From Pseudomonadota bacterium (GTDB taxonomy: Bacteria > Pseudomonadota > Gammaproteobacteria > Nitrosococcales > Methylophagaceae): a DNA stretch of 64,000 bases. Of this stretch, positions 1 through 64,000 are shown one piece after another; the stretch's first letter is position 1, and the number at the start of each line of letters is the position of its first letter. The notes under the pieces were generated by a model. It had not been told where the DNA came from. It saw nothing but the letters and a program-made list of their open reading frames with translations, and searched no databases. A program made the position numbers and the translations under genes. The stretch spans positions 62,001-126,000 of the forward strand of contig JALIBN010000019.1 of the NCBI GenBank assembly GCA_030576275.1. Reading direction: 5' to 3'.

Positions 1-2901
1 AACGGCCAATTTGATTGGCAACAACAAGGACAAACTTGGCAATTATCCGGCCATGAGATTCAATTTAAAATGAATAGTGACGCTTGGCCTACAACAGCAT
101 TTAGCATTAAAAAACAGCAGGGAAATGATTGGGTCATCACGAGTAATTATCTGCGGTTAAGTGATATCACAGCAGTGGCTTCTTTAAGTGGTCAGTCACC
201 AGAAATCATTAGGAAGCAAAAACCTGCCGGCGATGTTGATAGTTTAAATTTGCAATATTCTTTAGCAGAAGGCCTAACGAAATTAGAATTTAATGTTCGT
301 GATGGTGTGATGTTACCGTGGCAAAATTATCCGGGTGTAACAGGATTAACGGCATCTATCAATTGGCAAGAAGGGATTGCAAACCTTAAGCTAGATAGCC
401 ACCAAGTTACTTTTTATCCTGAAACCTGGTTAGACGATGCGGTATTTTTTGATTCAGTAACAGGAGAATTAAATTTACGGCAACAAGATCAGTTTTGGAC
501 ACTACAGAGCCATGCCTTACGGCTATGGAATGATGATTTAAGCATCCAGTTCGATGGTATTGTGCAACACGCAAGTGACGACAAGGTAACTAATGACCTG
601 AAAATAACGGTGCAAGATGTGCTCGTTAATCGTTGGCAAGCTTATGTGCCACAAAAAATATTAAGTGATAGTTTTAAACAATGGTCAAAGAAAGCTTTTG
701 TAGCCGGCAATATCATTGATGGCACTATTGAGTTAAAAGGTGATTTAGCAGCTTTCCCTTATGAAGCCCAACCGGAAAAAGGTCATTTTAAAATGGCACT
801 TCAAGCAGAAAATGTTCAATTGCATTACGCACCGGAATGGCCAGATTTAGTCGATGTTAGTGGACTGATTACAGGCACAGGCAATGACCTTATTATTAAA
901 AGTCAGCATGGCAAGATATCTGGATTTAATTTTATGGATGTAACCACCACGATTAATAAATTGCTTGAAGACAAACCGATATTGCGAACGGTAGGAACGT
1001 TAACCGGTACAACAGCAAGTGCGCTACTATTTTTAAAAAACAGTCAGTTGAAACAACGCTTTGGCAGTATAGCAGATGCAACCATCGCCCAAGGTGCTAG
1101 TAATATCAAGCTGAATTTGATGGTACCTTTAGCTGATACGGATGCCACCGAAGCGTATGGATCTGTCAGTTTCGTTGATAGTCAGCTACAGGCCAAATCT
1201 ATTCCCGAACTGGTGATGTCAAAGATTAATGGTAAATTAAACTTCACCAATACTGGTGTGACGGCAAAGGAAATCAAGGCGAGCGTATTTGATGAACCGG
1301 TCAACATAAATGTCACACCAAAAGATGACGTGACAATTGTGTCAGCAAGTGGTCAGGTTTCGATACAGCAAATTGAAAAACAACTGACTAAAACCATGCC
1401 TAAATTCATAACTGGCAAAACAGCTTATGAGGTGAATGTCGTCATTTCAGAAAAAGAAGTAGGTGAATTTAACATTAATGCTTCTGTACAGTCTGATTTA
1501 AAAGGTGTTGAAATTGATTTGCCTGAACCTTATGGCAAGGCGGGTAAAAGCATCGAAAATTTTAATGCCTCACTCAAGCAACAAGATAATCTGCAAATTT
1601 ATTCTATTGAATATGGACAGGTCTTGAATACCATCTTAGCTCAAGATGACAAGTTCTGGCGAGGAGAAATTAATCTCGGTTTAGGACAAGCTGAACTGCC
1701 AAACCATGGGGTAAGAATACGTGGTGAATTAGCTGAATTATCATTAGATAAATGGTATGAATGGTCGAAACAGTATAGTAGTCAAAGTAACAATTCATTT
1801 ATCGCCAGCATGAATGATACGGTAGTGACAGTAGGCAAGTTAACCGGATTTCATCAGCAGTTTACCGATTTAACTATCTCAGCAAAAAAAGAGGATCAAG
1901 GTTGGCGTGCAAATATTAATAGCTTGCAATCTAAGGGTTTGATTTACTGGCCCATTGATTTTAAGAGTAGTACTGTATTAAAAGTTGAGCTAGATAAATT
2001 GATATTAGCTCTGCCAAAGTCAGATGATACGCAACAGATAACCGATGAACAGGCTAAATTCCTATGGCCTAGTATGGATCTTTCCATTGGTTCATTAGTC
2101 GTCAATGATATGGTTTTAGGTAAATTAAAATTACGTGGTCATAAAATGGTAGATGCATGGTTATTAGATGAAGGCTCGTTAACATCGAATGAATTTACGG
2201 CATCAATACCTTTAGGTGAATGGCGACAAACAGTAAGTGGCGATCAATCACATTTTAAAGTTCAGGCGAATAGTGATGATTTAGCTGGCTTATTAGCGAG
2301 TTTTGATTATCAACAGGCAGTAGATGCTGAAGATGTATATTTATTAGCAGACTTATCTTGGCCCGATAACCCGCTGGCAGTAAGTGCTGGAATATTGAAT
2401 GGTTCACTCAATGTCTCGATAGGTAAGGGTAAGCTTAAGGATGTTGAGCCTGGTGCTGCTGGTCGAATATTTGGTCTGATGAGCATTACTGCTTTACCCA
2501 GACGTTTGGCCTTAGACTTTAGTGATTTATTTTCTAATGGCTTCTACTTTGGTTCGATAAAGGGAGCATTCAAATTTGCTAATGGCCAAGCGGTAACAAA
2601 TGATTTTGTCTTAAAGGGCTCTTCAGCGACGATTAAGATGGCGGGCCCTGTTGATTTAATTAATCAACAGTATAATCAAACTGTTACAATAACACCCAAT
2701 GTCTCTTCAACCTTGCCGCTTGCTGGTGCCGTGGCCGCCGGCCCGATCGGCTTGGGGGTGGGTACTGCCATTTTGTTGGTTGATAAGTTAGCTGGTGCGC
2801 TGTTTGATAAAAATATCGTTAATTTGATTAGTTATAACTATTACTTAACTGGGCCGTGGGATTCTCCTGACTTAACTATTACGAAACCTTCAACACCCTG
2901 A
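1..2901 (+). CDS. yhdP: YhdP-family AsmA-like large envelope protein, 5'-truncated by window edge
   Basis: The frame is open from the first base, so this is the C-terminal ~966 residues of a protein that is usually about 1,250-1,300 residues long. YhdP proteins are AsmA-like, anchored in the inner membrane by an N-terminal segment (outside this window), and span the periplasm, where they help move phospholipid to the outer membrane. What is visible is long beta-rich repeat-like sequence followed by a family-typical C-terminus: a GRIFGLMSI-type stretch, then a glycine-rich hydrophobic stretch (GAVAAGPIGLGVGTAILLV) and a short tail ending in TGPWDSPDLTITKP. In enterics yhdP directly precedes tldD; here a reverse-strand glnN unit lies between them. 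A strong bidirectional terminator follows about 150 bases downstream. Confidence 0.9.
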   Translation, partial: NGQFDWQQQGQTWQLSGHEIQFKMNSDAWPTTAFSIKKQQGNDWVITSNYLRLSDITAVASLSGQSPEIIRKQKPAGDVDSLNLQYSLAEGLTKLEFNVRDGVMLPWQNYPGVTGLTASINWQEGIANLKLDSHQVTFYPETWLDDAVFFDSVTGELNLRQQDQFWTLQSHALRLWNDDLSIQFDGIVQHASDDKVTNDLKITVQDVLVNRWQAYVPQKILSDSFKQWSKKAFVAGNIIDGTIELKGDLAAFPYEAQPEKGHFKMALQAENVQLHYAPEWPDLVDVSGLITGTGNDLIIKSQHGKISGFNFMDVTTTINKLLEDKPILRTVGTLTGTTASALLFLKNSQLKQRFGSIADATIAQGASNIKLNLMVPLADTDATEAYGSVSFVDSQLQAKSIPELVMSKINGKLNFTNTGVTAKEIKASVFDEPVNINVTPKDDVTIVSASGQVSIQQIEKQLTKTMPKFITGKTAYEVNVVISEKEVGEFNINASVQSDLKGVEIDLPEPYGKAGKSIENFNASLKQQDNLQIYSIEYGQVLNTILAQDDKFWRGEINLGLGQAELPNHGVRIRGELAELSLDKWYEWSKQYSSQSNNSFIASMNDTVVTVGKLTGFHQQFTDLTISAKKEDQGWRANINSLQSKGLIYWPIDFKSSTVLKVELDKLILALPKSDDTQQITDEQAKFLWPSMDLSIGSLVVNDMVLGKLKLRGHKMVDAWLLDEGSLTSNEFTASIPLGEWRQTVSGDQSHFKVQANSDDLAGLLASFDYQQAVDAEDVYLLADLSWPDNPLAVSAGILNGSLNVSIGKGKLKDVEPGAAGRIFGLMSITALPRRLALDFSDLFSNGFYFGSIKGAFKFANGQAVTNDFVLKGSSATIKMAGPVDLINQQYNQTVTITPNVSSTLPLAGAVAAGPIGLGVGTAILLVDKLAGALFDKNIVNLISYNYYLTGPWDSPDLTITKPSTP

Positions 2902-3051
2902 AGATAACTGCTAGTATCTACTTGATCTGTAGCTGAAAATAACAAGTCGAATGAGTTCTAGATTATCGATGTTCAGGGGCTAGTACTATTTAGCAATTAA
3001 CATGAATTAGGCCAGATTATGACCGCTACCTATGTCTTATTTACTCTTCAT

Positions 3052-3094
3052 TATCAAAAAAAAGGCCGCTTATTAAGCGGCCTTTTTTGATAAT
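3052..3094. terminator. Bidirectional intrinsic terminator between yhdP and glnN
   Basis: GGCCGCTT and AAGCGGCC form the stem core around a 3-base loop. It is extended by an A-run on the left and a T-run on the right, so it can end transcription from yhdP (+) and from glnN (-). Confidence 0.9.
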
Positions 3095-3107
3095 GTACTG
3101 TTAAGTA

Positions 3108-5282
3108 TTACTTGATAAATAGCATCTCTTGGTACTTCGGTAGCGGCCATAATTCGTCAGCTACTTCGGTTTCTAAAATATCAGCATGCAAGCGAACTTC
3201 GCTCATCAAAATAAGGATAACATTTGCACAGAATTGCATGTGTTCTTCCATCGTTGCAAAGTCATTTTTTTCTACTGCTTCGCTAAGTTTAGCTATCGCA
3301 GCTATCATTGCATTTGATTCTGCGGCGACTTTTTTGGCGATTGAGTTATCAAGTTCAATACCCATTTCGGCCATGCTTGAATTGGTTATAGATAGTTCAG
3401 CAAGGTAGCCAATTGCAGCAGGATAAATTAATGTTTTAGCCATATCGATAACTAGTTTTGCTTCTACTTCGATTGATAAAATATATTGCTCTGCATAGAC
3501 TTCATAACGACTGGCAAGCTCAATAGGTGATAGGACACCCGTGCTCTCAAACAATGTTTTTATATAGTCTTCACGTAATGCTGGTAAGGCATCAGCCGTT
3601 GTAGGTATATTTTGCAAACCACGTTCAGAAACTGCTTTTTCATGCCATTCTGATGAATAACCATCGCCACCAAAGATGACATTACCATGAATATTCATTA
3701 ACTCTTTTAATACCGCTACAACAGCATCTGGTTGTTTAGTACCTTTTTTCAATTCAGCTTCAAGTTTGTCAGCTATCCAGTTAAGAGAATCGGCTAGCAT
3801 AGTATTCATTGCTACCAATGGACCTGAAACAGATTGTGATGAGCCTACAGCGCGGAACTCAAAACGGTTACCTGTGAATGCGAATGGTGATGTGCGATTA
3901 CGATCACCAGGATCACGTTCAAAATTAAGAATTTGTGACAAACCAAGATCCATGGTGCCACCAGATTCAGAACTAGTGATTTTGCCATCTTTGATATCTT
4001 GGAAAACTTTTTCAAGTTGATCACCAAGATAGACAGATAGAATGGCTGGAGGTGCTTCATTCGCACCCAAGCGATGGTCATTAGCTGCCGAAGCAATAAC
4101 GGCGCGTAATAATGGCCCATATTTATGAACACCACGAATAACTGCACCACAGAATAATAAGAAGTTTAAGTTATCATGAGGAGTTTTACCTGGATCAAGT
4201 AGGTTACCTTGAGTTGCATTACCTACAGACCAGTTCACGTGTTTACCTGAACCATTGATTCCGGCAAATGGTTTTTCATGAAGCAAACAAAGGAAACCAT
4301 GTTTCTTAGCGGTAGCTCTCATCAGTGTCATCATTAATTGCTGATGATCTGCTGCTATATTAGCTGCTTCAAAATAGGGTGCAATTTCAAACTGACCTGG
4401 TGCAACTTCATTGTGGTGAGTTTTAGCAGGAATACCTAGTCGATATAACTGATCTTCATAGTCTTGCATGAATACTTGAACGCGAGCAGGGATCGTACCA
4501 AAATAATGATCATCAAACTGTTGACCTTTTGCTGGTGGGGCACCAAATAAAGTACGACCAGCTAGCAATAAATCAGGACGACTGTTAGCAAAGTTGCTAT
4601 CGACAAGAAAATATTCTTGCTCAGCACCACAACTTGAATTTAATGGCGCGATTTCAGTTTCGCCCATTAGTGATAAGACTTTGTTGCCGGCCTTATTCAT
4701 TGCATCAATAGAACGTAGTAATGGGATTTTTTTATCGAGAGCTTCACCTGTCCATGACATGAAGACACTTGGAATCATTAATGTAGAGCCGTTATCGGTG
4801 TGCATGATGTAGACAGGGCTAGTTGGATCCCAGGCAGTATAACCACGCGCGGCGTTAGTCATACGAATACTACCGTTAGGGAATGAAGAACCATCCGGTT
4901 CACCTTTAATTAAAAGGCTACCAGAAAATTCAGTAATCGCCTTACCGTCTGAATCACTAATGATGAAACCATCGTGTTTTTCAGCGGTGATGTTAGTCAT
5001 CGGATAGAAAATATGTGAAAAGAACTTAACACCTTTAGACAGAGCCCATACTTTCATTGCAGCAGCAACAACTTCGGCTGTTGCAGTATCAAGTGGTGCA
5101 CCTGTTTGCACAGTTTTTTTCATGGATTTGAAGGCTGTTTTAGATAGCGACTCTTCCATTTTAGCCAAGTTAAATACATCTGTTGCCCATATTTCATCTA
5201 AAGGTTTAGGTGTTTTAACTATCATTTTTTCACGGTTTGTTATTTGGTGAATTGCTTGAATGCGGGATTCATTTCCACTCAT
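3108..5282 (-). CDS. glnN: Glutamine synthetase type III (GlnN)
   Basis: The product is 724 residues, the size of GSIII and much longer than the GSI encoded at 8617. It should condense glutamate and ammonia with ATP to form glutamine in the cytoplasm. GSIII hallmarks are visible: the NSSCGAEQEYF segment, the HHNEVAPGQFEIAP segment, NGSGKHVNWS, and NRTSPFAFTGNRFEFRAVGSSQS-like substrate-site sequence. The start ATG (complement of 5280-5282) has a GAGG ribosome site 8-9 bases upstream. It is the only gene in its unit and lies between yhdP and tldD, which are normally adjacent. A sigma-54-like promoter at 5534-5550 and two NtrC-type sites at 5615-5651 suggest induction under nitrogen limitation. 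The leader would be about 240 nt and carries a hexamer repeat. Family assignment is firm; the regulation is inferred. Confidence 0.95.
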   Translation of the reverse strand: MSGNESRIQAIHQITNREKMIVKTPKPLDEIWATDVFNLAKMEESLSKTAFKSMKKTVQTGAPLDTATAEVVAAAMKVWALSKGVKFFSHIFYPMTNITAEKHDGFIISDSDGKAITEFSGSLLIKGEPDGSSFPNGSIRMTNAARGYTAWDPTSPVYIMHTDNGSTLMIPSVFMSWTGEALDKKIPLLRSIDAMNKAGNKVLSLMGETEIAPLNSSCGAEQEYFLVDSNFANSRPDLLLAGRTLFGAPPAKGQQFDDHYFGTIPARVQVFMQDYEDQLYRLGIPAKTHHNEVAPGQFEIAPYFEAANIAADHQQLMMTLMRATAKKHGFLCLLHEKPFAGINGSGKHVNWSVGNATQGNLLDPGKTPHDNLNFLLFCGAVIRGVHKYGPLLRAVIASAANDHRLGANEAPPAILSVYLGDQLEKVFQDIKDGKITSSESGGTMDLGLSQILNFERDPGDRNRTSPFAFTGNRFEFRAVGSSQSVSGPLVAMNTMLADSLNWIADKLEAELKKGTKQPDAVVAVLKELMNIHGNVIFGGDGYSSEWHEKAVSERGLQNIPTTADALPALREDYIKTLFESTGVLSPIELASRYEVYAEQYILSIEVEAKLVIDMAKTLIYPAAIGYLAELSITNSSMAEMGIELDNSIAKKVAAESNAMIAAIAKLSEAVEKNDFATMEEHMQFCANVILILMSEVRLHADILETEVADELWPLPKYQEMLFIK

Positions 5283-5356
5283 TTGTTTTTCCTCGACTAC
5301 ATCAATAGTATTAATTAAATTGGAATTTTCAGTGTTAATTATTTCATGATAACTTT

Positions 5357-5410
5357 AGTAATAGTAATAGTAATAGTAATAGTAATAGTAATAGTAATAG
5401 TAATAGTAAT
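5357..5410. repeat. Perfect hexanucleotide tandem repeat (AGTAAT)x9
   Basis: Nine exact AGTAAT units run from 5357 to 5410 with partial units at both ends. The array lies 75-128 bases upstream of the glnN start codon, inside its predicted transcribed leader, where the mRNA would read ATTACT repeats. Perfect short tandem repeats change copy number by strand slippage; here this would alter leader length by 6-nt steps without touching a reading frame. Confidence 0.95.
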
Positions 5411-5533
5411 AGTCATCGACTTATAGCCGCTTGAATTTATTTTAAAAACTATTGTCTGTATTGGCAGAACAGTAGTTCAGATTTTCATAATCTTGGCGAG
5501 TTACATCTTAACTAAACGCTTCATCATTAGAAC

Positions 5534-5550
5534 AAGCAATAACTAGACCA
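5534..5550 (-). promoter_or_regulatory. Putative sigma-54 promoter of glnN
   Basis: Read on the minus strand this is TGGTCTAGTTATTGCTT. It has GG and GC dinucleotides 10 bases apart and an intact TTGC at -12, as in the TGGCAC-N5-TTGC consensus; the CAC after the GG is not conserved. The predicted start site is near 5524. NtrC-type sites are centred about 100 and 120 bases upstream, a normal enhancer distance. Confidence 0.5.
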
Positions 5551-5614
5551 TCAATTTAGAATGTTTAGTTTGGCTAATTTAGCATAGGGTTATTATCTAT
5601 GAACCTTACTTTGC

Positions 5615-5651
5615 TGCACTGTATTGGTGCGTTTCGCGCCAAAGTGGTGCG
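5615..5651. promoter_or_regulatory. Two tandem NtrC-type binding sites
   Basis: Site 1 (5615-5631) is TGCACTGTATTGGTGCG, matching the NtrC dyad GCAC-N7-GTGC perfectly and its flanks almost perfectly. Site 2 (5635-5651) is CGCGCCAAAGTGGTGCG, with GCGC-N7-GTGC. The centres are 20 bp apart, about two helical turns, which favours cooperative binding. They lie upstream of the glnN promoter and about 100-130 bp upstream of tldD; glnN is the more likely target. ntrBC is encoded at 10883-13325. Confidence 0.7.
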
Positions 5652-5711
5652 TATCTTACCGATGTGAATAATGACTTTTGTAGTCCCAATAAAGTCCCTA
5701 GGTATAAGATC

Positions 5712-5720
5712 TGGTATGAT
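5712..5720 (+). promoter_or_regulatory. Extended -10 element upstream of tldD
   Basis: TGGTATGAT fits the extended -10 form TGnTATAAT with one mismatch; no good -35 is visible. The transcript would start near 5727, about 20 bases before the proposed tldD ATG at 5748. This argues against the upstream in-frame ATG at 5664. Confidence 0.4.
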
Positions 5721-5747
5721 CTACATCCTTGTAACATAAAGCAATCA

Positions 5748-7193
5748 ATGATGACATATTCTATAATCGAACAAGTAACCCAACAATTATTAGTACCTGC
5801 TGGATTGGTTGAAGCTAATTTAGAACAGACACTCGCCTTGACTATGGGTCGTGGCGTTGATTATGCAGATCTTTATTTCCAGCAATCACGCCAAGAAAAC
5901 TGGTTGTTAGAGGATGGTATTATCAAAGATGGTGGCTACCATATTGAGCAAGGTGTTGGTGTTAGAGCCTGTAGCGGTGAAAAAACTGGCTTTGCTTATT
6001 CCGATGATTTGATCTTACCGGCATTGCAGGACGCGGCTAAAGCTGCACGGGCTATTTCCCGTCAGGGGGCTGACGGAAGTGTGCAAGCCTGGAAACGTAT
6101 GGTCGCTCCTAAATTTTATGCCGAAACAGACCCTTTAGCAGTGTTGACTGTTGAGGAAAAACTAGCATTATTACACCAAGCTGATGCCGCAGCGCGAGCC
6201 GCTGATCCCCGGGTTACCCAGGTTAGTGTAAGTCTAGCAGGTGGTTTAGACACTGTACTGGTTGCCGCCAGTGATGGGACATTTGCCGCTGATATTCGAC
6301 CCTTAATAAGGATGAATGTGTCGGTCATTGTGGAGTCTAAGGGGCGACGTGAACGAGGCAGTGCTGGCGGTGGTCGACGACTGGATTATCGTTATTTTCA
6401 AGATAATGATTTACCCATAAATTATGCTAAAGAAGCTGTACGCCAAGCCTTAGTGAATTTAGAAGCTGTTGATGCTCCTGCTGGGAATATGACGGTAGTC
6501 TTGGCTTCTGGTTGGCCAGGTGTTTTATTGCATGAAGCGGTAGGGCATGGTTTAGAGGGCGATTTTAACCGACGTGGCAGCTCAGCTTTTTCTGGAAAGA
6601 TGGGCGAAATGGTGGCGTCACCTTTGTGCACTATAGTAGATGATGGCACCTTGCAAGATCGTCGTGGTTCATTATCGATCGATGATGAAGGCGTACCAAC
6701 AGAAAAAACTACCCTAATTGAGAAAGGTAAGTTAACCGGTTACATGCAAGATAAACATAATGCACGTTTGATGGGTAGCCGAAGCACAGGTAACGGTCGA
6801 CGTGAATCTTATGCTCATTTACCTATGCCTCGAATGACGAATACTTATATGTTGCCTGGAGAACACGAACCCGAAGAAGTTATTGCCTCAGTGAAAAAAG
6901 GTATATACGCCGTTAATTTCGGTGGTGGCCAAGTTGATATTACATCAGGTAAGTTTGTATTTTCGACTAGCGAAGTATATTTGATTGAAAATGGCAAAAT
7001 TACTCGACCTGTGAAAGGGGCAACGTTGATTGGGAATGGTCCAGAAGTCATGAGCCGTATTAGCATGGTTGCTAATGATTTAGCGTTAGATAGTGGTGTT
7101 GGTAATTGTGGCAAAGAAGGTCAAAGTGTACCCGTAGGTGTTGGTCAACCGACTTTAAAAATAGATGGTTTAACAGTAGGTGGAACAGCGTGA
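5748..7193 (+). CDS. tldD: TldD metalloprotease subunit
   Basis: TldD with TldE/PmbA forms a heterodimeric metallopeptidase that trims unfolded peptides such as microcin precursors and antitoxins. The zinc-binding HExxxH motif is present as HEAVGH (bases 6531-6548, about residue 262), followed by the family's [14 protein letters not shown]. The frame is open back to an ATG at 5664, but the start at 5748 gives 481 residues, the same as the E. coli protein, and lies just after an extended -10; the extra 28 N-terminal residues look non-native. Another ATG follows immediately at 5751. The partner gene pmbA is not in the window. The stop overlaps the next gene's GTG start (GTGA), so the three genes 5748-8466 probably form one operon. 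Confidence 0.95.
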
Positions 7194-8242
7194 CAATAAA
7201 ACATAAGGCCATTGCCTTAATATCAGGTGGTTTAGACTCACTTTTAGCCGTACGTATAATGCAAGAGCAAGGTATCGAAGTTGAAGGTATTAACTTTTAC
7301 ACGGGATTTTGTGTTGAGGGTCATACCCATGCGATTCGTAATCATGATAAAGACAAACAAAAACGCAATAATGCGCTATGGGCGGCCGAGCAATTAGGTA
7401 TTAAGCTACATATCGTCGATGTCATTGAAGAATACAAAGATGTTTTGTTGAATCCGAAACATGGCTATGGCGCCAATATGAACCCTTGTTTGGATTGCAA
7501 GATATTCATGGTGGGTAAAGCTGTTCAATGGATACAAGAAAATCGTAAAGATGGCTTCGACTTTATTATTACCGGTGAAGTAATCGGTCAGCGTCCGATG
7601 TCACAGCGCAAAAAAACAATGCCTATTGTTGCTAAAGAATCAGGTGCTGAAGATATTTTAGTGCGGCCCTTATGCGCTAAAAACTTACCTGCTACCAAGC
7701 CTGAACTTGAAGGTTGGATCGATCGCGATAAAATGTATGATTTTAGCGGCCGAACACGTAAACCACAGATGGCATTAGCCGCCAAATATGGTTTTACAGA
7801 TTATGCCTCTCCAGCAGGTGGTTGTTGCTTCCTTACTGATAAAAGTTATTCTGATAAATTAGTAGATCTCTGGGATGCTCGTGGTACTAGAGAATATGAG
7901 ATGGACGACATTATGCTACTAAAAGTTGGCCGTCATATCCGTCCTAAATCAGAGTTTAAATTGATTATTGCGCGTGATGCTGGTGAGAGTAAATATTTAG
8001 AAGGCTACCGTAAACAATTCGTGACGATTCAAGTTGTCAGCCATAATGGTCCTTTGACTATGGTCGATGGTGATATTAAGCCTGTAGATTTTGAATTAGC
8101 CGCTGGCGTTGTTGCACGTTATGGACAAGGACGTGACGCGAAAAAGGTTAAGGTGCATATCTTGGTGCCTGGTGAAGATATTAAAATAATGAATATTAAA
8201 CCGCTGTCAGTTGAGCAGGTAGATGAGGAATGGCATGTATGA
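7190..8242 (+). CDS. PP-loop ATPase, predicted tRNA-thiolation-type enzyme with NFACT-R-like C-terminus
   Basis: The product is 350 residues from the GTG at 7190, which overlaps the tldD stop and has an AGGTGGA ribosome site; earlier in-frame ATGs would lie inside tldD. The N-terminus carries the N-type ATP pyrophosphatase signature SGGLDS, as in ThiI and MnmA, which adenylate a tRNA uridine before sulfur insertion. There is no THUMP domain, so it is not ThiI itself. Cysteines that could carry or transfer sulfur occur in NPCLDCK (CxxC) and in GGCCFLTD. The C-terminal third (from [21 protein letters not shown]) resembles the DUF814/NFACT-R RNA-binding module. It overlaps a TusA-like sulfur carrier gene by 4 bases, which supports a role in sulfur transfer to RNA. 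Target RNA and position are unknown. Confidence 0.8.
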
Positions 8243-8466
8243 GTGGATACGAATTAGATGCTAGACGTATGTTGTGTCCAATGCCGGTTATCAAAACGCA
8301 AAATAAGGTTAAAGAATTAGCTGTTGGTGATATATTGAGCGTTATTTGCACCGACCCAGGTGTATTAAGTGATATTCCTGCATGGGCAAGGATCAATGGT
8401 CACACGATACTAGGACATCAGGATAATGGTGATGAAATCACCATTATAGTAATGGTTGGTAGTTAA
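8239..8466 (+). CDS. TusA-family sulfur carrier protein
   Basis: This is a 75-residue protein with the TusA signature CPMPV near the N-terminus (ARRMLCPMPVIKT), whose first Cys carries persulfide sulfur in the family. The start at 8239 is chosen because its ATGA overlaps the preceding stop and GAGGAATG lies just upstream; an ATG at 8230 would add three residues. The coupling to the PP-loop enzyme suggests that this TusA supplies its sulfur. It differs from the second TusA (32827-33063), which is paired with a DsrE2. Which, if either, feeds the TusBCD/MnmA route cannot be told from this window. Confidence 0.88.
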   Translation: MSGYELDARRMLCPMPVIKTQNKVKELAVGDILSVICTDPGVLSDIPAWARINGHTILGHQDNGDEITIIVMVGS

Positions 8467-8490
8467 CCCCACTTTTCTATGGGGGCTTTA
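8467..8490 (+). terminator. Weak hairpin after the tusA-like gene
   Basis: CCCCA and TGGGG pair across an 8-base loop immediately after the stop codon. Only a short, interrupted T-rich stretch follows, so termination would be inefficient. Confidence 0.3.
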
Positions 8491-8616
8491 CTCAACGGTT
8501 TAACTTGTGATTTGATTATAAAGTTAACAGTGTTTTAGCACTAAATGTATGAGCGTATTTTGTAGTAACTAACTTCAAAGTATTAAGCATAGTAATTAAA
8601 AATTGGAGAAAAATTA

Positions 8617-10026
8617 ATGTCAGTCGAAAATGTGCTTCAAATGATTAAAGATGAGGAAGTTCTGTTTGTAGATTTCCGTTTTACAGATACACGCGGTAAA
8701 GAACAGCATGTTACTTTCCCTGCGCACAGTATTGATGAAGATACCTTTACCGAAGGTAATATGTTTGATGGTTCATCAGTGGCTGGTTGGAAAGGTATTA
8801 ATGAATCAGACATGATTTTGATGCCAGATCCAACGACTGCCGTGCTAGATCCTTTTATGGATGATACAACACTAATTATCAGTTGCGATATTATCGAGCC
8901 AGCGACTATGCAAGGTTATGAACGTGATCCTCGTAGTGTTGCTCATCGTGCTGAAGCGTATATGCAATCAACTGGTCTTGCTGATGCAGCTTATTTTGGC
9001 CCAGAAAATGAATTCTTCATTTTTGATGATATTCGCTGGGGCAGTGATATTTCAGGTTCATTCTATAAAATTGATTCTGATGAGTCTTCTTGGAATACTG
9101 AAAAAGTCTATCCTGATGGTAACAAAGGGCATCGCCCAGGCGTTAAAGGTGGATATTTCCCTGTGCCTCCTGTTGATTCATTACAAGATATTCGTAGCGC
9201 GATGTGTTTAACACTTGAAGAAATGGGTCAAGTAACTGAAGTACATCACCATGAAGTAGCGACTGCTGGTCAATGTGAAATCGGTGTTAAATTCAATACT
9301 TTGGTTAAAAAAGCTGATGAAGTTCAACAGCTTAAATATGTTATCCATAACGTTTCACATGCCTACGGTAAAACGGCTACCTTTATGCCTAAGCCTTTAG
9401 TCGGTGATAACGGCAGTGGTATGCACGTTCACATGTCTTTATTTAAGGGCGGTGAAAACTTGTTTTCGGGTAATAAATATGGTGGTTTATCAGAAACAGC
9501 ACTATTTTACATCGGTGGTGTAATCAAACATGCGAAAGCATTAAATGCATTTACTAACGCAAGTACAAACAGCTACAAACGTTTAGTACCTGGTTTTGAA
9601 GCGCCTATCATGTTGGCATATTCTGCACGTAACCGTAGCGCATCAATTCGAATCCCTTTTGTTAATAACCCAAAAGGTCGTCGTATCGAAGTTCGATTCC
9701 CTGATTCAACCGCTAATCCTTACTTGTCATTCGCGGCCTTATTAATGGCTGGTCTTGATGGTATTAAAAACAAGATCCACCCTGGTGATGCAATGGATAA
9801 AGATTTGTATGACTTACCTGCTGAAGAAGCGGCGCAAATCCCACAAGTTTGTTACGGCTTAGATCAAGCATTAGATGCATTGAATGAAGATCGCGCGTTC
9901 TTAACGGAAGGTGGTGTGTTCACTGATGACATGATAAACGCTTATATTGAACTGAAAATGGGCGAAGTAACACGTCTTCGTATGGAAACTCATCCTGCTG
10001 AGTTTGATATGTACTACAGCTGTTAA
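8617..10026 (+). CDS. glnA: Glutamine synthetase type I
   Basis: A 469-residue GSI, the main ammonia-assimilating enzyme, forming dodecamers in the cytoplasm. Visible family motifs are [16 protein letters not shown], the FGPENEFF metal-binding segment, [10 protein letters not shown], the NRSASIRIP substrate loop, and the adenylylation loop with its tyrosine ([11 protein letters not shown]), so activity is probably controlled by GlnE adenylylation. A clear GGAG ribosome site precedes the ATG. The gene is followed by a strong terminator, then by a DUF4124 gene and ntrBC, the usual gammaproteobacterial arrangement. I found no NtrC dyad or sigma-54 promoter in the 150 bases upstream, in contrast to glnN. 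Confidence 0.98.
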
Positions 10027-10055
10027 TTTCATAGCTGAATTAAATTGCAATAAGA

Positions 10056-10097
10056 AAACGCCCCCGCCTTTATAAATTGAGACGGGGGCGTTTTTTT
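10056..10097 (+). terminator. Intrinsic terminator of glnA
   Basis: AACGCCCCCG pairs with CGGGGGCGTT across a loop of about 15 bases and is followed by an uninterrupted T-run. Confidence 0.9.
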
Positions 10098-10143
10098 ATG
10101 GCTGATTGTTGCAGTTATGATGTCGTAGGGATATGATTATATT

Positions 10144-10659
10144 ATGAAATATTATACTTTATTGTTCTTACTTATTGGCCTCGTAGCGCAAGCTGAGGTA
10201 TATCGTTCGGTCGATAGGCAAGGTAATGTTATCTTTTCTGATACATCGACGGATAATGCAGAAAAAATAGAACTCCAGGAGTCGTATACATACACGCTTC
10301 CAGTAATTGTTGATCTAGCAGATGATGAGCCCTCTCTACCACTAATTGAAATAGCTGTACCGGATTACTCGCTAGTCATTACGTCACCGAGCCAAAATGA
10401 AACTATTCGTGAAAATGCAGGAAATATCACTATCAATAGCTCGATTACGCCATCAGTTAATACTGATAGAGGTGATAAATTAATATTTACACTCGATGGT
10501 CAGTTAAATAGTGTCGCCCAAGATGCGACTAGTTACACCTTTACTAATGTTGATCGTGGTAGTCATATCGCCGTTGTTTCTGTAGTTGATAAAACGGGTA
10601 AGGTCATTAAATCAAGTAAATCCATATTATTCCATCTTCTCCGAGCTGTTGCACGCTAA
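10144..10659 (+). CDS. DUF4124-domain periplasmic protein
   Basis: The product is 171 residues with an N-terminal signal peptide (MKYYTLLFLLIGLVAQAE). The DUF4124 core follows at once (VYRSVDRQGNVIFSDT), and the second half (about residues 75-165) looks like an Ig-like beta domain (SPSQNETIRENAGNITINSS...). The function of DUF4124 proteins is unknown; a gene of this type commonly lies between glnA and ntrB in gammaproteobacteria. It is probably exported to the periplasm. It is separated from ntrB by about 220 bases that include an NtrC-type site. Confidence 0.8.
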   Translation: MKYYTLLFLLIGLVAQAEVYRSVDRQGNVIFSDTSTDNAEKIELQESYTYTLPVIVDLADDEPSLPLIEIAVPDYSLVITSPSQNETIRENAGNITINSSITPSVNTDRGDKLIFTLDGQLNSVAQDATSYTFTNVDRGSHIAVVSVVDKTGKVIKSSKSILFHLLRAVAR

Positions 10660-10679
10660 CAAGCTTATGATAATATTCA

Positions 10680-10696
10680 TGCACCGATATAGTGCG
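10680..10696. promoter_or_regulatory. NtrC-type binding site upstream of ntrBC
   Basis: TGCACCGATATAGTGCG contains the dyad GCAC-N7-GTGC. It lies about 190 bases upstream of ntrB, where NtrC autoregulation is known in enterics. No sigma-54 promoter with correct GG-N10-GC spacing was found beside it, so repression of a sigma-70 promoter is more likely than activation. Confidence 0.55.
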
Positions 10697-10882
10697 CCCA
10701 ATCGGTTTTGACCGGTTGCATCTCAATTAAACTCACTTTATTAAATGCAAAATGCACTGTTATTTTAATATTAAAGTCAATGTTTTCAATTGGATGGGTT
10801 GTTAGGTAATGTCCGTTTTACAAACTTGGATCATTACTTGCTCTATTGAATACATGATTTATACTTTGAATGTATTTAGACG

Positions 10883-11938
10883 ATGACAGCTTTATTATCT
10901 TACCAAGATATTATTGAAAATCTCACCACTGCAATAGTCGTGATGGACCATTCTCTACGTGTCAATAAACTCAATTCAGCAGCAGAAATAATGTTTGGTA
11001 TGAGCCAACGTCAGGCTGAAGATATACCTATCCATGCCTTGTTATTAGGTGAGGGTGATTTACTCAATAGTTTGGAACGTGTTCAAAAAACTGGCCAGCA
11101 ATTAATTGAACGTGAAGTTAAATTATATATTCCTAGTGCTGGCGATATAGTTGTTGATTGTGCGATTAAATTGGTAGAAACAGAGGGTGCTGAGCACCCG
11201 TTTATTTTGTTAGAGTTGGCGCAGTTGGATTTTCAGCAACGAATTAGTCGCGATGAGAGCTTACATACACAACAGCAAGTATTGCGAGGCCTTGCTCATG
11301 AGATAAAAAATCCCCTAGGCGGTTTGAGAGGAGCGGCGCAATTATTAGAGCGTCAGCTAGTTTCAGCAGAATTAAAAGAATATACCGCGATTATTATCAG
11401 TGAGGCGGATCGTCTACAAAATTTGATGACTAAAATGTTGGGATCACACCAGCTGACAGAACAAGCTTCAGTCAATATCCATGAAGTTTTGCAACGAGTG
11501 AGACAACTCGTGTTTGCTGAGGTCGATTATCGACTTGTCTTCAAAGGTGATTATGATCCAAGTATTCCTGATTTATTTGTTGATTTTGATCAATTAGTTC
11601 AGATCTTTCTCAATATTGTACAAAACGCAGTACAGGCATTGCATGGCACAGGAAAAATTGTGCTTAGAACAAGAGCGGTTCGAAATATCAGTATTGATCA
11701 GAAACGCTATCGTTTAGGCGTTTGCATTGATATTGAAGATGATGGACCAGGTATTCCAAAATTGTTACAAGAAAGTATGTTTTTCCCGCTAGTAACTGGA
11801 CGAGCAGAAGGTACAGGCTTAGGACTCTATCTAGTGCAGAACTTGGTGCAACGTAACAATGGAATGATTTTATGCAACAGTCAGCCTGGCCGCACAGTAT
11901 TTTCTGTTATTTTCCCACTGGAGCGAGCAAGTGAGTAA
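10883..11938 (+). CDS. ntrB: Nitrogen regulation sensor kinase NtrB
   Basis: A 351-residue soluble histidine kinase that phosphorylates or dephosphorylates NtrC under control of PII. An N-terminal PAS domain (about residues 5-110) is followed by the H-box (LRGLAHEIKNPLGGLRGAAQLLER) and an HATPase domain with the N box (IVQNAVQALH), the G1 box (DIEDDGPGIP) and the G2 box (GTGLGLYLV). No membrane segments are present, as expected for NtrB. The 3' end overlaps ntrC by 8 bases. No convincing ribosome site precedes the ATG. Confidence 0.97.
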   Translation: MTALLSYQDIIENLTTAIVVMDHSLRVNKLNSAAEIMFGMSQRQAEDIPIHALLLGEGDLLNSLERVQKTGQQLIEREVKLYIPSAGDIVVDCAIKLVETEGAEHPFILLELAQLDFQQRISRDESLHTQQQVLRGLAHEIKNPLGGLRGAAQLLERQLVSAELKEYTAIIISEADRLQNLMTKMLGSHQLTEQASVNIHEVLQRVRQLVFAEVDYRLVFKGDYDPSIPDLFVDFDQLVQIFLNIVQNAVQALHGTGKIVLRTRAVRNISIDQKRYRLGVCIDIEDDGPGIPKLLQESMFFPLVTGRAEGTGLGLYLVQNLVQRNNGMILCNSQPGRTVFSVIFPLERASE

Positions 11939-13325
11939 AAAATCAAATGTTTGGGTGGTGGATGATGACCGCTCGATACGATGGGTGTTACAAAAAGCTT
12001 TAGAGTCAGTGGCGATTAATGTCCGAGTGTTTGAAAATGCTGCTGATGTACTGAATGAATTGAAAAATGACACACCAGATGTATTAGTCAGTGATATTCG
12101 CATGCCGGGTATGGATGGTTTGCAATTACTAGACGATATTAAACAAAATATTCCTGAATTACCTGTGATTATTATGACGGCTTATTCAGATCTAGATAGT
12201 GCTGTATCGGTCTATGAGGGGGGGGCATTTGAGTACTTGCCTAAACCTTTCGATGTTGATGAAGCCGTTGATTTGGTGCAACGGGCGATTGTTCATCATC
12301 ATGAACAACTACAACAGACTACCGAAAAACCAATTTTTCTAGCAACGGAAATTATTGGAGAAGCACCTGCGATGCAAGAGGTTTTCAGATCAATAGGTCG
12401 TTTGGCGCGTTCAAATATTAACGTCTTAATTAATGGTGAGTCGGGGACCGGAAAGGAACTTGTCGCCAATGCACTGCATAAACATAGCCCGCGAAGAAAT
12501 GCGCCATTTATAGCCCTGAATATGGCTGCGATTCCGAAAGAATTAATGGAGTCTGAATTATTTGGTCATGAAAAAGGCGCGTTTACGGGTGCTCATGCAT
12601 TACGTAAAGGTAGATTTGAGCAAGCTGATGGTGGCACATTATTTTTAGATGAAATTGGCGATATGCCAATAGACTTACAAACACGGCTTTTAAGAGTCTT
12701 ATCAGATGGTGAGTTTTTTCGAGTAGGTGGTCATAATGTTGTTAGGGCGGATGTTAGAATTGTCGCTGCTACCCATCAGAATCTTGAACAGCGTGTTGAG
12801 CAAGGCGAATTTAGGGAAGATTTATTTCATCGTTTGAATGTAATTCGGATACAAATTCCCGCTTTAAGAGAGCGAAGAGAAGATGTGCCCGCACTTGCAA
12901 ATTACTTTTTGAGTAAAGCGGCTTCTGAATTGGTCGTTTCTGCTAAAACATTATCTCCAGAGGTTGAAAGCTATCTGAGTCAGTTAGCATGGCCGGGTAA
13001 TGTTAGACAGTTAGAGAATACGTGTCGCTGGTTGACCGTTATGTCTCCTGCCAAGGTAGTACAAGTCGATGACTTACCCAGTGAGTTAATGAATGAAGTA
13101 TCGGTAGATCAGATTGGCACGGGAAATTGGCAGTTATTATTCAAACAATGGGCGGCGACTAAAGCGTTAACTGGGCAAGAAGGGGCTTTAGCCGACATAG
13201 TCCCCTTAGTTGAGCAGCTATTAATGGAAGTGGCCTTAGAGAAAACAATAGGTAAGCGACAAGATGCAGCAAAGTTATTAGGCTGGGGTAGGAACACCCT
13301 AACAAGGAAGTTAAAAGATAGTTAA
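11931..13325 (+). CDS. ntrC: Nitrogen regulation response regulator NtrC
   Basis: A 464-residue sigma-54-dependent activator starting at GTG. Domains in order are a receiver with the phospho-acceptor Asp in VSDIRMPG; an AAA+ domain with Walker A GESGTGKE (about residue 169), the sigma-54-contacting GAFTGA loop (about residue 216) and Walker B GGTLFLDEIGD; and a C-terminal Fis-type helix-turn-helix ending in KLLGWGRNTLTRKLKDS. It is translationally coupled to ntrB. Likely targets in this window are the NtrC-type sites upstream of glnN (5615-5651) and ntrB (10680-10696). Confidence 0.98.
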   Translation: MSKKSNVWVVDDDRSIRWVLQKALESVAINVRVFENAADVLNELKNDTPDVLVSDIRMPGMDGLQLLDDIKQNIPELPVIIMTAYSDLDSAVSVYEGGAFEYLPKPFDVDEAVDLVQRAIVHHHEQLQQTTEKPIFLATEIIGEAPAMQEVFRSIGRLARSNINVLINGESGTGKELVANALHKHSPRRNAPFIALNMAAIPKELMESELFGHEKGAFTGAHALRKGRFEQADGGTLFLDEIGDMPIDLQTRLLRVLSDGEFFRVGGHNVVRADVRIVAATHQNLEQRVEQGEFREDLFHRLNVIRIQIPALRERREDVPALANYFLSKAASELVVSAKTLSPEVESYLSQLAWPGNVRQLENTCRWLTVMSPAKVVQVDDLPSELMNEVSVDQIGTGNWQLLFKQWAATKALTGQEGALADIVPLVEQLLMEVALEKTIGKRQDAAKLLGWGRNTLTRKLKDS

Positions 13326-13333
13326 TAATATGC

Positions 13334-13362
13334 TTGCAAGATAAATTAAATGGCCGTATAAT
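13334..13362 (+). promoter_or_regulatory. Sigma-70 promoter of the initiator tRNA / rimP operon
   Basis: TTGCAA (13334-13339) and a perfect TATAAT (13357-13362) are separated by 17 bases, and the tRNA begins 17 bases after the -10. Confidence 0.8.
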
Positions 13363-13378
13363 TCATTGCTTAATCAGG

Positions 13379-13455
<77 letters not shown>

Positions 13456-13467
13456 GTAATATTACAT

Positions 13468-13496
13468 AACCCCTATAATGGGGTTTTTGTTTTTTT
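13468..13496 (+). terminator. First tandem terminator after tRNA-fMet
   Basis: AACCCC pairs with GGGGTT around the loop TATAAT and is followed by a long T-rich tract. Confidence 0.8.
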
Positions 13497-13510
13497 GGAG
13501 ATATGAAATC

Positions 13511-13532
13511 GGGCCTTTGGCCCTTTTTTTTT
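13511..13532 (+). terminator. Second tandem terminator / attenuator before rimP
   Basis: GGGCC-TTT-GGCCC is followed directly by nine T residues and ends only 7 bases before the rimP ATG. Reaching rimP-nusA-infB from the tRNA promoter requires read-through of two hairpins. Tandem terminators at this place are also described in E. coli. Confidence 0.75.
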
Positions 13533-13538
13533 ACGCGT

Positions 13539-13985
13539 ATGGCAATTAGTGATCAAATAGAACTGTTAGTTGAGGCGCCAATCGAATCGCTTGGCTATGA
13601 ACTTGTGGGCGTTGAATATATAAAGAATGGCATCAATACGGTCTTGCGTCTCTATATAGATGCTGAACAAGGTATAGGCATAGAAGATTGTGAGCGAGTG
13701 AGTCATCAGGTGAGCGGTATATTGGAAGTTGAAGATCCAATTAGTTCTGCCTATGCCCTTGAGGTTTCATCTCCAGGCTTTGATAGACCCTTGTTTAAAG
13801 AGCGAGATTTTGTGCGTTTTACTGGCAACACAGTTAAAATAGCAATGAAATTACCAATACAAGGCCGTAGAAATTTCAGAGGAATATTGCAGGGATTTAG
13901 TGATGGCGATATTTTGGTTGAAGTGGATGGCGAAATCTATGAACTACCTTTAACTAAACTATCTAAGGCAAAAATTGTTGCTTAA
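13539..13985 (+). CDS. rimP: Ribosome maturation factor RimP
   Basis: A 148-residue protein needed for 30S subunit maturation. The start at 13539 gives an N-terminus (MAISDQIELLVEAPIESLGYELVGVEY) that lines up with E. coli RimP. An upstream in-frame ATG at 13503 has a GGAG only two bases away and would put a terminator hairpin inside the coding sequence. The conserved YALEVSSPGFDRPLF motif is present. There is no clear ribosome site before 13539, so translation initiation may be weak. It opens the rimP-nusA-infB-rbfA-truB operon. Confidence 0.95.
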   Translation: MAISDQIELLVEAPIESLGYELVGVEYIKNGINTVLRLYIDAEQGIGIEDCERVSHQVSGILEVEDPISSAYALEVSSPGFDRPLFKERDFVRFTGNTVKIAMKLPIQGRRNFRGILQGFSDGDILVEVDGEIYELPLTKLSKAKIVA

Positions 13986-14059
13986 AAAGCATATTACTAT
14001 CGGTTGATATGAAAAGTTTAAGTTGGGTTTAAGAAGTGGGGAATTCCACTGGGGGCATA

Positions 14060-15574
14060 ATGAATAATAAAGAAATTTTACTGGTTGCAGATGCTGTTTC
14101 TAATGAAAAAGGCGTTCCTAAAGAAGTCATTTTTCAGGCAATAGAAGCCGCTTTAGCAATGGCAACACGCAAAGCAAGTGATAATGACCTTGATGCCCGT
14201 GTTGTGATTGACCGTGAAACAGGCGATTATGAAACTTTCCGTCAATGGAAAGTCGTTAATGATGACGATGATGAATTCGAATCACCTGACCTCCAAATTA
14301 AATTAACCTATGCATTACTGAAAAAGCCAGGCATTGAACTTGGCGATTACATCATGGAGCCGATGGAATCAGTGGCATTTGGTAGAATCGCAGCGCAAAC
14401 AGCGAAGCAAGTTATTGTGCAAAAAGTACGTGAAGCAGAGCGTGCTCAAGTCGTAGAACAATACCAAGAGAAACTAGGTCAAATGATTCTGGGAACTGTG
14501 AAGCGTGTTGAGCGTGGTAGCGTGATCTTAGATTTGGGTGGCAACGCTGAGGCATTTATTGCTCGTGAAGATATGATTCCACGTGAAAATTTTCGTACTG
14601 GTGACCGAGTTCGCGCTTATTTAAAAGAAATTAAAGCTGAAGGTCGCGGTCCACAGTTAGTTGTTAGTCGCATCGCGCCTGAATTATTAATTGAATTGTT
14701 TAAATTAGAAGTGCCTGAAATTGGTGATGGCATGATCGAGGTCAAAGGCGCTGCACGTGATCCTGGGTTAAGAGCCAAAATTGCTGTAGTGGCTACCGAA
14801 TCCCGCATTGACCCTATAGGGGCTTGTGTCGGTATGCGTGGGTCACGTGTACAAGTTGTCACTAATGAATTAGGTGGTGAGCGTGTTGATATTATCTTGT
14901 GGGATGAAGATCCTGCACGATTTGCTATTAATGCCATGGCTCCTGCGGAAGCATTATCCATTGTTGTCGATGAAGACGCACATAGTATGGATATTGCCGT
15001 GGCAGACGATCAACTATCACAAGCGATTGGCCGTGGAGGTCAAAATGTTCGACTTGCTAGCCAATTAACTGGTTGGGTATTGAATGTTATGTCAGCTGCT
15101 GATGCCGATCAAAAAGCAGAATCTGAAACAACTGAGCAAGTTGAATTGTTTATGAAAGACCTAGACGTTGATGAAGACGTTGCATTGATTCTTGCTCAGG
15201 AAGGCTTCTCTAGTTTAGAAGAAATTGCCTATGTACCAGAACAAGAAATGCTAGAAATTGATGAGTTTGATGCTGATATCGTAGCTGAGTTACGATCACG
15301 TGCTCGTGACGTGTTACTGACTAGAGCGATTGCTAGCGAAGAAAAATTAGAATCTGCAGAGCCTGCCCAAGATTTACTTGATATGGAAGGCATGACTAAA
15401 GACTTGGCAATAACACTTGCGAGTAGAGGTGTTATCACACTGGATGATTTAGCGGATCAATCTGTTGATGAATTAGCAGAGATTGATGGCATTGATGCAG
15501 AACAAGCCGCCGTACTAATCATGAAAGCAAGAGAATCATGGTTTGCCGATGAACAAATAGATGCGGGAGAATAA
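14060..15574 (+). CDS. nusA: Transcription termination/antitermination factor NusA
   Basis: A 504-residue protein binding RNA polymerase and nascent RNA. The start at 14060 ([20 protein letters not shown]) matches family N-termini and has a GGGG ribosome site; an in-frame ATG at 14036 would add eight residues. Domains in order are the N-terminal RNAP-binding domain, S1 (about residues 135-200, [22 protein letters not shown]), two KH domains ([12 protein letters not shown] and [13 protein letters not shown]) and two C-terminal acidic repeats. In E. coli NusA controls read-through of this operon's leader terminators, and the two hairpins at 13468-13532 are candidates here. Confidence 0.98.
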
Positions 15575-15576
15575 CC

Positions 15577-18447
15577 ATGAGTGATATGAAGGTTAAAGAT
15601 CTAGCAGGTACCATAGGTATCAGCGAAGCACGATTAATTGAACAGTTAAACGAAGCAGGTATTAAAGTATCTAATGCCGATGATTCGATTACGGAAGATC
15701 AAAAACAATCGTTATTAAGTTTCTTACAACAACGGCACGGTAAGGATGGTCAAGCCAGCGGAGCTACGGAGCCAAGAAAAATAACGCTGAAACGTAAATC
15801 TGTCAGTGAAATAAAAGTCGGTGGCGCAGCCCGAAATGGTGGAAAAAGCGTTAGCGTAGAAGTACGTAAAAAACGGACCTATGTGAAATTGTCTCCAGCA
15901 GAAGAGGCTGAAGCCGCAGCAGAATTGATTCGCCAAAAAGAAGCAGAAGAACAAGCTATCAAGGATGCTGAAAAAGCTGAGCAACTTAAGCAGGATGAAG
16001 CTAAACTTAAGCAAGAAGCAGATGAAGCGCTGAAAGAAAAGCAAGAGTCAGATATTGCTGAACGTGAAGCGGCGGCTATTAGTGCTGCCGTAGAAGCTGA
16101 AAAGCAAGCTGATGAAGAAGCGCGTCTTGCCGCTGAAGAAGAAAAACAAGCGTTAGCTGAGGAAGCAAAATTGAAAAAAGAGGCACAGGTTGTAAATAAA
16201 CCTGAAGTCGAAAGCAATAAAGTTAAAGCCAAAGCTAAGCCAGTAGCACCCGCTTTAACAGCATCACAAATTGCTCATAAAAAACTTGAAGAGGCAGATG
16301 CTAAACGTCGTGCTGCTAACTTAGCACGTGTTGAAGCAGAGCATGCTCTTATTGCTAGAAAGCAAGCAAGAATTGAAGACGCTCTATTAGAAAAAGAGCA
16401 AGCGGTAGCTAAAGTTGCTGCAGAATTAGTTGCAAAAGAGCAAAAAGCAGCTCGTGCAAAAGCTAAAGCAGAAGAAAAACCTCAGGAAACTAAAGCCGAT
16501 CCAGCGTCTAAAGATGCAGCAGGTCGTAAAGGCGGTCGTTATACTAAAGGTGTAACAACAGAACGTAAAGAGTTACATGTTTCTGATGGCAAAGGTCGAC
16601 GCAAGAAGAAGAAAGGTGCTCAAGCCTTCCAACAAAAATCAACGCTAATGGAAGGTTCTGATGAGCATGGTTTCTCTATGCCAACAGTGCCAACAGTGCA
16701 TGAAGTCGATGTACCTGAAACAATTAGTGTGTCTGACTTAGCTCTACGCATGCATGTAAAAGCTGCAGAAGTCATTAAGGCATTGATGGGCTTAGGTACG
16801 ATGGCAACTATCAACCAGGTCCTAGATCAAGATACAGCGGTTATTCTAGTTGAAGAAATGGGACATGTTGCTAAGCCCGTTCAAGATAATGAAGTTGAAT
16901 TAGCACTAATGGGTGCTGAAGTAGGCATGGGTGAAGCTGAAGTTCGCGCACCTGTTGTTACCGTGATGGGTCATGTTGACCATGGTAAAACATCATTATT
17001 AGATTATATTCGTCGTACGAAAGTGACCACAGGTGAAGCCGGTGGGATCACGCAACACATCGGTGCTTATAAAGTTGATACTAGTCGTGGTCAAATCACA
17101 TTTCTAGATACACCGGGTCATGCTGCTTTTACTGAAATGCGTCTACGTGGTGCTCAGGTAACTGATGTCGTGGTGATTGTAGTTGCTGCTGATGATGGTG
17201 TGATGCCGCAAACGATTGAAGCAGTAAAACATGCTAAATCAGCCAATTCACTATTGATTGTTGCTGTGAATAAAATGGATAAGCCAGATGCTAATCCAGA
17301 TCGTGTAAAACAAGAATTAGCGAATCATGACGTGCTGCCAGAAGATTGGGGCGGCGATGTTCCGTTTATTCCAGTATCAGCACTAACTGGTGATGGTATT
17401 GAAAACTTATTAGATGCTATTTCACTCCAAGCTGAAATGCTAGAGTTGAAAGCGCCAGTTATTGGTCCTGCTTCAGGTGTCGTTATCGAGGCGAGACTAG
17501 ACAAAGGTCGCGGTACTATTGCTACTATATTGGTACAAAAAGGTACTTTGAAGAAAGGTGATATCGTCATCGTTGGTCAAGAATATGGTCGTGTTCGTGC
17601 CATGTTTAATGAGCAAGGTGAAGCGATGGCTTCTGCTGGCCCTTCTACACCTGTGGAACTATTAGGTTTATCTGGTACGCCTGCATCGGGTGATGAAATG
17701 CAAGTTGCTCCTGATGAACGCAAAGCACGTGAAGTAGCGACATATCGTAAAACGAAAGCGCGTGAGTTGAAAATGGCTCAACAACAATCTGCTAAGTTGG
17801 ACAATATGTTCAATGAAATGGAATCGGGCGATGTTAAAACATTGAACGTTGTTGTTAAAGCGGACGTACATGGTAGTGCCGAAGCGGTTAGCCAAGGCTT
17901 GCTTAAATTATCTACTGATTTAGTTCGGGTAAATATTGTTTCTTCAGGTGTAGGTGGTATTAACGAAACTGATGCACAATTAGCCGCCGCATCAAATGCC
18001 ATTTTGATTGGTTTTAATGTTCGTGCTGATAATACTGCTCGAAAAGTGATTGCTGAGAAAGGCTTAGATGTTCAATATTTCAGTATCATTTACGACTTAC
18101 TTGATCTAGTAACACAAGCCATGACAGGCATGCTTGAACCGGTTTATAAAGATGAAATTATAGGTTTGGCACGTGTTGATGATGTCTTCAGCTCGCCTAA
18201 GTTTGGTGATATCGCGGGTTGTTTGGTTACTGAAGGTACTATCAGACTATCAAGCCCAATTCGTGTACTACGTAATCATGTTGTTATTTACGAAGGTGAA
18301 CTTGAGTCTTTACGTCGCTTTAAAGATGATGTTAAAGAAGTTCAATCTGGTGTTGAATGTGGTATTGGTGTTAAAAACTATAAAGACGTTCAACCAGGTG
18401 ACCAAATCGAAGTATTTGAACGTACTCTAGTGAAAGCTAAATTATAA
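15577..18447 (+). CDS. infB: Translation initiation factor IF-2
   Basis: A 956-residue GTPase delivering fMet-tRNA to the 30S subunit; its substrate tRNA is encoded at the head of the same operon. The N-terminal IF2_N domain (about residues 1-50) is followed by a long, highly charged Ala/Glu/Lys-rich segment (about 110-340). Then come a second IF2_N region and the G domain with [16 protein letters not shown] and NKMDKPDAN, and domains II-IV at the C-terminus. It starts two bases after nusA and overlaps rbfA by one base (TAATG). Confidence 0.98.
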
Positions 18448-18836
18448 TGGCAAGAGAATTTAGTCGTACAAATCGAATTAGCGAAGTCATCATGCGAGAA
18501 TTGGCTCAGATGCTTCAACACGAAATATCTGATCCACGTGTTGGCATGGTGACCGTTTCTCACGTTGATGTTACAGCTGACTTAAAGTATGCCAAAGTCT
18601 ATGTAACACGGTTGGGATCTGTAGAATCTGATGATGATATGGACGAGTGTCTTAAGGGATTAGCTCGCGCGTCTGGATTTTTACGTCGTGGTATTGCTAA
18701 CCGTATTGATTTACGGATTGTGCCTGAATTACGCTTTTTTTATGATAAGTCATTGATTCATGGTTTTCACATGGATCAGTTGATCGCTGAAGCAAATTCC
18801 GATCTTTCTGACGATACTGACACTGAAGATAAATAA
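18447..18836 (+). CDS. rbfA: Ribosome-binding factor A
   Basis: A 129-residue KH-type 30S maturation factor. It has family-typical sequence RTNRISEVIMRELAQMLQHEISDPR and a basic core ending in PELRFFYDKS, followed by an acidic tail. It is translationally coupled to infB through a one-base overlap and is followed by truB after 8 bases. Confidence 0.97.
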   Translation: MAREFSRTNRISEVIMRELAQMLQHEISDPRVGMVTVSHVDVTADLKYAKVYVTRLGSVESDDDMDECLKGLARASGFLRRGIANRIDLRIVPELRFFYDKSLIHGFHMDQLIAEANSDLSDDTDTEDK

Positions 18837-18844
18837 TTAGCACG

Positions 18845-19771
18845 ATGGGACGTCGTAATAAAAAAGGTCGTGATATAACTGGCATTATCATAATTGATAA
18901 GCCGACTGGCCGAAGTTCTAATCATGTATTACAGCAAGTTAAACGATTGTTTAATGCTAACAAGGCTGGTCATACCGGTAGCTTAGATCCTTTGGCGACA
19001 GGTGTTTTGCCAGTATGTTTGGGTGAAGCGACTAAGGTATCTTCTTATTTGCTTGATGCCGATAAACAATATCATGTTACATGCCAATTAGGCGCTGTTA
19101 CAGATAGTGGTGATTCAGATGGAGCCGTGATATCAACCAGTATCATTCCTGAATTCACTGAGCAAGATCTCCTCGCTATATTACCTAGGTTTATCGGGGA
19201 ACTCGATCAAATTCCTCCAATGTTTTCAGCATTGAAACATCAGGGGCAACCACTTTACAAATTGGCTCGTCAAGGTATTGAAATTGAGCGTAAATCACGT
19301 CGAATCACTATTTATGATATTAAGCTATTAGCTATCACAGCAGGCAGTTTTACCTTAGATGTCCGTTGCGGTAAAGGCACTTATATTCGTACATTAGTTG
19401 AAGATATAAGTCATCTTTTAGGTTCTGGTGGTCACGTAACGATGTTAAGGCGCGTGGCAGCAGCTGGCTATATGGAACTACAAGCCCTGACGATTGAGCA
19501 ATTAATCGCCAGTGCTGAAAATGGTTTGCCATCACTTGATGAATCATTATTGCCTTCCGAAGATGCTTTGCCTGATTGGCCTTCGGTCGTTTTGGCTGAT
19601 TATATGGTTGATGCGATCAGACAGGGTCAAGCCGTTAAGGTTGAACAAGCCTTTGAACGCGCAAATGTTAGATTATTTGATCCTCAGAAAAAATTCATCG
19701 GCTTAGCCGAGATGACTGAGACTGGTAACATACAACCAAAACGCGTTTTTGTGCTCCCAGACACACCGTAA
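18845..19771 (+). CDS. truB: tRNA pseudouridine-55 synthase TruB
   Basis: A 308-residue enzyme making pseudouridine 55 in the T-loop of tRNAs. The catalytic Asp lies in GHTGSLDPLATGVLPVCLGEATK; the QIPPMFSALKHQGQPLYKLAR and GTYIRTLVEDI motifs are present. A C-terminal PUA-like segment follows (from about residue 250). It is the last gene of the rimP operon, with a short hairpin downstream. Confidence 0.98.
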   Translation: MGRRNKKGRDITGIIIIDKPTGRSSNHVLQQVKRLFNANKAGHTGSLDPLATGVLPVCLGEATKVSSYLLDADKQYHVTCQLGAVTDSGDSDGAVISTSIIPEFTEQDLLAILPRFIGELDQIPPMFSALKHQGQPLYKLARQGIEIERKSRRITIYDIKLLAITAGSFTLDVRCGKGTYIRTLVEDISHLLGSGGHVTMLRRVAAAGYMELQALTIEQLIASAENGLPSLDESLLPSEDALPDWPSVVLADYMVDAIRQGQAVKVEQAFERANVRLFDPQKKFIGLAEMTETGNIQPKRVFVLPDTP

Positions 19772-19796
19772 AATTATTGTTTATATTGAAAAAACT

Positions 19797-19816
19797 GGGT
19801 AAACTATTACCCTTTT
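19797..19816 (+). terminator. Short terminator-like hairpin after truB
   Basis: GGGTAA-ACTA-TTACCC is followed by only TTTT, so it is probably a partial terminator with read-through toward rpsO. Confidence 0.45.
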
Positions 19817-19912
19817 AAAAGGTTGGGTATCTTGGTGATTATTGCTGAGGTAATCCAGAATTTAGCTCGTAGCAAAAATATATAAATGCTACACATAAAG
19901 TTGGAGTTTTTA

Positions 19913-20182
19913 ATGTCATTATCACTAGAACAAACACAAGAAATCATCACTAAGTATCAGCGTTCAGAAACTGATACTGGTTCAGCTGAAGTACAAGTTG
20001 CTTTATTAACTGCACGTATCTTAGATCTTGCTGACCATTTCAAAATTAACATTCATGATCATCACTCACGCCAAGGTCTTTTAAAAATGGTTAGTGGTCG
20101 TCGTAAAATGTTAGATTATTTGAAAAAGAAAGATATCGTCCGTTACCGTGAGTTAATTGCTAGTCTTGGCTTACGTCGCTAA
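19913..20182 (+). CDS. rpsO: 30S ribosomal protein S15
   Basis: Exactly 89 residues from the ATG at 19913, the canonical S15 length, with TTGGAG as ribosome site; an upstream ATG at 19886 in frame has none. Conserved S15 segments include [37 protein letters not shown] and the C-terminal [12 protein letters not shown]. In E. coli S15 represses its own translation through its leader; I could not establish that structure here. It is followed by a terminator and pnp, the conserved rpsO-pnp order. Confidence 0.98.
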
Positions 20183-20257
20183 GCATTGTTTTTAGCGATA
20201 CAGAATATGAATGAAAAAATGCTTTCGTTAACAAACGACAGCAGGCTTATCATTTAA

Positions 20258-20300
20258 AATATGCCCCTGATTCCCACTGGTTTCAGGGGCATATTTGTTT
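20258..20300 (+). terminator. Intrinsic terminator between rpsO and pnp
   Basis: ATATGCCCCTGA and TCAGGGGCATAT form a 12-bp stem around a 12-base loop, followed by a T-rich stretch. Confidence 0.75.
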
Positions 20301-20375
20301 ATAGGTTTTAAAATTGTCAGACGCTACGGAATAAGCCGCTAGCATCAATATTAGTCAAGAGAAAGGAACAGAATA

Positions 20376-22472
20376 GTGAATTCAGTAAAAAAGACAGTCC
20401 AATATGGCGACCATATTTTAAGTCTTGAAACCGGTAAGGTTGCGCGTCAAGCAGGCGGTGCAGTTATTGTTAGCCTAGGCGAAACGTCAGTATTAGTTAC
20501 TGTAGTTGGCAAAAAGAATGTCCAGCCAGGCCAAGGTTTCTTTCCTTTAACGGTTAATTATCAAGAACGTACTTATTCTGCAGGTAAAATTCCTGGCGGT
20601 TTCTTTAAACGTGAAGGTCGCCCTTCTGAAAAGGAAACATTAACATCACGCTTAATCGATCGTCCATTACGTCCTTTGTTCCCTAAAGGCTTTTTGAATG
20701 AAGTTCAGGTTATTGCAACTGTAGTCGCCCTTGACCCTGCAATTGATCCTGATATTCCAGCGATGATTGGTGCAGCTGCAGCATTAGCTATTTCAGGCAT
20801 TCCTTTCAATGGTCCAATCGCCGGTGCACGTGTTGGTTATATTGATGGTGCTTATGTTTTGAACCCAAGCAAAGCGCAATTACAAACAAGTTCATTAGAT
20901 TTAATCGTTGCAGGTACTGAAAGTGCTGTATTAATGGTTGAATCAGAAGCATCTGAATTACCTGAAGAAGTAATGTTAGGCTCGGTCATGTTTGGTCATG
21001 AGCAATTGCAAACTGCTATTAACTTGATTAAAGAGTTGCAAGCTGAAGCCGGTAAAGAACCATGGGATTGGTCATTGCCAGAAAAAGATGGCAGCATTTA
21101 TGATGAAGTGAAAGCAAACGCTTATGCAGGTATTCAAGCTGCATACACTATCAGCGACAAACTAGAACGACAAGATCAATTGAGTGTTATACGTGACGCT
21201 GCTGTAGAAGCATTAGCTGGTGAAGAATCTGATTTTTCATCGGAAGACGTTAAATCTACTTTTGCTAAATTAGAAAAAGAATTAGTTCGTGGCAGAATCA
21301 TTGCTGGTGAACCACGTATCGACGGTCGTGATACAAAAACTGTACGTAAAGTTACTGTTGAAACAACAGTATTACCTCGAGTACATGGTTCTGCATTGTT
21401 TACTCGTGGCGAAACACAAGCCATCGTTGTCGCAACATTAGGTGCTGAACGTGATTCACAAATGATCGATGCCGTTGAAGGTGAATACCGTGATCGTTTC
21501 ATGTTGCACTATAACTTCCCTCCATTCTGTGTTGGTGAAACGGGCTTTGTTGGTTCACCAAAACGTCGTGAAATCGGCCATGGTAAATTAGCAAAACGTG
21601 GTATTCAAGCTGTTATGCCTTCAGCTGAAGAATTCCCATACGTAGTTCGTGTGGTTTCTGAAATCACAGAATCAAATGGTTCAAGCTCAATGGCTTCAGT
21701 TTGTGGTACAAGTTTGGCATTGATGGACGCTGGTGTTCCGATTAAAGCACCTGTTGCTGGTATCGCAATGGGTTTAATCAAAGAACAAAATGGTTATGCT
21801 GTACTGACTGATATTTTGGGTGATGAAGATCACCTAGGCGATATGGACTTTAAAGTAGCAGGTACTGAAAAAGGTATTACTGCTCTTCAAATGGATATCA
21901 AGATCGAAGGTATCAACGAAGAAATTATGCGTACAGCCCTAGCACAAGCGCGTGATGGTCGTTTAACGATTCTTGAAACAATGAATGCTAACCTTTCAAC
22001 TCATCGCGAAGAGATGTCAGAATTTGCACCACGCATCATTACGATAAAAATCAATTCAGACAAAATCCGTGATGTTATTGGTAAAGGTGGTGCAACCATC
22101 CGTGCATTGACTGAAGAAACGGGTGCTGTAATCGATATTCAAGACGATGGCACAGTGATGATTTTCTCTTCTGATTTCAATGCTGGCCAAGATGCATTAC
22201 GTCGTATCGAGCAAATTACTGCTGAAATTGAAGTGGGTCAAATCTATGAAGGTCGTGTTGCAAAATTGATGGACTTCGGTGCATTTGTAACGATCTTACC
22301 GGGTAAAGATGGCCTGGTGCATATTTCACAAATTTCTGATGAGCGCGTAGAAAATGTAAGCGATAAATTGACTGAAGGTGATTTGATTCAAGTTAAAGTA
22401 CTTGAAGTTGATCGCCAAGGTCGTATTCGTCTAAGCATGAAAGCAGTTCATGAAGTAGTAATTGAAGCATAA
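20376..22472 (+). CDS. pnp: Polynucleotide phosphorylase
   Basis: A 698-residue 3'-to-5' phosphorolytic exoribonuclease and degradosome partner. It starts at GTG with GAAAGGA upstream. Two RNase PH domains (about residues 1-220 and 310-540) are followed by KH ([21 protein letters not shown]) and S1 ([34 protein letters not shown]) domains. The 190-base leader after rpsO contains the terminator at 20258-20300; in E. coli this region is processed by RNase III for autoregulation. Confidence 0.98.
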
Positions 22473-22501
22473 ACTTTACTTAGTTTTATTGACGTAAACT
22501 C

Positions 22502-22528
22502 AAAAGCCCCGTTTATCGGGGCTTTTTT
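22502..22528 (+). terminator. Intrinsic terminator of pnp
   Basis: AAAAGCCCCG-TTTAT-CGGGGCTTTT with a T-run; it ends less than 20 bases before the modA start. Confidence 0.9.
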
Positions 22529-22545
22529 GTGTCAAAATATTGAAT

Positions 22546-23307
22546 ATGAAATTTAATAACACTATAGTTGGCATATTCCTATGCTGTTGTATCTCTGCGT
22601 TGCAAGCGAGCGAGGTTCAGATCGCTGCTGCTGCTAACTTACGCTATGTCTTACCTGCGTTGGTCGTGGCGTTTAAACAACAAACTGGGCATCATATTAA
22701 TGTGTCTTACGCTGCATCTGGGACGCTTACGACACAAATCCAACACGGTGCACCATATGAGGTGTTTTTTTCGGCAGATCCGTCATATATTTTGCGCATT
22801 AGTGACGAGGAATTAAGCGAAGGTGAATTTATTAATTTTGCTCGAGCCCAAATAGTTTTATTTTCATCAACACAATCCTCTTTAAGTTTAGATGCTGATT
22901 TTATGGGTTTAAAGTTGGCATTAGATCGTGGCGAGTTAAATAAAGTGGCTATAGCAAATCCTATTCATGCCCCGTATGGTCAAGCGGCACAAAATTTATT
23001 AGAACAAGCAGGGATCTGGCAGAAAATTCAATCACATTTATTAATTGCTGAAAATGCATCTCAAGCACTACAATTTGCATTATCAAGCCAAGTCGACGCA
23101 GGGTTTGTTCCTTATTCCTATATGCTTCAACCACAAATTTCATCACAAGGGCGCTATATCAAGTTAAATGAAACTTTACCTCAGCAAGCGGTATTAATAC
23201 GCGGTGCTTCTCCGGTGGCACGACAGTTCTTGGCCTTTATTCAAACAGAACCAGCAAAAGCTATTTTTAGAATGCAGGGTTTTATAGTTGAAGATAAGGC
23301 ATCGTAA
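22546..23307 (+). CDS. modA: Molybdate ABC transporter substrate-binding protein
   Basis: A 253-residue periplasmic protein with a signal peptide (MKFNNTIVGIFLCCCISALQAS), then the ModA-type N-terminus VQIAAAANLRYVLPALV and the oxyanion-contacting SYAASGTLTTQI. It is predicted to bind molybdate or tungstate and hand it to ModBC. The start at 22546 has no ribosome site and lies 17 bases after the pnp terminator; an in-frame TTG at 22540 is the only close alternative. It forms a tight operon with modB and modC. Confidence 0.9.
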   Translation: MKFNNTIVGIFLCCCISALQASEVQIAAAANLRYVLPALVVAFKQQTGHHINVSYAASGTLTTQIQHGAPYEVFFSADPSYILRISDEELSEGEFINFARAQIVLFSSTQSSLSLDADFMGLKLALDRGELNKVAIANPIHAPYGQAAQNLLEQAGIWQKIQSHLLIAENASQALQFALSSQVDAGFVPYSYMLQPQISSQGRYIKLNETLPQQAVLIRGASPVARQFLAFIQTEPAKAIFRMQGFIVEDKAS

Positions 23308-23308
23308 G

Positions 23309-23974
23309 ATGGATTGGCAAGCTTTCGAAGTATCAATCATGTTGGCAGTATTAACTTGTCTCAGCCTATTACCTATTGGTTTATCCTTGGCATATTTGTT
23401 GGTTAAATCCAATTTTATGGGACGTGGCGTTATCGAAGCTATCATTACATTGCCATTAGTATTGCCACCCACCGTATTAGGTTATTTTTTATTGGTTGGT
23501 ATGGATAATGATAGCTTCCTAGGTAGCTTGTTTGTAAGTCTGACCGGAGAAAGTTTGGCATTTTCATTTGCCGGTTTATGGTTTGCTTCAATTATTTATA
23601 GCTTGCCCTTTGCGGTGCAACCGATGATGCGGTCATTAGAAAGAATTGAACCAGAGATCCGTGAAGCTGCATGGTGTAGTGGCTTATCGAAGTGGAGCAC
23701 CTTTTTTAAAATTGAGTTGCCACTAGCATGGCCCGGCATTATTACCGCAATGGTGTTGTGTTTTTCGCATACCTTAGGTGAATTTGGCGTGGTATTAATG
23801 ATCGGTGGCAACATCGCTGGTGAAACACGAACCTTGTCGATTGCTATTTATGATAGCGTTTTAGCCTTTGAGCACCAACAAGCACAAACTATGTCATTAA
23901 TATTATTAGCGATTGCCTTGGTCACGATCAGTGTGGTCTATAGTTTTAATCGCACAAAAGTTCTACGATTCTAG
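23309..23974 (+). CDS. modB: Molybdate ABC transporter permease
   Basis: A 221-residue inner-membrane protein with about five hydrophobic segments. The EAA-type loop that docks to the ATPase is visible (EPEIREAAWCSGLSKWSTFFKIELPLAWPGI), and LGEFGVVLMIGGNIAGETRTLSIAIYD is typical of ModB. The start at 23309 lies one base after the modA stop; an in-frame ATG inside modA (23288) would add seven charged residues before the first membrane segment. Confidence 0.93.
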   Translation: MDWQAFEVSIMLAVLTCLSLLPIGLSLAYLLVKSNFMGRGVIEAIITLPLVLPPTVLGYFLLVGMDNDSFLGSLFVSLTGESLAFSFAGLWFASIIYSLPFAVQPMMRSLERIEPEIREAAWCSGLSKWSTFFKIELPLAWPGIITAMVLCFSHTLGEFGVVLMIGGNIAGETRTLSIAIYDSVLAFEHQQAQTMSLILLAIALVTISVVYSFNRTKVLRF

Positions 23975-23976
23975 CT

Positions 23977-25056
23977 ATGCTAAAAGTGACCTTAAAACAA
24001 TCAACACCTATTAAGCTCGATGTGGACTTTAGCTGTGAGTCAGGTGAAACGTTGGCCTTAGTAGGACCTTCTGGGGCTGGGAAGTCTACGGTGTTACGTT
24101 GTATTGCCGGCTTGTCATTGTCGGGACATGGTCAGGTTTTGTGTAAAAATGAAACGTGGTTTGATAGTGACACAAGTGTAAATAAAACTCCTCAGCAACG
24201 CCGAGTTGGAATGGTGTTTCAAAATTATGCCTTATTCCCCCATTTAACGGTTGCCGACAATATTAAACTGGCGCTTGATAAGCGTATTCCTGATAGCCAA
24301 TACACCATTGAAAAATTGCTCGATCAAGTCAATCTATCGGGTTTAGAGCAACGTTATCCTGCACAATTATCGGGCGGTCAACAACAACGAGTTGCACTGG
24401 CGAGAGCCTTGGCAAGACAACCTCAAGTATTGTTATTAGATGAACCATTTTCAGCGGTAGATAAAGTGACGCGACGAAAATTGTATTTGGAGCTCAATAC
24501 ACTGAGACGACATCTTGATATGCCAGTGATTTTAGTTACTCACGACTTAGATGAGGCCGCGATGTTAGCTGATAGCCTCTGTGTTATTCATCATGGTAAA
24601 ACCTTACAGCATGGTAGTCCTGAACAGGTTTTATATCAGCCTATTAATTCAGCTGTAGCTAGACAAGTTGATGTTAGGAATATTTTGAAAGGACGCTTAA
24701 AAGTACATCACGGTAAGTTGATGCTTGAGTGGCATCATTATGTCTTTTCGGTAAGCCGATTGACTGGTTTTGTAGAAGAACAGGATGTTTTTTTTGCTTT
24801 ATCACCGGAAAAAATACTGCTTCATCAACGAGTTAGACCTTCACGTGGCGAGCAAGAAAACCCTGTGGCAGGTATTATTCGTGATCGAGTTACATTGCGA
24901 GGTATTACCACCGTCTTGTTTTCAGTCGAACTGGCGAAAGGTGCTATTTTGCAAATGGATTTGCCGGAGCATGTGGCGATGCGTAATAAACTTAATATTG
25001 GTGAAATGATTAGGGTATCGTTACTTTCTGATGCCATTCATGTGATGGCTGAATAA
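23977..25056 (+). CDS. modC: Molybdate ABC transporter ATP-binding protein
   Basis: A 359-residue ATPase with Walker A GPSGAGKST, Q-loop VFQNYALFPHLT, signature LSGGQQQRVALARAL and Walker B VLLLDEPFSAVD. The C-terminal ~120 residues (after about 235) form a regulatory extension of the MOP/TOBE kind seen in ModC. It begins two bases after modB. No ModE site was identified. Confidence 0.93.
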   Translation: MLKVTLKQSTPIKLDVDFSCESGETLALVGPSGAGKSTVLRCIAGLSLSGHGQVLCKNETWFDSDTSVNKTPQQRRVGMVFQNYALFPHLTVADNIKLALDKRIPDSQYTIEKLLDQVNLSGLEQRYPAQLSGGQQQRVALARALARQPQVLLLDEPFSAVDKVTRRKLYLELNTLRRHLDMPVILVTHDLDEAAMLADSLCVIHHGKTLQHGSPEQVLYQPINSAVARQVDVRNILKGRLKVHHGKLMLEWHHYVFSVSRLTGFVEEQDVFFALSPEKILLHQRVRPSRGEQENPVAGIIRDRVTLRGITTVLFSVELAKGAILQMDLPEHVAMRNKLNIGEMIRVSLLSDAIHVMAE

Positions 25057-25120
25057 CAAGCATAGTCCATTTTCTACCGAGTAATGTAGAATAGACGGTT
25101 TTTCAGAATCAGATTATTCC

Positions 25121-26695
25121 ATGGCTGAGTTATTAGCAGAAATCAACAAGCGCCGCACCTTCGCGATAATCTCGCACCCCGATGCTGGTAAGACCACACT
25201 GACAGAAAAACTCCTGTTATTTAGTGGCATGATTCAGCAGGCAGGTAGTGTTAAATCGCGTAAAACAGATCGTCATGCCACTTCTGATTGGATGGAAATG
25301 GAAAAAGAGCGTGGCATCTCAGTTACTTCTTCAGTAATGCAATTTGAGCATAATGAATGCATCGTCAATTTATTAGATACGCCGGGCCATGCCGATTTCT
25401 CTGAAGATACATATCGTACATTAACCGCGGTTGACTCGGCACTGATGGTCATTGATATTGCCAAGGGTGTAGAAGAACGTACCATTAAATTAATGGAAGT
25501 TTGTCGTCTACGTGATACGCCAATTTTGACGTTTATCAACAAGATGGATCGTGAAGGGAGAGATCCTATTGATGTCTTGGATGAAGTTGAATCTATCCTT
25601 AATATCCGTTGTGCACCGATTACATGGCCTATTGGCATGGGTAAAAACTTTAAAGGCATTTTCCATTTACGAAACGATAGTGTGCATCTCTTTGAGCCGC
25701 ATAGTGATAAGGTCGGTGAAATTATTCAAGGTTTGAATAACCCGCGCCTCGACGAGTTATTTGGTGATTTAGCCGAAGAGTTACGTGAAGAAATTGATTT
25801 GGTACGTGGTGCCAGCCATGAATTTGATAATGATGCCTTTTTGGCAGGAGAATTATCGCCAGTATTTTTTGGTTCCGCAATGAATAACTTCGGTATCACT
25901 GAATTGATGGATTCATTTGTTGAGATTGCACCCGCGCCGCAAGGTCGAGAAACTAAAACGCGTTTGGTTGCGGCAAGTGAGCAACCTTTTAGTGGTTTTG
26001 TCTTTAAGATTCAAGCCAATATGGATCCTAAACATCGTGATCGAATTGCATTTTTGCGTGTTTGCTCTGGTCAATACACCAAAGGCATGAAGCTACGTCA
26101 TGTACGAACAGGAAAAGATATCGTAATCGCTAATGCGGTAACCTTTATGGCTGCTGAGCGTGAACAAGCTGAAGAAGCTTGGCCCGGTGATATTTTGGGT
26201 TTACATAATCATGGCACCATTCAAATTGGCGATACCTTTACACAAGGTGAAGAGATGCAATTTACTGGTATTCCCTATTTTGCTCCTGAACTTTTCCGCC
26301 GAGTCCGTTTAAGAGATCCACTTAAAATGAAAGCCTTATTAAAGGGTTTACAACAATTAAGTGAAGAAGGAGCAACACAGTTATTTAGACCGTTAGCGAA
26401 CAACGACCTTATTTTAGGTGCGGTTGGTGTATTGCAATTTGACGTAGTTGCACATCGCCTTAAAGGTGAATATAGTGTTGATTGTGGTTATGAAGCGGTG
26501 CAAGTTTATACGGCACGTTGGGTATATTGTGCGAATGCTAAGAAGCTAGAAGAATTCAAGAATAAAGCGGCGCTTAATTTAGCCTTAGACGGTTCGGGTG
26601 GGCTGACCTATATAGCTCCAACGCGTGTTAACTTAGATTTAACGATGGAGCGTTGGCCAGAGATTGAATTTAAATCAACGCGTGAGCACAGCTAG
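25121..26695 (+). CDS. prfC: Peptide chain release factor 3
   Basis: A 524-residue EF-G-like GTPase that recycles RF1/RF2 from the ribosome. G-domain motifs are [29 protein letters not shown] and [11 protein letters not shown]; the C-terminal half has RF3-specific sequence such as [18 protein letters not shown] and [19 protein letters not shown]. It is transcribed alone, downstream of modABC and without a visible terminator between them. Confidence 0.97.
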
Positions 26696-26776
26696 CGAGA
26701 ACAATTCACTTGCCTTTATGAGGCTTTCTAAAGCAGAATAACAATTAAAGTGTCATTCAACAAAGAGGGACGAGCT

Positions 26777-27235
26777 ATGAAAGTTAGAGCGATTACTAAA
26801 AATAAAGGCAAACCTGTGATTGGTTTAGCCCCCAGTGATTCACTTGATCTTGCTGTGACCTTAATGATGGATAATCGCATTGGTTCTCTAGTAGTTACTG
26901 ATAATGGTAAGTTGGTTGGCATATTGTCAGAAAGGGACCTGCTTAAAGTTTTACACAAAAAGCAGGCGATGTGGTCCCCAATAACAGTTGCCGATGCGAT
27001 GACACCCGAGCCCTTTGTCTGTGATCCTGACAACACCTTGGAAGAGGTGATGAATATCATGGTAGATAATAATATTCGTCATTTACCGGTTGTTTATCAT
27101 GATAAGTTGGAAGGTATGTTGTCGATTACCGATATTGTCGAAGAATTACTTAAAAAAGCTAAATTTGAAAATAAGTTACTGAAAAATTATATTCAAAACT
27201 GGCCTGATGCCGATCAAGGTGATCTTCAAGTTTAA
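26777..27235 (+). CDS. CBS-domain pair protein
   Basis: A 152-residue cytoplasmic protein consisting essentially of two CBS motifs (about residues 10-60 and 75-130). Such Bateman modules bind adenosine nucleotides and act as sensors. The start at 26777 is chosen because GAGGGACGAG precedes it; a GTG at 26750 would add nine residues without a ribosome site. The gene is convergent with uvrB. The partner or ligand cannot be named from sequence. Confidence 0.85.
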   Translation: MKVRAITKNKGKPVIGLAPSDSLDLAVTLMMDNRIGSLVVTDNGKLVGILSERDLLKVLHKKQAMWSPITVADAMTPEPFVCDPDNTLEEVMNIMVDNNIRHLPVVYHDKLEGMLSITDIVEELLKKAKFENKLLKNYIQNWPDADQGDLQV

Positions 27236-27292
27236 TCCTAACGATTCAGAACAATGAAATATCAATTTCCGAGACTATCTTTTTTCTAGTCA

Positions 27293-29302
27293 TTAACTTA
27301 GCTTGAAGACGATAGCGCGAATGTGTTCCATCTCATCACGTAGTTTACCAGCCTCTTCAAACTCCAGATTCTGGGCATGGCGATACATCGCTTGTTCCAT
27401 TTGCTGTAGTCTTTTTGCCAGTTGTCGTGGTGTTAATGCGCCATATTTAGCCTGTTCTTCGGCCACTTTAGCAATGTACTGTCTATCGTTACGTTTTTCT
27501 TCTTGCTTATCATCAAGACTATTACGAATAGCTTTTTTGATACCCGTAGGGGTAATGCCATGTTCCTTATTGTAGGCGACTTGTTTTTCACGACGGCGAT
27601 CCGTTTCAGCTATTGCCCGTTGCATCGAACCAGTTATACGATCAGCATATAAGATAGCTTTACCATTTAAATTACGCGCGGCACGTCCAATAGTTTGTAT
27701 CAGCGAGCGTTCTGAACGCAAAAAACCTTCTTTATCCGCATCTAAAATGGCCACTAAGGATACTTCAGGAATATCAAGTCCCTCACGTAATAAGTTAATG
27801 CCAATGAGCACGTCAAACTCACCGAGGCGTAAATCGCGTAATATTTCTACTCGTTCGACAGTATCGATATCGCTGTGAAGATAGCGAACTTTAACGCCAT
27901 GTTCACGTAAGTAGTCGGTTAGATCTTCTGACATGCGTTTAGTCAAGGTGGTTACTAATACTCGTTCATCAAGTACAGTGCGTTTATTGATTTCTGATAA
28001 TAAGTCATCGATTTGTGTTGCCACTGGTCGAATTTCAATTTCTGGATCAATTAAGCCGGTTGGCCGAACGACTTGTTCTACAATTGAACTGGCGTGTTCT
28101 GCTTCATAAGTCGAGGGTGTGGCAGACACAAAAATAGTTTGCGGAGCCAGCTCTTCCCATTCTTCAAAGCGTAGTGGTCGATTATCGAGTGCTGATGGCA
28201 AACGGAAACCGTAATTGACCAAGGTCTCTTTACGTGAACGATCACCTTTATACATGGCGCCAATTTGTGGCACCATGACATGGCTTTCATCCAACACTAA
28301 TAATGAATCATCTGGCAGGTAATCAAATAAAGTGGGTGGCGCTTCATCGGCACCGCGTCCTGACAAATGTCGAGAATAGTTCTCAATGCCATTGCAATAG
28401 CCTAACTCCAACATCATCTCGATATCGAAACGTGTGCGCTGTTCTAAACGTTGTGCCTCAACGAGTTTGTTGTCTTTGTTTAATACCGCTAATCGTTCTC
28501 TAAGTTCGTCTTTAATGGCATCAACGGCGGATAATAATTGAACACGCGGTGTTACATAGTGTGTTTTAGGATAAATCGTAATTCGACTGAGTCTCTGCAA
28601 TACCTCGCCCGTCAAAGGATCGAAATAACTAATCTGTTCAATTTCATCATCAAACAATTCTATCCTTACGGCATCGCGCTCTGATTCGGCAGGGAAAATA
28701 TCGATCACATCACCACGCACACGATACGTCGCACGATGTAGCTCGATATCGTTACGCTTGTATTGTAATTCGGTGAGGCGTTTTAAAATATCGCGTTGAT
28801 TGATCGTGTCGCCTTGTACCAGATGTAGCACCATCGACAAATAAGAGTCTTTATCTCCAAGGCCATATATGCATGACACGCTTGACACAATAATGGCGTC
28901 ACGGCGCTCTAACATCGCTTTAGTCGCAGATAATCGCATCTGCTCTATTTGTTCATTGACCGAGGCATCCTTATCAATAAAAGTATCAGAAGAAGGTACG
29001 TAGGCTTCCGGCTGGTAGTAGTCATAGTAAGAAACGAAATATTCCACAGCGTTATTAGGGAAAAATTCTTTCATCTCGCTATATAACTGTGCGGCTAATG
29101 TTTTATTCGGTGCCAAAATCATCAGTGGTCGTTGGACTGCTTGCGCAACATTGGCGATAGTGAATGTCTTACCTGAGCCAGTTACGCCGAGTAAGGTTTG
29201 CCACATTTCACCATTATTGAGTCCTTCAACCAATGATTTTATAGCCGCAGGTTGGTCTCCTGCGGGTTTAAACTCACTTACCAGTTCAAATTGTTTAGCC
29301 AT
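27293..29302 (-). CDS. uvrB: Excinuclease ABC subunit B
   Basis: A 669-residue helicase-like damage-verification subunit of nucleotide excision repair. It has Walker A GVTGSGKT, the beta-hairpin region [21 protein letters not shown], the DEXX-box LLVLDESHV, helicase motif [11 protein letters not shown] and the C-terminal UVR domain that binds UvrC ([16 protein letters not shown]). I found no CTGT-N8-ACAG LexA box in the upstream 180 bases shared with the aminotransferase gene. Confidence 0.98.
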
Positions 29303-29397
29303 AGTTCTTCTGCATTATTCAGGTTTGGCGTATATTATCCCGTATTTAATTAACTTAAGATCTTATGTACGAAAAGTATTTTTGTCTAAGTCAGACG

Positions 29398-29419
29398 AAA
29401 ATAGTCGACCGACTATTTT
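29398..29419. promoter_or_regulatory. Perfect inverted repeat, candidate operator of the aminotransferase gene
   Basis: AAAATAGTCG-AC-CGACTATTTT is a perfect 10-bp dyad. It lies immediately upstream of a TATGAT -10-like element (29427-29432) and about 70 bases before the aminotransferase start, so a bound dimer would cover the -35 region. An overlapping weaker dyad (TTTTTGTCT...AGACGAAAA) lies at 29380-29402. The regulator is unknown. Confidence 0.5.
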
Positions 29420-29487
29420 GTATAGCTATGATGAGAGTGCTAAATCGCGCAAAGGTTTCTACTTGAACTTTAAATGAAGGAATGATT

Positions 29488-30672
29488 TTGGATATCAAGC
29501 TCTCTCAGCGCGTGCAAAGCATTAAGCCATCTCCCACTTTGGCGATTACTGCGCGAGCAGCTGTATTAAAAGCAGAAGGCAAAGACATTATCGGTCTTGG
29601 TGCTGGTGAACCCGATTTTGATACACCTGACAATATCAAACAAGCTGCGATTACTGCTATTAATGCTGGCAAAACAAAATATACCGCTGTTGATGGGACT
29701 GCTGAATTAAAACAAGCAATTATTGACAAGTTTTCGCGGGACAATGGTCTGAACTACCAAGCAAACCAAATCTTAGTTTCTGTCGGCGGCAAACAAAGTT
29801 TTTTCAACTTGTTTCAAGCCCTATTAGATCATGGTGATGAAGTGGTTATTCCTGCGCCTTATTGGGTTTCATATCCTGACATGGTGTTATTGGCTGATGG
29901 TCTGCCAGTTATTATTGAGGCAGGACAAGACCAGCACTTCAAAATAACGCCAGACCAACTTGAAGCCTCCATTACGCCCAGAACGCGTATCTTTGTCATT
30001 AACAGCCCGTCTAATCCATCAGGGATTGCATACAGCAAAGCAGAGCTTGTCGCTCTAGGCGAAGTATTGCGTAAACATCCAAAGGTGTTGATTGCTACCG
30101 ATGATATGTATGAACATATTTTATGGACGGAAGAAGGCTTTTATAACATCCTTATGGCGTGTCCTGATCTTTATGACCGCACTATAGTAATGAATGGTGT
30201 GTCGAAAGCCTATTCGATGACAGGATGGCGTATTGGTTATGCCGCTGGCCCAGTTAAGCTGATCGCGGCTATGAAAAAAATTCAGTCACAGAGTACTTCT
30301 AATCCTGCATCGATTTCACAAGCTGCTTCCGTGGAAGCGTTGAATGGCGATCAACAATGTATTAAAACTATGCTGGTTGAGTTTAAAAAACGCCATGATA
30401 TGGTTGTCGATAAGTTAAACGCGATGGATGGCATCGAATCACTTAAAAGTGATGGCACATTCTATGTTTTTCCAAACATCAGCAAGGTGTTAGAGCGGAT
30501 GCCAGAATTTACTGATGATCTTGATTTTGCCGAAGCATTATTGGTTGATAAAGGTGTTGCTGTTGTGCCTGGTACGGCATTTGGACTTAAAAATCATATT
30601 CGTTTGTCAATAGCTACTAGTGAACAAAATCTTGAAAATGCCTTAAAACGTATTGCAGATTTTATTGCTTAA
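29488..30672 (+). CDS. Class I aminotransferase, aspartate aminotransferase type
   Basis: About 394 residues, a PLP enzyme of subgroup I-gamma, most like bacterial aspartate aminotransferases that use aspartate/2-oxoglutarate and sometimes prephenate. Visible motifs are LGAGEPDFDTPDNIK, the NSPSNPSG substrate-binding segment and the PLP lysine in VNGVSKAYSMTGWRIGY-type sequence (here MNGVSKAYSMTGWRIGYAAG). Start choice: AAGGA (29477-29481) abuts the ATG at 29482 but is correctly spaced from the TTG at 29488, which I prefer; the ATG would add two residues. A perfect dyad upstream suggests regulated expression. Exact substrate is inferred. Confidence 0.88.
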   Translation: MDIKLSQRVQSIKPSPTLAITARAAVLKAEGKDIIGLGAGEPDFDTPDNIKQAAITAINAGKTKYTAVDGTAELKQAIIDKFSRDNGLNYQANQILVSVGGKQSFFNLFQALLDHGDEVVIPAPYWVSYPDMVLLADGLPVIIEAGQDQHFKITPDQLEASITPRTRIFVINSPSNPSGIAYSKAELVALGEVLRKHPKVLIATDDMYEHILWTEEGFYNILMACPDLYDRTIVMNGVSKAYSMTGWRIGYAAGPVKLIAAMKKIQSQSTSNPASISQAASVEALNGDQQCIKTMLVEFKKRHDMVVDKLNAMDGIESLKSDGTFYVFPNISKVLERMPEFTDDLDFAEALLVDKGVAVVPGTAFGLKNHIRLSIATSEQNLENALKRIADFIA

Positions 30673-30691
30673 AATAAAATAACAATAGTGC

Positions 30692-30719
30692 TTGACCCAA
30701 TAATATAAAGCTCTATAAT
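30692..30719 (+). promoter_or_regulatory. Sigma-70 promoter of tRNA-Asn
   Basis: TTGACC (30692-30697) and a perfect TATAAT (30714-30719) are separated by 16 bases and lie directly upstream of the tRNA. Confidence 0.8.
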
Positions 30720-30732
30720 ACCTCCTTTCTGT

Positions 30733-30808
30733 TCCTCGATAGCTCAGTTGGTAGAGCATCGGACTGTTAATCCGCAGGTCCCTGGTTCGAGTCCAGGTCG
30801 AGGAGCCA
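30733..30808 (+). tRNA. tRNA-Asn (GTT)
   Basis: A 76-nt cloverleaf with anticodon GTT in the loop CTGTTAA, T-loop GGTTCGAGTCC, acceptor TCCTCGA/TCGAGGA, G73 and encoded CCA. It is monocistronic, with its own promoter and terminator. Confidence 0.97.
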
Positions 30809-30816
30809 ACAGATTT

Positions 30817-30853
30817 AAAGCCTCAGCATTTTAATATGCTGAGGCTTTTTTGT
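30817..30853 (+). terminator. Intrinsic terminator of tRNA-Asn
   Basis: AAAGCCTCAGCAT pairs with ATGCTGAGGCTTT around a 6-base loop, followed by T residues. Confidence 0.9.
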
Positions 30854-31515
30854 TTCTTCCAATAATTCTACGAAAGAAGTCCCTAAGCAGTTTTTCAGCA
30901 ATACCAAGCTTACCTACTTAGAATCTTCATTGAAAATTTTGCTGATAAATTCAGTAAGTCATCCAATCAAATATTCTCACTGTCAGCGAAAATCTATTCC
31001 CATAATCTTGTACTGATTTAGATCAGTCATTAGTGCAACTAGCATCCCCAAAAAGCGAAGTAACCTCAACCGCACTAAAATAAGCTCCTAGCAGACAGAA
31101 TAAGAGTAAGGGGGATACTATCATTGTTAACCCATTGAATTGCTCCTCATGGCACTGGAGGCAATTTAGACGCTGTCTTATTAAGGGAAATCTTTATCAA
31201 TCAGATACAGCCATGTCTTAGTGCGGGGATAACAGGGTTATCGAACCTATTTTTGATGTTTATAACGTAAGCGTTGCTAAACCGTACTTATATCGGAGTT
31301 ATTAGTGCTACTACTTAAAGGTAGGGTAGAGGTGTGTCGCTATTTTTATCTCTGCAAGCGTATAGCACTAAATAGAGTCTATCAGCTGGTAAAGCATAAA
31401 AAGCAACATTATTAAGCGCTGAAAAAGCTAAGTTGATATCTAGGAATCAGACTATTTGGTAATTGTTGCTTAGATCTTATCGGGCGTGAGACTACAAAAA
31501 TAAGATGACCAGCGA
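30854..31515. other. Gene-free interval after tRNA-Asn (~660 bp)
   Basis: No convincing coding frame, RNA gene or transposon end was seen on either strand. Two small features stand out: the dyad ACTGAT-TTAG-ATCAGT at 31012-31027, reminiscent of an FNR/CRP half-site pair, and GATAAC-AGG-GTTATC at 31228-31242. I looked for and did not find a second copy of the tRNA-Asn 3' end, so there is no evidence for an integrated element. It may be decayed sequence. Confidence 0.5.
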
Positions 31516-32160
31516 TTATTTCCCGCGGTAAAGAGGGTCAAAATTACCCCACTTAGGTTCGGGTGGTGGTTCACGTTGAGGTTCACGCACCAGAGTGTCA
31601 TCTCTCGAATACAAATTGACGTATGGATTTGTTTTTGGCTTAGGTCCTGATATGGCTTCACTTACCTTGGTATTGTCTTCAGGAGTAGTTGTATCACTTT
31701 CAGGATTATTTATTTGAACGTTTGGATTTGGTGTAGCTTCCAACTTACTTAGCCGTTCTTTCATTTGTAGATTTTCTTCTTTTAGGGCGACGGCTTCTTC
31801 ACGCATTTTAAGGATCTTAATATCCTCAGCGGTGTATTCCTTGGTTAATAACGGGGATTTAGTGTTAGGAGAGTCACCTTCAGTTCCTGCGGATTCTGAA
31901 GTCGATGGTGGCGGTATTAGTTCTGGAAAAATAATTTCTCCGTTGGTATCCAATGCCGCTTCTTCTGGGCTTAGTTTATCAGATGACGTAAAGAAAAAAT
32001 AAACACCGCAAGATATCAACAATAATGTTATCAAGCCAATAGTAATTTTGATCAGCATTGGTTTCGAAAGGATTTTTGAGGCTAGGTTCGAGCGACCTTC
32101 TTCTGAAGGTATTTCTTCTAAAGCTTCATCAGTCTCGTTATCAGCCATTTCAATACCCAT
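31516..32160 (-). CDS. Hypothetical single-pass membrane protein with coiled coil
   Basis: A 214-residue protein I do not recognise. An acidic cytoplasmic N-terminus (about residues 1-30) precedes one membrane segment (about 36-57, MLIKITIGLITLLLISCGVYF). A Ser/Pro-rich linker follows, then a charged heptad-like stretch (about 112-142, EDIKILKMREEAVALKEENL...) and a proline-rich tail. The layout resembles bitopic proteins of envelope machines (pilus, secretion, flagellar accessory), but no family motif supports a choice. An alternative start is Met5. It is flanked by gene-poor sequence on both sides and may be co-oriented with tusA-dsrE2 only by chance. Confidence 0.6.
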   Translation of the reverse strand: MGIEMADNETDEALEEIPSEEGRSNLASKILSKPMLIKITIGLITLLLISCGVYFFFTSSDKLSPEEAALDTNGEIIFPELIPPPSTSESAGTEGDSPNTKSPLLTKEYTAEDIKILKMREEAVALKEENLQMKERLSKLEATPNPNVQINNPESDTTTPEDNTKVSEAISGPKPKTNPYVNLYSRDDTLVREPQREPPPEPKWGNFDPLYRGK

Positions 32161-32362
32161 TCAAGTAAAATAGTTAGACGAGACCTTCGCACAGATTTAG
32201 ATGCTGAGTAAAGATCTCGACAGTCGTTATTAAATGGAAGTATATATCATCATTATCTGAACCAAAAAATGCATTGTAAATACAGTCTCAGAAAGGTTCT
32301 ATGGGACTTTTAATGCATTGATTATTTATACTTGCCGCATAATCTTTCTCAGCGGTAAACAG

Positions 32363-32827
32363 TTAAATGTAAAGTGTAACGTCTGCATCACCAGCAAACT
32401 CTAGGAATGTTGCTGCACCACCACGACTGATTCCTTCAATAAAATCTTCGTTTTTGAAGTCAAATAGGTCAACCGTCATTTGGCAGGCAATTAGTTCGAC
32501 GCCTGTTTCGATACAAATATCACGCAACTCTTCTAAGCTGGCGACACCTTTTTGTTTTAGCTTACGTTTCATCATCCATGTCGCAAACCATTCTAAACCA
32601 GGGATTATCTGTATGATGCTTGGGATGGTAACGGGCATTGGCATTGCTGGGTTGCCAAGTGGTGAAACCTTCAAATTAAGTTCTTTATTGAGTAATTGCA
32701 GACCGTAGAAAGTGAAAAATATCTTCACCTCAAATCCGAGGGCTATGGCCGTTGAAGCGAGTAAAAAAGGTGGATAGGCTGAATCTAATGTACCTTTACT
32801 AGCAATGATTGCGAGTTTTTTAGCCAT
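32363..32827 (-). CDS. DsrE2-type DsrE/F-like protein
   Basis: A 154-residue protein with the N-terminal strand-helix AKKLAIIASKGTLDSAYPPFLLASTAIALG typical of DsrE2, a membrane-associated branch of the DsrE/DsrF sulfurtransferase fold. The middle contains a hydrophobic segment (IPSIIQIIPGLEWFATWMM). A conserved Cys lies in GVELIACQMTVDLFDF, the site expected to carry sulfur. It overlaps an upstream tusA by one base. TusA-DsrE2 pairs are common in sulfur-oxidising bacteria and are thought to move persulfide sulfur. Confidence 0.85.
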   Translation of the reverse strand: MAKKLAIIASKGTLDSAYPPFLLASTAIALGFEVKIFFTFYGLQLLNKELNLKVSPLGNPAMPMPVTIPSIIQIIPGLEWFATWMMKRKLKQKGVASLEELRDICIETGVELIACQMTVDLFDFKNEDFIEGISRGGAATFLEFAGDADVTLYI

Positions 32828-33063
32828 TATGCGGGACCTTTTTCAATAATAAAATGCAACTTACCATTTTGTTCATCAGTTTGGATTAAAGGATTGCCGG
32901 TCATTTTGGAGAAAGCAGGAATGTCCTGATTTGCGCCGGCATCTGTTACGATCAAACGTAATCGTTGGCCAGCGTTCATTTCTGATAAAGCTTTGCGTGC
33001 TTTAAGGACGGGTAGTGGGCAATTTAAGCCTGAAGTATCGAGTTCTACATCAAAATGTGACAT
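32827..33063 (-). CDS. TusA-family sulfur carrier protein (second copy)
   Basis: A 78-residue TusA with the CPxP motif in LDTSGLNCPLPVLKARKAL. It is the first gene of a two-gene unit with dsrE2 and is divergent from bepA-soxYZ across about 105 bases. It is more like conventional TusA than the copy at 8239. The neighbourhood (DsrE2, SoxY, SoxZ) suggests work in sulfur oxidation or sulfur shuttling rather than tRNA thiolation; this is inference. Confidence 0.92.
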   Translation of the reverse strand: MSHFDVELDTSGLNCPLPVLKARKALSEMNAGQRLRLIVTDAGANQDIPAFSKMTGNPLIQTDEQNGKLHFIIEKGPA

Positions 33064-33169
33064 GATTTTTTCCTAAGTTCTGTATCCATATAATAATCTA
33101 ATAATAAACTTAATTAGATCGTTTGTCTTGTAGGAACCCTTTTTGGAGCTAAGATGTCTACTTAGTATT

Positions 33170-34621
33170 ATGAAAAAAATTAATGCATTAATATTATTAG
33201 GCCTCATTGTTTGGCCGTTGTCGTCGTTGCATGCGCTCGATATTGCTTTGCCTGAAATGGGTGATAGTGCGGGTGCGTTGATTTCGCCACAGCAAGAACA
33301 TGAAATCGGTCAATCATTTTTCTGGCGACTGCAACAGTCGGTTGATTTGATTGATGATCCTGAAGTTAATAGTTATATACAGTCATTAGGTTATCGTTTA
33401 GCCGCCAATAGTGACGCGCCTTCTTTGAGCTTTACTTTTTTTATGGTGCCCGATCCAACGGTCAATGCCTTTGCTGCACCAGGTGGTTTTATTGGTATGA
33501 ACAGTGGTCTTATATTAACTAGCCAGCGTGAAGATGAAGTGGCTTCAGTTATGGCACATGAAATAGCGCATATTACACAACGACATCTTTTACGAAGTTT
33601 TGAGCAATCAAAACAAATGAGTGTACCGATGACCGTGGCAATGATTGCAGCGGCATTATTAGGCGCGACGACAGATGCAAAAATGGGAACGGCAGCAATT
33701 ATGGCGTTGCAAGCCGGTGGCATTCAAGCACAAATCAACTTTACGCGTGCGAATGAGAGTGAGGCGGATAATTTAGGTATGTTGACGCTGGTACGAGCAG
33801 GTTTTGATGCTCAAGCGATGCCAACCTTTTTTGAGCGCTTGCAACAAACAAGTCGGTTTTATACCAGTAGTGCCGTGCCGGAATTCCTGCGAACTCATCC
33901 AGTGACGACATCACGTATCGCCGATGCGCGAGGACGAGCTGTTACTTACCCATTAAAAAAACAACTAGGGGATAATTTACAGTTCTATTTGATACGTGAA
34001 AAATTGCGGGTGATGGCGGCGACTGATTTAAATCAATTAACAGCGTATTATGCTGATGCGTTAGCTTCCGGTAGTAGTCTGGATAACGACGCAGCCCGCT
34101 ATGGTTATAGTTTAGCTTTAGCTGCCAAAGGTGATTACATACAGGCACGTACAGTAATACAAGAACTGATAGATCAAGATAAAGACCGATTAAGTTACCA
34201 GTTAGCCTTGGCTGATCTTGAAATGGCTGTAGGGAGATTGTCGGCAGCATTAACGATTTATAACGATAATCAAAAATTATACCCTGATGATCAGGCACTG
34301 ACATTGAAACAGGTAGGTGCTTTATTACAGGCTAATCTGCCTGAAAAGGCTGTAGCATTGTTACAAACCCAACTAGAATTGGGGGCACCGTCAAGACAGC
34401 TTTATAAGTTATTGTCGCAAGCTAAAGCGGACATGGGAGAGAAAAGTCAGTCGCATAGTTGGCTCGCAGAGTATTATTATAGTTTGGGCCGCTTAGAACA
34501 GGCGGCAGATCAGTTGCGTTTAGCGGCAGGTTTTGCAAAAAATGATGACTATCAATTAGCTAAAATAAGTTCTCGATTACGTGAGGTTGAAATGACATTG
34601 GCGCAGATGGAAAAAATGTGA
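33170..34621 (+). CDS. bepA: M48 metalloprotease with TPR repeats, BepA-like
   Basis: A 483-residue periplasmic protease/chaperone for outer-membrane protein assembly. It has a signal peptide (MKKINALILLGLIVWPLSSLHA), the zinc motif HEIAH (VMAHEIAHITQRH) with the downstream Glu in NESEADNLG, and C-terminal tetratricopeptide-like helices (about residues 290-470). The start at 33170 puts the signal peptide at the N-terminus; an in-frame ATG at 33143 is disfavoured. The stop overlaps the soxY start by one base, an unexpected partner for a quality-control protease. Confidence 0.92.
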   Translation: MKKINALILLGLIVWPLSSLHALDIALPEMGDSAGALISPQQEHEIGQSFFWRLQQSVDLIDDPEVNSYIQSLGYRLAANSDAPSLSFTFFMVPDPTVNAFAAPGGFIGMNSGLILTSQREDEVASVMAHEIAHITQRHLLRSFEQSKQMSVPMTVAMIAAALLGATTDAKMGTAAIMALQAGGIQAQINFTRANESEADNLGMLTLVRAGFDAQAMPTFFERLQQTSRFYTSSAVPEFLRTHPVTTSRIADARGRAVTYPLKKQLGDNLQFYLIREKLRVMAATDLNQLTAYYADALASGSSLDNDAARYGYSLALAAKGDYIQARTVIQELIDQDKDRLSYQLALADLEMAVGRLSAALTIYNDNQKLYPDDQALTLKQVGALLQANLPEKAVALLQTQLELGAPSRQLYKLLSQAKADMGEKSQSHSWLAEYYYSLGRLEQAADQLRLAAGFAKNDDYQLAKISSRLREVEMTLAQMEKM

Positions 34622-35109
34622 TGACAGATAATAGTTTTGAGCAACGTCGAACGATTTTAAAAGGTGTAATTTCGGCATCGACTCTAGCTTTAGTGGCGGC
34701 GAGTGGTCTGTTATTACCACAGCGTGTATTGGCTCATTGGCCAATGGATGCATTTAATGCGAAAACGGTTGAAGATGCATTGATGGCATTGCTTGGACAT
34801 GCAGAATTCGTCGATGATTCTGTGGTGGAGTTTAAAGTAGGTAGTCCGCCTAGTTATGCGGTCAACGGAGCATCTGTGCCAATTGAAATTCAAAGTACCT
34901 TAAATGATATAGAACGCATTGCGATATTGGTTGAAAAAAATCCCAACCCATTGGCCATGAGTCTGGATTTTACACCTGCTGTAAAATTTCCTTTCAAAAG
35001 TATGATTAAAATCGCTGAGGATTCTTTAGTCATTGCTGTTATCAGCGCCGGTGGCAAGTTATATAGAACATCGCGAATGGTTGAAGTAGATATTGGAGGT
35101 TGTGCCTAA
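34621..35109 (+). CDS. soxY: SoxY-like sulfur carrier, Tat-exported
   Basis: A 162-residue protein with a twin-arginine signal (QRRTILKG followed by a hydrophobic stretch) and a SoxY Ig-like domain. SoxY carries sulfur intermediates on a Cys in a C-terminal GGCGG arm; here the protein ends GGCA, so the Cys is kept but the final glycines are lost. It starts at 34621 (TGATG overlap with bepA); a GTG at 34618 is the alternative. soxZ follows with a one-base overlap. No soxXA, soxB or soxCD occur in the window, so the pair may serve a partial Sox pathway or a quinoprotein-linked SoxYZ-like role. Confidence 0.88.
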   Translation: MTDNSFEQRRTILKGVISASTLALVAASGLLLPQRVLAHWPMDAFNAKTVEDALMALLGHAEFVDDSVVEFKVGSPPSYAVNGASVPIEIQSTLNDIERIAILVEKNPNPLAMSLDFTPAVKFPFKSMIKIAEDSLVIAVISAGGKLYRTSRMVEVDIGGCA

Positions 35110-35426
35110 TGGGGTTGGCTGCAAAAGATCGCATTCGAGCGAAATTGAAAGAAGATGAAACAACCGTGCGATTGTTATTGGCTCATCCGATGCATACCGG
35201 ACGAGGCAAGAATGATACTGGTGAATTGATTCCTGCGGAGTATATTCAAGATATTCGTTGTTGGCGTAATGATGATGAGGTGCTTACTATCAAATGCGGG
35301 ACTGCAACTGCGCGGAATCCATATTTTTCTTTTCAATTATTAGGTGGCCAGTTAGGCGATAAAATTACCATTCGTTGGGTGGATAATATTGGTGCTAAAG
35401 GCACAGCGGAAACTATTGTCGGATGA
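35109..35426 (+). CDS. soxZ: SoxZ-like sulfur oxidation partner
   Basis: A 105-residue protein, the usual SoxZ size, with conserved VRLLLAHPMHTGRGKNDTGELIPAEYI. SoxZ forms the SoxYZ heterodimer in the periplasm. The start at 35109 uses a TAATG overlap with soxY; an upstream in-frame ATG would add three residues. Its stop overlaps the sensor kinase ATG (ATGA), an unusual direct coupling of a sulfur carrier to a signalling pair. Confidence 0.92.
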   Translation: MGLAAKDRIRAKLKEDETTVRLLLAHPMHTGRGKNDTGELIPAEYIQDIRCWRNDDEVLTIKCGTATARNPYFSFQLLGGQLGDKITIRWVDNIGAKGTAETIVG

Positions 35427-37141
35427 GTCTAAAGGTAAAGGTTCATCTGTTTTTTGCCGTATTGTTGATAACATCATTATTAGCAAGTACTGGAGTATTG
35501 ATTAGTAATGCCCGACAGTCAGTGAAGCTTGAAATGGAAGATACCATGGCCGCCGCTGCACGCCTTATGACCGTTTCACTCTCTGGTGCATCGCTTAATA
35601 GAGAACTCGGGGTTTATGAACATTTGCAAGAATTGGTCAAAGCCCTAGGTGAAATTCGTAGTTTACATATATTGTTATTTGATTCTAAAGGATTATTATT
35701 TGAGGGTGAGCCACAGGCGAATAGTGGCGCAAAACCACCTGACTGGTTTGTTAATATATTGTTCCCAAACGTGAGACCATTAACCAAACGTTATGGTAAT
35801 GGTCATATGGTGATCTATGCTGCACCATTACAGGAAATTGGTGATCGCTGGTTAGATCTTCGTGGCATTTTAGAGCTGGGTTTTGGAATATTTGTTTTTG
35901 TCGGTTTATTTTTATATTGGGGCGTAGGTTGGTTGCTTAAGCCACTTGACCGTTTATTAGTCGCCTTATCTGGTTTCGAGCGTGGTGATCTTCATTTGCG
36001 TTTACCAAGCTTCTCTTTGGCAGAAATGAATCAAATAAGTCAGACCTTTAATCGCATGGGGCAAACACTTGAACGAAGTATTGAAGAGAATCGTCGTTTA
36101 GCGACACTGGTTAAGCAGACTGGTGATGCTATTTTATCTTTAGACCATGCTGGCAATATTACTTTTTGTAATCCAGCTGCTGAGCGATTATTTAGTCATC
36201 AAACGAGCTTGTTAGTAGGTGAAGCCTTAGCAAATTTAGGATTTACCGAATATCGTAACCGCATTGCCGACATATTGGAAAACTGCGAAACCGTAGAAAA
36301 TTTAGAAACAGGCTTACCATTGGCTGATGGTGAGATTGCTGCCATCTTATTTTCAACCGTGCCATTAATAGATCCCGATGAAAGAGTGCGCGGTGTTATC
36401 TGCACATTAAGGGATATTACTGAACACAAGCAGGCCGAAGAGGCAGAAAATCAATTACGTGAAACACGCTTGTTGACACATCATATGGCTGAAGCACAGG
36501 AAGCCGAACGTCGGCATCTAGCCCGAGAATTACATGATGAATTAGGCCAATGTCTGACGGCGATTAAAACCGATGCAGTATTAATCCGTAATCGTAGCGA
36601 AAACACAGAACCTAAAGTTTACAGAAGTGCCCAAGCGATTATTGATGTTGCAAGTCATATTTATGATGTCGTCCATAATATGATTACTCGGCTACGTCCT
36701 AGTCCTTTGGATGATTTGGGGTTAATTCCGACCTTACAGGAGTGCATTTCTGCTTGGCAGAAGCGGCAACCAAATATAGCATTCGTACTGAATATATCAG
36801 GAAAACTAGATAATTTGAACGAAGCGATGAATATGACTGTATTCAGGGTGGTACAAGAAGCCATTACCAACGCTGTACGCCATGCGGATGCTAGTGAGAT
36901 GGTCGTGTCAGTAAGTAATAAATTTGATGAGAAAATCGAACAACATCAGTTAGTCATCGAGATCGCTGATAATGGTAAAGGGATGGAAATTCAAGACTTT
37001 CACTCTGATGTCGATTTTGGCTTGTTAGGCATGCGTGAGCGAGCACACAGCTTAGGCGGAACATTTATTTTGGAAAGTAGTCTAGGGGCTGGGTTAAAAA
37101 TCCATGTCACCATTCCACTAGAGGCAGATAAAATCGTATGA
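35423..37141 (+). CDS. Membrane sensor histidine kinase, HisKA_3 (NarX/ErbS-like)
   Basis: A 572-residue kinase. Two membrane segments (about residues 7-27 and 157-178) bracket a small periplasmic sensor domain. A HAMP segment (about 178-230), a PAS domain (about 232-340) and a HisKA_3 dimerisation domain follow, with phospho-acceptor His371 in ARELHDELGQCLTAIK; the HATPase has NAVRHA and DNGKGM boxes. It overlaps soxZ by 4 bases and the response regulator by 4 bases. Position between soxYZ and the pqq cluster suggests control of PQQ or quinoprotein genes, as known for LuxR-type pairs such as ErbSR/ExaDE. The signal is unknown. Confidence 0.92.
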   Translation: MSLKVKVHLFFAVLLITSLLASTGVLISNARQSVKLEMEDTMAAAARLMTVSLSGASLNRELGVYEHLQELVKALGEIRSLHILLFDSKGLLFEGEPQANSGAKPPDWFVNILFPNVRPLTKRYGNGHMVIYAAPLQEIGDRWLDLRGILELGFGIFVFVGLFLYWGVGWLLKPLDRLLVALSGFERGDLHLRLPSFSLAEMNQISQTFNRMGQTLERSIEENRRLATLVKQTGDAILSLDHAGNITFCNPAAERLFSHQTSLLVGEALANLGFTEYRNRIADILENCETVENLETGLPLADGEIAAILFSTVPLIDPDERVRGVICTLRDITEHKQAEEAENQLRETRLLTHHMAEAQEAERRHLARELHDELGQCLTAIKTDAVLIRNRSENTEPKVYRSAQAIIDVASHIYDVVHNMITRLRPSPLDDLGLIPTLQECISAWQKRQPNIAFVLNISGKLDNLNEAMNMTVFRVVQEAITNAVRHADASEMVVSVSNKFDEKIEQHQLVIEIADNGKGMEIQDFHSDVDFGLLGMRERAHSLGGTFILESSLGAGLKIHVTIPLEADKIV

Positions 37142-37782
37142 GTAATAATAAAACAACCGTATTGTTAGTTGATGACCATGAGTTAGTGCGAGCAGGTTTT
37201 CGACGTTTATTGGAAGATGGAGATAAGCTGGTCGTGGTGGCCGAAGCTGGCAGTGGCGAACAAGCAGTACAGGATTATATGAAATACCATCCTGATGTGG
37301 TGGTGATGGATATTTCGATGCCGGGTATTGGTGGTATAGGTGCTATTGAACGCATTATTGCAAGAAGTCCAGAAGCTCGAATTCTGGTACTCAGTGTGCA
37401 TGAAGATGGAGTGTTTACCTCGCGAGCCTTGCAGGCAGGAGCCAAAGGATTTATTCCCAAACGTAGTGCACCAGAGGAAATGATTAAAGCAGTTGAGCAG
37501 GTAGCACAAGGGAAAATATTCATTGATCCTGAGATTGCACAACTAATCGCCCTGCAAAAAGTAACCGGTTCAGAAAGTATTATAGATACATTGAGTCAGC
37601 GTGAGTTTGAAGTATTTAGCTTATTAGCGGAAGGGAAAACAGTCAATGACATTGCTGATATCTTGAACCTAAGCCCCAAAACAGTCGGCACACACCACAC
37701 GAATGTTAAGCAAAAGTTGAACGTTTCTAATTCTGCCGAGTTGGCACGATTAGCCATAAGAAGCGGTATATTGGAAGCATGA
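37138..37782 (+). CDS. LuxR/NarL-family response regulator
   Basis: A 214-residue regulator. It has a receiver domain with phospho-acceptor Asp58 (VVMDISMPGIGG) and a LuxR helix-turn-helix (about residues 147-205, LSQREFEVFSLLAEGKTVNDIADILNLSPKTVGTHHTNVKQKL). It is coupled to the kinase by an ATGA overlap and lies just upstream of pqqA. Related regulators (AgmR/ErbR, ExaE) activate PQQ-dependent alcohol oxidation. The repeated dyad elements upstream of both pqqA genes are candidate targets. It resembles the regulator at 55950. Confidence 0.93.
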   Translation: MSNNKTTVLLVDDHELVRAGFRRLLEDGDKLVVVAEAGSGEQAVQDYMKYHPDVVVMDISMPGIGGIGAIERIIARSPEARILVLSVHEDGVFTSRALQAGAKGFIPKRSAPEEMIKAVEQVAQGKIFIDPEIAQLIALQKVTGSESIIDTLSQREFEVFSLLAEGKTVNDIADILNLSPKTVGTHHTNVKQKLNVSNSAELARLAIRSGILEA

Positions 37783-37791
37783 GTTACGATT

Positions 37792-37867
37792 AAGGAAAAT
37801 CCTGAGTGTCATTAAGCATTTTCCTCTTAAGGTTATAATTGACTATGCGTATATTAATAATTGTTGT
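37792..37867 (+). promoter_or_regulatory. Operator/promoter region of pqqA copy 1
   Basis: Blocks AAGGAAAATCCT (37792-37803), TTCCT (37821-37825) and AATTGTTGT (37859-37867) recur upstream of the second pqqA at the same relative offsets. The first two form an inverted pair (TTAAGGAAAAT...ATTTTCCTcTTAA). A perfect -35 TTGACA at 37867-37872 overlaps the end of the region, with a poor -10 (AATATG) near 37890. Confidence 0.55.
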
Positions 37868-37924
37868 TGACAAGTAAGGCCTTATTAACAATATGAAAAA
37901 AATAAATTAATTAGGAGAAATGTT

Positions 37925-37996
37925 ATGTGGACTAAACCAGAATATTCAGACATGCGTTTTGGCTTTGAAGTAACAATGTATATTTGCAACCGTTAA
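37925..37996 (+). CDS. pqqA: PQQ precursor peptide PqqA, copy 1
   Basis: A 23-residue peptide starting [19 protein letters not shown], with the Glu15 and Tyr19 (E-V-T-M-Y) that are cross-linked by PqqE to build pyrroloquinoline quinone. GGAG lies nine bases before the ATG. It is identical in protein sequence to copy 2 but differs at silent positions. A strong terminator directly downstream makes it monocistronic. Confidence 0.97.
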
Positions 37997-38013
37997 TTCA
38001 AAATACGAACAAT

Positions 38014-38053
38014 AAAAAAGCCCCGATATCTTTCGATATCGGGGCTTTTTTTT
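38014..38053 (+). terminator. Intrinsic terminator between the two pqqA genes
   Basis: AAGCCCCGATATC pairs with GATATCGGGGCTT around TTTC and is followed by a run of eight T residues. Confidence 0.92.
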
Positions 38054-38078
38054 ACATTAAATTTAAAGGAGACCGAAG

Positions 38079-38171
38079 AAGGAAAATCCTTAGATGTCTA
38101 ACGGGTATTCCTGACGTAACTTGGTTTATGTCGGTGTAATATTGCAATTGTTGTCAGGAACTTATTCCTGA
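38079..38171 (+). promoter_or_regulatory. Operator/promoter region of pqqA copy 2
   Basis: It contains the same three blocks as copy 1: AAGGAAAATCCT (38079-38090), TTCCT (38108-38112, +29) and AATTGTTGT (38146-38154, +67). A further perfect dyad, TCAGGAA-CTTA-TTCCTGA, lies at 38154-38171. The first block is 130 bases from the ATG (133 in copy 1). Confidence 0.55.
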
Positions 38172-38208
38172 TGGCATCTAATCAACTAACTATATAGAGA
38201 GAATCATT

Positions 38209-38280
38209 ATGTGGACTAAACCAGAATATTCAGATATGCGTTTCGGCTTTGAAGTAACAATGTACATCTGCAACCGTTAA
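38209..38280 (+). CDS. pqqA: PQQ precursor peptide PqqA, copy 2
   Basis: A 23-residue peptide identical to copy 1, with Glu15 and Tyr19 retained. GAGAGA precedes the ATG as a ribosome site. No terminator with a T-run separates it from pqqB, so this copy heads pqqBCDE. Two expressed copies would raise the supply of the stoichiometrically consumed precursor. Confidence 0.97.
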
Positions 38281-38296
38281 TATCGGTTTTTGATGT

Positions 38297-38328
38297 ATGC
38301 TTGGGGCCCTTTATTGGGCCTCAAGCAT
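38297..38328 (+). promoter_or_regulatory. Strong hairpin between pqqA2 and pqqB without T-run
   Basis: ATGCTTGGGGCCC and GGGCCTCAAGCAT form a 13-bp stem (one G-T pair) around TTTATT. The absence of a T-run argues against full termination; it may stabilise the pqqA 3' end or lower pqqB expression relative to pqqA. Confidence 0.6.
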
Positions 38329-38402
38329 CTTAAATTACTAAATCAAATAGCTCTAATCAACAGATTTATTTGGTTTAGTTGTAATTTGACGGAATAAATA
38401 TA

Positions 38403-39317
38403 ATGCATATACATGTTATGGGTTCGGGGGCTGGAGGTGGTTTTCCACAATGGAACTGCAACTGCGTGAACTGTAAAGGTGTTCGCGAGGGCACTCTTAA
38501 AGCAACCAAACGAACTCAGTCTTCAATCGCAATCAGTGCTGATGGTACGGACTGGATCTTATTTAATGCCTCACCGGATATTAAAAAGCAACTGGATGAT
38601 TTTCCTGCGATGCAACCAGGTCGTGCGGTAAGAGATACAGCCATTACTGCGATAGTGATTACCGATGCTCAGATTGATCATGTTACAGGGATGTTAACAT
38701 TACGAGAACATATTGCACCTTGGGAAGTCTATACAACAGAGGCGGTTCGCCAAGATTTAACCACTGGCTTTCCGGTGTTCAATATCCTTGGTCACTTCCG
38801 TGGTATCAATCATCATGAAATTGCGACAGACCAAACACCTTTCACTATTCCAAGCGCTGAAGGTTTGGAATTTACAGCAGTACCGTTAATGAGCGAGGCA
38901 CCTCCTTATTCTCCACACCGGGGTAACACAGTGCCTGGTGATAATATTGGGATGCATATTAGAGATACACGTTCAGGTAAAAGCTTATTTTATGCTCCTG
39001 GTTTGGGTGTCGCTGAACCACATGTGTTGGAATACATGCGAAATTCAGATTGTATCTTAGTTGATGGCACTGTTTGGACTGATGACGAGATGGCAAATGA
39101 AGGCATTAGTGATAAGCGAGCCAGTGAAATGGGGCATCTCGATCAATCAAGTGATGGCGGTATCATGAGCATACTTAATGCTATGGAAAAACCGCGTAAA
39201 ATTCTTATTCATATTAACAATACTAATCCGATTTTGAATGAAGATTCGCCGCAACGTCAAACCTTGAACAAATCAGATATTGAGCTCGCATTCGACGGTA
39301 TGGATATTGAGCTATAA
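38403..39317 (+). CDS. pqqB: PqqB, metallo-beta-lactamase-fold PQQ biosynthesis protein
   Basis: A 304-residue protein of the MBL-like PqqB family. The N-terminus [24 protein letters not shown] carries the CxCxxC cysteines typical of PqqB, and the metal-site region reads [17 protein letters not shown]. PqqB is thought to act as an iron-dependent hydroxylase on the di-amino-acid intermediate or to aid PQQ release. It is the first gene after the pqqA2 hairpin and lies 35 bases before pqqC. Confidence 0.97.
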
Positions 39318-39352
39318 CCGCGTAAAAGAATTAGCAGAATAGAGGAATTACA

Positions 39353-40075
39353 ATGTCAGAAAAAACGCCATGGTCACGTGAAGAATTCGAACAAGTATTA
39401 CGAGCAAAAGAAGAGTTTTATCATATTCGCCATCCATTGCATGTCAAAATGCATTCAGGTGAAATGAGTAAAGAGCAAATTCAAGGTTGGGTGGCAAATC
39501 GTTTTTATTATCAAACGACAATACCGATGAAGGATGCAGCAATCATGGCCAATTGCCCTATTCCCGAAGTGCGTCAGCACTGGGTTCAACGTATTCTTGA
39601 CCATGATGGTTTTGAAGGAGAAGAAGGCGGAATAGAAGCATGGTTGCAACTGGGTGAATCAGTGGGTTTAACACGTGAAGAACTTTGGTCTGAAGAGCAT
39701 GTTCTACCCGGTGTACGTTTTGCAGTTGATGCCTATAGTAACTTTGCACGTCGGGCAACATGGCAAGAAGGTGCAAGTTCTTCATTAACTGAAATGTTTG
39801 CACCTAAAATTCATCAAGCACGCTTAGATAACTGGCCTGAGTCATATCCTTGGATTGATGTAAAAGGCTACCGTTATTTTCGAAAACGTTTGAGTGAAGC
39901 ACGCCGAGATGTTGAGCACGGTGTTAAAATTACATTAGATCACTTCAAAACACGTGAACAACAAGAGTATGCTGTGAGCTTGTTACAGTTTAAACTGGAT
40001 GTGCTTTGGTCAATGTGTGATGCTATGTGGATGGCGTATATTGAAAAACGTCCTCCTTACACCTTTGAGGTTTAA
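39353..40075 (+). CDS. pqqC: Pyrroloquinoline-quinone synthase PqqC
   Basis: A 240-residue, cofactor-free oxidase catalysing the last ring closure and eight-electron oxidation to PQQ. The family sequence [38 protein letters not shown] is intact, as is the helical C-terminus. It lies three bases before pqqD. Confidence 0.98.
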
Positions 40076-40078
40076 TAA

Positions 40079-40363
40079 ATGAGTGATCCGGTTTTTAATG
40101 CTAGTAGTGTTCCTTTATTAGCACTTGGCTATCGTTTTCAGTGGGAGCCGATGCAAGATTGCAACGTGCTACTTTATCCTGAAGGCATGGTTAAACTGAA
40201 TCCTGCTGCTGGCGAGATTCTTAAACATATTGATGCACATAAACAAACAGTAGCTGAATTAATTGCTGAATTAAAAGCTGCTTTTAATGGTGCTGACTTA
40301 GACAACGACGTATATAAATTTTTGGAGGAAGCTCATGACAACGGCTGGATCAGAGCAGAATAA
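40079..40363 (+). CDS. pqqD: PqqD, PqqA chaperone
   Basis: A 94-residue peptide chaperone that binds PqqA and presents it to PqqE. It has conserved [33 protein letters not shown]. Its 3' end overlaps pqqE by 29 bases, which couples translation of the two partners; in some bacteria they are fused. Confidence 0.96.
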
Positions 40364-41531
40364 GGCACCTGGAAGCACAGGTGGTGCAACAGGCATGAGT
40401 GCAAATAATGATATCCGTCAACCATTATGGTTGTTAGCAGAATTAACTTATGCATGCCCATTACAATGTCCATATTGTTCAAACCCCATGGATTACGCTA
40501 ACTTTAAGAAAGAGCTGACAACAGCTGAATGGTTGGATGTCTTCAGGCAAGCTCGTGCGATGGGCGCGACACAACTAGGACTTTCTGGTGGCGAGCCATT
40601 AACACGCCCAGATCTAGTCGAGTTAATTACCGAAGCGAGAAAGATGGGCTTCTATACCAACTTGATTACCTCTGGCGTTGGAATGGATGCAGATAAAGTC
40701 GCTGAGTTTAAAGAGGCGGGCTTAGATCATATTCAAGTCAGTTTCCAAGCGAGCTCGGAAGACTTGAATGATTTGATCGCAGGTACCGATGCTTTCAAGC
40801 ATAAAATTGCAATGGCTAAGGCGGTGAAAGCTAATGGCTATCCAATGGTTTTATGCTTTGTAACTCATCGTCAAAATATCGACCAAATGGAAGATATTCT
40901 TGAGTTAGCTATTTCACTTGAGGCAGATTATTTAGAACTTGCTACGACTCAGTACTATGGTTGGGCCATGCATAACCGTGATCAATTATTGCCAATGAAA
41001 GAGCAGTTAGTGAAAGCTGAGGCAATAGCGCATCGTTATCAAGAAGAACAACAAGGTAAGATGAAAATCTATTATGTTGTGCCAGATTATTACGAAGAAC
41101 GTCCAAAAGCTTGTATGAATGGTTGGGGTAATGTTTTCTTAACTATAACGCCTGATGGCGTGGCTCTACCATGTCATGCAGCACGTGAATTGCCCGGCAT
41201 GGAATTGCCAAACATCAGAGATGTTTCGGTGAAAGAAATCTGGGAAGATTCAAATGACTTTAATCGCTTCCGTGGTTATGAATGGATGAAAGAGCCGTGT
41301 CGTTCTTGTGATGAAAAAGAGAAAGATTTTGGTGGTTGCCGTTGTCAGGCATATATGTTGACCGGTGATCCTGCCAGTGCCGATCCTGTTTGTAGTAAAT
41401 CATTTGATCATCACTTGATCGAAGAAGCTTTAAAACGTGGTCGCTTGGAAGCTGAAAAAACAGTATCAGAGGCTAAACCTTTGGTATTTCGTAATCCGAA
41501 AAACTCTAAAAAATTATCTGCTAGTGAGTAA
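40335..41531 (+). CDS. pqqE: PqqE radical SAM enzyme
   Basis: A 398-residue radical SAM enzyme that forms the Glu-Tyr carbon-carbon bond in PqqA. The radical SAM cluster motif CPLQCPYC is present, followed by [13 protein letters not shown]; the SPASM-domain cysteines are near the C-terminus ([28 protein letters not shown]). The start at 40335 inside pqqD is supported by GGAGG at ideal spacing; an ATG at 40395 would remove a poorly conserved Gly-rich N-terminus. The gene overlaps the following ABC ATPase by 8 bases. Confidence 0.97.
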
Positions 41532-42456
41532 TGATTCGGCGATATCGACGCATGGTCTGACTAAGCAATATGGTCAGACCATCGCGGTAAATAAGCTAGA
41601 TCTAGATATCAAAGCAGGCCAGTTTTATGGGCTTCTTGGTCCTAATGGGGCAGGAAAAAGCACCACAATTCATATGTTAACGACCATGACGGCTGCTACC
41701 TCAGGCGAGGCATGGATCGCGGGACAGAAAGTTGCGGCTGATCCCATTGCAATAAGACGTACCGTCGGTTTAGTGTTTCAAGATTCAGCACTTGATCGCA
41801 CGATGTCAATTGATGAAAATCTACAATTTGCGGCAGCCATGTATAACTTGTCGCCAATTGAAGCTAATAAACGAATTGATGAATTATTAACCGTTTTTGG
41901 ATTACAAGACAAACGCAAACGGAAATTAGTTACTTTATCGGGCGGACAACGACGGGCAGTAGATATTGCTCGCGGTGTATTACATCGACCGAAAGTATTA
42001 TTTCTTGATGAACCCACTGTAGGTTTAGATTTGCCTAATCGTCGTGCAATCTGGCGTTTCGTTGAACAATTACGCCGCGAAGAAGGTATGACGGTATTTT
42101 TGACTACCCACTATTTAGAAGAAGCGGCCGCTTGTGACCACGTTGATTTTATCCAACAAGGAAAATTACAGCAAGGTGGGCCGCCAACTGACTTAACACG
42201 ACAATTAGCGGCTAATATTTTGGAAATTAGAACACCCAATCCAGAGGTAATTTCTACGCAATTAAGTCCTCTATTCGGCACGCCGATTCGTGAGGATGAA
42301 GATCTGAGTTTTAAAATATCAACGAATGAAGTTGATTTTTATGAATTACAGCAAACATTGGGTGATGCAGTATTATCAATGCAATGGCGAAAACCTAATC
42401 TTAATGATGTCTATTTATGGACATTTTGTAGCCCAGAAAAAGGCAAAGTAATATGA
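41524..42456 (+). CDS. ABC-2 exporter ATP-binding protein linked to PQQ genes
   Basis: About 310 residues, a DrrA/CcmA-type ATPase with Walker [10 protein letters not shown], signature [14 protein letters not shown] and Walker [13 protein letters not shown]. The GTG at 41524 is taken as start because it overlaps the pqqE stop by 8 bases and is the last in-frame start before the domain; it has no good ribosome site, so translation probably depends on coupling. Similar ATPase/permease pairs accompany PQQ-dependent alcohol dehydrogenase systems (PedC-type). The cargo is unknown; PQQ export is possible but unproven. Confidence 0.88.
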
Positions 42457-43238
42457 GTTGGCGACCTGTAAAGGCAGTTGTTGGCCGTGAAATGAGTAAG
42501 TTATTTCGCCAACGTGCCCGTTTAATTAGTTCGATGGTAAGGCCAATGATTTGGTTACTCGTCATCGGTTCTGGTGTTGGAAGCATGTTGCAGGGTCCAG
42601 AACAACAAGGTTATCTCAACTTTCTAGTGCCTGGTATCTTAGCGATGACCTTATTGTTCGCGGCCTTATTATCAGCACTGACCTTGGTTTATGATAAAGA
42701 ATTTGGCGTAATGCGAATGATGATGATTGCTCCAATAGCACATTATTGGATCGTACTAGCAAAACTCATTGCCGCGACATTAACAGCAATGGTGCAAGCA
42801 AGTTTGTTGTTAGTGTTGTTGTTAGTGCTTGGTTTAGTCAGCATTAAAATTGCGCTCAGCTTATTGCTACCTGCTGTTTTAACAGCAATTTGTTGCGCTG
42901 CCATTGGTGGGCTTATTGCTGTTTATTCAAAGAGCATAGATAACTTTGCTGTCATAATGAATTTTTTTATCTTCCCCGTCTTTTTCCTTAGCGGTGCCTT
43001 GTATCCTGTTAATCAATTACCCGATTATTTACATTACATCGTGTTAGTTAATCCATTTAGCTATGGAGTCGATTTACTGAAACATGCAGTACCTAGTGTA
43101 GCTACTGACTTTTCAGTGATGACAGATATTACGGTATTGCTTGGCTTTTCAGCCGTTGCTATCGCAATAGCATGCTGGCAGTTTTCGCGTGAATCGGTAC
43201 ATGAACCCTTGTTTCATCGAGCAACAAAAAGCAGTTAA
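42453..43238 (+). CDS. ABC-2 type permease linked to PQQ genes
   Basis: A 261-residue inner-membrane protein with about six hydrophobic segments and the ABC-2 signature near the C-terminus (FFIFPVFFLSGALYPVNQLPDYLHYIVLVNPFSYGVDLLK). It overlaps the ATPase gene by 4 bases and is the last gene of the pqq operon. It is similar in type to the alcohol-ABC permease family associated with PQQ-dependent dehydrogenases. Its 3' end overlaps the convergent msrA by 4 bases. Confidence 0.9.
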   Translation: MSWRPVKAVVGREMSKLFRQRARLISSMVRPMIWLLVIGSGVGSMLQGPEQQGYLNFLVPGILAMTLLFAALLSALTLVYDKEFGVMRMMMIAPIAHYWIVLAKLIAATLTAMVQASLLLVLLLVLGLVSIKIALSLLLPAVLTAICCAAIGGLIAVYSKSIDNFAVIMNFFIFPVFFLSGALYPVNQLPDYLHYIVLVNPFSYGVDLLKHAVPSVATDFSVMTDITVLLGFSAVAIAIACWQFSRESVHEPLFHRATKSS

Positions 43239-43702
43239 TGACAAGAGCCTAAGCCTTTTTTCTGTAAGTAACATTGGTGATATTCTTCAGCAGGGAAAAA
43301 CTGGCTCGCCGCAGTAATTTCAGTAACGGCTAGTTGAGGATAATAATGGCTATTATCGAGCGCTTTTTTAGACGCTAATGCCTGTTCCCGCTGTTCATCA
43401 CTGTGATAAAAGATCGCACTTCGATATTGAGTGCCCAAATCAGGACCTTGGCGATTCAGCGTAGTTGGATTGTGTATTCGCCAAAATACCTCAAGTAATG
43501 TTGTGTAGCTTATTATCGCGGGATCAAATGATACTTCGATAGCCTCGGCATGGCCTGTTGTGCCAGTACATACAGCCTTATAATCGGGATTATCAGTGCT
43601 ACCCGAGGTGTAACCGACACGGCTTGAAATAACACCATCAACTTGTCTGAATTTTGCTTCTACACCCCAGAAACAGCCTGCTGCAAATGTCGCAATTGTC
43701 AT
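43235..43702 (-). CDS. msrA: Peptide methionine-S-sulfoxide reductase A
   Basis: A 155-residue repair enzyme with the catalytic GCFWG motif near the N-terminus (TFAAGCFWGVEAKF) and YHQCYLQKKGLGSCH at the end, giving resolving cysteines. Typical MsrA sequence such as VGYTSGSTDNPDYKAVCTGTTGHAEAIEVSFDP is intact. It is convergent with the pqq-linked permease and divergent from glnS. Confidence 0.97.
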   Translation of the reverse strand: MTIATFAAGCFWGVEAKFRQVDGVISSRVGYTSGSTDNPDYKAVCTGTTGHAEAIEVSFDPAIISYTTLLEVFWRIHNPTTLNRQGPDLGTQYRSAIFYHSDEQREQALASKKALDNSHYYPQLAVTEITAASQFFPAEEYHQCYLQKKGLGSCH

Positions 43703-43840
43703 TTTTTAACCTTATTGTTATGGGAAAAAGCTTAAGCACTTGTATACTATTACGAGTATATTCTTAACACCTTATTCTTATCACCCTAAATTTGCTAATA
43801 AACCAAATAATGGATAAGAAAACCTTGATTAGAGACTGAA

Positions 43841-45535
43841 ATGAGCGAAGTAGAAGCAGTAACACCAAAACCAAGTAATTTCATACGAAATATCATCAAT
43901 GCTGATATTGCGGCAGGTAAAAATGAAGGGCATGTGCGCACCCGTTTTCCTCCCGAGCCAAATGGTTATTTACATATAGGTCACGCTAAATCTATTTGCC
44001 TAAACTTTGGTATAGCCAATGATTATAATGGCGAATGTAATCTACGTTTTGATGATACAAATCCCCATAAAGAAAATGTAGAATTTGTTCATTCCATTAA
44101 AGAGGATGTGCGCTGGTTAGGTTTCGAGTGGACGGATCACCAATACTTTGCTTCAGATTATTTTGGCCAGCTATATACTTATGCTGTGCAACTCATTGAG
44201 CAAGGTGATGCTTATGTATGTGATTTGACAGCAGATGAGATCCGGGAATATCGTGGCACATTAACTGAATCAGGTAAAAACAGCCCATATCGTGATCGTA
44301 GCGTAGCAGAAAATTTAACTTTATTTAAAGGTATGCGCGCGGGTGAATTCCCTGATGGTTCGAAATTATTGCGCGCTAAAATCGATATGGCTTCACCGAA
44401 TATGAATATGCGTGATCCAGCCATTTATCGAATACGACATGGTGTGATTCATCATCAAACGGGCAGTGAATGGTGTATTTATCCGATGTATGATTACACG
44501 CATTGTTTATCAGATTCGATTGAGGGCGTTACGCATTCAATTTGTACTTTAGAATTTGCTGATCATAAACCATTATATGACTGGTTCTTAGATGTTCTAA
44601 AAGTGCCCTGTCATCCACTACAAATCGAATTCTCACGTCTTAATTTGCAATACTCGATCACCAGTAAGCGTAAATTAACCCAATTAGTCAATGATGGATT
44701 AGTGGAAGGCTGGAATGATCCGCGGATGTCTACTATCTCTGGGATGCGTCGTCGTGGTTATCCTGCCGCCGCTATTCGAGAATTTTGTGAGCGTATTGGC
44801 GTGACCAAAGCCGATAACTCGGTGGAAATGGAAATTTTAGACAGTTGTATTCGTGAGAATCTTAATGAAACTGCGCCACGGGCAATGGCGGTACTCAATC
44901 CACTTAAAGTCGTGATCACTAATTATCCTGAAGCACAAACTGAACAATTAGTGGCACCTAATCATCCACAAGATGGCAGTATGGGTACACGTATTTTACC
45001 ATTCACACGTGAAATTTATATTGATAAAGAAGATTTTAAAGAAGAAGCGAATAATAAATTTAAGCGTTTAGTGACAGGCAAAGAAGTTCGTCTTAGAAAT
45101 GCCTATGTGATCCGCTGTGATGACGTGATTAAAGATGCAGATGGCGAAATTATTGAATTACGTTGTAGCTATGACCCTGCTACATTGGGTGCTAACCCTG
45201 AAGGTCGTAAAGTTAAAGGCGTTATTCACTGGGCTTCTGCTGAGCAAGGTATTAGAGCTGAAATCAGATTGTTTGATCGCTTATTTAATCACCCACACCC
45301 AGATAATGATAAATCAGTCGATGACTTCACTGTTCATATTAATCCTGATTCATTGGTCACGCTGACCGAATGTATTTTAGAACCAAGTTTGCTTGATGCC
45401 GCTCCCGGCGCTGTCTATCAATTTGAACGAGAAGGTTATTTTTGTGCTGATAGTGAACTTTGCCGAGATGGAAAGTTAGTCTTTAATCGAACAGTGACAT
45501 TGCGCGATACATGGGCAAAAACTGAGCAAAAATAG
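43841..45535 (+). CDS. glnS: Glutaminyl-tRNA synthetase
   Basis: A 564-residue class I synthetase with the HIGH motif in [15 protein letters not shown] and the KMSKS-equivalent loop as ITSKRKL, where E. coli has MSKRKL. GlnRS-specific [14 protein letters not shown] and the C-terminal beta-barrel anticodon-binding region are present. Its presence means glutaminyl-tRNA is made directly. It is transcribed alone. Confidence 0.98.
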
Positions 45536-45665
45536 CATCTAGTTTTAGTTTGATTAACGATACCAATAGAGTGAATATCGATAACATCATTAGATCATGA
45601 GCCTTATGTAGTTGCACCTATATAATAAAACTCTTATGCTACAGCACACACGTTAAGGATGAATA

Positions 45666-46325
45666 ATGGCAAAAACTCTAGATATTGCTCATTTTAATAT
45701 GCTGGAACAGCAAGTTCGACCCAGTGATGTATTAGATCCACGAGTATTGATGGCATTAAAGGATGTGTTACGTAGTCAGTTTGTCGATGATGATTTAGCA
45801 GGTCTTGCTTACGCTGATACTGAGTTGCCAATAGGTTATGGTCAAACGATGCTGTCGCCCGTGCAACAAGGCCGTTTACTGCAGGTTTTAAATGTTAAGT
45901 CTGATGAAAATGTACTAGAGATTGGTACTGGCACGGGTTATTTCACTGCTTTATTAGCTCGACTTGCCAAGCACGTTATCAGTGTCGATATAGTGCCGGA
46001 GTTATCTGCACTGGCGCAACATAATTTAGCTACCGTAGGCATAGATAATGTCACACTTTATATTGGTGATGCGTCGCAAGGTTGGCCACTAGCTGACCGG
46101 ATTGATGTGATTGTAACAACCGCTGCTTTTGTAACTATTCCCGATGACTATTTACAGCGCCTACAAGTCGGTGGCCGAATGCTAGCAATCGTCGGCAAAG
46201 GGCAGAATATGAAAGTTCAGCTTATTCGACGCACTACAGAAAGAGACTGGCAAACAGATAACGTCTTTGAAACTGTAATTTCAGCGATGATAAATGCTGA
46301 ACCTAAACCAGAATTTGAATTTTAA
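45666..46325 (+). CDS. Protein-L-isoaspartate O-methyltransferase-like protein
   Basis: A 219-residue SAM-dependent methyltransferase of the Pcm family, with motif I VLEIGTGTGYFTALLA and the upstream substrate-region YGQTMLSPVQQGRLLQ. Such Pcm-like genes are often found next to a rhodanese and a TolC-type gene, as here, and may not be the true isoaspartate repair enzyme. It lies 15 bases before the rhodanese gene. Confidence 0.85.
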   Translation: MAKTLDIAHFNMLEQQVRPSDVLDPRVLMALKDVLRSQFVDDDLAGLAYADTELPIGYGQTMLSPVQQGRLLQVLNVKSDENVLEIGTGTGYFTALLARLAKHVISVDIVPELSALAQHNLATVGIDNVTLYIGDASQGWPLADRIDVIVTTAAFVTIPDDYLQRLQVGGRMLAIVGKGQNMKVQLIRRTTERDWQTDNVFETVISAMINAEPKPEFEF

Positions 46326-46339
46326 GAGAGAATGAACAT

Positions 46340-46663
46340 ATGAAACAAATGACAGCCACTGAATTACGAGACTTATTAGCTAGCGGCGTTTCGCCAGTAA
46401 AAATTGATGTACGCGAAGATGTTGAATTACAATACGGTATGATTGATGGCGCAATTCATATTCCGATGCAAAGTGTACCTGGTCAATTGAACGCCTTGGA
46501 AAAAAATAAGAACGATACCATCGTGCTCATTTGTCGCTCAGGTAAACGGAGTCAACAAATCGGTGCATTTATGGAAGAGATGGGCTTCACTGATATTATC
46601 AATCTAGCTGGCGGCATGAACGCATGGGCAAAAGATGTTGATCCTAGTATGACGGAATATTAA
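46340..46663 (+). CDS. Rhodanese-like domain protein
   Basis: A 107-residue single-domain rhodanese with an active-site loop beginning with Cys in IVLICRSGKRSQQIG. It could carry persulfide or act as a phosphatase-like domain. There is no signal peptide, so it is cytoplasmic. It is placed between the Pcm-like and TolC-type genes with about 15-base spacers, probably one operon. Confidence 0.9.
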   Translation: MKQMTATELRDLLASGVSPVKIDVREDVELQYGMIDGAIHIPMQSVPGQLNALEKNKNDTIVLICRSGKRSQQIGAFMEEMGFTDIINLAGGMNAWAKDVDPSMTEY

Positions 46664-46678
46664 GTTAAGGTAGAAATA

Positions 46679-48001
46679 ATGAAACGTTTGAAATTAACCA
46701 CAATATTGATCGCATCATTGATTTCGACAGCCACTATGGCCGAAGATTTAATACAGGTTTATAGCTTGGCATTAAAAAGTGATCCACAACTATTGGCTGA
46801 AGCTGCATCGCGCCTGGCAGTGGGTGAGTTAGATAATCAAGCGAGAGCACAATTTCTGCCACAAGTAGGATTAAGTGCTGATACTGGCTACACTTGGCAA
46901 GATACTTCTTCTACAAGTATTTTTACCAGTGGCAAGCGTGACTATAATAATCGTGGTTATACCTTAAGTATCACTCAACCTATTTATCGTAAACAAAACT
47001 TTATTCAGCAGGCCCAGGCAGATATTGCCATTGAAGGTGCGACAGCCAGCTATCAAATAGCTGAACAAGCTTTAATTGTCCGAGTATCTGAACGCTATTT
47101 TGATGTGTTGGGTCGTCAAGATGATGTTACTTTTGCTATTGCAGAACGTGAAGCTATTGATCGTCAATTGGAGCAAACTCAACAACGTTTTGATGTTGGT
47201 ATCTCGACGATTACCGATGTGGTGGAATCGCAAGCGGCTTACGATTTAGCCAATGCTGCCGTGATTAGCGCTGAAAATGAGTTAGCAAATAGCGGCGAAC
47301 GTTTAAGAGAAATCGCCGGTAAATATGTCGACATGTTATCTGCTTTAAAAGCAGATTCACCACTGGTTAGTCCAGAACCTACTAATATCAATGAGTGGAG
47401 TGATGTGGCACTGACACAAAACCCTAGTCTACTGGTTTCTCGTAGTGAGGTGAATACGGCCAGTCAAACGATTGAATTACAAAAAAGCGGACATTACCCT
47501 ACCTTAGACCTAGTAGGCCAGAAAAGTTATAGTTATCAGGGGGATAGTAATTTCGGTGGTAGTAGTTCAACTGATCAAGATAGCTTAAGTTTACAATTTA
47601 ACTTGCCGATTGATGCCGCTGGTGGTGTGCGCTCTAGAACACGTGAAGCGGTGCATAGATTAGACCAATCAATGCAAAATGAAGAGCAGCAACGCCGTGC
47701 GGTGATGCGACAAACACGTGAAGCCTATAACGGCGTAATGTCTGGCATTAGTAGGGTTATAGCGCTCAAGCAAGCGGTGGTTTCAAATGAAAAAGCATTA
47801 GAGTCAACTAAAGCGGGTTATGAAGTCGGCACCCGTACTACGGTAGATGTACTTAATGTGCGTCGTGATTTATTTCGTGCTCGCCGTGACTATGCACAAT
47901 CTCGATATGATTACATTGTGAATACCTTACGTTTAAAACAAGCCGCCGGTACGATTGGCATAGATGATTTAGCTATAATTAATGGTTGGTTAGCTAGCTA
48001 A
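46679..48001 (+). CDS. tolC: TolC-family outer membrane channel
   Basis: A 440-residue protein with a signal peptide (MKRLKLTTILIASLISTATMA) followed by two outer-membrane-efflux repeats rich in long amphipathic helices (for example VGISTITDVVESQAAYDLANAAVISAENEL and its C-terminal counterpart VGTRTTVDVLNVRRDLFRARRDYAQSRYDYI). It is expected to form the trimeric outer-membrane exit duct for efflux or type I secretion. No inner-membrane pump is adjacent. Confidence 0.93.
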   Translation: MKRLKLTTILIASLISTATMAEDLIQVYSLALKSDPQLLAEAASRLAVGELDNQARAQFLPQVGLSADTGYTWQDTSSTSIFTSGKRDYNNRGYTLSITQPIYRKQNFIQQAQADIAIEGATASYQIAEQALIVRVSERYFDVLGRQDDVTFAIAEREAIDRQLEQTQQRFDVGISTITDVVESQAAYDLANAAVISAENELANSGERLREIAGKYVDMLSALKADSPLVSPEPTNINEWSDVALTQNPSLLVSRSEVNTASQTIELQKSGHYPTLDLVGQKSYSYQGDSNFGGSSSTDQDSLSLQFNLPIDAAGGVRSRTREAVHRLDQSMQNEEQQRRAVMRQTREAYNGVMSGISRVIALKQAVVSNEKALESTKAGYEVGTRTTVDVLNVRRDLFRARRDYAQSRYDYIVNTLRLKQAAGTIGIDDLAIINGWLAS

Positions 48002-48005
48002 AATA

Positions 48006-48575
48006 ATGACGGCACATTGTCCTTTAATCGCAAATGAGCAGGATAGTGTACTGGTTCTGATGGATATTCAGGAGCGGTTAACGGTAGCTATGACCAACGG
48101 CGTTCGTGAGCGCCTGATAGCACAAATATCAATTTTGCTAGCCGCTTCGAAAACCTTGTCAGTGCCGGTAATAGTGACTGAGCAATACCCAAAAGGTTTA
48201 GGGGCAACAGAGTTGGCATTAAAATCTCTGCTTTCAGAGACGGTACCTGTTATTGAAAAAACCAGTTTTTCTTCCGTCAAAGCTGATGGTTTTTTAGCGG
48301 CGATTACTGGAGTAAAACGTACACAAATAATATTGACGGGTATGGAAACTCATATTTGCATACTACAAAGTGCATTAGATTTGCAGCAGCAAGGTTATCA
48401 AGTTTTTGTAGTTGAAGACGCAGTTAGTTCACGGTCAACAAAAAATCAAGATAATGCTTTGCATCGCATGCGCCAAGCGGGCGTTATTATTAGCAATGTA
48501 GAATCAATTGTTTTTGAATGGCTTGGCAATGCTAAACATCCAGAGTTTAGAAGTTTAAGCAAACTCATTGTTTAA
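48006..48575 (+). CDS. Isochorismatase-family cysteine hydrolase
   Basis: A 189-residue alpha/beta hydrolase of the isochorismatase-like (YcaC-type) group. A catalytic Asp is expected in SVLVLMDIQERLT and the nucleophile Cys in ILTGMETHICILQSALDL. It follows tolC by 4 bases and is probably in the same operon. Substrate cannot be predicted; proteins of this kind hydrolyse diverse amides. Confidence 0.87.
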   Translation: MTAHCPLIANEQDSVLVLMDIQERLTVAMTNGVRERLIAQISILLAASKTLSVPVIVTEQYPKGLGATELALKSLLSETVPVIEKTSFSSVKADGFLAAITGVKRTQIILTGMETHICILQSALDLQQQGYQVFVVEDAVSSRSTKNQDNALHRMRQAGVIISNVESIVFEWLGNAKHPEFRSLSKLIV

Positions 48576-48578
48576 TAA

Positions 48579-50090
48579 TTATTGATGGGCTAATTGGCGT
48601 TTGTTAGCAACACCGACCCGAGCTGTTTTTTCTAAAGGTTTGTCACGTTCATAGTCCGGAATCCCTTTTATTTTTGCTCTTGCATAGTCGATGGCTAATT
48701 GTTGCTTAACGACATCAGACGTCAGCTTAAAATCTTCGGTTAATATCACATAAACCAGTTCAAATAAGCGTTTTAAGGCGATTTTCCAGGAACCTCCGGC
48801 ACGTAGATATAAACTATCTGATAGTTTCATAAATTGGATAAACGGCTGTTCAGTCAAAATCAGTGGCAAACTATGGCTGAATCGACCTGAGTTACCTAAC
48901 ATATCCCAGAAACGTGCAAAGCGGTTTACCCGTTGCATTTCACTAAAAGTAATATCTAGCGTGGTCAATATATTATAGGGTGGCTCAGGGTTAAAACGTA
49001 ATTGATAGGGCTCATTATGACGGTTAAGTGGTGCACCACGTAAGCGTTTAAGTATGCCCATTTGAATTTCGTGAGGATTAAGTGCCAATAGTTGATCAAA
49101 ACTATGGCCAAAATTTTCTAGTGTGTCAGTGGGTAAACCAAAGATCAGATCGGTATGGAGATGCGCCCCCGTGTTTTCGCGTAACCATGTCAGGTTATCT
49201 TTTGTTTTTTCATTATTCTGTTTACGACTAATGAGGTCTTGAATTTCAGGATCAAACGTTTGTACACCGATTTCGAATTGCAAACTATTAGCAGGAAAAC
49301 GCTGTAACATTTCTTTCAATTTGTCCGGTAAATTATCGGGCACGACTTCAAAATGTAAATATAAGTCATCGGTCATCCGTTCAAGGAAAAACTCTAAAAT
49401 GGCTATGCTAGTACTTATTTTAAGATTAAACGTTCGGTCGATAAATTTAAAATTACGTACACCACGTTGAAGTAATTTATCCATTTCAGCAAAAAAAGCA
49501 TCTAGTGGAAATGGCGACACCGTCTTATCTAAAGCCGATAGGCAAAATTCACATTTAAAGGGACAGCCACGCGAGGCTTCAACATAAATGAGCCGATTGC
49601 GAATATCGTCATCATCGTAATAGTCATAGGGCAATAATAATTCATTGAGTGCCGTAGCTTTACCTTCGATGTATTTTTGTTCTGGACGATCACCATTCAG
49701 TAATTGTTGGCAAAGCTCACGAAAACTGGCCTCACCTGGCCCTGAAATAACATAATCGGCTAAGGTCGCCACTTCGGGTACATCAGGATAATGGCTGACT
49801 TCAGGGCCACCAAGAATCACAACAAGTTCAGGCGAAATTTGTTTCAACATCGCGACGACTTTATGGACTTCACTGACATTCCAAATATAGACACTCAAAC
49901 CAATTATTTTGGGTTGAGATGCTAGTATTTGTTCCACGATATTGATCGGCAATTCTTGAATAGTGAACTCGAGAAGTTTAGTATGATCTTGTAAAGCCGC
50001 TAAATTGGCATAGATATATCGCAAGCCAAAGGCTGTGTGCATATATCGGGCATTGAGCGTACTGAGAATAATGGGTGAGGTTGTTTGCAT
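48579..50090 (-). CDS. B12-binding-domain radical SAM protein (DUF4080-type)
   Basis: A 503-residue protein. An N-terminal cobalamin-binding-like Rossmann domain (about residues 5-130) precedes the radical SAM motif CPFKCEFC (about residue 177), then a TIM-barrel core and a C-terminal DUF4080-like region. Members are poorly characterised, and no partner gene is adjacent (the gene is convergent with the isochorismatase-like gene and divergent from the glutathione peroxidase gene). Function is unknown. Confidence 0.85.
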   Translation of the reverse strand: MQTTSPIILSTLNARYMHTAFGLRYIYANLAALQDHTKLLEFTIQELPINIVEQILASQPKIIGLSVYIWNVSEVHKVVAMLKQISPELVVILGGPEVSHYPDVPEVATLADYVISGPGEASFRELCQQLLNGDRPEQKYIEGKATALNELLLPYDYYDDDDIRNRLIYVEASRGCPFKCEFCLSALDKTVSPFPLDAFFAEMDKLLQRGVRNFKFIDRTFNLKISTSIAILEFFLERMTDDLYLHFEVVPDNLPDKLKEMLQRFPANSLQFEIGVQTFDPEIQDLISRKQNNEKTKDNLTWLRENTGAHLHTDLIFGLPTDTLENFGHSFDQLLALNPHEIQMGILKRLRGAPLNRHNEPYQLRFNPEPPYNILTTLDITFSEMQRVNRFARFWDMLGNSGRFSHSLPLILTEQPFIQFMKLSDSLYLRAGGSWKIALKRLFELVYVILTEDFKLTSDVVKQQLAIDYARAKIKGIPDYERDKPLEKTARVGVANKRQLAHQ

Positions 50091-50203
50091 AGTGCTATTT
50101 TATATTAAATTACTAACTAACATCATCTCGATGTGAAAGGCCACGTTGTTTATTTGAAGAGTCTGCGACATACTTTCTTAAAATCAGACTAGGATCAAGC
50201 CAT

Positions 50204-50689
50204 ATGACTAATATTTACGACTTTTCTATGAGTAGCCTGCAAGGTAAGCGTATTGATTTATCTGAATACAAAGACAAGGTTATATTGCTAGTGAATACTG
50301 CCAGCGAATGTGGTTTTACACCCCAGTACAAGGGCTTGCAGAAATTACATGAGCAATACGCTGACAAGGGGCTAGTGATTATCGGCGTGCCCTGTAACCA
50401 GTTTGGTCAGCAAGAACCGGGTGATGCCAAAGTTATTGCTGATGGTTGTCTTATTAACTACGGTGTAGATTTCTTGATTACCGAGAAAGTTGATGTGAAT
50501 GGCTCTAATAGTCATCCGGTTTTTGCTTATCTACGTCATGCATTGCCGGGGTTATTGGGCAATAAAATAAAATGGAATTTCACTAAATTTCTAATTGGTC
50601 GCGATGGCAAGCCACTTAATCGATTTGCGCCTATTACGAAACCTCAGAAGTTAGAAAAATATATTAAGCAGGCATTGGGTTCTCCGTAA
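50204..50689 (+). CDS. Glutathione peroxidase family protein
   Basis: A 161-residue thiol peroxidase with the peroxidatic Cys in NTASECGFTPQYKGL, the Gln in GVPCNQFGQQEPG and the Trp in KWNFTKFLIGRDG, a complete catalytic triad. Cys replaces selenocysteine, as is usual in bacteria, where such enzymes often use thioredoxin. No signal peptide is present. Confidence 0.93.
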   Translation: MTNIYDFSMSSLQGKRIDLSEYKDKVILLVNTASECGFTPQYKGLQKLHEQYADKGLVIIGVPCNQFGQQEPGDAKVIADGCLINYGVDFLITEKVDVNGSNSHPVFAYLRHALPGLLGNKIKWNFTKFLIGRDGKPLNRFAPITKPQKLEKYIKQALGSP

Positions 50690-50896
50690 GTAGTTAATAG
50701 TGTTAACTATTTGTCTTTTCTTATTGATGAAATAAGTGGTTGAGTGTCTGAGCGTAGCGACTTTTCATTCACGCCATCAAATAGCTTAGTTTTTTTGCGA
50801 CGATAACATGAGTCCAAAGATGAGACCTTAAGAATCAGTAAATATAGCGAAGATAATCTTGGATTCCATAGGTCAAGTTAGTAAAATAGCCTTTTT

Positions 50897-52339
50897 TTAA
50901 ACTTTTTTTAACTCACTTACAATTTGTCTGCCATAGCGCTCTATCTCATCTAAAACTGCTTTTTGATTGTCAGCAATATCATCTTCTCGGCAAGTTTCAA
51001 TTGCTTCAAAGAACTTGTCTAAGGTTAAAATATTATCATTACTTTCATCAGTTAAACGCTGCTGACGATAATGCTGCCATTGCTCTTGTTCATCAGCCGA
51101 TAAACTCTCTGGCCAATTCCTCGCACGATAACGAAATAACATTTCTGGTAAACGCGCATCTTCGAATGGGATAGGCATTACACGTAATGCATCGGCATTT
51201 GCAGTACGAACTAATTCCATCTTACGTTTATCGTTGGCGCTGAAAAAACCACCACTATAAAGGCCTGCATCAGGGTCGTCATTGGCTTCATAATCTGACT
51301 TGGTAAAGATGGCGTTAATTTTCGCAGTTAAATCACTGGCTGCATTGAGTTGTTGCAGGTGTTTGTGATGCAGATCTCTGTCTATCTGCAAGCGTTCGGC
51401 TGCGGCTGCATTCAATGTACTTTCTGGCACAACAACTGGGCATTTATTAATGTGCAGGGTTTTTAATGCCGGTCTGCTGATGCCTTCTGGTAGATCTTTG
51501 AACGGGGTAAATAAACGTTCGCGAAGTGTTTCGGCATCGAGTTCTATTAAATCGCTTGGATCGTGGCGTAGGTCATAGACGATGATGCCATTGTTGTTGG
51601 TTGGATCTTGGGCAATCGGAACCACTAAGGCCGTGCCACAATATTCGCTGGGATACATCCGTGATACATGAATAACCGGTGTACGCTCATTGAGGTTTAA
51701 TAGTGGGGCCACGGTATTTTTTTGACGATGTTGGTAAACAAAGTCATAAAGCTTTGGCTGAGCGGTTTTAATTAACTTGGCTAGGGCAATGGTTGCTTTC
51801 ACATCGACTAGAGCATCATGGGCGCCTTCATGCTCAATACCATTGGCGGCAGTAAGCGCTTCTAATCTGAAACTTGGTTTGCCATCTTCACGGTCAGGCC
51901 AGTTGATGCCTTCTGGTCTTAAAGCACGGGTAAGACGTGCCATGTCGATAACATCCCAGCGTGAATTGCCATTTTGCCACTCACGAGCGTAGGCATCATA
52001 AAAGTTGCGGTATAGGGTGAAGCGAGTGAATTCATCATCAAAACGTAAGCTGTTATAACCTACACTGCAAGTATTAGGTTCGGAAAACTCAGCATGGATG
52101 AGTTTAATAAACTCGGCTTCCGGCATGCCTTTTTCATTTGCTTCTTGAGGTGTGATGCCGGTGATAAGGCAAGCTTGTGGATGGGGCAAACTATCATTTG
52201 CTTGTTTGCAGTAGATCATTAATGATTCGCCGATGATGTTGAGATCTTCATCGGTACGAATGCCGGCAAATTGTGAAGGGCGATCGTATTTAGGATCTAT
52301 GCCGAAGGTTTCATAATCGTGCCAGTACAGTGTGTTCAT
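50897..52339 (-). CDS. sbcB: Exodeoxyribonuclease I
   Basis: A 480-residue 3'-to-5' single-strand exonuclease in recombination and mismatch repair. The DEDDh core is visible: LYWHDYETFG near the N-terminus and GAHDALVDVKATIALAKL about residue 180, followed by an SH3-like and helical C-terminus. The protein is full length for the family. It is followed upstream on the same strand by the exported ligase gene. Confidence 0.97.
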   Translation of the reverse strand: MNTLYWHDYETFGIDPKYDRPSQFAGIRTDEDLNIIGESLMIYCKQANDSLPHPQACLITGITPQEANEKGMPEAEFIKLIHAEFSEPNTCSVGYNSLRFDDEFTRFTLYRNFYDAYAREWQNGNSRWDVIDMARLTRALRPEGINWPDREDGKPSFRLEALTAANGIEHEGAHDALVDVKATIALAKLIKTAQPKLYDFVYQHRQKNTVAPLLNLNERTPVIHVSRMYPSEYCGTALVVPIAQDPTNNNGIIVYDLRHDPSDLIELDAETLRERLFTPFKDLPEGISRPALKTLHINKCPVVVPESTLNAAAAERLQIDRDLHHKHLQQLNAASDLTAKINAIFTKSDYEANDDPDAGLYSGGFFSANDKRKMELVRTANADALRVMPIPFEDARLPEMLFRYRARNWPESLSADEQEQWQHYRQQRLTDESNDNILTLDKFFEAIETCREDDIADNQKAVLDEIERYGRQIVSELKKV

Positions 52340-52389
52340 GATTTAGCTCCTAAGCCAAGGATGTAGTTCAGTTTAAGATGATAGCCAAT

Positions 52390-53229
52390 TTATTCTGTTG
52401 GTCTCACACGTATAAACACCGGAAAGCGTGGAATATCGTTTTTGGTGAGGCCATAGTATTTAAAGGTAATGACACTGCCTATATTAGGTGGCGATTCCCG
52501 TTGCTGATCGGATAATCCGGATCCGATATAGAAGGCTAAGCCAGATAATAATTGGCATTGTAAGGAACCGGTTTTCCTAGTGTACTTACCTTTACCTTCT
52601 TTATAGGCGATGACGGTACATTCAGCATCTTGATATTGTTTTAACTTCAAATCATCATCAGAACGGCCGGAGTGATATGGCATGTCTGGTTTACGGACGA
52701 CAAGACCTTCTGCACCTAATGCTGTAATTTTTGCTAAGTCAGATTTTAATTGGCTTGAAGATCTGACCCTTTTTTGTGGAATTATCTTTACGAATGCTGA
52801 TGAATGTTCGGCTAGGTAATTTCTTAACACAGCCAATCTTGCTAACAAGCCACCAGATTGATTTGGTACTTCAAAAATGTTGTAAATAATAGTCTGCCAG
52901 CGATTATCCGGCGTTTGTTTGCGAACGATCGAGATAATGTTTTCAAAATCACCGCGCTTAGTCCACAGCTCGCCGTCTATTTCAAACGGTGGCAAACCAT
53001 CTAAAAACCATTGTGGAGCTACGATATTATTGCCTTGGCGACTTTTAAGTGTGTTTCCATCCCAAATGGCACGCATGCCATCGAGTTTTTCACTCATTAG
53101 CCAGCCTGTTACATCTTGCGATTCATCATAGGTTTTGAGTAATAAAACATCTGGCTCTTGTGCATGACTTAACAGGCTATAGCAGAGTAGTGATGCTGTT
53201 AGACCTCTAAACATCCATTTAATAATCAT
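52390..53229 (-). CDS. Exported ATP-dependent DNA ligase (LigE-type)
   Basis: A 279-residue small ATP-dependent ligase with the nucleotidyl-lysine motif KLDG at residues 48-51 (LMSEKLDGMRAIWDG), motif III-like EIDGELW and the terminal OB-fold segment. The N-terminus has a hydrophobic signal sequence ending near SHAQ (about residue 23), so it should act in the periplasm, as proposed for Lig E in Neisseria and Haemophilus relatives. Start may be Met1 or Met6. The main replicative ligase should be a separate NAD-dependent enzyme. Confidence 0.88.
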   Translation of the reverse strand: MIIKWMFRGLTASLLCYSLLSHAQEPDVLLLKTYDESQDVTGWLMSEKLDGMRAIWDGNTLKSRQGNNIVAPQWFLDGLPPFEIDGELWTKRGDFENIISIVRKQTPDNRWQTIIYNIFEVPNQSGGLLARLAVLRNYLAEHSSAFVKIIPQKRVRSSSQLKSDLAKITALGAEGLVVRKPDMPYHSGRSDDDLKLKQYQDAECTVIAYKEGKGKYTRKTGSLQCQLLSGLAFYIGSGLSDQQRESPPNIGSVITFKYYGLTKNDIPRFPVFIRVRPTE

Positions 53230-53257
53230 GACGTGTATTGTTGATACATTAAGCTAC

Positions 53258-54538
53258 TTAAAGTGTAGCAAATACTTGTTCAGCGGCATCTAGCGTGGCT
53301 TGGATTTCAGCATCACCATGGGCGGCAGAAATAAAGCCTGTTTCAAACGCCGATGGTGCTAAATACACGCCGAGATCTAACATGCCGTGAAAGAACTTTT
53401 TGAATCGCTCTTGATCACATTGAACCACTTGCTCATAGCTGGTTATTTCTTTTTCATCGGTAAAGAAGAAACCAAACATGCCACCTGCTTGATTGGTGGT
53501 AAAACCAATACCTGCTTTATCGGCAAGCGCTTGCAAGCCAATGCATAGACGTTTGGCTGCTGCATCGAGGTTTTTATGAAAGTCTGGAGTTTGAATTAAT
53601 TTCAATGTCGTTAAACCCGCCGCCATTGCAATTGGGTTACCTGACAAAGTCCCAGCCTGATAGACCGGACCAAGTGGTGCGATATGTTCCATGACTTCAC
53701 GTTTGCCGCCAAAAGCGCCAACTGGTAAACCGCCACCGACAACTTTACCCAAGGTAGTTAAATCAGGTTTTACATTATAATATTGTTGAGCGCCGCCTAA
53801 AGCTACGCGAAATCCCGTCATCACTTCATCAAAAATAAGTACTGCGTCGTATTGATCACAAATCTCACGTAAGCCTTGTAAAAAACCTTCACTTGGTGGA
53901 ATGCAGTTCATATTACCAGCGACAGGCTCTACGATGATGCAAGCGATTTGGTCGCCTAATTCAGCAAAACATTCACGGACAGAGTCGAGATCATTATAGA
54001 TCAGGGTTAATGTATGTTCAGCTAAGGAAGCTGGCACTCCAGCTGAAGAGGGAACGCCTAGGGTTAAGGCACCTGAACCTGCTTTCACTAATAATGAATC
54101 AGCGTGACCGTGATAACAGCCTTCAAATTTAACTATCTTGTCGCGGCTAGTAAAACCACGTGCTAAACGAATCGCGCTCATTGTTGCTTCAGTACCTGAA
54201 CTCACCATGCGAACGAATTCCATTGATGGCACTAATCGACATAAGGTATCGGCCATTTCGATTTCGATTGCGGTAGGAGCGCCAAAGCCTAAACCATGTG
54301 ATGCTGCTTCTTGAACGGCAGTGATAACTTCGGGATGAGCATGACCCAAAATCATTGGGCCCCAAGAGCCGACATAATCGATATAACGTTTGCCTTCAGC
54401 ATCGGTCAACCAAGCACCTTTACCTTCGCTGAAAAAAACAGGATCACCACCGACGCCTTTAAATGCACGAACTGGCGAATTAACACCACCCGGTATGTGT
54501 TTTTGGGCTTGAGTAAAAAGGTCGTGATTAGTTTGCAT
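53258..54538 (-). CDS. hemL: Glutamate-1-semialdehyde 2,1-aminomutase
   Basis: A 426-residue PLP enzyme making 5-aminolevulinate for heme, cobalamin and related tetrapyrroles by the C5 route. Family motifs are [57 protein letters not shown] and the PLP Lys in [16 protein letters not shown]. It is divergent from the second sensor kinase gene across 77 bases. Confidence 0.98.
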
Positions 54539-54615
54539 AATTGATTATTCCTAATGGGCTAGATCTAAAGATGTGCGATAATTCTAGCTTATCTTAGCCA
54601 GAATACCGACCGATT

Positions 54616-55953
54616 ATGAGTTTAAAATTTCGCATCGTAGTGATTGTGACCATCATATTATTGATTAACTTCGCCGCTGCCGGCTATTTTATGGTGCATA
54701 ACGCGCGGCAAGCTTTAGTTGCAGAAATGGAGTCAAGTACCAATTTAGCCAAGGGTTTGTTGATTAATGCTTTGCCGACTTTACGTTTTTCTAACGATTT
54801 GGGCGAACGATTGACGATGATTGTCGACAGTGTGCGCGATACGCGACACATTCGTGCTTGGTTTGAAGATATGAGCGGCGAGCCGCTAATTGGTCATGAA
54901 AAAAACTCACACTTTATTAATAAACCTGATGCGCCAAATTGGTTTATTAAAATGATGGAGCCAGAAGCGGTAGCTTTTCGACGCTTGATTACCAAAGGTA
55001 GTAAATCTTATGGCTACTTAGTGGTTGAAGCAGACCCAAGTGATGAAGTTAATGAAGTATGGGCTGACGTGCAAGTGCTATTTTGGTTAGGGACTTTTTT
55101 CTTAATGCTGATTGTGGGCCTTATTTATGTGGCACTTCGTCAAGGTTTAAAGCCACTAGAGGTACTTGAAGATGCTCTAGGGCAATTGGAAAAAGGTGAT
55201 TTCTCTGCCCGCGTTGATACTTCAGTTGTTAAAGAGCTGTCTTCTATTCAATTTCGTTTTAATCATATGGCGAGCGTATTAGAGCATACGATGGCAGAAA
55301 ATCACGCTTTGGCGGGAAGTATGCTGACGCTTCAAGAAGAGGAACGGCGGGATTTATCACGAGAATTACATGATGAATTAGGACCTTGTTTATTCGGAAT
55401 TAGAGTCGATTTAGGCAATATCGAACGTTTAGCCGCTGAGCATAAACTCCCTGAAATAGAACAAAAAGTAGAGTCAGTTAAGGTTATTACTAACCATGTA
55501 CAATCTTTAGTACGGAAGATGTTAAGTCGCTTACGGCCTTTAACCTTAGACGATTTGGGTTTAGTCGATGCGCTAAAGGATATGTTACATAATTGGCGTG
55601 ATAGACAACCGGAAATTGATTGGGAATGGGACTTTGTTGGCAACTTTCAACATTTGCCTGATACTCTGCAAGTAACGATTTATCGGATTGTGCAAGAATG
55701 TACTACCAACTGTGTTCGCCATGCTCATGCTAGCCATGTAAAAGTAGAGGCGCGGTGCGAGCATGGATCCGTTAAAGTGACGGTAACAGATGATGGTGTC
55801 GGATTTCATGCGGACTTAGTGCGTGGCTTCGGTTTGATTGGTATGCGTGAGCGAGTGAGCGCGTTAGGTGGACGAATTGCATTTGATACTGCAGAAGGGC
55901 GCGGCTTACAGGTAAGGGTATTAATCCCATTAAAAGGAAATGATAAAACATGA
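54616..55953 (+). CDS. Membrane sensor histidine kinase, HisKA_3 (second system)
   Basis: A 445-residue kinase. Two membrane segments (about residues 7-27 and 157-178) flank a periplasmic domain of about 130 residues. HAMP follows, then HisKA_3 with His252 in LSRELHDELGPCLFGIRVDL and an HATPase with NCVRHAHAS and DDGVGF. It lacks the PAS domain of the kinase at 35423 but has the same overall design, suggesting paralogy. The 3' end overlaps the regulator gene by 4 bases. Signal unknown. Confidence 0.92.
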   Translation: MSLKFRIVVIVTIILLINFAAAGYFMVHNARQALVAEMESSTNLAKGLLINALPTLRFSNDLGERLTMIVDSVRDTRHIRAWFEDMSGEPLIGHEKNSHFINKPDAPNWFIKMMEPEAVAFRRLITKGSKSYGYLVVEADPSDEVNEVWADVQVLFWLGTFFLMLIVGLIYVALRQGLKPLEVLEDALGQLEKGDFSARVDTSVVKELSSIQFRFNHMASVLEHTMAENHALAGSMLTLQEEERRDLSRELHDELGPCLFGIRVDLGNIERLAAEHKLPEIEQKVESVKVITNHVQSLVRKMLSRLRPLTLDDLGLVDALKDMLHNWRDRQPEIDWEWDFVGNFQHLPDTLQVTIYRIVQECTTNCVRHAHASHVKVEARCEHGSVKVTVTDDGVGFHADLVRGFGLIGMRERVSALGGRIAFDTAEGRGLQVRVLIPLKGNDKT

Positions 55954-56582
55954 ATGTGATCACGATTTTAGTGGTGGATGACCACCCCATCGTTCGCGCG
56001 GGTTGTCGCCAACTTATTCAACAAATTCCCAATACCAAAGTAATTGAAGCAGAAACCGGTGAAGAAGGTTATCTACTTTTCCAAGAAAACTACCCCGATA
56101 TGGTTTTGCTAGATATTACCTTGCCGGGAATAGGTGGTCTTGAAGTATTACGCAAAATGCGCGCTAACCGTGAAAATGCCAAAGTGTTGATGTTTAGTAT
56201 GCATGAAGATCCAGTCTTTGCCTCTCGTGCAATGCAAGCTGGTGCCAAGGGCTATATTACTAAAAATAATGCGGCGGATTATTTGGTTGAAGCTGTTGAG
56301 AAAGTCCTAGCGGGTAAAACATATCTTAGCCCAGATACAGCTCAGCAATTAGCGATGTTAAATATTGGTGCAGGTACCAGTGCTTTGAGTGATTTATCTC
56401 GCCGAGAGTTAGAAATTTTACGACTGTTAGGTGAAGGTAAAAGCATGACGGAAATATCAAACTTATTGGGTATCAGCTATAAAACAGTCGCAAATAACCT
56501 TACTCAAATAAAAAGTAAGCTTGATATTAATAAAACAGCAGAGTTAATGCGGTTTGCCATTAGTCATGGATTATCGTCGTAG
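55950..56582 (+). CDS. LuxR/NarL-family response regulator (second system)
   Basis: A 210-residue regulator with receiver Asp in MVLLDITLPGIGG and a LuxR-type helix-turn-helix (LSRRELEILRLLGEGKSMTEISNLLGISYKTVANNLTQIKSKL). It is translationally coupled to the kinase by ATGA. Targets are not evident; the nearest downstream operon (56912 on) begins 330 bases away, beyond a terminator. Confidence 0.93.
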   Translation: MNVITILVVDDHPIVRAGCRQLIQQIPNTKVIEAETGEEGYLLFQENYPDMVLLDITLPGIGGLEVLRKMRANRENAKVLMFSMHEDPVFASRAMQAGAKGYITKNNAADYLVEAVEKVLAGKTYLSPDTAQQLAMLNIGAGTSALSDLSRRELEILRLLGEGKSMTEISNLLGISYKTVANNLTQIKSKLDINKTAELMRFAISHGLSS

Positions 56583-56911
56583 ACGACTAAGGTAAAAGCT
56601 TATTAGGAGATAGGAATAAATTCCCGATTTATTGGGATAAGTCGCTCATTCTTAAAGTTGTTGTTAGCAGTATTATATGTAACAAGTTTTAAGAATTCAG
56701 CTTCTTAACCAAACTTATATTTCTCTCTCCTTCTTATGAAGGTTTAGGCCAGACATTAATGTCTGGCCTTTTTTTTGCCTGCGATACCTCATCAGTTAAC
56801 AATATTGACGTTTCACTGTTAGTCTTCTCTTGTTACTATTGTCGTCTGATTTTTTGGGTAGTTGTGTGCTTTAATATACGCAAACTTACAATATAGACGG
56901 AAAGATAGCTT
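56583..56911 (+). other. Intergenic region between response regulator and TonB operon
   Basis: About 330 bases without a reading frame I would support. It contains a dyad AATAAAT-TCCCG-ATTTATT at 56615-56633 and the strong terminator at 56746-56778, over 160 bases after the regulator stop. The long spacer could be a 3' UTR or hold a small RNA; I see no clear promoter for the latter. Confidence 0.4.
56746..56778 (+). terminator. Strong intrinsic terminator
   Basis: AGGCCAGACATT pairs with AATGTCTGGCCT as a 12-bp perfect stem with almost no loop, followed by T8. Confidence 0.9.
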
Positions 56912-57679
56912 ATGCAAAAATACAAATGGATTGGGCGACATTGGCTACTAGCCATCCTGTTAACCGCGATACCGCTCGTATCTCAAGCGGGAAGTCTCGA
57001 AAACGCTATAGATTCACAAGTTAAAACCGATGTTGCTGCTCAAAAGTCACAGCAACAGATTGATGGCTTGGCTGATGAAACTGTCCAGTTGTTGGCCGAA
57101 TATCGTGAAACTTTGCGCCAAATAGATAGTTTGCAAGCTTATAACGATCAACTTGACAAATTAGTCTCGTCACAACAACAAGAATTAGATTCTATCAATG
57201 TTCAACTTCGAAATATCGAGTCTACCCAACGTGATATCGTGCCATTGATGTTAAAGATGATTGACACTATGGAGCAGTTTGTTGCTTTAGATTTACCATT
57301 TCTGCCTAAAGAACGCCAAGCGCGAGTTATACAACTACAAACGCTGATGGAACGTGCTGATGTAACGATCGCCGAAAAATACCGTCGTATTCTTGAAGCC
57401 TATCAGGTCGAAACTGAATATGGCCGTACGATCGAAGCTTATCGTGATGAATTAACGGTTGATGACATGACGCGCACTGTAGATTTCCTTCGCATCGGTC
57501 GCGTTAGCTTATATTATCTGACCTTGGATGGTTTGGAAGCCGGTATTTGGAATGATGGCTGGCAAGTGTTGCCAAATGAATATCGTCAACCGATAAGTCA
57601 GGCATTGAAGGTTGCCATGAAACAGTTACCGCCAGATCTACTCGTGTTACCCGTCAAAACTGTGGAGATGGCACCATGA
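56912..57679 (+). CDS. DUF3450 periplasmic coiled-coil protein
   Basis: A 255-residue protein with a signal peptide (about residues 1-26, ending VSQAGS) and a mostly helical DUF3450 domain: a heptad-rich first half (residues 40-110), then the family-typical FVALDLPFLPKERQARV and the TLDGLEAGIWNDGWQVLP segment. DUF3450 proteins are regularly the first gene of TonB-type operons with two ExbB-like proteins, ExbD, TonB and a TPR protein, as here. The role is thought to be accessory to energy transduction at the envelope. It overlaps the next gene by 4 bases. Confidence 0.9.
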   Translation: MQKYKWIGRHWLLAILLTAIPLVSQAGSLENAIDSQVKTDVAAQKSQQQIDGLADETVQLLAEYRETLRQIDSLQAYNDQLDKLVSSQQQELDSINVQLRNIESTQRDIVPLMLKMIDTMEQFVALDLPFLPKERQARVIQLQTLMERADVTIAEKYRRILEAYQVETEYGRTIEAYRDELTVDDMTRTVDFLRIGRVSLYYLTLDGLEAGIWNDGWQVLPNEYRQPISQALKVAMKQLPPDLLVLPVKTVEMAP

Positions 57680-59031
57680 GATTCATCATTGCAACTTTCT
57701 TACTAAGTGCATTATTAGCGCCAGCACTCCAAGCCGCTGATATACCGGCGGATTTAGATGCACTATTAGACAAGGTCCAACGTGAAGGTGTACTAGAACA
57801 ACAGCAAAATAAATTACGTGAAGCAAATTTTGTGTCCTCACGTGATGATCAAGCAAAATTATTAGCCGAAGCAAAAGCTCAATTAGCCTTTGAAGAGCAA
57901 AGATCGGCATTACTCAATCAGTCTTTTCAAGATCATGAAAAAGGTCTGACAGAAAAAGAAAACTTGCTACAAGAAAAATCGGGTTCATTAGGTGAATTGT
58001 TTGGTACGGTTCGCCAAATAAGTAATGATAGTCGTAGCGTTTTGGAAAACTCGATGGTCTCGGCTCAAAAGCCTGAGCGAACAGGTTTTTTAACGGCAAT
58101 GGCAGAACGTAAACAGCAACCTACGATTGAAGAGTTGCGTACTTTGTGGCTGATGTTGCAAGAAGAAATGACAGAATCAGGAAAGGTGAGCCGATTCAAT
58201 ACTTCTATTATCACTGCCGAAGGTAAGATGGAAGCTAGAGATGTAACTAGAATAGGGGTATTTACCGCCTTTAGCGATGGCAAGTTTTTACGTTATTTAC
58301 CTGAAACAGACAGTCTAGTTGAGTTAGGACGCCAACCTGTTGATCGCTTACGAAGTTTAATAACTGATTTTGAATCAATTACTGATGGCGAGTTAATGCC
58401 TGTGGTGGTTGATCCGACTCGCGGCGCTATTATGGCGTTACTAGTTCAAGCACCTGATTTGGAGGAGCGCATTGCACAAGGCGGTTGGATAGGTTTCATT
58501 ATTCTGGGCTTAGGTGCGATTGGTTTACTGTTAGCCATACAACGATTTATATTTCTAGGTATCGCTGGGCGTGGCATAGCACAACAACAAAAACAGACTG
58601 CGCCAAGTCTTAAAAATCCCTTGGGTCGAATTTTATCGGTTTATAGTGAAGGCATGCAGGATATTGAAACCTTATCGTTAAAACTTGATGAAGCGATCTT
58701 GCGTGAGATCCCGAAAATCGAACGTGGTTTGATAACCTTAGCGATGTTAGCGGCAATAGCGCCTATGTTGGGGCTATTAGGTACTGTATCGGGCATGATT
58801 GAAACATTCCAATCCATTACGTTGTTTGGCACGGGTGATCCTAAATTGATGTCAGGTGGTATATCGCAGGCATTAGTGACAACCGAGTTGGGCTTAGCCG
58901 TGGCTATCCCACTTTTATTGATCCATAGCGCGATATCAAGCAAAAGTAATCGTTTAGTGCAAATACTAGATGAAGAAAGTGCAGCAATCGTAGCGCGTAA
59001 TGCAGAAAGGTTGAATGGAAACACTTACTAA
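57676..59031 (+). CDS. MotA/TolQ/ExbB-family protein with long periplasmic domain (TtpC-like)
   Basis: A 451-residue protein, twice the size of ordinary ExbB. A signal peptide (residues 1-20) leads into a coiled-coil periplasmic region (about 25-260). A membrane segment (about 273-295) and the MotA/TolQ/ExbB proton-channel domain follow, with MLAAIAPMLGLLGTVSGMIETFQ and the last helix. In Vibrio TonB2-type systems the equivalent TtpC is required for iron transport. It overlaps the next exbB-like gene by 17 bases. Confidence 0.9.
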   Translation: MRFIIATFLLSALLAPALQAADIPADLDALLDKVQREGVLEQQQNKLREANFVSSRDDQAKLLAEAKAQLAFEEQRSALLNQSFQDHEKGLTEKENLLQEKSGSLGELFGTVRQISNDSRSVLENSMVSAQKPERTGFLTAMAERKQQPTIEELRTLWLMLQEEMTESGKVSRFNTSIITAEGKMEARDVTRIGVFTAFSDGKFLRYLPETDSLVELGRQPVDRLRSLITDFESITDGELMPVVVDPTRGAIMALLVQAPDLEERIAQGGWIGFIILGLGAIGLLLAIQRFIFLGIAGRGIAQQQKQTAPSLKNPLGRILSVYSEGMQDIETLSLKLDEAILREIPKIERGLITLAMLAAIAPMLGLLGTVSGMIETFQSITLFGTGDPKLMSGGISQALVTTELGLAVAIPLLLIHSAISSKSNRLVQILDEESAAIVARNAERLNGNTY

Positions 59032-59539
59032 TAATCTGTTTAACATTCAGCTACTGCTGGAAAGTGGTGGTTTCGTGTTATGGACGATATTAATAGCGTC
59101 GACCGTTATGTGGACGATGATTATTGAACGATATTTTTTTGTGTATTTTATTCATCCAACTCACATCAAAAGAGCTCTGGCTACTTGGCAGGAAAGATCG
59201 GATCGGCAGAGCTGGTATGCACAGAAAATTCGTCAAGGGATGATCGCTGAAAGCTCGGTATCACTCAAACAATATTTGATGTCAATCCGTACCCTTATCG
59301 CTGCTTTGCCGATGTTGGGCTTATTAGGCACCGTAGATGGCATGATTCAAACATTTGATGTGCTGACAGTGTTTGGTACCGGCAACGCGCGGGGTATGGC
59401 GGGTGGTATATCAGTGGCCTTGATAACAACTATGGGTGGCTTATTGGCGGCTTTATCGGGTATGTATTTTAGTACACAGCTTGAACAGCGTGTGCGTCGA
59501 GCGGAAGATACGCTTGCTGATGTATTGCGAAGGGATTAA
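59015..59539 (+). CDS. exbB: ExbB-like biopolymer transport protein
   Basis: A 174-residue inner-membrane protein with three hydrophobic segments and the channel motif ALPMLGLLGTVDGMIQTFDVLTVFGTGNARGMAGGIS. It is expected to form a proton channel with ExbD, energising TonB. It overlaps the preceding ttpC-like gene by 17 bases. Confidence 0.92.
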   Translation: METLTNNLFNIQLLLESGGFVLWTILIASTVMWTMIIERYFFVYFIHPTHIKRALATWQERSDRQSWYAQKIRQGMIAESSVSLKQYLMSIRTLIAALPMLGLLGTVDGMIQTFDVLTVFGTGNARGMAGGISVALITTMGGLLAALSGMYFSTQLEQRVRRAEDTLADVLRRD

Positions 59540-59566
59540 TGGAGCTAAGGTTCCTAGGTATTAATT

Positions 59567-59974
59567 ATGAGAAATAGACATTCGCGTCGCCAAAGTGGTG
59601 CCATAGCTGAAGTTAATATGACACCATTGATTGATATGGTATTTATCTTATTAATCTTTTTTATTGTGACCACCTCTTTTGTGAAAGAAACAGGAGTTGA
59701 TGTCAGTCGTCCTTCTGCTCAAACCGCAGTTAAAAAAGAGCTGGCTAATATTATGATTTCGATCACACCTAATGATGAAGTTTGGATGGATAAACGGCAA
59801 ATAGATCGGCGGGCTGTCCGCGCCAATGTTGAGCGTATGCATGCTGAAAACCCAGAAGGTTCAGTCATTATTTTGGCTGACAAAGAGGCCAAAACCGGCC
59901 TGCTTATTGAAGTGATGGATCAAGCGCGATTGGCTGGTGTTGCCAATGTATCCATTGCTGCTCAGCGCGACTAA
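59567..59974 (+). CDS. exbD: ExbD-like biopolymer transport protein
   Basis: A 135-residue protein with one N-terminal membrane segment. The essential channel Asp is present in VNMTPLIDMVFILLIFFIVTTSF, and a periplasmic C-terminal domain follows. It lies 27 bases after exbB and 15 before the tonB-like gene. Confidence 0.95.
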   Translation: MRNRHSRRQSGAIAEVNMTPLIDMVFILLIFFIVTTSFVKETGVDVSRPSAQTAVKKELANIMISITPNDEVWMDKRQIDRRAVRANVERMHAENPEGSVIILADKEAKTGLLIEVMDQARLAGVANVSIAAQRD

Positions 59975-59989
59975 TAAGGTTTTATTTTA

Positions 59990-60646
59990 ATGCGTTTAGC
60001 CATCGGCTTATTGCTTGCTATTTTGGTGAATTTTGGTTTATTTACCTTAATGCAAAAAATGACTGCAGAACAAAATAGTGAGCGGCAAGTAACAGAAAAT
60101 ATTCAATTGTTAGATTTTGTACGCCTTAAACGCGAGGATAAGGCAGAAACTAAAAAACGTGAATTGCCGAAGAAACCACCGCCACCTCAAAAGACACCTC
60201 GACCACCCAAAGTGCCAGCTCAACAAGTGGACAAACCTAAAGCGCCCACACCTAAATTAGATATGCCACGTATCGACGTACCATTAAATATTGCTGGTGG
60301 ACCTTATTTAGGCGACTTTTCAAATGCCCCAGTAGCACTTAGTGCACCAACAGTGATTGCTGCACCGACGATGGATGATGATGTGATGCCTTTGGTACGT
60401 ATTCCGCCACAGTATCCTCGCATGGCCTCTCGTCGGGGAATAGAAGGTGTAGTAACTGTATCCTTTACGATTACTAAAGACGGACAAGTAAGTGACCCTA
60501 TTGTGATCAGTGCCAAACCTGAGAATATCTTCGACAGTGCTGCTTTAAAGGCGATTGTAAAATGGAAGTTTAAACCGAAGGTTGTCGATGGTCAGCCGGT
60601 CGAGCGTCAAGCGACGCAAGAAATTGAATTTAAATTGGCGAAATAA
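59990..60646 (+). CDS. tonB: TonB-family energy transducer
   Basis: A 218-residue protein with an N-terminal membrane anchor (MRLAIGLLLAILVNFGLFTLM), a Pro/Lys-rich spacer (KKPPPPQKTPRPPKVPAQQ) and a TonB C-terminal domain (about residues 135-218, PPQYPRMASRRGIEGVVTVSFTI...). It should couple the proton gradient to outer-membrane receptors. No TonB-dependent receptor gene is in the window. The next gene starts right after its stop. Confidence 0.94.
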   Translation: MRLAIGLLLAILVNFGLFTLMQKMTAEQNSERQVTENIQLLDFVRLKREDKAETKKRELPKKPPPPQKTPRPPKVPAQQVDKPKAPTPKLDMPRIDVPLNIAGGPYLGDFSNAPVALSAPTVIAAPTMDDDVMPLVRIPPQYPRMASRRGIEGVVTVSFTITKDGQVSDPIVISAKPENIFDSAALKAIVKWKFKPKVVDGQPVERQATQEIEFKLAK

Positions 60647-61879
60647 ATGATGATGGTGTCAGTTTTAAAACTACCTTTATTGGTTATCTTACTGTTGATG
60701 GCATCAGCGACGATGGCAAAACAAGACAGTCAATATTTATTGACTGAAAAAACCTATAAAGCGTTGAGTGCTGCCCAAACGTTAATGGAGGCAGATAAAT
60801 TTTCTGCTGCTGAAACTCAACTTAAGTCTTTGTTAGATAAAACTGAGTCAAGTTCTTATGAAAGGGCGGTTGTCCAACAAACCTTGGGTTATCTTTATTC
60901 GTCACTGGAAGACTATACAAAAGCAAGCTCACTGTTTCAGCAAGCGTTGGATTCCAATGCACTGCCAGAAAAAGTAAGTAATGACCTGCTTTATAATCTA
61001 GCGCAGTTGTATTTAGCTGATCAACAATACAATAAAGGTATTGTGATGTTAGAAAAATGGTTGAAAGCTGAAGCTTCACCTCCCAATAGTGCCCATGTTT
61101 TGCTAGCGAGTGCTTATTATAGGGTTAAGAACTATAAAAAAACGGTAGAGCATATTAATGTAGCCATTAAAAATGATAAATCGGTAAAAGAAACCTGGTA
61201 TCAAGTGTTGTTAGCGGCACACTTGGAGTTGAAGCAATATAAATCAGCTATTAGTGTATTAGAAACACTCATTACTCTTTATCCATATCAAACAAGCTAT
61301 TGGTCACAACTTTCAGCTTTGTATCTTCAACAAAATAAAGAATTTACTGCGATGGCAGTCAAAATGTTAGCGCAACGTTTGGAACTCGGAGATGCTAAAA
61401 CGCTTATTAGTTTGGCTGACATGTACCGTTATTTACAAATTCCGTATAAGTCGGCTCAATTATTAACGCAAGGTATTAATGATGGGGTTATTCAATCAGA
61501 TTTAGATAATTTAAATCGTTTGGCGGATAGTTGGTTAGCGGCTAAAGAGGCACTTAAAGCTATTCCAATTTTAGATAAAATTACTGCGCTAGATGATAGT
61601 GGTGAGTCTGATTTGAAATATAGTCGGATTCTTTTTGGCTTGGAGCAATGGCAGAATGCTGAGGAGAGCTTAGCTAAAAGCTTAACTAAATTGAATGGCA
61701 AGCGAGCAGGTACTGCCTTATTATTATTAGGAATGACGCAATTTCATTTAGGTCAATTGCCAGAGGCGAGAGCTTCTTTTACTAAAGCTGTTAAGTTTGA
61801 AAATGAGCGTAATCAGGCTGGTCAATGGTTACGACATGTAGATAATCTACTGTCTGAAGGAGAGTCTGATGAAGGCTAA
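60647..61879 (+). CDS. Exported tetratricopeptide-repeat protein
   Basis: A 410-residue protein with a signal peptide (about residues 1-24, ending in MASATMAK) and degenerate TPR helices throughout (for example QQTLGYLYSSLEDYTKASSLFQQALDSN). It is the standard last member of DUF3450/TtpC TonB operons and probably acts in the periplasm as a scaffold for the system. It overlaps the aldolase-like gene by 11 bases. Confidence 0.88.
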   Translation: MMMVSVLKLPLLVILLLMASATMAKQDSQYLLTEKTYKALSAAQTLMEADKFSAAETQLKSLLDKTESSSYERAVVQQTLGYLYSSLEDYTKASSLFQQALDSNALPEKVSNDLLYNLAQLYLADQQYNKGIVMLEKWLKAEASPPNSAHVLLASAYYRVKNYKKTVEHINVAIKNDKSVKETWYQVLLAAHLELKQYKSAISVLETLITLYPYQTSYWSQLSALYLQQNKEFTAMAVKMLAQRLELGDAKTLISLADMYRYLQIPYKSAQLLTQGINDGVIQSDLDNLNRLADSWLAAKEALKAIPILDKITALDDSGESDLKYSRILFGLEQWQNAEESLAKSLTKLNGKRAGTALLLLGMTQFHLGQLPEARASFTKAVKFENERNQAGQWLRHVDNLLSEGESDEG

Positions 61880-62438
61880 TTTAGCACAGTTGAAAAGTGA
61901 TCTAGTACAACACTATCGTTGGTTAAGACAGTATGGCTGCAATGATTCTCATAGTGGTAATGCCTCTTTCCGTTGGCATGATGAAATTTGGATTACGCCT
62001 ACAGGATGTTGTGCAGATACGTTGCAGACTGATGATTTAGTGATTTGTAATGTCGATGGAACTATGGGCGACGGGGCATCACTGGACACGCCGCTACATA
62101 TTGAAGTGTATCGACATAATGCAAAGGCACAGGCGGTATTTCACAGTCATGGCCCACATGCAATAGCGCTCACCTTAAATGGTAATGATTTTGTGCCGGT
62201 TGATTTCGAAGGTCAGTATTACTTCCCAACGGTGCCCGTCGTAACCATACCCTATGATCGTTATATTGAATTATCGCCTAGTTCTGTAGCCGATAAACTC
62301 GCTGGTCACAAGGTCACTATTGTTCGTGGTCACGGCGTATACAGTTATGGCGAGACTATTAATCTCGCCTATAAGTGGAGTTGCTCGGTCGAGTTATCAG
62401 CAAAGATCGCCTTGTTAAACTTTAACAGGGCACCTTGA
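61869..62438 (+). CDS. Class II aldolase/adducin-like protein
   Basis: A 189-residue protein of the class II aldolase fold, with Zn-ligand-like histidines in AVFHSHGPHAIA and IVRGHGVYSYG and a catalytic-type acidic residue in TPLHIEVYRHN. The family includes fuculose-1-phosphate aldolase, ribulose-phosphate epimerase and methylthioribulose dehydratase; the substrate cannot be assigned. It is translationally overlapped with the TPR gene, although no known link exists between the two functions. Confidence 0.85.
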   Translation: MKANLAQLKSDLVQHYRWLRQYGCNDSHSGNASFRWHDEIWITPTGCCADTLQTDDLVICNVDGTMGDGASLDTPLHIEVYRHNAKAQAVFHSHGPHAIALTLNGNDFVPVDFEGQYYFPTVPVVTIPYDRYIELSPSSVADKLAGHKVTIVRGHGVYSYGETINLAYKWSCSVELSAKIALLNFNRAP

Positions 62439-62466
62439 TAGCTAATAAGTGGTCTGAACCTATTAA

Positions 62467-63327
62467 CTAAGCCTTTTCCTTCTTGTAGACATTTTCATAA
62501 TAATAATTAGTGGCTTCAATAAAGCCATCAACACTACCACAGTCAAAACGGCGGCCTTTAAATTTCACCGCTAATACCTGGCGATCTTGTGCCAGCGCTT
62601 TGAGAGCGTCAGTGATTTGGACTTCACCATTTGCGCCTGGTTTGGTATTGCGTAAATAACTAAATATTTCTGGAGTAAGAACGTAACGTCCGATGATGGC
62701 CATGTTGGTGGGCGCATCTTCAGGCTTGGGTTTTTCAACCATGTCATGTACTTGATATATGCCGGGTGCTATCTCTTCACCAGAAATAATACCGTAACTG
62801 CCGGTCTCTTCAGGTGGGACTTCTTCAATAGCAATAATACTGCACTGATATCGATCATACAGCGCTGCTAACTGGCCTAAGGCACGCATATGGTCGCCAT
62901 CTGATGGCGCGGCACATAAATCGTCAGCCAGAACCACTGCAAAAGGTTCGTTACCAATCATTGGCTCACCGGTCAAAATGGCATGACCTAGTCCTAACAT
63001 TTCACGTTGGCGCATAAAGACAAATTCACATTTATCCATTACTTTGCGGATATCATCCAAATATTTTTCTTTTGATGTGCCCTTAATCTGGTGTTCTAAT
63101 TCATAGTTGTTATCAAAATGATCGGCGATGGCGCGCTTACCTCGACCTACAATAAACCCGATCTGATTCATTCCCGCTTCTAAGGCTTCTTCTACACCGT
63201 ACTGAATTAATGGTTTACTAACTATAGGCAACATTTCTTTGGGCATGGCTTTTGTAGCAGGTAAAAAGCGGGTGCCATAACCGGCAGCAGGGAATAAACA
63301 TTTGCGAATTTTAGTGGTATGCGCCAT
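62467..63327 (-). CDS. galU: UTP-glucose-1-phosphate uridylyltransferase
   Basis: A 286-residue nucleotidyltransferase making UDP-glucose for cell envelope sugars. The signature AAGYGTRFLPATKAMPKEMLPI is present near the N-terminus, with VEKPKPEDAPTNMAIIGRYVL and the C-terminal FDCGSVDGFIEATNYY. It is convergent with the aldolase-like gene and divergent from nuoA. Confidence 0.97.
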   Translation of the reverse strand: MAHTTKIRKCLFPAAGYGTRFLPATKAMPKEMLPIVSKPLIQYGVEEALEAGMNQIGFIVGRGKRAIADHFDNNYELEHQIKGTSKEKYLDDIRKVMDKCEFVFMRQREMLGLGHAILTGEPMIGNEPFAVVLADDLCAAPSDGDHMRALGQLAALYDRYQCSIIAIEEVPPEETGSYGIISGEEIAPGIYQVHDMVEKPKPEDAPTNMAIIGRYVLTPEIFSYLRNTKPGANGEVQITDALKALAQDRQVLAVKFKGRRFDCGSVDGFIEATNYYYENVYKKEKA

Positions 63328-63695
63328 TGAAAAAATGCCTTATTAAATGTGACTTGGCTCTTTAAGAGGAATAGAGCGTGAGTAAAGTTCAAAAATAGAT
63401 TATACCTTAGACTAATTCAAGTATTATTTATTACGCTTGTGCAGAAAGAAATTTTGAGAATAAAAACGAAGGAATTTTAATAGGCATTTTTGCTATATTT
63501 TGTAGACAGTGAGAAAACAAAACTGTTACGTTCACAAAAAACAGCATTTTCTACTCACCCCTAGACGGTGTATAGTGAATTAGAATTAATTTCGGCATGT
63601 CACGTGAGCTAAATAATAAGTGTAATAAAAATAGCGATGATTGGAACTGCATTCAATCATAATCTTTATTAAGTAACTGAAAAAGAACTAAAAAT
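63328..63695. other. Intergenic region between galU and nuoA
   Basis: About 370 bases without a supported gene. The best -10 candidate for the nuo operon is TATAGT at 63571-63576, but the -35 is poor. No tRNA or terminator was seen; the two genes are divergent, so both promoters should lie here. Confidence 0.4.
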
Positions 63696-64000
63696 ATGCT
63701 GGAGAACTATCTCCCAATTTTGTTGTTTGTGATTATAGGTGTTGGTTTTGGTGTGATGCCATTACTTGCAGGCTTTGTTTTGGGGCCGCGCCGTCCTGAT
63801 GATGAGAAGAACTCACCCTATGAATGTGGTTTCGAGCCATTTGAAGATGCACACATGAAATTCGATGTGCGTTACTACCTTGTTGCCATTCTGTTTATTA
63901 TCTTCGATTTAGAAATTGCATTTTTGTTTCCATGGGCGGTTGTTCTTGACCAAATTGGTGTTTTTGGCTTGCTCGCGATGTTTTTATTTCTAGGAATATT
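63696..64000 (+). CDS. nuoA: NADH-quinone oxidoreductase subunit A, 3'-truncated by window edge
   Basis: The first 101 codons of NuoA, a three-helix membrane subunit of complex I, starting [19 protein letters not shown]. The conserved loop [41 protein letters not shown] is present. The ATG at 63696 follows an AT-rich leader without a strong ribosome site. The rest of the nuo operon should follow beyond the window. Confidence 0.96.

Follow-up and report, generated by a model that had tools for sequence, protein, structure and literature searches.

SoxY and SoxZ are usually read as markers of thiosulfate oxidation. In a 64,000-nucleotide window of a Methylophagaceae genome (the whole stretch of DNA analysed here), soxY and soxZ, kept here without soxX, soxA or soxB as a core pair of this methylotroph family, are instead embedded in a series of overlapping genes, probably one transcript, between a bepA-like protease gene and a sensor kinase–response regulator pair, next to the PQQ biosynthesis genes. 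What could a SoxYZ carrier do in this setting, and is it coupled to the kinase beside it? The features on which the answer depends are as follows.

32363–32827, minus strand: dsrE2, encoding the sulfur carrier DsrE2, a conserved divergent neighbour (NF047629, 254.3 bits; cut-off 210)
32827–33063, minus strand: tusA (PF01206, 78.3 bits; TusA equivalog model, 54.6 bits, below its cut-off of 78)
33133–33160, plus strand: GGAACC-N17-GTCTA, a sigma-E-like promoter 9 bases upstream of the bepA start
33170–34621, plus strand: bepA-like M48 metalloprotease/TPR protein gene, the first gene of the unit (PF01435, 128.6 bits)
34621–35109, plus strand: soxY, with a Tat-type signal (PF13501, 82.9 bits; TIGR04488, 109.5 bits against a cut-off of 125)
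35101–35103, plus strand: codon of the SoxY carrier cysteine, the residue lost in the sister clade
35109–35426, plus strand: soxZ (TIGR04490, 102.9 bits, cut-off 76; PF08770, 97.1 bits)
35295–35297, plus strand: codon of SoxZ Cys63 (68/68 family rows, 0/89 other SoxZ)
35423–37141, plus strand: sensor histidine kinase with periplasmic domain, HAMP, PAS, HisKA_3 and HATPase
37138–37782, plus strand: LuxR-type response regulator (PF00072, PF00196)
37925–37996, plus strand: pqqA copy 1 of the neighbouring PQQ block, read from the sequence (86% identical repeat)
38209–38280, plus strand: pqqA copy 2, read likewise (86% identical repeat)
38403–41531, plus strand: pqqB-pqqC-pqqD-pqqE of the neighbouring PQQ block, which recurs (names from translations)

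An earlier note on this DNA had described overlaps of 1, 1, 4 and 4 bases along the series bepA–soxY–soxZ–kinase–regulator, and the sequence confirmed them as TGATG, TAATG, ATGA and ATGA, respectively. SoxY does end in GGCA as described, its C-terminus reading VDIGGCA, and the translations bore out the reported absence of soxXA, soxB and soxCD from the window. The tusA–dsrE2 pair (32363–33063), which is divergent from bepA and whose two genes overlap by one base (TAATG), had been missed, as had the promoter-like sequence at the bepA start. The bepA product contains both M48 and TPR parts and matches NF052400 over its full length with 381 bits, under the cut-off of 570. Both pqqA copies sit in a 98-base repeat (86% identical), and a strong terminator-like hairpin separates the two copies at 38014–38051. 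On the other side of the unit, the ~700 bases past a tRNA gene (30733–30805), at 30806–31515, hold no long ORF, and no Rfam family was found there.

The SoxY family profile matches the SoxY structures 2nnc, 2ox5 and 2oxg, and SoxY and SoxZ both show full-length homology to their namesakes. Judged as a thiosulfate-type SoxYZ, the pair departs in its tail, GGCA in place of the GGCGG arm, in its TIGR04488 score, and in its genomic company. Genome-wide searches covering SoxA and SoxB gave no match to either in the source genome (G000; 2.37 Mb, 34 contigs, 99.98% complete; closest named records, Methylophaga). A standalone SoxC sulfane dehydrogenase is encoded at G000:C24:125591-126817 (572.6 bits, cut-off 420), and the cytochrome gene beside soxC, whose product matched no NCBIfam model, occupies the expected soxD position. 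The flavoprotein domain of a flavocytochrome c is encoded at C19:168313. PQQ alcohol dehydrogenases are also present, some copies being broken; those with stop codons are at G000:C1:61026-62584 and C24:186521-187043. The search that the earlier note had recommended thus recovered SoxC and PQQ dehydrogenases without SoxA or SoxB, and the complete sox operon elsewhere in the genome that would have spoken for chance adjacency was not found.

The gene order suggests where such a locus may have come from. In a class-wide sample of 40 SoxY loci, bepA lies directly 5′ of sox genes in 22 by hand count; 21 of these 22 read bepA-soxX-soxY-soxZ-soxA(-soxB), often with divergent tusA/dsrE2, and locus L114 has the same bepA-sox arrangement with hdr-like genes beyond dsrE2. 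A divergent soxY variant adjoining genes for a beta-barrel assembly-enhancing protease (BepA-type) has been described in Sedimenticola (PMC11237559). Since bepA-soxYZ together with tusA-dsrE2 matches this class-wide arrangement, the window locus appears to be an ancestral gammaproteobacterial sox locus stripped of soxX, soxA and soxB. It resembles soxXYZAB operons with bepA and tusA/dsrE2 (L183, L186, L199 and others) in bepA gene order and in its SoxY and SoxZ families, but lacks soxX, soxA and soxB, ends in GGCA rather than GGCGG, and adds SoxZ Cys63 and an attached kinase–regulator pair. The SoxYZ tree is unrooted and places the family on a long branch, so the proposed descent from a bepA-linked operon rests on gene order and not on the tree.

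Within the genus, the soxY of this locus was found in 25 of 25 genomes searched, in every case with bepA directly 5′, as also in named Methylophaga. The tusA-dsrE2 pair is divergent from bepA in most genus loci (one or both genes undetected in L053 and L055-L057). Downstream of soxZ, the genomes divide into two clades. The SoxY cysteine is kept and the kinase and regulator genes follow soxZ in 17 of the 25; in the remaining 8, the sister clade, the cysteine and the kinase–regulator pair are both gone, and msrA-pcm-rhd-tolC come next after soxZ. Between soxZ and msrA, the window has the kinase, the regulator, pqqA-E and two ABC genes. Because soxZ joins msrA directly in the sister clade, this block is either there or missing in its entirety. 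The 4-base overlap between soxZ and the kinase gene is present in 31 of 34 named loci and that between kinase and regulator in 22 of 32. Recurrence of the overlap order across the family excludes the gene order unique to this genome that the earlier note had named as a ground for refutation.

The motif GGAACC-N17-GTCTA, called sigma-E-like for its resemblance to that consensus, is found at the bepA start in 32 of the named Methylophagaceae loci, from both clades; this count comes from a locus-wide scan, as a fixed upstream window undercounts because of longest-ORF starts. Within the 64 kb, the pattern GGAACN{15,19}GTCTA has 2 matches against 0.33 expected, the second of which is inside the kinase gene.

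The genes beyond the regulator indicate what the kinase may control. In all 26 kinase-bearing loci with enough sequence, the 3′ neighbours are of PQQ type: pqqBCDE, or its start, in 12, and a second kinase–regulator pair plus a PQQ alcohol dehydrogenase in 14 (the dehydrogenase positions of G017 and G023 were taken from a separate dehydrogenase search). The sister clade, which lacks PQQ dehydrogenases, also lacks the kinase and regulator. Given these constant neighbours, methanol/PQQ control is the likelier target, and the pair most likely acts on the adjacent methanol/PQQ genes, by analogy with Paracoccus, where mxaXYZ flank mxaF and mxaF expression requires MxaX (PMC5018670). Like MxaY/MxaX, the window pair adjoins PQQ-related genes, those of Paracoccus being for a PQQ methanol dehydrogenase (PMC5018670); in contrast, the window kinase combines a weak periplasmic-domain match with an internal PAS, and its targets are predicted. 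The LapD_MoxY_N match in the window kinase is 17.1 bits against a Pfam cut-off of 25 (E 0.005), and 5 of 7 kinase orthologs match, the best at E 2.1e-5. The structure model of the kinase (pTM 0.34) was too weak for assigning a sensor domain. A second kinase–regulator pair, in which LapD_MoxY_N is clearly matched (53.9 bits), is located at 54616–56582 of the window, before a TonB/ExbB/ExbD-like cluster. Two consecutive kinase–regulator pairs precede mxaF in L079, L095, L096 and other loci of named Methylophaga species.

These neighbours bear on the possibility of hitch-hiking, in which SoxYZ is retained in the bepA operon with a small sulfur-detoxifying role and the kinase–regulator pair is a downstream MxaYX-like methanol/PQQ regulator with no functional link to it. 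The coming or going of the soxZ–msrA interval as one block while bepA-soxYZ stays, the invariable PQQ or PQQ-dehydrogenase border, the Paracoccus precedent (PMC5018670) and a kinase periplasmic domain devoid of cysteine all agree with such a separation. Retention of the 4-base soxZ/kinase overlap in 31 of 34 loci and loss of the SoxY cysteine in the clade that lacks the block speak against it, and we regard hitch-hiking as possible but rather unlikely.

The earlier note had suggested, as one of two options, that sulfur state is sensed; in such a reading, the kinase periplasmic domain would read the sulfur load of SoxYZ and the regulator would adjust methanol or sulfur genes. The translational overlap of soxZ and the kinase gene would fit, as would the joint presence of the SoxY cysteine and the kinase (17 versus 8 genomes), but the latter is confounded by a single event. 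Moreover, no cysteine was found in the periplasmic domain across 28 kinase orthologs, the conserved cysteines 249, 327 and 377 falling in the PAS and kinase domains, so that any signal from SoxYZ would have to pass by protein contact. Where the PQQ block is absent, the kinase and regulator are absent too, but SoxYZ still stands next to bepA. The suggestion that sulfur state is sensed therefore finds no direct support here, and we consider it very improbable.

As to the note's other suggestion, a quinoprotein-related role, the PQQ/methanol link is real and broader than had been proposed, but SoxYZ falls outside the quinoprotein-associated SoxYZ family. Fused SoxYZ-like carriers beside PQQ alcohol dehydrogenases are already known (PMC11237559, PMC12997753), and service to these enzymes could explain why PQQ or PQQ-dehydrogenase genes always adjoin the cysteine-bearing locus and why a PQQ alcohol dehydrogenase was found in 16 of 17 cysteine-bearing genomes versus 0 of 8 cysteine-less ones. 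The exception, G005, kept the cysteine with no PQQ dehydrogenase found in a genome that is 73% complete. A Fisher test on this split gives 8e-6, treating as independent genomes that are not. The TIGR04557 carriers likewise comprise SoxY and SoxZ relatives beside PQQ dehydrogenases, but each is a single fused chain with its own metallohydrolase. Membership of the window pair was rejected: it consists of two genes and scores 50.5 (SoxY) and 49.8 (SoxZ) against a cut-off of 140, and a true fused carrier that exceeds this cut-off is already encoded elsewhere in the same genome, at C34, together with a metallohydrolase of family TIGR04559. The window pair has pqqBCDE or PQQ-dehydrogenase genes nearby, but no such metallohydrolase. 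Genomes in which a search found no PQQ dehydrogenase nevertheless keep bepA-soxYZ. A role in quinoprotein service is thus quite improbable.

Other traits follow the same split. Standalone SoxC is present in 17 of 17 cysteine-bearing genomes versus 0 of 8 cysteine-less ones; among those tested, the flavocytochrome c flavoprotein domain and the kinase ortholog each occur in 11 of 11 versus 0 of 5. SoxB shows the opposite trend (2 of 17 versus 6 of 8). The cysteine-less SoxY rows form one clade (support 100/94); the cysteine loss thus represents one event, and all of these associations are confounded by ancestry. The full sox operon of the sister clade encodes a separate SoxYZ, placed in another part of the tree. 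Redundancy with that operon as the sole cause of the cysteine loss is weakened by G002 and G015, which have both SoxB and the cysteine.

Loss of the carrier residue has not been followed by decay of the gene. The cysteine-less SoxY proteins contain no cysteine anywhere (in G003, the C-terminal part only was read), and no frameshift hides one. For soxY, cysteine-less pairs have dN/dS values of 0.02-0.12 and cysteine-bearing pairs values of 0.05-0.12, with dS saturated in some pairs; values for soxZ are similar. In addition, one cysteine-less SoxY was modelled with a mean pLDDT of 80.9, and its best structural matches are SoxY. Decay was accordingly rejected: the cysteine-less soxY is under purifying selection. 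Its retention suggests a function distinct from thiosulfate oxidation and makes this clade, which keeps SoxYZ after losing the function-defining residue, a test case for other SoxYZ roles.

One such role could centre on SoxZ, in which two cysteines had gone unmentioned in the earlier note. All 68 family rows have cysteine at position 63, against 0 of 89 other SoxZ (mostly W, L or F there); at position 51, the counts are 67 of 68 and 26 of 89, respectively. Some genomes are represented twice among the 68 rows, having come from two collections, so the distinct genomes are fewer. A Cys51–Cys63 disulfide was judged unlikely from the hairpin register. Because Cys63 does not vary within the family, even in genomes whose SoxY is devoid of cysteine, it, rather than the SoxY arm, might be the essential site. 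SoxYZ would then be a sigma-E-controlled periplasmic thiol factor that maintains the redox state of envelope proteins or quinoproteins and feeds the attached kinase in PQQ-dependent methylotrophs. We regard this proposal as improbable.

The reading we favour, held tentatively and with a little less than even confidence, is that of a relic sox locus encoding a SoxXAB-independent sulfane carrier, which passes sulfur from flavocytochrome c to SoxCD and is co-expressed with a methanol/PQQ-type regulator. An ancestral supercluster, dsrE2-tusA divergent from bepA-soxX-soxYZ-soxA-soxB, would have lost soxX, soxA and soxB, leaving bepA-soxYZ under the conserved sigma-E-like promoter. Among the PQQ-dependent Methylophagaceae, the kinase and regulator genes, as the edge of a methanol/PQQ block, would have become translationally joined to soxZ. 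Flavocytochrome c sulfide dehydrogenase may supply periplasmic sulfane sulfur, to be taken up by the GGCA cysteine of SoxY, possibly aided by SoxZ Cys63, and separately encoded SoxCD would then oxidise the SoxY-bound sulfur without SoxXA and SoxB. The gene content fits this flow, whose net effect would be to clear sulfide and sulfur derived from methanethiol during growth on C1 compounds, while the kinase–regulator pair, co-expressed with SoxYZ, would act on the adjoining methanol/PQQ genes. Gene content, order, overlaps, co-occurrence, the promoter motif and selection are observed here, whereas the sulfur flow, the targets of the regulator and any coupling between the two are inferred.

Several points weigh against the sulfane-carrier reading. 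SoxB-less release of product from SoxY lacks a demonstrated enzyme, the SoxH-like metallohydrolase belonging to quinoprotein family TIGR04559; purifying selection after cysteine loss is unexplained by a pure sulfur-carrier role; and all the co-occurrences come from one two-clade split and are not independent. A close parallel is Methylophaga thiooxydans, of the same family, in which soxCDHYZ are reported to be present and soxAB missing, along with higher levels of some Sox proteins on DMS (PMC6548844). The available part of that description includes neither the bepA and kinase linkage nor the cysteine loss or SoxZ Cys63 (PMC6548844). A non-exhaustive literature search found no prior description of the SoxY cysteine loss, SoxZ Cys63 or the block structure. 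The locus also offers a test case for the way in which methylotrophs exposed to DMS and methanethiol link sulfur handling with the oxidation of methanol. In the sister-clade genome G010, a methanethiol-oxidase-like gene, named from its sequence pattern, comes after a full sox operon at L065:6918-17723 (soxCDXYZA, then soxB), an arrangement that ties organic to inorganic sulfur oxidation.
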